DNA of 20,320 bases from a virus. This document shows positions 1 through 20,320 of the stretch, piece by piece (the stretch's first letter is position 1; each line of letters begins with the position of its first letter). The DNA lies in IMG/VR virus record IMGVR_UViG_3300044633_000192, positions 1 through 20,320 of that record; one strand, given 5' to 3'. The notes under the pieces are model-generated. The model was not told the origin of the DNA, ran no database searches, and saw only the letters and a list, made by a program, of their open reading frames with translations. Both the position numbers and the translations under genes were made by a program.

Positions 1-731
1 ACACCCATAGTCCAAGTGCCTTCTTCGTAGTCATCAAGGGCGTTGGCTGCTGCGGTGTCCCCGTTGAAGGTTATACCGCCATTATAAAGGATGCGTAACT
101 TTTCGGTTAATGCCGACCCCGTAAATGTGCTAAATGTTAAATACCCTTGACCCGTGCTTGCTGACTCATCCCAAGATTGGATTTGAGCCATTGTATTGTT
201 ATTATATCCGTTAAGATTTATGGTTGTAAACTTTTTTGCACCTGTAGTACCTGCTGCTGCGGCAGTACCAAGCGTAAGTGTTGAGCCGCTACTATTCTCA
301 ATGTCAAGCAATGAAAGAGGCAAAATCGTGCCGATGCCTACGTTGCCTGCTGCGGTGGCGCGAATACGCTCAACGCCTGCGGTGCTAACTGCAAAAGTTC
401 CATCAGCAGGATAGTCAATAGTTGCCGTTTGACTTACTCCACTACGACCTAAACGAACAACCGCACCATAAGCACCAACACGCTGAAATAAAGCGGCATC
501 ATTGTCAAACGAAGCATACAATACGTTCTGACCGCTATTAAAGGTAGATGTTCCCGTTACTGCTAAAGTTCCCGAAAGGGAAGCAGCAGCCGTTGACAAA
601 GACAAAGAAGAATCGTTACCTAATCCGTCAGTCAGTTTCTTTAGTGACCCCGTAAGAGGCCCGTTGTCCGTCACTTTGATAAGTGAGTCGTATGTGTCCT
701 GTGGGGTTGTCCCCGTTAATGTTGTTCCCAT
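1..731 (-). CDS. Tail fibre / appendage protein, N-terminal part (runs off the left edge)
   Basis: This frame is open from an ATG at 731 to the window edge, giving 243 complete codons of a longer gene. The start resembles the beginning of many phage fibres (MGTTLTGTTPQDTYDSLIKV). A low-complexity Ser/Thr/Ala/Gly beta-rich region follows. GNVGIGT lies at residues 129-135 and ALDDYEEGTW at about 231-240; both are recurrent in tail fibres and spikes, the latter often just before the C-terminal domain. The likely role is host recognition or virion decoration on the outside of the particle. The C-terminal domain, which would identify a spike, chaperone or lectin fold, lies outside the window. The gene sits four bases after the stop of the 69-residue gene, as expected for co-transcription with the structural operon. 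Confidence 0.8.
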   Translation of the reverse strand, partial: MGTTLTGTTPQDTYDSLIKVTDNGPLTGSLKKLTDGLGNDSSLSLSTAAASLSGTLAVTGTSTFNSGQNVLYASFDNDAALFQRVGAYGAVVRLGRSGVSQTATIDYPADGTFAVSTAGVERIRATAAGNVGIGTILPLSLLDIENSSGSTLTLGTAAAAGTTGAKKFTTINLNGYNNNTMAQIQSWDESASTGQGYLTFSTFTGSALTEKLRILYNGGITFNGDTAAANALDDYEEGTWTMG

Positions 732-735
732 AATT

Positions 736-945
736 TTATGCTTCCCAAGTTGTTGACCAAGTGTTCCAAATTTCTACTATTGACTGCCAAACCTCCTGCT
801 CGTTAGCACCATAAAGGTTTGTAGTCGGATGACCATAAGACAATGGCTGAACCATACCCCAAGAGATACTATTCGTTGCAGCAGCTTGACCCCAATAGAT
901 GTCATTGTTTGCTGCTCCCTGTCCCCAATCGCCTTGTATGCCCAT
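736..945 (-). CDS. Small Trp-rich phage protein (69 aa), probably virion-associated
   Basis: The protein is 69 residues and strikingly rich in tryptophan and glycine. The first 30 residues form an imperfect repeat built on WGQGAANNDI and WGQAAATNSI, ending SWG. The C-terminal end (residues 58-69) has three Trp in the pattern IWNTWSTTW. I recognise no enzymatic domain. Its place between the head-tail connector and the tail fibre suggests a small structural or fibre-associated protein. Similar Trp-spaced segments occur in the large tail protein at 9136-11268. The start at 945 is the first ATG of the frame. The 37-codon frame upstream overlaps it by 44 bases, so one of the two starts or ends may differ in reality. 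Confidence 0.6.
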   Translation of the reverse strand: MGIQGDWGQGAANNDIYWGQAAATNSISWGMVQPLSYGHPTTNLYGANEQEVWQSIVEIWNTWSTTWEA

Positions 946-1015
946 TGTCTAAATAACTCTTTAACTTCACGATGTTGCTACGCTTAGGCGTGTAGGTCTG
1001 TTTCTTACCACTCAT
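902..1015 (-). CDS. Possible small basic protein (37 aa)
   Basis: An ATG at 1015 overlaps the stop of the connector gene in an ATGA junction, the spacing used repeatedly in this operon. It opens a 37-codon frame beginning MSGKKQTYTPKRSN. The first 23 residues are basic and protein-like. The last part, from about residue 24, overlaps the start of the 69-residue gene in another frame. It fills a gap of 66 bases that would otherwise be unexplained. No family is recognised. A start-coupled small gene is plausible, but so is a short untranslated spacer. Confidence 0.4.
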   Translation of the reverse strand: MSGKKQTYTPKRSNIVKLKSYLDNGHTRRLGTGSSKQ

Positions 1016-1512
1016 AACACCCAAGATGCAAAGTTCGCATCCGTATCAGGGTAAACGTCTGCGTTGTTGTTTGAGTTGTATTGTGGGAATGAGGCTTGGT
1101 TGTAGCTCATATATGTGATGAACCTGTCGGTGTAGTACTGCGCTAAGTCACGAGCCTTGTTTACCAAATAGTCAACCTCAATCTTTTCTGCGGTAGTGCT
1201 ATTCTCGGAGTTGTGCTTAAACACCCCACCATTGCCGATGGTATAAGCAGCAAAAGGCAAGTACTCCACCATAGCCCAATGGATTAACATCGGCTGAAGG
1301 TAGTCGTTTACAAGAGCCAAGTAAGGATTGGCAAGAGTTCCTGCAATGATGTCATCGCTTATCTTGTCGTACAACTTCGTGCCTGTGTAGTTTTGGATGT
1401 GTATCTCCTGTGCTATCTTGATGAACTGAATAAACTTGTCCGTGTCCACGTTACCGCCAATCGCGGTGTTGCGAACCAAGTCCTCTCTTTTGATGAATAA
1501 TGCCGTTGCCAT
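1012..1512 (-). CDS. Putative head-tail connector / adaptor protein
   Basis: This 166-residue, mostly helical protein follows the portal gene by three bases. It begins MATALFIKREDLVRNTAIGG and contains IAQEIHIQNYTGTKLYDKI, a pattern I associate with head-completion or adaptor-like proteins of Bacteroidota phages (similar to the DUF6712 group). Such proteins dock beneath the portal ring and help join head and tail. Its position right after the portal gene fits this role. The assignment rests on motif memory and context, not on a visible catalytic site. The stop overlaps a possible small downstream start (ATGA). Confidence 0.55.
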   Translation of the reverse strand: MATALFIKREDLVRNTAIGGNVDTDKFIQFIKIAQEIHIQNYTGTKLYDKISDDIIAGTLANPYLALVNDYLQPMLIHWAMVEYLPFAAYTIGNGGVFKHNSENSTTAEKIEVDYLVNKARDLAQYYTDRFITYMSYNQASFPQYNSNNNADVYPDTDANFASWVL

Positions 1513-1515
1513 ATC

Positions 1516-3285
1516 TTATCGTGGGTTTACAAATCCTTGATTGGGCATATCAACAGGTCGCTTAGCTACGTTTGTAGGATTGGTCTCAAGTACCACGCCC
1601 TCCTTCTTTGCCTTGTTTACACTCACCTCTGCGTTGGGGTTGCCAACATCGGGAGTTACGCCTTCGCCCTTTGCCAAGTACGTCTTGCGCATCCAAAAGT
1701 GATGGCACCTTGCACCGCCTTTGTATAGCCATATTGAATAGGTTGCTGCTCCCGATATGCCAAAGCCTGCGTTGACGGCTTGACCATCCATACGCTCAAT
1801 ATCTTCTTTGCGGTACACCTTGCCTGCTGATACCATCTTCTTGCAGAACTCACGGCTATTGGTCTTTGTAGATTCGGGAGCGTAAGCATAACGAACCTTG
1901 TACCTCTTGCCTTCTTCAGTTACTCCGTCTTGGCTGCTCTTGGCATTTGGGAATGCGCTGCCTGTTGATGCAAAAGCGTACTTGCTTAATGCCTGCTCCG
2001 CATCGTAGTCAACGGGTCGTTCATCTACAAGCTCCCATTCATCCATATTCACGAACTCGCCTACTTCTTCTAAAGCAGCAAACGCCTCCTCAAACATCTC
2101 ATCGCTCGGTTCTTGGCTTGACAATTTAACGCCTGTCTCCTCCTCACGAGTCTCCATATCCATAGGCGTAACTACGTCTTCGGTGAACTCCAAAGGCTGA
2201 AGGGTCTTGAAGTACAAGTTTAGGCTAATGTCATTGTACGCAAGAATCATATCTATGCCGTCAATGATAATCTCCTGCTTGGGGCGGATAACAAGGTTAT
2301 CCAAAAGTGTAGATGCGGTCTTCAGTTCCTCTGCGTTGTTGCCGAGTCCTGAATTGTCCTTAATACCCAATAGCATAGGGCTTACGATGCGATGCGACAC
2401 CATTATTTTCTGCGTGGCTTCAGCACTCAAGAATTGGTACTGCTCCGCAGCATCCGATAACTGCACAGGGTCAACAGTTGCCGCAAGGTCTTTATTGTCA
2501 TTGAACGCAAGGATAAACTTACCCGAGTTTGAACTGCCGCTGAACTTTGTTGCAATCTGCTGCTCGATGCTCCTGCGCTCCTCCTCACTCGGTACTCCGT
2601 TGTTGAAGTTAATCAGCATCGAAGGCGAGAGGCCGTTCTGAATGTTGTTGATGTGGTAGTTGGCAATCTCCTCCTCAAGTTCTGCATAGGGCAGGCCACC
2701 TTGATAGTCAACGGGGGAGTAGTAGTAGAATCCTGCTCGGTATGGCTTGATGTACAGAATCTCTAATCCCTCTTTGCTTGTGCCAAACGCAGGGATGCGT
2801 ACCGCAGTTTCTTTTCTACCTTTTACGTCTGTCCAATCCTTTGCGTAGTAGTACGCTTCAATCTCGCCATCTTCGTTGCACCTTGCGGCTCTCAGCGTCT
2901 CTACGGGGATGTGCTGCACCTCTACGATGGTATTGTGGTCTTGCGAGTAAACTACCTGCATACTGCATTGACCCATCATAACGTAATCGGCAACAACCTT
3001 CTGCAAGCAGGCTTTCGTGAACAAACCACGCATCGCTGCGTACTCGCTCGGCTTCTTGGCAGAGTCCGTTGCATCCAAGCCCTTACCAAAGGTCATATCC
3101 ATCAACGAGTTGAGGATGGCGTTATTGGTAGGTGAGCCGTTGTAGCGGTCAATTAGATACCCGAAATAGTCGTTGTTGTCTCCGTATTCTACATAGTCCT
3201 TACCCTGCACCTCTTTTACAACAGGTGTGGTGTAGGAACTGAAGTTCACAACGTGGACTTTAGATGATGATGTACTCATTGTCAT
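1516..3285 (-). CDS. Phage portal protein with extra C-terminal domain
   Basis: The protein is 589 residues. Residues 1 to about 380 look like a portal of the Bacteroidota type: DYVEYGDNNDYFGYLIDRYN near the N-terminus, a long helical middle with QYQFLSAEATQKIM and SHRIVSPMLLGI (around 283-308), and GLGNNAEELKTA after it. Portals form the dodecameric ring at the capsid vertex through which DNA is packaged. After an acidic linker (about 370-430) comes a separate domain at about 459-540. It has NSREFCKKMVSAGKVYRKEDI, NAGFG and a CHHFW motif at 527-531, seen in head-morphogenesis proteins of related phages. The start could be Met1 (3285) or Met3 (3279), as both lie inside the end of the preceding gene. 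The Cys/His cluster might bind metal, which is inference. Confidence 0.88.
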   Translation of the reverse strand: MTMSTSSSKVHVVNFSSYTTPVVKEVQGKDYVEYGDNNDYFGYLIDRYNGSPTNNAILNSLMDMTFGKGLDATDSAKKPSEYAAMRGLFTKACLQKVVADYVMMGQCSMQVVYSQDHNTIVEVQHIPVETLRAARCNEDGEIEAYYYAKDWTDVKGRKETAVRIPAFGTSKEGLEILYIKPYRAGFYYYSPVDYQGGLPYAELEEEIANYHINNIQNGLSPSMLINFNNGVPSEEERRSIEQQIATKFSGSSNSGKFILAFNDNKDLAATVDPVQLSDAAEQYQFLSAEATQKIMVSHRIVSPMLLGIKDNSGLGNNAEELKTASTLLDNLVIRPKQEIIIDGIDMILAYNDISLNLYFKTLQPLEFTEDVVTPMDMETREEETGVKLSSQEPSDEMFEEAFAALEEVGEFVNMDEWELVDERPVDYDAEQALSKYAFASTGSAFPNAKSSQDGVTEEGKRYKVRYAYAPESTKTNSREFCKKMVSAGKVYRKEDIERMDGQAVNAGFGISGAATYSIWLYKGGARCHHFWMRKTYLAKGEGVTPDVGNPNAEVSVNKAKKEGVVLETNPTNVAKRPVDMPNQGFVNPR

Positions 3286-3595
3286 AGCTTGTTTCTTCGG
3301 TGTAGACGTTTTGGTTCACCGTAAATTTCTCGTAGTCTGTTTGCGAAGTTACGAATACCCTGTCCCGATATATTAGATTTCCCGATGCGAATACCTTCAA
3401 GCCATAGAATCTATTGTTGACAAGGCTGAACGTGCCTGTGAGCGTCATAAAACCATTAGCAGAGGCAGCCGTAACCGCAGGTGTTGCGGTGGTGTTTGTT
3501 GATTCATCAATCAGCGCAATCGTAACGCTCGCAGGGAATGTGCGTGGTATGATTACAATCGCTTGCGGCGAGGCTGATACTTGAAGGATATGCAT
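3260..3595 (-). CDS. Small beta-rich phage protein (111 aa), unknown function
   Basis: This 111-residue protein begins MHILQVSASPQAIVIIPRTF and is rich in alternating hydrophobic and Thr/Ser residues, which suggests a beta-sandwich. It has no cysteines and no catalytic motif that I can see. The gene follows a terminator-like hairpin at 3637-3660. Its start is preceded by the 13-base element shared with the frameshift gene at 14202. Its end overlaps the portal start by 26 bases, so it is probably translated with the portal. A minor head or neck structural role is possible from location alone. Confidence 0.6.
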   Translation of the reverse strand: MHILQVSASPQAIVIIPRTFPASVTIALIDESTNTTATPAVTAASANGFMTLTGTFSLVNNRFYGLKVFASGNLIYRDRVFVTSQTDYEKFTVNQNVYTEETSYDNEYIII

Positions 3596-3602
3596 CTTAA
3601 AT

Positions 3603-3615
3603 AAATAACCTTTTA
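3603..3615 (-). promoter_or_regulatory. Repeated 13-base upstream element, copy 1
   Basis: On the minus strand this reads TAAAAGGTTATTT and ends exactly seven bases before the ATG of the 111-residue gene. An identical copy at the same spacing precedes the ATG at 14202. It contains AAAGG, but the distance from GG to the ATG (13 bases) is long for a Shine-Dalgarno site. It could be a translation-initiation or promoter-proximal element. Confidence 0.35.
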
Positions 3616-3636
3616 CTTTCGGTTTGTTTGAAAATA

Positions 3637-3660
3637 GAAAAGGGGCTTACGCCCCAATCT
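3637..3660 (-). terminator. Rho-independent terminator after the coiled-coil gene
   Basis: On the minus strand a GGGGC stem (3655-3651), a GTAA loop and GCCCC (3646-3642) are followed by TTTTC and further T-rich sequence. The five-base-pair GC stem lies between the stop of the 124-residue gene and the start of the 111-residue gene. It probably ends or attenuates the capsid-region transcript. Confidence 0.6.
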
Positions 3661-3694
3661 TAATCTATTTGCATTATTTTGTTTAATAGAACAA

Positions 3695-4069
3695 TCAAAG
3701 TAAAATCTTCGCTTCTCTTATCATATCTTCAATTGTGCCCTCTTGGTCGATGGCGTTCAATCTGTTGTACCTTTTGCCTTCGTCATAGTCATTAATATTA
3801 AGTCCAATCTTTTTAAAGTCGGCAGCCAATATAGAGTACTCATTTTTAAGAGACCCCGTAAGTGTTAATAGTGTTTCTCCTGAGCTCACAACAGGTTTAA
3901 CTGCAGATTGCAACTTTGTGTAATCATTGTTAAACTTATTGTATGCCTTCTCAACCTCATCAGTCATAGTAGAGAGTTTTTGAACTGTTGCAAACTCAAC
4001 CTTCATTGATTCTGCGTCGCGTACTTCCTCGCCAATCTTGGCGATTTTAGAAAATATTTGCTTGCTCAT
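3695..4069 (-). CDS. Helical coiled-coil phage protein (124 aa), unknown function
   Basis: This 124-residue protein is almost entirely charged and helical, with heptad-like spacing through VEFATVQKLSTMTDEVEKAY and the following 30 residues. No signal peptide, membrane segment or catalytic motif is visible. It lies between the putative tail-tube gene and the portal region, with a terminator-like hairpin on each side, so it appears to be a single-gene unit. Its leader (ACAAATAAA directly before the ATG) resembles those of the major capsid and tail-tube genes, which suggests strong translation. The tail-assembly position could fit a chaperone-like function, but nothing in the sequence proves this. 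Confidence 0.65.
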   Translation of the reverse strand: MSKQIFSKIAKIGEEVRDAESMKVEFATVQKLSTMTDEVEKAYNKFNNDYTKLQSAVKPVVSSGETLLTLTGSLKNEYSILAADFKKIGLNINDYDEGKRYNRLNAIDQEGTIEDMIREAKILL

Positions 4070-4083
4070 TTTATTTGTAAATA

Positions 4084-4105
4084 TAAGGGGGCTTGCGCCC
4101 CCCTA
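4084..4105 (-). terminator. Terminator-like hairpin after the putative tail-tube gene
   Basis: On the minus strand a GGGGGC stem with a short GCAA loop and GCCCCC is followed by TTATATTT. The six-base-pair GC stem occupies positions 4087-4103. The downstream run is T-rich but interrupted, so termination may be partial and the hairpin may act as a 3' stabiliser. Confidence 0.5.
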
Positions 4106-4111
4106 ATTCAT

Positions 4112-4660
4112 TTACGAGTTAGAACCCACTACAATCGTTTCAACTGCACCTGCAAGTCCTGCGAATGGATTGGCAGTAGTAGCACCTGCGATGAAGTTAG
4201 CAGGAAGTTGCTCCTGTCCCTCCATTGTCAAGGTATAGCCCGATAGGTCACCCATAGCAGCACCCGTTACAATCGTTCCACCTGTTACTTCGGCTCCGTA
4301 GTTCAGACCCATCATAAAGGCGTTGCCGTTGTAGTCTTGAACGACCACGTAAGGCCGACCATAAGCAAGCAACTTCAATTCTTTGTTGTCCTCCTTTGTC
4401 AATTTGGTCAACGTCAAATTCAAAGTCTGCGTGAAGAAGGTAGTACCATTCTCACGGCTTGAGTTAAAGGTCTGCTCAAAAGATGAGTTACCTTTTACAA
4501 GATATTGGTAAGCAGAGAAAGTACCACTGATGTTGGTAATTTCATCGTTGGTGAGGGTAACGGTACCCAAGTCACCGAAGTCTACAAAGTACACGGCATA
4601 AATGCCACCTACTACGTCTTTACAGGGTACTGCCCTGCCTTTAGTTAAATCACACGCCAT
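4112..4660 (-). CDS. Putative major tail tube protein
   Basis: The protein is 182 residues. It starts MACDLTKGRAVPCKDVVGGI, followed by YAVYFVDFGDLG, the pair SSRENGTTFFTQTL (about 67-80), LAYGRPYVVVQDYNG (about 98-112) and TGGTIVTGAAMGDLSGYTLT (about 126-145). I recognise this pattern as a conserved protein next to the major capsid gene in Bacteroidota phages. The length and beta-rich composition fit a tail tube subunit polymerising around the tape measure. An alternative is a head-decoration protein. The gene stands alone between two terminator-like hairpins and has an A-rich leader, consistent with high expression. Confidence 0.6.
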   Translation of the reverse strand: MACDLTKGRAVPCKDVVGGIYAVYFVDFGDLGTVTLTNDEITNISGTFSAYQYLVKGNSSFEQTFNSSRENGTTFFTQTLNLTLTKLTKEDNKELKLLAYGRPYVVVQDYNGNAFMMGLNYGAEVTGGTIVTGAAMGDLSGYTLTMEGQEQLPANFIAGATTANPFAGLAGAVETIVVGSNS

Positions 4661-4682
4661 TGTTTCTTTGTTTTATTAGAAT

Positions 4683-4720
4683 TAAAAAAGAGGGCGAGGA
4701 CATAGCCCAAGCCCCCTCTT
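4683..4720 (-). terminator. Rho-independent terminator after the major capsid gene
   Basis: On the minus strand AAGAGGG (4720-4714) pairs with CCCTCTT (4694-4688) and is followed by a run of T residues. The intervening bases can form a further short GGGCT/CCC pairing. The hairpin lies directly after the major capsid stop, so it probably shapes the abundance of capsid message. Confidence 0.65.
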
Positions 4721-4738
4721 GATTTACATTAACTCGTA

Positions 4739-5665
4739 TTAAGAGTAAAGAACTACGTCAGCTCCGATGCCGTACTGAACTCCTGCGAAGAAGCGTAGGA
4801 TTACACGGATGTTGTCTGAACCATCAAGGTCAGCCATATCAAGTACACGAACTTCGTTGCGCTCGTTCAAAAGACCTGTTCCGAAGAATAAGTTTGAAGC
4901 CTGAGCAGCGACCATCTTGTTTGAAGGTAAGCCGTTACACATAACAACCTTGATGCCATCAAAGAACAAGTCTCCGTTGCCGTACCAAGTAGTGCCTTTG
5001 TTGTCAACACCATTCGCTCCAAGACCTGAAGTTCCGAATCCACCAAGCGCACGGACATAAGCCTTTGCTACGTTTTGTGGGACAAAGATTTGAAGGTCTT
5101 CCTTGCCATAAAGGGCAGAAGGAATAGCATCTACAACTTTACCAAGTTCGGTGATTACGTTTGCAGCCGTCACGGTTGTGGCAGTTACGTCAATAACGTC
5201 AGAGTCAGCAGTCATCAAAGAAAGGAATCCTGAGAACTCACCTGCAGAAGCAGCAGCTCCGTTCCAAATGTTCTGCTCAATCTTCTGTGAAGTCTTTGCG
5301 GCAACGTGGGCGATAAGGAAGTCAGCGAAAGAAGCAGGGATGCTATCGTAAGCAGAGAAACCCATTTGACCACCAATCCAAGAATCGTAGTAGTCCTTCT
5401 TGCAAAGCTGCAAGTTCACTTGAAATGGCTCAACCTCAAGGATGCGGTCAGTCAAAGTCAAGGTAGAAGTTGCATCAAAATCACAAGTGGCATCTTTTAC
5501 GATGTCGTTAGTGTTCACCTTCTGAAGGGTGGTGCGGTAGTTTACGTTTGGAAGAATCTCAATGAGACCTTTGTCAAGCGTGTTTGCGCTCAAAAGAGCA
5601 GCAGAGATGTACTTCGAGGCAAATTGACCTGCGTACGAAGTAGTGATTGAAGTAGTTGTAGCCAT
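4739..5665 (-). CDS. Major capsid protein (HK97-fold type)
   Basis: The 308-residue protein begins MATTTSITTSYAGQFASKYI and has ANTLDKGLIEILPNVNYRTT (about 27-46). The segment around 77-97 reads LEVEPFQVNLQLCKKDYYDSW. Residues 128-140 contain IEQNIWNGAA, and the C-terminal end has LRFFAGVQYGIGADVVLY. This layout matches major capsid proteins of Bacteroidota siphophages and is probably an HK97 fold. The context is decisive: scaffold and protease genes lie directly upstream and the tail-tube candidate downstream. The ATG at 5665 is preceded by AACAAATAAACA instead of a Shine-Dalgarno site. There is no N-terminal scaffold (delta) domain in the gene; the separate scaffold gene supplies that role. 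Confidence 0.87.
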   Translation of the reverse strand: MATTTSITTSYAGQFASKYISAALLSANTLDKGLIEILPNVNYRTTLQKVNTNDIVKDATCDFDATSTLTLTDRILEVEPFQVNLQLCKKDYYDSWIGGQMGFSAYDSIPASFADFLIAHVAAKTSQKIEQNIWNGAAASAGEFSGFLSLMTADSDVIDVTATTVTAANVITELGKVVDAIPSALYGKEDLQIFVPQNVAKAYVRALGGFGTSGLGANGVDNKGTTWYGNGDLFFDGIKVVMCNGLPSNKMVAAQASNLFFGTGLLNERNEVRVLDMADLDGSDNIRVILRFFAGVQYGIGADVVLYS

Positions 5666-5675
5666 TGTTTATTTG

Positions 5676-6254
5676 TTAGTTGTTGATTCGTGCAAGGACT
5701 CGGTCAATCGCTCTTTCGGGGCGGTTAGAACTCATCTTTTGGACTTGCTTTGTTTCGGGGTTGTGCTTGATGGCTTTCGCAGCAGGTGCGGCAGATAGTT
5801 CTGCTTTAACCGCAGCCATCTCCTCCTTCTTGGCGTAGCCGCCCATCTCCTCACGCATTCCTTTCATCTCCTCACGCATCATTGCAATCTCCTCGAGAAC
5901 CTTCTCAATGATTGCAACAACCGCAGGGGCTTCTTCTGCCATTGGCATATCAGCAAGTTCAGTAGCTGCTTCGGCCTCAACCTCAACTTCTACCTCTGCT
6001 TCAGCAGCGGCTTCTTTGATTTCAGCGATAACGCCTTCTTCGGTGATAACGAGTACACGACCATCTTCGAGGAGGTGTTCGCCAACAGGAGCAGCAACGC
6101 GGTCATCGCCACTAAGGACAAATACTTCGTTACCTGCTTCAAATGATTCTGCCTCAAGAACGGCTCCGTTCTCAAGTGTCATTTGCTCAAACTTAACCTC
6201 ACGGATGGAGGACAGCTCGGCAAGGATGCGGTTTAGGATATTGTTTGCTTTCAT
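5676..6254 (-). CDS. Capsid scaffold / assembly protein
   Basis: This 192-residue acidic protein has three parts. Residues 20-75 form a compact beta region (KFEQMTLENGAVLEAESF and VLEDG-like turns). Residues 80-110 are a low-complexity Glu/Ala/Val stretch with alternating E and V. Residues 112-150 form a strongly charged helix or coiled coil with repeated MREEM motifs. A basic tail ends RAIDRVLARINN, suitable for binding the capsid interior. The gene lies directly before the major capsid gene and after an XkdF-like protease. That is the classic arrangement for a scaffold which is cleaved and lost during head maturation. I infer scaffolding from architecture and location. Confidence 0.72.
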   Translation of the reverse strand: MKANNILNRILAELSSIREVKFEQMTLENGAVLEAESFEAGNEVFVLSGDDRVAAPVGEHLLEDGRVLVITEEGVIAEIKEAAAEAEVEVEVEAEAATELADMPMAEEAPAVVAIIEKVLEEIAMMREEMKGMREEMGGYAKKEEMAAVKAELSAAPAAKAIKHNPETKQVQKMSSNRPERAIDRVLARINN

Positions 6255-6294
6255 ATCTAACTAATTAAAGGGGTTTTGATTATTTGTAACATTT

Positions 6295-6456
6295 TTAGGG
6301 ATTAATAACTACGGTTCCTTGTCCGACAAGGGAGCCGATACCCTGCGCAGCAAGAGAGCCGTCGCAGCAGATTGACTTGTAGGTATTGTCGGGGCATAGG
6401 CACCCACGCCTTCCACCTCGTGGTGAGGCTACGGGGAGTTTTTGTGGTCTATTCAT
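6295..6456 (-). CDS. Conserved Cys-rich small phage protein (53 aa)
   Basis: The ATG at 6456 lies inside the end of the protease gene (8-base overlap) and opens a 53-codon frame. The sequence contains RRGCLCPDNTYKSICCDGSL, with cysteines at 19, 21, 30 and 31 (CxC and CC), then AAQGIGSLVGQG. I associate this short motif protein with head gene clusters of Bacteroidota phages, between protease and scaffold. The four cysteines could bind a metal or form disulfides. No biochemical role can be read from the sequence. The frame fills most of the gap between the two neighbouring genes, which supports it being real. Confidence 0.72.
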   Translation of the reverse strand: MNRPQKLPVASPRGGRRGCLCPDNTYKSICCDGSLAAQGIGSLVGQGTVVINP

Positions 6457-7381
6457 TGTTAAGTTCTTTTAGTTTAGATTCTGCCCAACGCTTACCTGCA
6501 AGACCTCCCCATAGTAGGAATGATATTGTACCGCAGGCTTCGCTATTTCCTTCGTCGTAGTATTCTTCGGCTCTTGATAGGTACGAGTACATCCGTGTGA
6601 TGGTCTCTACGCTCACAGGCTTTCCCTGTGCGAGCTGCTGCGCCCTTACCTTACCGACAGGCGTTGCACACTTATTGCCGTTCTTCTCGTTTAGTTCAAT
6701 ACCACGCTTGGCGTTGTTGCGTACCGCATCGGGATAGTCAGTAAACGATTCCATCTCAGTGCGTGTTCCCGACTTCTTGCGGCCATCTCTTTTGATGATA
6801 GCAACAATCTGTGCAAGCATCAACGCTGCTTCCTGCTCCTCAAGATGCGCCATCTCTTGTTTGGCAAGGTTTAGCTTGTCCACGAAGTACCCCTCAATAG
6901 AGAATCCTTTGACCTTTCCTGTCTTGACAAAGTTTGTCCAAATATCAGGGTTGTTGACTTTCATACTAACCATCCAAGTGCCTACGGGCAAATCAAAGCC
7001 GTACTTCTTGCTCTTGTCTTGTACGTCATCTTCGATAATCCAAGACTCCACAACCGTGAGGCCGTTGATGCCTACCTCGTGTTCAAGGGTAGCATTGTTC
7101 TGCTTGGACTTCTGAAAGAACATCTCGCTTGCTTTGCGGATGGTCGCTTCGCTGAAGTACACATAGAACTCCTCTTGCCCTTCTGCTCGGTAGATAGGTT
7201 TGTTTGGTACGAGTGCTGCTCCCATAAGGATGCGCTTCTCATCGCTCTGCGTAGCGAACTCCACCCTTTGTGAGTTGAGCGCAATGAAGTCCTCCTCAAT
7301 AGCAGGGTGTTCTACAAGGGAGATTGCGTCAATGCCCGTGAGGAGCATCGTTTCATCAAGTATTAGTTCTATCAGTTTCAT
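6449..7381 (-). CDS. XkdF-like prohead protease with C-terminal accessory domain
   Basis: I chose the ATG at 7381, two bases after the tape-measure stop. The open frame extends 22 codons further upstream, but that part overlaps the preceding gene. The resulting 310-residue protein begins MKLIELILDE and has LTGIDAISLVEHPAIEEDFI. The likely catalytic histidine is H101 in NATLEHE, and the likely nucleophile is S161 in VKGFSIEGYF. Both patterns are typical of XkdF-type maturation proteases that cleave scaffold and capsid precursors. After a helical linker, residues 215-305 form a second domain with DYPDAVRNNAKRGIELNEKNG, CATPVGKVRAQQLAQG, MYSYLSRAEEYYDEGN and WGGLAGKRWAESKLK. This domain is recurrent in head proteins of this phage group and its function is unknown to me. 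Confidence 0.82.
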   Translation of the reverse strand: MKLIELILDETMLLTGIDAISLVEHPAIEEDFIALNSQRVEFATQSDEKRILMGAALVPNKPIYRAEGQEEFYVYFSEATIRKASEMFFQKSKQNNATLEHEVGINGLTVVESWIIEDDVQDKSKKYGFDLPVGTWMVSMKVNNPDIWTNFVKTGKVKGFSIEGYFVDKLNLAKQEMAHLEEQEAALMLAQIVAIIKRDGRKKSGTRTEMESFTDYPDAVRNNAKRGIELNEKNGNKCATPVGKVRAQQLAQGKPVSVETITRMYSYLSRAEEYYDEGNSEACGTISFLLWGGLAGKRWAESKLKELNNE

Positions 7382-7382
7382 A

Positions 7383-9002
7383 TTATCCAAAGGTTGCGGT
7401 GCGTATGCGCCTGCGGTCAAGTTGCGTTCCTGAAATAACCTCGCCACTCACGACATACGCCTTCATAGGCTTGTCAAATTGTGAGGCTATGCTTTCCATT
7501 AAGATGTTGTTACCGCTTTTTGATACGATGTTAAAGTTTGCGGGTTGCGATGGTACCGAAGCGCCTGAGTCGTAGCTTGAAGAACTTCCCGCTGATGCGG
7601 ATTGAAACTGCTGATTGCCTATTAGTGCCACTTGGCTTGCTGAGAATGCAGCGGCTGCACCTGCCGCCACTATGGGGTAAGCAGGGAACACGCTTGTGAG
7701 CGGTGATTTTTGAGCCGTTGCATAAGCATTCACCACACTCTCTACTCCCTGTACTACGGCTTGGGCGATAGATAGTTTCTTTTGTATGTTGAACGCTTTC
7801 TCTGCGTTCTTCTCATCGTTAGCATACCGTGCCTCGTAAAAAGCAGATATTGCATCAATTGCTTGACCCGTTGTTTTTACTGCATCGCTTAATGATTGCA
7901 AATTAAACTCTCTGCGTTGATTGGCTAAATCTCGTGACCTTTCAAAATACTCAACATCTAATTGATATTTCTCATCAAGTAGAGTTTGGTATTGGGCGTT
8001 CTCGGTTAGGCCTGCATCTTGTGCGGCTTGAATCTGCTGAAGCAGAAAATCTTTCCGTACCTGATAGCCGTTGTAGTATCTCTCATACTCCATTTCAGCA
8101 AGCTCCCTTTCAGTTCTTACTTTGAAGTCATAAATGACCATATCTTGCGCCTGTTCATCATCACGCTGCTCAACGCCCGTTTCAGCTTCAATGGCTTTGC
8201 GCTCGTTGATTTGTTTTTGCAATTCTAAACGCTCACGCTCAAGGCCACGTTGGTTAGACAGGTATTCTGATGTCTGACTAAGGATGCGCTCTTGAATATC
8301 AAACTCCTCCGTCAATGCTTGTGCAAGCGCAACTTGGTTTTCAATGTTATCCAAACGATTGACCTCAGCCTGAGCTGCTGCAATTTTTGTTTGAACCATT
8401 TTGCCCTCTTCGGATAATTGTTCTATAAGAATATCATTAAGCAAATCATTCTTGCTGATGCGCTCATCAATACTTGACAATTCATCATCGCGGAGCTGCC
8501 GAGCTTTCTCTGCGAGGGTTTGATATTCAAATTGTAACCTGATGCGCTCAACTTCTGCAAGTTTAGATTGATTTTGCAGGTCTACCAATTCTTTTGCTTG
8601 GGAGGTAACACCCCTAAAGGCATCCGCTAAACTTCCACCGCCACCTGAAAAATAATCAATTAGATTACTAATTAGGATTTGCGCAGAGAACAATCCCGTA
8701 TTTAGCGTGTCAACTACTTTCTGATTGCCTGTAAATGCTTCACTTGCTGCATCAGTTAGTTTTGTGATAACGCCAAGAGCGGTGATGTTTTTAATTAAAT
8801 CTTTAACACTCTTGCCCGTTTCTTTAACTTCTTCTTTTACGCCTTTAACGGCAGTTTCAGCCTGCCCAAAAGACCGCTTGGCTTCGGGGCCAATTTTGTC
8901 AATAGACTTATTTAGTTGGTTGATGCCTGAGATTAAATCCTTAACGGCAGCGTCAAACTGCGAGGAGTCACCATCAATGCGTATCGTTTCTACTACTGCC
9001 AT
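7383..9002 (-). CDS. Tape-measure-like tail protein
   Basis: The 539-residue protein is mostly helical, with long coiled-coil stretches at about 135-380 rich in Gln, Glu, Arg and Leu. It begins MAVVETIRIDGDSSQFDAAV. The segment FNIQKKLSIAQAVVQGVESV (404-423) and the hydrophobic Ala/Val-rich part around 438-463 are typical of tape-measure proteins in Bacteroidota phages. A Ser/Gly-rich linker and a short folded C-terminus (KAYVVSGEVISGTQLDRR) follow. Tape measures set tail length and may form a channel in the host envelope. If the usual rule of about 0.15 nm per residue holds, the tail would be short (about 80 nm). The start overlaps the previous stop by one base (TAATG). Confidence 0.78.
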   Translation of the reverse strand: MAVVETIRIDGDSSQFDAAVKDLISGINQLNKSIDKIGPEAKRSFGQAETAVKGVKEEVKETGKSVKDLIKNITALGVITKLTDAASEAFTGNQKVVDTLNTGLFSAQILISNLIDYFSGGGGSLADAFRGVTSQAKELVDLQNQSKLAEVERIRLQFEYQTLAEKARQLRDDELSSIDERISKNDLLNDILIEQLSEEGKMVQTKIAAAQAEVNRLDNIENQVALAQALTEEFDIQERILSQTSEYLSNQRGLERERLELQKQINERKAIEAETGVEQRDDEQAQDMVIYDFKVRTERELAEMEYERYYNGYQVRKDFLLQQIQAAQDAGLTENAQYQTLLDEKYQLDVEYFERSRDLANQRREFNLQSLSDAVKTTGQAIDAISAFYEARYANDEKNAEKAFNIQKKLSIAQAVVQGVESVVNAYATAQKSPLTSVFPAYPIVAAGAAAAFSASQVALIGNQQFQSASAGSSSSYDSGASVPSQPANFNIVSKSGNNILMESIASQFDKPMKAYVVSGEVISGTQLDRRRIRTATFG

Positions 9003-9139
9003 TATCTGCGTTTTAAGAACTCATCCCAAGTCTTGGGAATTGCGTACTTGCCTTTGGCAATATCAATCGCCTCTGACTCCTTGCGCCATTCCTCTAACTG
9101 CAAGAGTTCTATCAAATAACTTAAATATCCTGTCTTCAT
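9002..9139 (-). CDS. Small phage protein before the tape measure (45 aa)
   Basis: A 45-codon frame begins with an ATG at 9139 that overlaps the preceding stop (ATGA) and ends in TAATG shared with the tape-measure start. The sequence MKTGYLSYLIELLQLEEWRK is helical and ends in AIPKTWDEFLKRR. Both junctions are tightly coupled, which is strong evidence that the frame is translated. It fills the whole gap between two tail genes. Placement just before the tape measure is where many phages carry a second tail-assembly chaperone piece, so such a role is possible but unproven. Confidence 0.72.
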   Translation of the reverse strand: MKTGYLSYLIELLQLEEWRKESEAIDIAKGKYAIPKTWDEFLKRR

Positions 9140-11268
9140 ACTACGTTGAGGAGTTCAAATGTTGCTCGGCCTGTGGTTAGATTCAACTGCACGTTGTTGA
9201 TGACGTACTTGTTGTTGTTCCAAATAATCGTGTCGTTCATCTCAAGCGTTGCCATCTTACCCAATGGCAAGACTGCTTCAACCGAGTAAATCCTACGGGT
9301 GCGGTTGTATAGGTCGGTGATGTAGTCAACCCACTCCGTATTGTAAAGGCTGCGGTTTATGGTCTCCAAATGATAGGGGTCATTGTCAACTCCAAAGCAA
9401 ATAGAATGCGATGCCCCTGCACTTTGATAGCGGTTGGAAGTATTTGCGTACCACGCAACGTTCACTTGTTCGTGAGTGCCATCTGAGTTTACAAATGTCA
9501 AAGAATTTGCGGATAAGTTATAGGCATCAAAATATCCGTAGAACAGAATCGGCGCACCCAAGTAGGGGTTAAACGTACCATCCTCGTTTGCCTCACTTGT
9601 GATGCTTTTATACACAAGTACGTTCGTAAGACTTGTGGGTGGATGTTGGTCTGTCAGCCTCTCAAATAGCGGACATTCAAACGGCACCTCAACAAGAAAC
9701 TGCTCACCATCAAATGTAAAGAAGGTTCGCAGGTCACCAAAGCCTTGACCATATAAGCGTTGATATTGAAAGCCGAGTATCTGCTCTGTCTCTTGGTACT
9801 TATACTCAATCTCTCGGTATAGCGCAGGGCGGTTTACATCATACTCGGTGATGTCAATGTAGTCTTGCAAATCGTTTGTTGCTCCTGCTGCATACCAATC
9901 ATCCAAAGGCTGAAGCAAGAAACTTGTGCCGCTTGGCACAATCACCATATTGTACATCCTAATAATGCCTGCCAAGAAGTCCTTGACCTTTATTTCAGGC
10001 ATTATATCTTGCACTACTAATATAAAAGAGTAGGCTGCAGATGCAGTTTGGTCTACTGAAAAATCACTTGCAGCCGTATCGCTATCAATACCCGAATAGT
10101 CCGTGCATTGGTAAGTCATTGATTCGCGAGTCTGCGAACGTATAAACAACTGCACCGCATCTCCTGCGGTAAACGACAAAGCAGCCATATTTGTAGTTAC
10201 AGAAGAAGCAGCGTGAGCATCAACCAATGTCGTAAAGTCAAGGACTCCATTACGGAAAACCGCAAGCTCATAGTCCTCGCTTACATTTTGCATTGTAATC
10301 TGTAAGTCATATTGCTTGCTTTCCACAACTGCCCAAGTATCGGTAGTTAAATTAAACTGCGAACCGCTACCTGTGTTTCGGTTCATATTTATTAACTGAT
10401 AAGCAATGTCGTTACCTCCTGCAAATAGATACCCCTCAAACCGATGCAGCCAAAGCGACAAATCAACAAACGGAGTAGCAGCCAAGAATGCTCCTGTAAA
10501 CGTGATGCCATACTTCTGCTCCATCGCATCAAGAATAGCCGTAACCTTCAACGCAGGCTTTAACTCATAGTAACGGATTCCACGTTTACCTACGCCACCT
10601 GTTTTGTGAGCAATGTTGTTCTCATTGTCAGCACCTGCGCCCGAACCACTTTGATAAAACCAATTCTTTACAGGACTGCATAGCGGATAAAACAACGGAG
10701 CGTAGGTGTCGGTAGTCAGCCTATCATAGATTGCAGTATCTGAATACTGATGGTCATATTCGCTGAAGTTAAGGTCATACAGATAGTCCTCGCCAAACAA
10801 GTCAGAAAGCGTTACCAAATCCCCATAGAACGTCAAGGTGTACGCATACGGCTCTGTGCCTTTCAACTGCACACCCTCAACCTCAATAACGCCTGAGCGG
10901 AATGGGATAGAGTTTATTTCAATTTGCGCAGGCTGCCTTAACCTTCCGTCAAAAGTATTGGCAACACTTGTGCTTGTCGCACCTGAGTTCCAAGCGGTGT
11001 TAAAAGAGTTCCAAGTAATGCCGATGCTATTCCATACGGGGCTACCGCCCGTCTCCGTAGTGATAACGGAACTTGTGATATTGGCATTGTAGTAGTGCTG
11101 AAGTATCTCGTTATTGCGTGGGCTTGCAGGAATGGTGAACCCCTGCGTAAAGTCCGTGAACACCTTGCTGATGTCCTGTACGTTCTGCACCGACAGGTTG
11201 ATGCTTATCTCCTCATCATCAAACAGGTCAAGCCGAAAGTCGTTGACGTAAATATCTACCTTGTTCAT
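9136..11268 (-). CDS. Large tail / baseplate structural protein (710 aa)
   Basis: The protein begins MNKVDIYVNDFRLDLFDDEE, then VFTDFTQGFTIPASPRNNEI. I associate this N-terminal pattern with large virion proteins in Bacteroidota phages. A Trp-spaced segment lies at about 78-96 (VWNSIGITWNSFNTAWNSG). The rest is beta-rich, with no signal peptide, membrane helix or recognisable enzyme motif. Its place between the 408-residue tail protein and the tape measure suggests a distal tail or baseplate component. The start overlaps the upstream stop by four bases (ATGA), and the stop overlaps the 45-residue gene in the same way. Confidence 0.6.
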   Translation of the reverse strand: MNKVDIYVNDFRLDLFDDEEISINLSVQNVQDISKVFTDFTQGFTIPASPRNNEILQHYYNANITSSVITTETGGSPVWNSIGITWNSFNTAWNSGATSTSVANTFDGRLRQPAQIEINSIPFRSGVIEVEGVQLKGTEPYAYTLTFYGDLVTLSDLFGEDYLYDLNFSEYDHQYSDTAIYDRLTTDTYAPLFYPLCSPVKNWFYQSGSGAGADNENNIAHKTGGVGKRGIRYYELKPALKVTAILDAMEQKYGITFTGAFLAATPFVDLSLWLHRFEGYLFAGGNDIAYQLINMNRNTGSGSQFNLTTDTWAVVESKQYDLQITMQNVSEDYELAVFRNGVLDFTTLVDAHAASSVTTNMAALSFTAGDAVQLFIRSQTRESMTYQCTDYSGIDSDTAASDFSVDQTASAAYSFILVVQDIMPEIKVKDFLAGIIRMYNMVIVPSGTSFLLQPLDDWYAAGATNDLQDYIDITEYDVNRPALYREIEYKYQETEQILGFQYQRLYGQGFGDLRTFFTFDGEQFLVEVPFECPLFERLTDQHPPTSLTNVLVYKSITSEANEDGTFNPYLGAPILFYGYFDAYNLSANSLTFVNSDGTHEQVNVAWYANTSNRYQSAGASHSICFGVDNDPYHLETINRSLYNTEWVDYITDLYNRTRRIYSVEAVLPLGKMATLEMNDTIIWNNNKYVINNVQLNLTTGRATFELLNVV

Positions 11269-12491
11269 CGTACCAAGCTGCGCTCATCAAATCCAAAGTC
11301 AAATAACATTGTGTAATTGATAAGTTTTGTGTTCACGCTCTTTTGGTACTCCATAGTTCCACGCTGAGGAACAACACTCACCCAATTACTATTAGTATAA
11401 ACCGCAACGTACTCACTCATCAGAATGTCCTCAATGGTTTCATCGTAGTCTTGGTCAACGAACCCCGTGTTTAGGGTTAGGGTGTTGCGAGAGTTGACGT
11501 TGAAGGATTGGTACTTGCCTACCTCCAATGAAGGGGTGGTAAAGCCATCATTGTAGATGCTCTTTTGGTAGGAGTCCTGCGTGAAGGTTCCGCGCTCATC
11601 GCTGCGCTTGAAGAACGTAATGAAGTCAGCAACGCCAAAGCGGTTGATGAACGCTACCTGTACAGGCGTGTACTTGACCTCGCATTGAACATAGTACCTC
11701 ACCGTTGCAAGTGTGGTATTGCCTGCGTTCTTTAGAATCACATCGTAGTACTGCCCTATGCCACCATTAGGTTGCTCGCTTGGCTTTATCTCCGTAGGTA
11801 AATAAGGATTGTTCTCAAGGTTTGCAGGGCCGACTCCCGCGTAGATTACAAGGTTTTGGCTATTGTTTGTTGTTCTGTCGGGTGGTGCTGCGCTTACGGC
11901 ACTCACATAGAAATCATCAGAATCACCACTCTGCCAACTGATGATAATTTTGGCAAGAGCATTTGTGCTGCTATTGTTGATTGCAAGGGATTCGTAGTTC
12001 CCCACAAGCACCTGCCTGTCTCTGCTCGTTGCAAGCACGGGTTGTGATACCGCAACGGGGGCGATGTTATCACGGGTAGCCCATCCATCAGTAGCAAGGA
12101 ACGCCAAAGAGCTGCCTGTTGCCCATACCGCTGATTCAGGTGCGGCTCCGTTATTTGAATAGACCCAATCGCCAATAGGTGAAACCCACAACGCCTCACC
12201 CTGCGGACTCTGCGTGTAGCCTATGTCGTTCCATACGCTGAAGTCGTGGTAGAACTCCGAGCGTACAAGGTCGCTCACCTCAAAGTTGATGACCTCGTTG
12301 ATAGAATAATTCTTACTTAAAGAATAGTTTGCAGTAGCAGGGGGCGATGCCTTTAGGCCATTGTAAATCTTTAACTGAAGAGTCATTGAATCAAGTTGGT
12401 CAGCAGCAAGGGCGTTGTTCTTGCCCGTGACAAATAAAGGGCTGCGCCCCATTGAAAGGCTGCTTGGGGTGGATGCAGTAGGTGTACTCAT
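11265..12491 (-). CDS. Putative tail structural protein (408 aa)
   Basis: This 408-residue beta-rich protein has a low-complexity N-terminus (Ser/Thr/Pro). A Trp-rich stretch at about 86-125 contains WNDIGY, ALWVSPIGDWVY and SAVWATG. A conserved-looking core then reads CEVKYTPVQVAFINRFGVAD, followed by FITFFKRSDERGTF. The core motif resembles proteins found in the tail module of Bacteroidota phages, where a large partner like the 710-residue product follows. No enzyme motif is seen. Four-base ATGA overlaps link it to both neighbours, so the three genes are likely translated together. Baseplate or tail-tip location is inferred from context. Confidence 0.58.
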   Translation of the reverse strand: MSTPTASTPSSLSMGRSPLFVTGKNNALAADQLDSMTLQLKIYNGLKASPPATANYSLSKNYSINEVINFEVSDLVRSEFYHDFSVWNDIGYTQSPQGEALWVSPIGDWVYSNNGAAPESAVWATGSSLAFLATDGWATRDNIAPVAVSQPVLATSRDRQVLVGNYESLAINNSSTNALAKIIISWQSGDSDDFYVSAVSAAPPDRTTNNSQNLVIYAGVGPANLENNPYLPTEIKPSEQPNGGIGQYYDVILKNAGNTTLATVRYYVQCEVKYTPVQVAFINRFGVADFITFFKRSDERGTFTQDSYQKSIYNDGFTTPSLEVGKYQSFNVNSRNTLTLNTGFVDQDYDETIEDILMSEYVAVYTNSNWVSVVPQRGTMEYQKSVNTKLINYTMLFDFGFDERSLVR

Positions 12492-13006
12492 TTTGTGGTA
12501 AATGCTTTGAAGTCTTGTTCTGTTAGTTTGAACGCCTCTACTAATTCAGTAGGTAGATTTTTGAACGCTATCTTAAAAGGTGTGCTGAAGAACTTTGTTG
12601 CAGGAATTCCTTTCTCGTAGATGCTCCGTGCTAATGCAAACTGAAGGCTTTTGCGTTTTACAAACTGCCCCTTCTTATTTCGTACGCCATCCAATCCCTT
12701 CTTGATAGCCCATTGACTAAACGCACTTACGGGTGGCATCTTGTTGGTGTACTTGTAGGGAGACCCCCCTGCGCTTGAATAGGTGCTCTTTGCGCCCCTT
12801 ACTCCCTTGTCTTGGTACTCACCATACTCATCCATTGAGAACGTAAGGGAGAACTTATTATTTGAATAGTAGATATTATACTTTAGAGACTTGTATAGAT
12901 TGCCCGATACGTTTTGCTTCTTGCGAGAGAGATTAGTCCTCGCCTGTTGAATGACATATTTGCCAAACTTAACAAGCACCGAAGCAAGCAAATCCTCCCG
13001 TGCCAT
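12488..13006 (-). CDS. Putative HK97 gp10-like neck / tail-completion protein
   Basis: This 172-residue basic protein contains LTFSMDEYGEYQDKGVRGAK (about 54-73), then AFSQWAIKKGLDGVRNKKGQ (about 95-114) and SIYEKGIPATKFFSTPFKIA. The YxxxxDxG pattern plus a helical AIxxxG region and the late GIPATKFF motif resemble HK97 gp10-type and minor tail-completion proteins. These act at the head-tail joint. The neighbours (a tail-terminator-like gene before it and tail proteins after it) agree. The start lies one base after the previous stop region (TAAAATG). Confidence 0.55.
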   Translation of the reverse strand: MAREDLLASVLVKFGKYVIQQARTNLSRKKQNVSGNLYKSLKYNIYYSNNKFSLTFSMDEYGEYQDKGVRGAKSTYSSAGGSPYKYTNKMPPVSAFSQWAIKKGLDGVRNKKGQFVKRKSLQFALARSIYEKGIPATKFFSTPFKIAFKNLPTELVEAFKLTEQDFKAFTTK

Positions 13007-13007
13007 T

Positions 13008-13475
13008 TTAGCAGATGCTTATCTCGGTGTTTGCAAGCAGCACGTCAAACGTAGCAGTCCACCCTGCAAGCAGGTTCTCAAACCTCTCGCTAAAGGGAAC
13101 ACAAGAGGCCGTACCATCCAACTGATAAAGGTCGGTGTACAGAGTACCCCTGCGCAGTTCTGTGATGACATCGTTGATTACTGCGAGCTGCGTGTTCAAG
13201 ATGTTCTGCTCGTTGCTCACGCCATAGAACGGCTCTGCCTGCAAGCGAGGATTCTCTTTGGTTTCATCTACCAAGTCCATACACACGATGCTTACATTCA
13301 TCCGCACTATTTGTCCTTCGAATGTTGCTTGGTTGATGATGATGTGCGACAAAGGGAAGATGGTCTGCTTGTTTAGGTCTATGTCGAAAATATCCCCTGT
13401 GGTGACCACGCTGACTTGGCTATTGGCTTCAAGGGTATCTTTTAGCTTGGTGGTGATGTCGTAGAACTGTCTCAT
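13008..13475 (-). CDS. Putative tail-terminator-like protein (155 aa)
   Basis: The 155-residue protein begins MRQFYDITTKLKDTLEANSQ and contains FPLSHIIINQATFEGQIVRM, then SIVCMDLVDE. Its end reads RFENLLAGWTATFDVLLANT and finishes in a terminal cysteine. The mixed alpha/beta pattern and the C-terminal GWxxxF signature match conserved proteins that precede neck genes in Bacteroidota phages. Tail terminators cap the tube and bind the head. The family label is inferred from context and pattern memory. Its ATG overlaps the stop of the -1 frame of the upstream gene in an ATGA junction, which is the key evidence for the frameshift there. Confidence 0.5.
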   Translation of the reverse strand: MRQFYDITTKLKDTLEANSQVSVVTTGDIFDIDLNKQTIFPLSHIIINQATFEGQIVRMNVSIVCMDLVDETKENPRLQAEPFYGVSNEQNILNTQLAVINDVITELRRGTLYTDLYQLDGTASCVPFSERFENLLAGWTATFDVLLANTEISIC

Positions 13476-14202
13476 TTCTTTAGTTTCTCTAATTGCTTTC
13501 GTTCAATGTCATTTCGCTCTTTGTCAAACGTGAGAAGGGTGAGGCATTGGTGAACGCCCAATCTTCCCACATCCTCAAACTTTGTGACATCTCCTTTAGC
13601 AAGGTGGTAGAATGAGGAGTACCATCCCCACTTCCTTCCGAATTGTGATTCTGTGGAGTACTCATTCTCTGCTTCTCCAAAGAGTTCATTGTAGCGGTCA
13701 ACAAGTCGTTTCCTAAACGATAAAAAAAAAGCGTTGCGCCTAATACAACATCCATAGGAGCCTGCTTCATTAAGTCGCTATACTTCTCTGCTGATTCGTA
13801 TGGCTCAATGTCGTATCGCTTGCCTGCTCGTTGCGTAATAGGTCGGTACAAAACCGCCATCGTATTGTGCAGGTTCAGCGTGTCTGCCATATAGTTGTCA
13901 AGGTCAACGTACTCGCCAAAGCTAATGTCCTCAATGCTTGGAATGAATCCAAATGTCTTACCATCAAGATTGAACTCTTGCTTAAGGGATGGCTTGGTGC
14001 CAAACATACCATTGAGTCGGTTGACTACCCCTGCGAGGCTTTTGAACTTTACGTTGGGCAACTTGGCAAGAGGCACTCCGCAGAATATCTCAAGCATCTT
14101 GTGACTGAGGAACTCCTCATCGCCATCCAAGCGCACGAAGCGTTGGTATTGGTCAAGCGTTATCTCCGACAGGTCGGTGGGTACAATTACCTTTAGTTCC
14201 AT
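13472..14202 (-). CDS. Putative tail-assembly-type protein made by -1 frameshift (243 aa; 237 aa without the shift)
   Basis: The zero frame starts at ATG 14202 (MELKVIVPTDLSEITLDQYQ) and, without shifting, stops at 13489 after 237 residues. At codons 158-160 (CTT TTT TTT) there is a run of nine T residues. A -1 slip there gives Leu161 and an 83-codon extension. It contains FGRKWGWYSSFYHLAKGD, then GVHQCLTLLTFDKERNDIER, and ends in a TGA that forms an ATGA overlap with the next start at 13475. The extension looks more protein-like than the zero-frame tail, which is Ser/Thr/Asn-rich. Tail-assembly chaperones (lambda G/GT type) are classically made this way, so a chaperone role is plausible. Transcriptional slippage or a homopolymer sequencing error are alternatives. 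Confidence 0.75.
13722..13731 (-). other. Probable -1 frameshift site (T9 homopolymer)
   Basis: On the minus strand C is followed by nine T residues and then ATCG. Read in the zero frame as CTT TTT TTT TAT, it contains the heptamer T TTT TTT at 13729-13723, a permitted slippery sequence for simultaneous -1 slippage. A run of nine T can also cause polymerase slippage. I did not identify a downstream pseudoknot by eye. Confidence 0.65.
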
Positions 14203-14209
14203 TGTATTA

Positions 14210-14222
14210 AAATAACCTTTTA
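14210..14222 (-). promoter_or_regulatory. Repeated 13-base upstream element, copy 2
   Basis: On the minus strand this reads TAAAAGGTTATTT and ends seven bases before ATG 14202. It matches the element before the gene at 3595 in both sequence and spacing. It lies in the 23-base gap after the large terminase stop. Confidence 0.35.
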
Positions 14223-14225
14223 GTT

Positions 14226-15392
14226 TTAGCGTATGGCATACCTGCCAAAGTTAGGTCTGCTGAGTTTGTTGTAGGTCGCATATCTGAGTGCATCAATGGC
14301 GTGATTGAATGCATCAATCGGTTTGTTGAGCAGGTTGCCGTTCTTGTCTTCTACCCATTTGTAGTTCTGAAGTTCCTTGATTAGGTTGCTGCTTCGTGGT
14401 GTTACGAATAGCTTGTGCCGCTTCAGTACGTCAATGCCCACTATAACGCTATCTGCGCCCTTCTGCGTGGGTTTCACGTTCCACCCCATACGATGCAACT
14501 CCTCGATGCTTTTGGGTTCAGCAGAGTCAGCAAATACCTCCGTGCGTCTGTCAAGCCCAAGAGAGTTCAATACGTTGCTGATGTCGGGGTTGGTCATACC
14601 CGTTCGGTAGATAAGCTCATCCACATACAGATTGTCTCCCGACTTGTAAACTGCCACAAGTGCCGTTGGGTCGTTGGTGTACCCGAAGTCCATCCCGTGA
14701 CATAAGAGCGTGGCATCCGTTGGTATCTCTCCTTGCCCGTATTGGAAGATGGTGGCTCTGCTCATCCCACGTTCTCCGAGTCCGTAGATTCTCCAATAGT
14801 CGCTATCGGTATCACGCAAGCGTTCTATTTCATTTCGGATGCTGCTATCAAGGAACGGGTTATCAAGGTAGGTGGTCTGATGGAAGTCGCAGTCATCACG
14901 GGTCACCACCTTATCATAAATCCAATGGAACGCATCCGAAGGGTTGTAGTCAAGGATTGCCCTGTCTTCAGTTCGCATAATAAGCTGCTGCCAATCCTCA
15001 AACGTCAGCTCGTTGGCTTCGTTAATGTACAGGAGGTTGCGCTTGCGCCCTCGTATTTTCTGCGGTTGGTCAAGGCTTATGAACTCCACAAGGTTGCCAT
15101 TCAGATAATACTCGTGGCTTGACCTGTTGTGGTAAGCCTCGTTGTACAGGTCGTTGGCACGAAGTATCTCAAAGAAGTCCCGCATCACCGAAGCACGAAG
15201 CGAAGGGAACGTCTTACGACATATCGTAATTGTCTTGTTGCTTTCTGTTGTGCTATAATAGAAAATCACCCATAGCAGGATGTTGTACGTCTTCCCACTA
15301 CGAGTACCGCCCTGCTCCACGACTATCTTCTTGTCGCTGCGCTTTAGGTGGTTATATACTTTATTGGTCTGAATCTTCTCCAAGCACTTCAA
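14226..15392 (-). CDS. terL: Terminase large subunit
   Basis: The 388-residue protein carries both halves of a packaging motor. Its ATPase half has a Walker A motif at about 28-37 (GGTRSGKTYN), an adenine-binding or Q-motif-like lead-in (KIVVEQ), and Walker B at about 120-126 (LLYINEA). Its nuclease half has the acidic triad of an RNase H fold: D235 in GMDFGYTNDPTALVA, D289 in EVFADSAEP, and D360 or D367 in DAFNHAIDALRYA. It translocates DNA into the prohead and cuts it. The size is slightly short for the Terminase_3/PBSX group, but no motif is missing. The start overlaps the small subunit by 32 bases. Confidence 0.96.
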   Translation of the reverse strand: MKCLEKIQTNKVYNHLKRSDKKIVVEQGGTRSGKTYNILLWVIFYYSTTESNKTITICRKTFPSLRASVMRDFFEILRANDLYNEAYHNRSSHEYYLNGNLVEFISLDQPQKIRGRKRNLLYINEANELTFEDWQQLIMRTEDRAILDYNPSDAFHWIYDKVVTRDDCDFHQTTYLDNPFLDSSIRNEIERLRDTDSDYWRIYGLGERGMSRATIFQYGQGEIPTDATLLCHGMDFGYTNDPTALVAVYKSGDNLYVDELIYRTGMTNPDISNVLNSLGLDRRTEVFADSAEPKSIEELHRMGWNVKPTQKGADSVIVGIDVLKRHKLFVTPRSSNLIKELQNYKWVEDKNGNLLNKPIDAFNHAIDALRYATYNKLSRPNFGRYAIR

Positions 15393-15708
15393 TTTGAAAT
15401 AGCTTGCCCGAAGATACGTCTACCTCTTGGCGTTCCACGTATCCACGCTTCTTGCCTTTGGTCTTTAGAAAAAAGATAGTAGCGGTGGAGTTGCCCTCCT
15501 TTATCTGCTTGTGCAGTTGGCTCTCTGCGAAGTCAATCGCTACGTCTGATAGTTCTTCGACTGCTGCTTTGTATTCTTTGTCCTCTTGCATCCATCGGTA
15601 ATGCGTTTGCCTTGACAGGTCAACGCTTTTGCAAGCAGACGTAACTACCCCGAGAGATTTCTCCAACGCATCGAGCATTGCCTTTTTATGGATGTCACTA
15701 CTTGTCAT
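15361..15708 (-). CDS. terS: Terminase small subunit (putative)
   Basis: The 115-residue protein has an N-terminal helix-turn-helix at about 21-41 (VVTSACKSVDLSRQTHYRWM), then helices with AVEELSDVAIDFAESQLHKQ and FFLKTKGKKRGYVERQEVDV. This is the typical small terminase arrangement: DNA recognition followed by oligomerisation and a tail that contacts the large subunit. It precedes terL with a 32-base overlap. It also overlaps the end of the dioxygenase gene by 11 bases, so packaging genes are translated together with the modification genes. If phage DNA is modified, this protein must recognise modified pac or cos sites, which is inference. Confidence 0.85.
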   Translation of the reverse strand: MTSSDIHKKAMLDALEKSLGVVTSACKSVDLSRQTHYRWMQEDKEYKAAVEELSDVAIDFAESQLHKQIKEGNSTATIFFLKTKGKKRGYVERQEVDVSSGKLFQIEVLGEDSDQ

Positions 15709-16594
15709 TCTTCTCTGCTGATTTAAAAAATTCTTTATCCGAATATGACTTCAGTTCTTCTTGTCTTTTTTTCAAAGAATCCATATGAACAGGGTCTAAT
15801 CTTTTTTTCTCTCGTTCTGTTTTTACTTTGCGGATTCGCTTTATCTCACCATCCAAAGGTTCGCACTTCCACATTTGCTCAAGGGAATAGTAAACAACAG
15901 AATACCTGTACGATGAATCGTTTTTGTATTGTATGTCCGATACCCCGTGAAGAATATCTTGTCCATTAAAAATTGTTAAGGTGTTGTCCGCAACCTCAAG
16001 AGCAATGTCTAATTCGGGAATTACAAGGTGACCACCAATGATGTCGCTTTTGAATACAACCATATTTGAAAGAACCCCTTTGAAGTTCCCTGCATCATAG
16101 TGGTATTTAAGCTGATTGTTTTTATTTACTATGCCACTTGTAAATGGGGATGCTCCTATTGTCCAATCACTCATCACTCGCTCCTTAACAGTTTCTGTGT
16201 GGTGTTCATATTGTTGTGGGAAGTACTCTTTGTAGTAGTCAACCAACTCACTTACGAAGTTTGTAATTATGTAATGTTGCTTAGGGTAGTTTTTAGCCAT
16301 TGCCGTAACGCTACAATAGTCGTGACGCATTGCAATTCTTGGGGAGTATCCGAATATATTGGATGTTGATTCAAGTCCTCTGCTTCTTTTGCCCGTTGAG
16401 TATTTCTGATTTTTAACTGCCCACCGCAAAGCAGAAGTGTCGGTTTCTAATTTTTTGTAAAAGACAACAGGTTCGTTGTTGACATAAATAATGCAGTCTT
16501 CTTTGATTGTTGTGCTTACATCAGAAAGCAAGGCAGTTCGTTTTCTGAACTTATCCTTGTCTATTGGCTTGCGCTCAAGGTCTATGCGTTTCAT
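15698..16594 (-). CDS. TET/JBP-family 2-oxoglutarate/Fe(II) dioxygenase (putative DNA base hydroxylase)
   Basis: The 298-residue protein has the double-stranded beta-helix signature of TET/JBP enzymes. Iron ligands are H165 and D167 in KYHYDAGN and H216 in ILHGV. R230 in YRYSVVYYS is placed to bind 2-oxoglutarate. The core also has SDIIGGHLVIPELDIALEVA (about 183-202). Upstream, IFGYSPRIAMRHDYCSVTAM (about 80-99) matches the region before the core in phage TET-like proteins. A lysine-rich tail follows residue 250. Family members oxidise the 5-methyl of 5-methylcytosine or thymine in DNA to hydroxymethyl. The four-base overlap with a TAGT-like glycosyltransferase gene strongly supports DNA modification over a metabolic dioxygenase. 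All expected catalytic residues are present, so the enzyme is probably active. Which base it oxidises cannot be read from the sequence. Confidence 0.85.
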   Translation of the reverse strand: MKRIDLERKPIDKDKFRKRTALLSDVSTTIKEDCIIYVNNEPVVFYKKLETDTSALRWAVKNQKYSTGKRSRGLESTSNIFGYSPRIAMRHDYCSVTAMAKNYPKQHYIITNFVSELVDYYKEYFPQQYEHHTETVKERVMSDWTIGASPFTSGIVNKNNQLKYHYDAGNFKGVLSNMVVFKSDIIGGHLVIPELDIALEVADNTLTIFNGQDILHGVSDIQYKNDSSYRYSVVYYSLEQMWKCEPLDGEIKRIRKVKTEREKKRLDPVHMDSLKKRQEELKSYSDKEFFKSAEKNDK

Positions 16595-17307
16595 AATTTC
16601 TTTGACTTGTATTGCTCACCTACAAGTTTAGGCTCATAGTACCATCTCTTGTCTTCCTTAACAATTACGTTAACAGTTGGGTCAATGGATTGAAATATCT
16701 TTATTTCATTTGCCGCCTGTTGCTTTCTGTCAAATGCTTGATGACCGCCTGCTCCGCTGCCAACGGGTTTACACTTTATAGCGTGGCGGGCGCAGAATAA
16801 AGTAAACTCATTATTGTTTACCATTTGGAAGAACTGATAAAAGTCTTCAAATGTATTTACATCCTCACGAGGCCTAAAGGAGGAGGTTCTAATTAAATAG
16901 CAAGTTTGCACTCTTTTGTTTATGTGCGTAAATAGCTTCTTGCTTTTTGCGTAAAACTCGAAGTCATAAGGGAACACAATGGCACCTAACGACTTATGTT
17001 TTGAAAAGTATGCAAGCATATCCTGCAAGTCTTCAGATATATTTCCAACTGCCGAAACGTCATCGTCTATCTTAAAAATAACATCATAGCCGTTTTGCTC
17101 TGCGTATTTTTTACCTTCCGACAATGCATAAGAAATACCTGCATTGCTTCTTTCAAGCATTAACTTGTTTGGGTAGTCATACTTTTCGTAGTCCTCCTTT
17201 TCTAATATAACGATTGTATCAATTCCCAATGAGTCAACAAAGGGTCGGCATACTTTCTGAAATACATCAGCACGTTGCTTACTTGGGATTATTGCTATTG
17301 CTTTCAA
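16591..17307 (-). CDS. TAGT-like GT-A glycosyltransferase (putative DNA hydroxymethyl-base glycosyltransferase)
   Basis: The 238-residue protein begins MKAIAIIPSKQRADVFQKVC, has SNAGISYALSEGKKYA (about 54-69) and a DDD metal/nucleotide-sugar motif at 81-83 in FKIDDDVSAVG. Later motifs are REDVNTFEDFYQFFQM (147-162), GSGAGGHQ (183-190) and DKRWYYEPKL near the C-terminus. This arrangement fits the TET-associated glycosyltransferase group, which adds sugar to the hydroxymethyl made by a partner TET/JBP enzyme. The next gene is exactly such an enzyme, joined by an ATGA overlap. No transmembrane helix or signal peptide is present, consistent with action on DNA in the cytoplasm. A GT2-like enzyme for another acceptor is the alternative. 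The sugar donor is unknown. Confidence 0.75.
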   Translation of the reverse strand: MKAIAIIPSKQRADVFQKVCRPFVDSLGIDTIVILEKEDYEKYDYPNKLMLERSNAGISYALSEGKKYAEQNGYDVIFKIDDDVSAVGNISEDLQDMLAYFSKHKSLGAIVFPYDFEFYAKSKKLFTHINKRVQTCYLIRTSSFRPREDVNTFEDFYQFFQMVNNNEFTLFCARHAIKCKPVGSGAGGHQAFDRKQQAANEIKIFQSIDPTVNVIVKEDKRWYYEPKLVGEQYKSKKL

Positions 17308-17863
17308 GTAAATAGATAATTACGTCTGTATTGCTTTCTAATTGATTTTCCTTTGCAAGTCCCTCAAGTTTTTCAAGGACATACTCATATTGTTGGTTGT
17401 CAAAGTACAGAGTTATCTGCTTGACCTTTGAGTTTATGTATCCATCAAGAGCCTCGTCAAGCATATCCTTGTCAAACTCAGGTTCTTTGTCATCGTCAAA
17501 ATATGCTGATGGAATATCTACACCCCAATTAAACAAATCCTTTACCTCCCATTCGTTGGCAAGCAAGTCCCAATCCCATTCACCAAAGCCTACGTTGTCT
17601 TTGATTATAAACTCATCCTTCTGTGCATCGGTCAGTTTGTCTGCTATGATAATCGGCACTTCCTTAAGCCCTGCTGCAATGCAAGCCTTTAGGCGCATAT
17701 TACCTCCAAGCACTACCATATTGCTATCTACTACGATTGGACGCAGCTCAAGCATCTGAGGGAACTCCTGTATAGACTTTACAAGCTTCTTGAACTTGTC
17801 ATCCTTTATGATTCTTGGATTCTTGGGGTTTGGTATGATTGTACCGATTGTTGCTCTTTGCAT
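17279..17863 (-). CDS. ParB-like N-terminal domain protein
   Basis: The 194-residue protein has a ParB/Srx-type domain at about 1-85: MQRATIGTIIPNPKNPRIIK, then RPIVVDSNMVVLGGNMRLKA with the GGNxR box at 53-57 and ACIAAGLKEVPIII. A segment FGEWDWDLLANEW (93-105) follows, which I know from ParB-type domains fused to DNA methylases. Here the methylase domain is absent and an acidic region with a short C-terminal helix takes its place. ParB-superfamily domains occur beside base-modification genes in phages, so it may target or regulate the modification enzymes. It is not a plasmid-partition ParB, as no DNA-binding HTH or ParA partner is visible. It overlaps the glycosyltransferase start by 29 bases. 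Confidence 0.78.
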   Translation of the reverse strand: MQRATIGTIIPNPKNPRIIKDDKFKKLVKSIQEFPQMLELRPIVVDSNMVVLGGNMRLKACIAAGLKEVPIIIADKLTDAQKDEFIIKDNVGFGEWDWDLLANEWEVKDLFNWGVDIPSAYFDDDKEPEFDKDMLDEALDGYINSKVKQITLYFDNQQYEYVLEKLEGLAKENQLESNTDVIIYLLESNSNNPK

Positions 17864-17865
17864 AA

Positions 17866-18144
17866 CTAAATAACTCTTTTTGATAAATGGTGGTTGTGAA
17901 CTTCGTAAAGGTAGTCCTTCTTTAGTTTAGTTCCGAAGTCAGCCTCGTGGTGGCAAGACCTGCATAATGCCATCAGGTTTTCTATGATATCAGCAATTTT
18001 GCTTCCACCCATTCCTCTTGGTTCTATGTGGTGGATGTCTACGGCTTTGCCTTGACATACCTCGCAAGGTATAAAGTCAGTTGTGGAGTAGCCCATCCCT
18101 TTGAGATAGACCTTTGTGTGGTTCTTCACCTTTGGTAAATCCAA
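17866..18144 (-). CDS. HNH endonuclease
   Basis: The 92-residue protein has a complete small HNH fold. Zinc-type cysteines are C27 and C30 (CEVC), the first catalytic histidines lie in DIHHIEPRGMGG (36-47), Asn56 is in ENLMAL, and the last half-site is CRSCHHEAD (61-69). HNH proteins near terminase genes often assist packaging or cut concatemers. Free-standing HNH homing-type nucleases also occur. It overlaps the methyltransferase end by 19 bases and precedes the ParB-like gene by two. Distance to terS (about 2.2 kb) is larger than usual because the dioxygenase, glycosyltransferase and ParB genes lie between. Confidence 0.88.
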   Translation of the reverse strand: MDLPKVKNHTKVYLKGMGYSTTDFIPCEVCQGKAVDIHHIEPRGMGGSKIADIIENLMALCRSCHHEADFGTKLKKDYLYEVHNHHLSKRVI

Positions 18145-18653
18145 CAGTCATCAATGAACGTAGCTCGGGGTAGCAGTTCATCTACCGCTTGGATTACTCC
18201 CTTCCAATGTTCGTGGTAATCGTCTCCTGCTATGTAGCCTCCCTTCTTGACTTTAGGTAGCCATAGCTTGATATCCTCCTTTACCGCTTCATAGGTATGG
18301 GTGAGGTCTATGAATACCACGTCTAACGATTCCTTGAGAAACATTTTTGCTGCTACTTTGGATGTTCCTTTGATTACATTGTACTTGCGCTCACCCATAT
18401 TCTCTAAGAACAGGTCGTATATGTCTACCTCCGTTGCGAGCTTGTGGGTGGTGGTGAGTTCGTTAGGTGAGCCCTTCCAAGTGTCAATGATTGTGATGTT
18501 TTGATGTGTTGCTTTGTCGCATAGGTAAGCCGATGACTTACCGAGCCACGCCCCCAACTCTACGAACGTGCCGTCTTCGGGCATATTGGCAAGTAGGTAG
18601 TCGTATGCTGCTTGGTGGTTGAACCACCCGTCTATGTCTTTTGATGCTTTCAT
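18126..18653 (-). CDS. Class I SAM-dependent methyltransferase (small-molecule or sugar type)
   Basis: From the ATG at 18653 the protein has 175 residues. I prefer this start over the upstream ATG at 18674 because it forms an ATGA junction with the previous gene. Motif I is FVELGAWLGKSSAYL, where the glycine loop binds SAM. The acidic residue of motif II is in ITIIDTWKGSPNEL. VVFIDLTHTYEAVKEDIKLW and KKGGYIAGDDYHEHW follow, as in the Methyltransf_24/CmcI-like group. The DNA-methyltransferase signatures PCQ and DPPY are absent, so it is unlikely to methylate bases directly. It probably methylates a hydroxyl or other group on a small molecule or sugar. Capping a DNA-linked or surface glycan is an inference from its glycosyltransferase neighbours. 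Confidence 0.78.
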   Translation of the reverse strand: MKASKDIDGWFNHQAAYDYLLANMPEDGTFVELGAWLGKSSAYLCDKATHQNITIIDTWKGSPNELTTTHKLATEVDIYDLFLENMGERKYNVIKGTSKVAAKMFLKESLDVVFIDLTHTYEAVKEDIKLWLPKVKKGGYIAGDDYHEHWKGVIQAVDELLPRATFIDDCWIYQR

Positions 18654-19177
18654 TTTAGGGCGTTGTAATAACAAAGGTACTGCTCTACGCAGATAAGTGT
18701 TCCTTGTTCGGATGCTGCTTGAGCAAAGGTGCCGTCTGCCTCGTAGGTCATTTCAAAGCGTAGGTTGGGCAGCTCGTATGGCTTGAACATATAGCAGGCG
18801 GTATCTATGTTGCCGACTCTTGGTTGGTCGGTAGGGCGTAGCCTACCTATTTGCCCCCACGTTACGATAGAACAGTCCAAAGCATTTAGGTTGTTCCACT
18901 CCTCAAGGAACTTTGGGTGCAGCACATTGTCATCATCAAGGTAGTAAACCCAATCCTCTTTTGTAAAAGAGTCAGAATACAATTCAAGGAACTCATTGCG
19001 TAGGGGGTTGCCCATATCCCCCGTGCGTGTGGAGTAGTGTGTGATTGATGCGCTTGTTGCTCCCTTGTAGTTGGTAGAGGCATCCATCATCACAACCCAC
19101 GTTGCGTACGCAGGGATATGTTGTTTTAGCCTAACGAGGTTATGAGGGCGTGAGCAGGGCGTGACTATGTAAAGCAT
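18650..19177 (-). CDS. GT-A-fold glycosyltransferase
   Basis: The 175-residue protein begins MLYIVTPCSRPHNLVRLKQH and has the metal-binding motif DDDN at 81-84 in WVYYLDDDNVLHPKFLEEW, then RVGNIDTACYMFKPYELP (about 120-137) as the acceptor-side pattern of family-2-like enzymes. It is short compared with full GT2 proteins but has the complete nucleotide-sugar site. No membrane helix or signal peptide is seen. It overlaps its neighbours by 13 and 4 bases. It may act on the modified base, on a phage surface component or on a host glycan. The sequence does not decide between these. Confidence 0.8.
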   Translation of the reverse strand: MLYIVTPCSRPHNLVRLKQHIPAYATWVVMMDASTNYKGATSASITHYSTRTGDMGNPLRNEFLELYSDSFTKEDWVYYLDDDNVLHPKFLEEWNNLNALDCSIVTWGQIGRLRPTDQPRVGNIDTACYMFKPYELPNLRFEMTYEADGTFAQAASEQGTLICVEQYLCYYNALK

Positions 19178-20103
19178 CGCAGTTCGTTTATTTTATCCAT
19201 CGTGAAATCTTGCACATACTCGTATAACGATTCTGTTATATCAGCCACTTGATTAGGGTTTTCACTTAGCCTCTTGATTGCTCCTGCCCATTCGCTTGGG
19301 TGCTTGATGGCAATGCAGTTCTCTTTGGTGATATAAGGTGAATAGGGTTGTGTGTTGCTCACTATCAAAGCGCATTTGCTAAAACCTGCCTCCAACATCT
19401 TTAGGTGCGACTTGCACTTGGCAAACTCGGATGTCGTAAGCGGTACGAGGCTCACGTCAAAGAACTCGTAGAGTTTGTGGTAGTGTGTTGGTGGCATAGT
19501 AGGTAGCCTATGGCTTGCCTTCATAATATCGGGATAGCCATCTACCTCTGCGACATAGCCTTGATAGCCCTCAAGGTTGATTGTGGACTCTCTTACGTCT
19601 GCTGCGTGGTGGTTGCCTCCGATATACCCGAAGCGTACTTCTTCGCTTTGCTCTCTCTCTACTTGCCACGTGGGTACGCTGATGGCGTTTGGTATGATTC
19701 GGATGTTGCTATTGTACTTCTTGACCTTTGAGGCAAGGTGCTTATTGGTCACCCATACCTCATCCGCTGCTTTCATAGAGCGGATAATCTTCATCTTCAT
19801 TTGGTCTGAATATACCCCAAGCAAAGGATGGGTAGGAGGCAGCACCCACCAATCATCGTTATCAACTATTAGCTTGATGCCTTCCTTACGGCAGAGCTTT
19901 ACAAAGTCATCAAACGGCTCAACAGGAAATATCCTTGAGGTGAAGATGTGCGTTACCTTCGGCCATATCTCAGGGTCAATGTCGGTAATCTTCTCAATAA
20001 AAAAGACATCTACTCCCTTGTGGCATATCAAGGGGGCAAATGTCCTGTGGTGTGATACACCCGAGTTCTGCTTGTGGAACGCAAGTACAAAGGGTCTAAT
20101 CAT
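19165..20103 (-). CDS. GT4-like (GT-B fold) glycosyltransferase
   Basis: The 312-residue protein has a GT-B arrangement. N-terminal motifs include HKQNSGVSHHRTFAPL (10-25) and IVDNDDWWVLPP (79-90). The middle reads AADEVWVTNKHLASKV and IRIIPNAISV. The C-terminal half has VRFGYIGGNHH (156-166) and the donor-binding segment KSHLKMLEAGFSKCALIVSN (231-250), including the usual E in the LEAG turn. It transfers a sugar from an activated donor. The acceptor is unknown. Position at the head of the cassette and ATGA coupling to the upstream gene suggest co-expression with the modification genes. The length is slightly short for the family. Confidence 0.82.
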   Translation of the reverse strand: MIRPFVLAFHKQNSGVSHHRTFAPLICHKGVDVFFIEKITDIDPEIWPKVTHIFTSRIFPVEPFDDFVKLCRKEGIKLIVDNDDWWVLPPTHPLLGVYSDQMKMKIIRSMKAADEVWVTNKHLASKVKKYNSNIRIIPNAISVPTWQVEREQSEEVRFGYIGGNHHAADVRESTINLEGYQGYVAEVDGYPDIMKASHRLPTMPPTHYHKLYEFFDVSLVPLTTSEFAKCKSHLKMLEAGFSKCALIVSNTQPYSPYITKENCIAIKHPSEWAGAIKRLSENPNQVADITESLYEYVQDFTMDKINELRCFT

Positions 20104-20320
20104 AAATTAGCCTCTTGGTCTTTGAACCATTGCGCCATCGCTTTGCGGTCTAAATACTTTACCCACATCCGAGCAGCTACTGCCCTGCGTTGGGGTTTGA
20201 ACGGGTAGGTGCTACGGAGCCTTGCCATTGCTATCCTCATAAATTGCTCTCTCATAGCGATAAGTCGTGTTCGGTTAGTAGCGAATGAAGTTTGTCTCTT
20301 GTTCCCTCGTAAGCTTTGTG
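20100..20320 (-). CDS. Partial gene of unknown function (C-terminal 72 codons)
   Basis: The frame is open from the right edge to a TGA at 20102-20100, which overlaps the next ATG (ATGA). The visible end is strongly basic, with AMARLRSTYPFKPQRRAVAA and MWVKYLDRKAMAQWF. An internal ATG at 20255 lacks any obvious initiation signal, so the true start is probably beyond the window. I recognise no family. High Arg/Lys content and a helical pattern could indicate nucleic-acid binding, but this is speculative. Confidence 0.55.
   Translation of the reverse strand, partial: QSLRGNKRQTSFATNRTRLIAMREQFMRIAMARLRSTYPFKPQRRAVAARMWVKYLDRKAMAQWFKDQEANL

Follow-up and report, generated by a model that had tools for sequence, protein, structure and literature searches.

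Phage pathways combining a C5-methyltransferase, a TET enzyme and a glycosyltransferase have been described, whose product is glycosylated 5-hydroxymethylcytosine. In kinetoplastids, base J is described as arising through the action of a JBP1/JBP2 thymidine hydroxylase and then of a base-J-associated glucosyltransferase (PMC10276184, PMC6449724). In another study, the T2/T6 TAGT is presented as an enzyme glycosylating DNA that puts a second glucose on an already alpha-glucosylated cytosine, and solitary TAGT homologues, accompanied by neither an alpha- nor a beta-glucosyltransferase and found in 288 of 753 phage genomes, are considered potentially novel transferases (PMC13216743). Furthermore, the phage Tonitrus is described as carrying a predicted thymidine hypermodification system (PMC11955845).

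The window, i.e. the whole 20,320-nt stretch analysed here (a phage fragment of about 20 kb), contains a gene pair that would follow the same two-step logic as base J, a TET/JBP-family oxygenase and then a sugar, with the difference that the base J pathway is eukaryotic and the predicted one viral. Relatives of TET and TAGT modules are present in cultured phages, and both Acadian (genes 1-6) and P12024L (gp26-gp28) have, like the window, a TET gene beside that of a GT-A-family glycosyltransferase. Mycobacterium phage Acadian, whose TET is 33% identical to that of the window, also has ParB before TET and terminase genes after it. However, the glycosyltransferase, which scores 131 bits against the TAGT profile (PF20691) in Acadian and 76 bits in Nonlabens phage P12024L, lies behind TET in both, whereas in the window it lies before TET, in an exchange slot, and falls just below the TAGT cut-off. 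P12024L differs further in that the pair is followed by an N4/N6-type methyltransferase and that its TET belongs to another deep group. The window enzyme has the GT-A fold in common with the T2/T6 TAGT but would, unlike the latter, be a solitary TAGT-like enzyme working with TET. Since the second family already bears the name "TET-Associated Glycosyltransferase" in Pfam (PF20691) and relatives occur in cultured phages, the module is not in itself unusual; TET and TAGT modules are already known, and what is added here is the exchange slot and the reading of thymine as the base.

The dioxygenase and glycosyltransferase genes

Both ORFs lie on the minus strand where the first-pass annotation had put them: a TET/JBP-family 2-oxoglutarate/Fe(II) dioxygenase of 298 aa (15698..16594) and a TAGT-like GT-A glycosyltransferase of 238 aa with a TTG start (16591..17307), joined by the ATGA junction already reported, a 4-base overlap read from the sequence. 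Its placement of the pair directly before the terminase genes also holds, as the gene of the terminase small subunit (15361..15708; PHROG 309, E 4.3e-10; PHROG 4044, E 2.1e-8) shares 11 bases with the TET gene, forms the downstream border of the module and is followed by that of the large subunit (14226..15392; PF04466, 82 bits), both on the minus strand. The upstream border of the slot is a gene for a ParB-N domain protein on the same strand (17279..17863; PF02195, 30 bits, cut-off 26.3), giving the order ParB - glycosyltransferase - TET - terminase. Across 109 related loci, ParB is upstream in 102, the remaining seven being reported without it, and a terminase gene begins at most 60 bases behind TET in 89.

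The dioxygenase passes the Pfam Tet_JBP profile (PF12851) with 46 bits (E 4.2e-12, cut-off 34.9). The key residues listed by the first-pass annotation, H165, D167, H216 and R230, are all present and are identical in an alignment of viral TETs (33/33); following established knowledge of the family, we take the first three to be the HxD...H Fe(II) triad and R230 the 2OG-binding Arg. The structural model (pLDDT 88.3) has the TET-type double-stranded beta-helix, and its nearest structures are TET2, CMD1, NgTet1 and CcTet, with Z 18.0 for TET2 (7ne6; rmsd 3.8, 252 aligned), 17.4 for CMD1 and 17.2 for NgTet1. Sequence searches of the PDB with this protein reached CMD1 at E 0.42 (phmmer) and 0.043 (profile search), and no NCBIfam match was obtained at E 0.01 for either enzyme.

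The glycosyltransferase scores 26.1 bits (E 9.5e-6) against PF20691 and just misses the cut-off of 27.5, for which reason it is called TAGT-like. Four of five other slot glycosyltransferase types scanned pass this cut-off (39.3, 46, 60.3 and 42.8 bits), and the remaining one, the L003 type, has no PF20691 match. The window protein also matches PHROG 842, named beta-glucosyl-HMC-alpha-glucosyltransferase (E 1.6e-6). The motifs noted earlier are found as DDD at residues 81-83, GSGAGGHQ at 183 and WYYEPKL at 222, and D82 is conserved in all 24 slot glycosyltransferases that were aligned. The model (pLDDT 89.6) has a GT-A fold, aligning with GalNAc-T2 at Z 16.6 (rmsd 3.2, 219 aligned) and with SpsA at Z 14.9. 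By sequence, the PDB returned an aminotransferase (phmmer, E 0.98) and a protease (profile search, E 0.12), and tblastn against phages at E 0.001 gave no match.

Profile, fold, catalytic residues and gene order thus support the first-pass view of the pair as a DNA hypermodification module, which we regard, as long as the base is left unnamed, as probable and with good confidence. From this we infer DNA as the substrate, the order of the steps and the protection of phage DNA, as well as the "uncharacterised base modification" of the first-pass annotation. The TET/JBP enzyme would hydroxylate the 5-methyl of a pyrimidine after its incorporation into phage DNA, with Fe(II), O2 and 2-oxoglutarate, the TAGT-like enzyme would move a sugar from a nucleotide sugar onto the new hydroxyl, and the sugar would shield phage DNA from host nucleases.

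The gene slot between ParB and TET

Related loci mark the place between ParB and TET as an exchange slot for a single gene. Its occupant is glycosyltransferase-type in 92 of 109 loci; elsewhere it is unclassified, encodes a kinase or gives way to an amino-acid:DNA-transferase set. Phages with 96-99% identical TETs bear very dissimilar slot genes, the DNA similarity between them breaking off 9 bases ahead of the slot gene, to return at the TET start codon, and the TET tree requires at least 26 slot changes. P-loop kinase-like genes are found in 10 of the 109 family loci, with ADDT-type transferases alongside in eight (Pfam on representatives), and the TETs of these kinase/ADDT loci stand on their own branches of the TET tree, not interleaved with the glycosyltransferase types. 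These related branches would use kinase/amino-acid-type transferases in place of glycosyltransferase-type slot genes. The L026-type slot gene looked GT-B-like by eye, but neither it nor its relative L153 matches any Pfam or PHROG profile, and it was left unclassified.

The family thereby offers near-isogenic natural swaps, in which nearly the same TET stands beside different slot enzymes; if the proposal is true, these phages alter the chemical coat of their own DNA by replacing a single gene. In its widest form, to which we give somewhat less than an even chance, the proposal is that a large family, probably of Bacteroidota phages, has its own version of base J: a TET/JBP enzyme would hydroxylate thymine in finished DNA, and one exchangeable slot gene, drawn from several dissimilar ones of glycosyltransferase type, would set the addition.

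Target base and competing explanations

Thymidylate-synthase-type enzymes are the other known source of 5-hydroxymethyl-pyrimidines. Thymine is moderately preferred over 5-methylcytosine as the predicted target base, by a base-J-like route, because just 2 of 110 family records exceed the cut-off of PF00145 (C5-cytosine methyltransferase) and none of 50 that of the thymidylate-synthase-type profile PF00303, these records being fragments or of unknown completeness. Likewise, no PF00303 match above cut-off was obtained in a set of 18 records that includes 12 cultured phages. Thymine would be converted to 5-hydroxymethyluracil and then to glycosylated 5hmU, the phage counterpart of base J, which, if true, would constitute a base-J-like pathway in a virus. 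We consider the chances of this full reading, post-replicative DNA hypermodification with thymine as the base, to be about evenly balanced.

Rather unlikely, though to be taken seriously, is that the same module acts on 5-methylcytosine, the methyl group coming from a C5-methyltransferase encoded in another part of the incomplete phage genome or by the host, and the product being glycosylated 5-hydroxymethylcytosine. As a fragment of 20 kb, the window leaves room for such a gene outside it, and has no PF00145 match within it; none of the 12 cultured phages in which a TET relative occurs has PF00145 above cut-off. Both positive family records have the methyltransferase inside the operon. A short C5-methyltransferase-like gene directly behind TET in L164 (PF00145, 30.1 bits) and L165, whose TETs are 60% identical to that of the window, fits 5-methylcytosine, and in the record of L048 a C5-methyltransferase-like ORF scores 15.2 bits, short of the PF00145 cut-off. 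Against this, L161 and L163, with TETs 98% identical to that of L164, lack such a gene after TET, and nothing on their short contigs (7.4 and 8.1 kb) matches PF00145. In the other families, PF00145 is found in 1 of 19 records (P12024L), 2 of 50 (MED4-117, 50 of 80 fetched) and 0 of 50 (L113, 50 of 80 fetched).

Of two further lines of evidence on the base, one is weakened and the other failed. ADDT-type transferases reportedly act on 5hmU in worked-out phages, and the kinase/ADDT loci of the family, as well as the four actinophages with comparable sets, count in favour of thymine, though not as proof. In L109, of the distant P12024L family, a C5-methyltransferase-like gene (31.8 bits) is accompanied by a P-loop kinase-like gene that matches nothing above cut-off and by an ORF that is ADDT-like by eye only, with no Pfam or NCBIfam match, so that kinase/ADDT sets may not be thymine-specific; the argument is also weakened by L113 and by the separate kinase/ADDT branches in the tree. 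The residue three positions after the Asp (D+3, N170 in the window) was tried as a discriminator between thymine and 5-methylcytosine. Asn occupies it in 109 of 109 family TETs, nine actinophages, MED4-117 and S-CBWM1, and Asp in P12024L (aligned), in L109, L113 and L114 (by eye) and in the alignment of the 5mC enzyme CMD1. The rule failed because L113, whose Asp-type TET is paired with an ADDT and a kinase, belongs to a family with PF00145 in 0 of 50 records, and because human TET2, a 5mC enzyme, has Asn.

Upstream of the slot, and all on the minus strand, lie an HNH nuclease gene neighbouring the module (17866..18144; PF01844, 31.4 bits) and genes for a Methyltransf_24/TylF-like SAM methyltransferase (18126..18674; PF13578, 72.3 bits; PHROG 2675, E 3.1e-24), a short GT2-like protein with a DDD motif (18650..19177; Glyco_tranf_2_3, 16.4 bits, below the cut-off of 27) and a second upstream glycosyltransferase candidate (19165..20103; PHROG 7162 glycosyltransferase, E 2.1e-47; Glyco_trans_1_2, 15.4 bits, cut-off 25). 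The last two are possible accessory glycosyltransferases and the methyltransferase a possible accessory candidate, perhaps for sugar O-methylation; it has no PF00145 match, one PHROG that it matches is labelled "DNA methyltransferase", a point against thymine, and its gene is mostly absent from the close relative L009. With three glycosyltransferase-type genes and a sugar-methyltransferase-like gene within 3.5 kb (16591-20103), GT-A folds being general, the TAGT-like enzyme might instead make a surface, capsid or other glycan together with these neighbours, TET alone leaving 5-hydroxymethyl bases. The best 15 of 139 phage relatives of the third glycosyltransferase, which come from Escherichia, Pseudomonas, Citrobacter and Klebsiella phages or unassigned Justusliebigvirus records, are counted in favour of this reading. 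It is nonetheless improbable, as the link to TET holds for the slot gene alone, through its overlap and the glycosyltransferase-type occupancy of the slot, as no counterpart of the two upstream glycosyltransferases or of the methyltransferase was found in relatives whose sequence extends over 8 kb upstream of TET, such as L029, L037, L042, L048 and L057, and as four of five slot representatives exceed the cut-off for TAGT, an enzyme described in T2/T6 as acting on DNA (PMC13216743). No profile link connects the upstream short glycosyltransferase with that of the slot.

Very improbable, finally, is a repair-type demethylase of AlkB/FTO kind that strips base methylation from phage DNA before packaging, a role which the position beside the terminase genes would suit. 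The first-pass annotation had envisaged that profile or structure searches might lead to a non-DNA family; in the structural re-ranking, rows 1-16 are all TET-family (Z 15.5-18.0), followed by FTO (15.0) and AlkB-type enzymes (down to 13.3), so that its assignment was not refuted, the lowest TET-family rows, within 1 Z of FTO, being tied with it. The PF12851 score above cut-off and the regular glycosyltransferase-type or ADDT neighbours, which a demethylase would not lead one to expect, also argue against this reading.

Relatives of the module

Nine cultured actinophages, of the same deep TET group as the window, were compared. Near the terminase genes of Prince, MakoManhole, Tonitrus and MO526 (4/9), TET is accompanied by an ADDT or aGPT-Pplase2 and a P-loop kinase, a kinase/transferase pair in place of which a glycosyltransferase stands in the window. 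Acadian and Altadena combine a glycosyltransferase with a deacetylase (PIG-L in Acadian), Ottawa has a kinase alone, Margaery a single unclassified protein, and Nigel nothing between TET and TerS, so that in these five of nine the thymine hint of the kinase/transferase kind is absent or only partial. ParB precedes TET in the actinophages compared except MO526, and thus in Prince, MakoManhole and Tonitrus as in the window.

The window family, the actinophages and the MED4-117 family fall into one deep TET group with 100/100 support. A clade of the window family with the actinophages is neither supported nor rejected (p-AU 0.374), the tree carrying a warning of long branches. With S-CBWM1 as query, its own genome was the sole match.

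The first-pass description of a probable Bacteroidota phage is plausible from the TerL matches: the best 25 of 1283 matching records comprise 24 Flavobacterium phages (39% identity), preceded by a faecal phage record (40% identity). Furthermore, a relative of the window TET with 47% identity is found in an Ignavibacteria MAG contig.

Dioxygenase and glycosyltransferase of the window

The TET gene of the window (15698-16594) and the gene for a TAGT-like glycosyltransferase (16591-17307) are carried on the minus strand, as are TerS (15361-15708) and TerL (14226-15392) on one side and, on the other, ParB (17279-17863), HNH (17866-18144), Methyltransf_24 (18126-18674), a short GT2-like gene (18650-19177) and a further glycosyltransferase gene (19165-20103). 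The two genes meet at an ATGA junction, as the first-pass annotation had claimed, and every residue and motif that it listed for the two enzymes is present in the sequence.

The assignment of the dioxygenase to the TET/JBP family also held. Its gene, the only TET match in the 20,320-base window record, reached 46 bits against PF12851 (Tet_JBP, cut-off 34.9) in a profile search, and the catalytic residues are the same in 33/33 aligned viral TETs. With a model built from a 29-sequence alignment (A1; mean pLDDT 88.3), rows 1-26 of a Foldseek search were CcTet, CMD1, NgTet1 and TET2. After structural re-ranking, the top 16 rows were TET-family enzymes (Z 15.5-18.0), including TET2 7ne6 (Z 18.0, rmsd 3.8, 252 aligned), with FTO next below them (Z 15.0). 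By sequence and fold tests alike, the dioxygenase is a TET/JBP-family enzyme of predicted activity.

The enzyme encoded between ParB and TET, a position hereafter called the slot, scored 26.1 bits against PF20691 (TAGT), 1.4 under the cut-off, and matches PHROG 842 (label beta-glucosyl-HMC-alpha-glucosyltransferase, E 1.6e-6). Its model (24 sequences, pLDDT 89.6) has a GT-A fold, with structural matches to GalNAc-T2 (Z 16.6) and SpsA (Z 14.9). According to one study, the T2/T6 TAGT, modelled as GT-A, adds a second glucose, and solitary TAGTs occur in 288 of 753 phage genomes (PMC13216743). We refer to the putative slot enzyme of the window as TAGT-like.

Judged by sequences and models, the predicted DNA hypermodification module of the window is real and probably active, and its kind is already known; phage TET/JBP modules have reportedly been described (Iyer 2013, Burke 2021). 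What this case adds is a slot in which one gene is exchanged, and a reading, moderately favoured and open to test, in which the base is thymine. The listings of literature searches aimed at other questions, and mostly without subscription papers, contained no report of slot exchange.

Exchange of the slot gene

The slot was compared across a family of 109 distinct related loci (80 first and 29 new, the latter drawn from at least 554 stretches encoding a relative). A glycosyltransferase-type gene, assigned by BLAST clustering with Pfam run on representatives only, occupies the slot in 92 of them, one of which (L059) holds two further genes there; the L003-type representative had no Pfam match. 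Elsewhere the slot contains an unclassified gene of ~300 aa (L026 type, 3 loci) with no match in Pfam or PHROG, a Glyco_trans_1_2-like gene below cut-off (L167, 1 locus), a lone P-loop kinase-like gene (2 loci), or ADDT (amino-acid:DNA-transferase), FAD oxidoreductase and kinase-like genes (3 loci). The slot gene is absent in 7 loci, and the slot is unreadable in L040, whose contig begins within TET. A terminase gene follows TET within 60 bases in 89/109 loci and further off in 15, and none was recognised on the contig in 5.

The TETs of L003 and L014 are 99% and 96% identical to that of the window. Their DNA aligns with that of the window at ~92% until 9 bases before the slot-gene start, within the ParB 3' end, and alignment resumes at the TET start codon (94-95%), with none across the slot gene. 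The two glycosyltransferase types, linked at E 1e-5 and not at 1e-6, appear to be distant relatives at best, and slot genes are described here as different, not as unrelated. The TET of L026 is 97% identical to that of L017, which has another glycosyltransferase, and 95% to that of L023, which has the window type. When 64 TETs were placed on a quickly built tree, in which 25 of the 61 inner branches are starred, the 14 slot types require at least 26 changes, the minimum being 13 and shuffled labels giving 42.

Among the slotless loci, five of seven carry ADDT and a kinase-like gene downstream of TET, accompanied by genes of GATase-like or GNAT type (Pfam was run on representatives), and two carry an L026-like gene behind TET, its likeness judged by eye. 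In L066, L067, L072, L075 and L145, where ParB and TET have no slot gene between them and ADDT and kinase-like genes stand behind TET (5/5), a glutamine-amidotransferase-like protein (4/5) and a GNAT acetyltransferase-like one (3/5) are also encoded there; these sets possibly serve a further base modification.

Thymine or 5-methylcytosine as the candidate target base

Thymine, by a base-J-like route, is moderately favoured as the base that the family would modify, because PF00145 is rare, PF00303 was not found over cut-off in the records scanned and some loci encode kinase-like proteins and ADDT. The C5-cytosine methyltransferase profile PF00145 is over cut-off in 2/110 family records (the window and 109 contigs; by batch 0/26 with one sub-threshold match, 0/50, 0/5 and 2/29) and in 0/12 cultured phages having a TET relative, and a motif and homology scan of 1.13 Mb (110 sequences) gave one extra candidate, in L048. 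The thymidylate-synthase-type profile PF00303 was found in 0/50 family records and, over cut-off, in 0/18 records, with one sub-threshold match in P12024L. Completeness is not established for any record of the family, so these absences are weak evidence. A kinase-like gene occurs in 10/109 loci, 8 of which also have ADDT. The alternative substrate, 5-methylcytosine, is kept alive by L164, L165 and L109. L164 and L165 are the two records over the PF00145 cut-off: a 198-aa C5-methyltransferase-like gene lies between TET and TerS in L164 (2524-3120) and L165. L161 and L163, with TETs 98% identical to theirs, are without it. The length of 198 aa is short for a C5-methyltransferase; a relative of this protein is encoded near a distant TET (L109:1883-2536).

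TET neighbourhoods in cultured phages and other records

In Prince, ParB is followed by TET (annotated 'thymidine hydroxylase'), ADDT, P-loop kinase and terminase; MakoManhole and Tonitrus resemble it, with aGPT-Pplase2 (by annotation) and extra genes ahead of the terminase. The ParB-like, TET-like, aGPT-Pplase2, 5-hmU kinase and hypothetical genes of Tonitrus are predicted to form a possible thymidine hypermodification system (PMC11955845). The order in MO526 is TET, ADDT, FAD oxidoreductase, kinase, terminase. ParB and TET precede kinase, TerS and TerL in Ottawa, TerS and TerL in Nigel (whose TET scores 26.5 bits for Tet_JBP, under cut-off), an unclassified protein and terminase in Margaery, TAGT (131 bits), PIG-L deacetylase, TerS and TerL in Acadian, and glycosyltransferase and deacetylase (by annotation) in Altadena. 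The PIG-L-type gene of Acadian (L086:2438-3025, 42 bits) and the annotated glucosaminyl deacetylase of Altadena (L089:5472-6065) both lie downstream of TET and its glycosyltransferase, which suggests an N-acetylhexosamine as the sugar transferred, with deacetylation afterwards.

On a careful TET tree, with long-branch warnings, the window family, the actinophages and the MED4-117 family grouped at 100/100, with P12024L, the L113 family and S-CBWM1 opposite. TET/JBP homologues are annotated 'queuine tRNA-ribosyltransferase' in many phage records (NC_011044, NC_023701, NC_020857 and others; L094, L086, L093), DpdA-like in one, and PHROG 6059 has the same label; because the sequences so labelled are TET-like, the label seems to be an annotation error passed on between records.

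Another large family of TETs spans 358 stretches. In one stretch, L113 (7404-14287) encodes TET (84.3 bits) with ADDT (55.7 bits), a P-loop kinase (44.3 bits) and, below cut-off, a GT4-like protein, and L114 (7491-12420) encodes a myo-inositol-1-phosphate synthase (71.2 bits); such genes might serve to attach an inositol-type group to DNA. Synechococcus phage S-CBWM1 (L091, 3729-7139) carries, under the label 'SNF2 DNA repair protein', a TET homologue that adjoins TAGT (40.6 bits) and also phosphoheptose isomerase and glucose-1-phosphate thymidylyltransferase, nucleotide-sugar genes by annotation. Finally, an Ignavibacteria MAG contig (L117:1843-6207) encodes, in this order, a ParB-like ORF identified by eye, TAGT (64.9 bits), TET (47% identity) and terminase-like ORFs, again identified by eye; as a prophage or phage contig, it hints at Ignavibacteria among the hosts.
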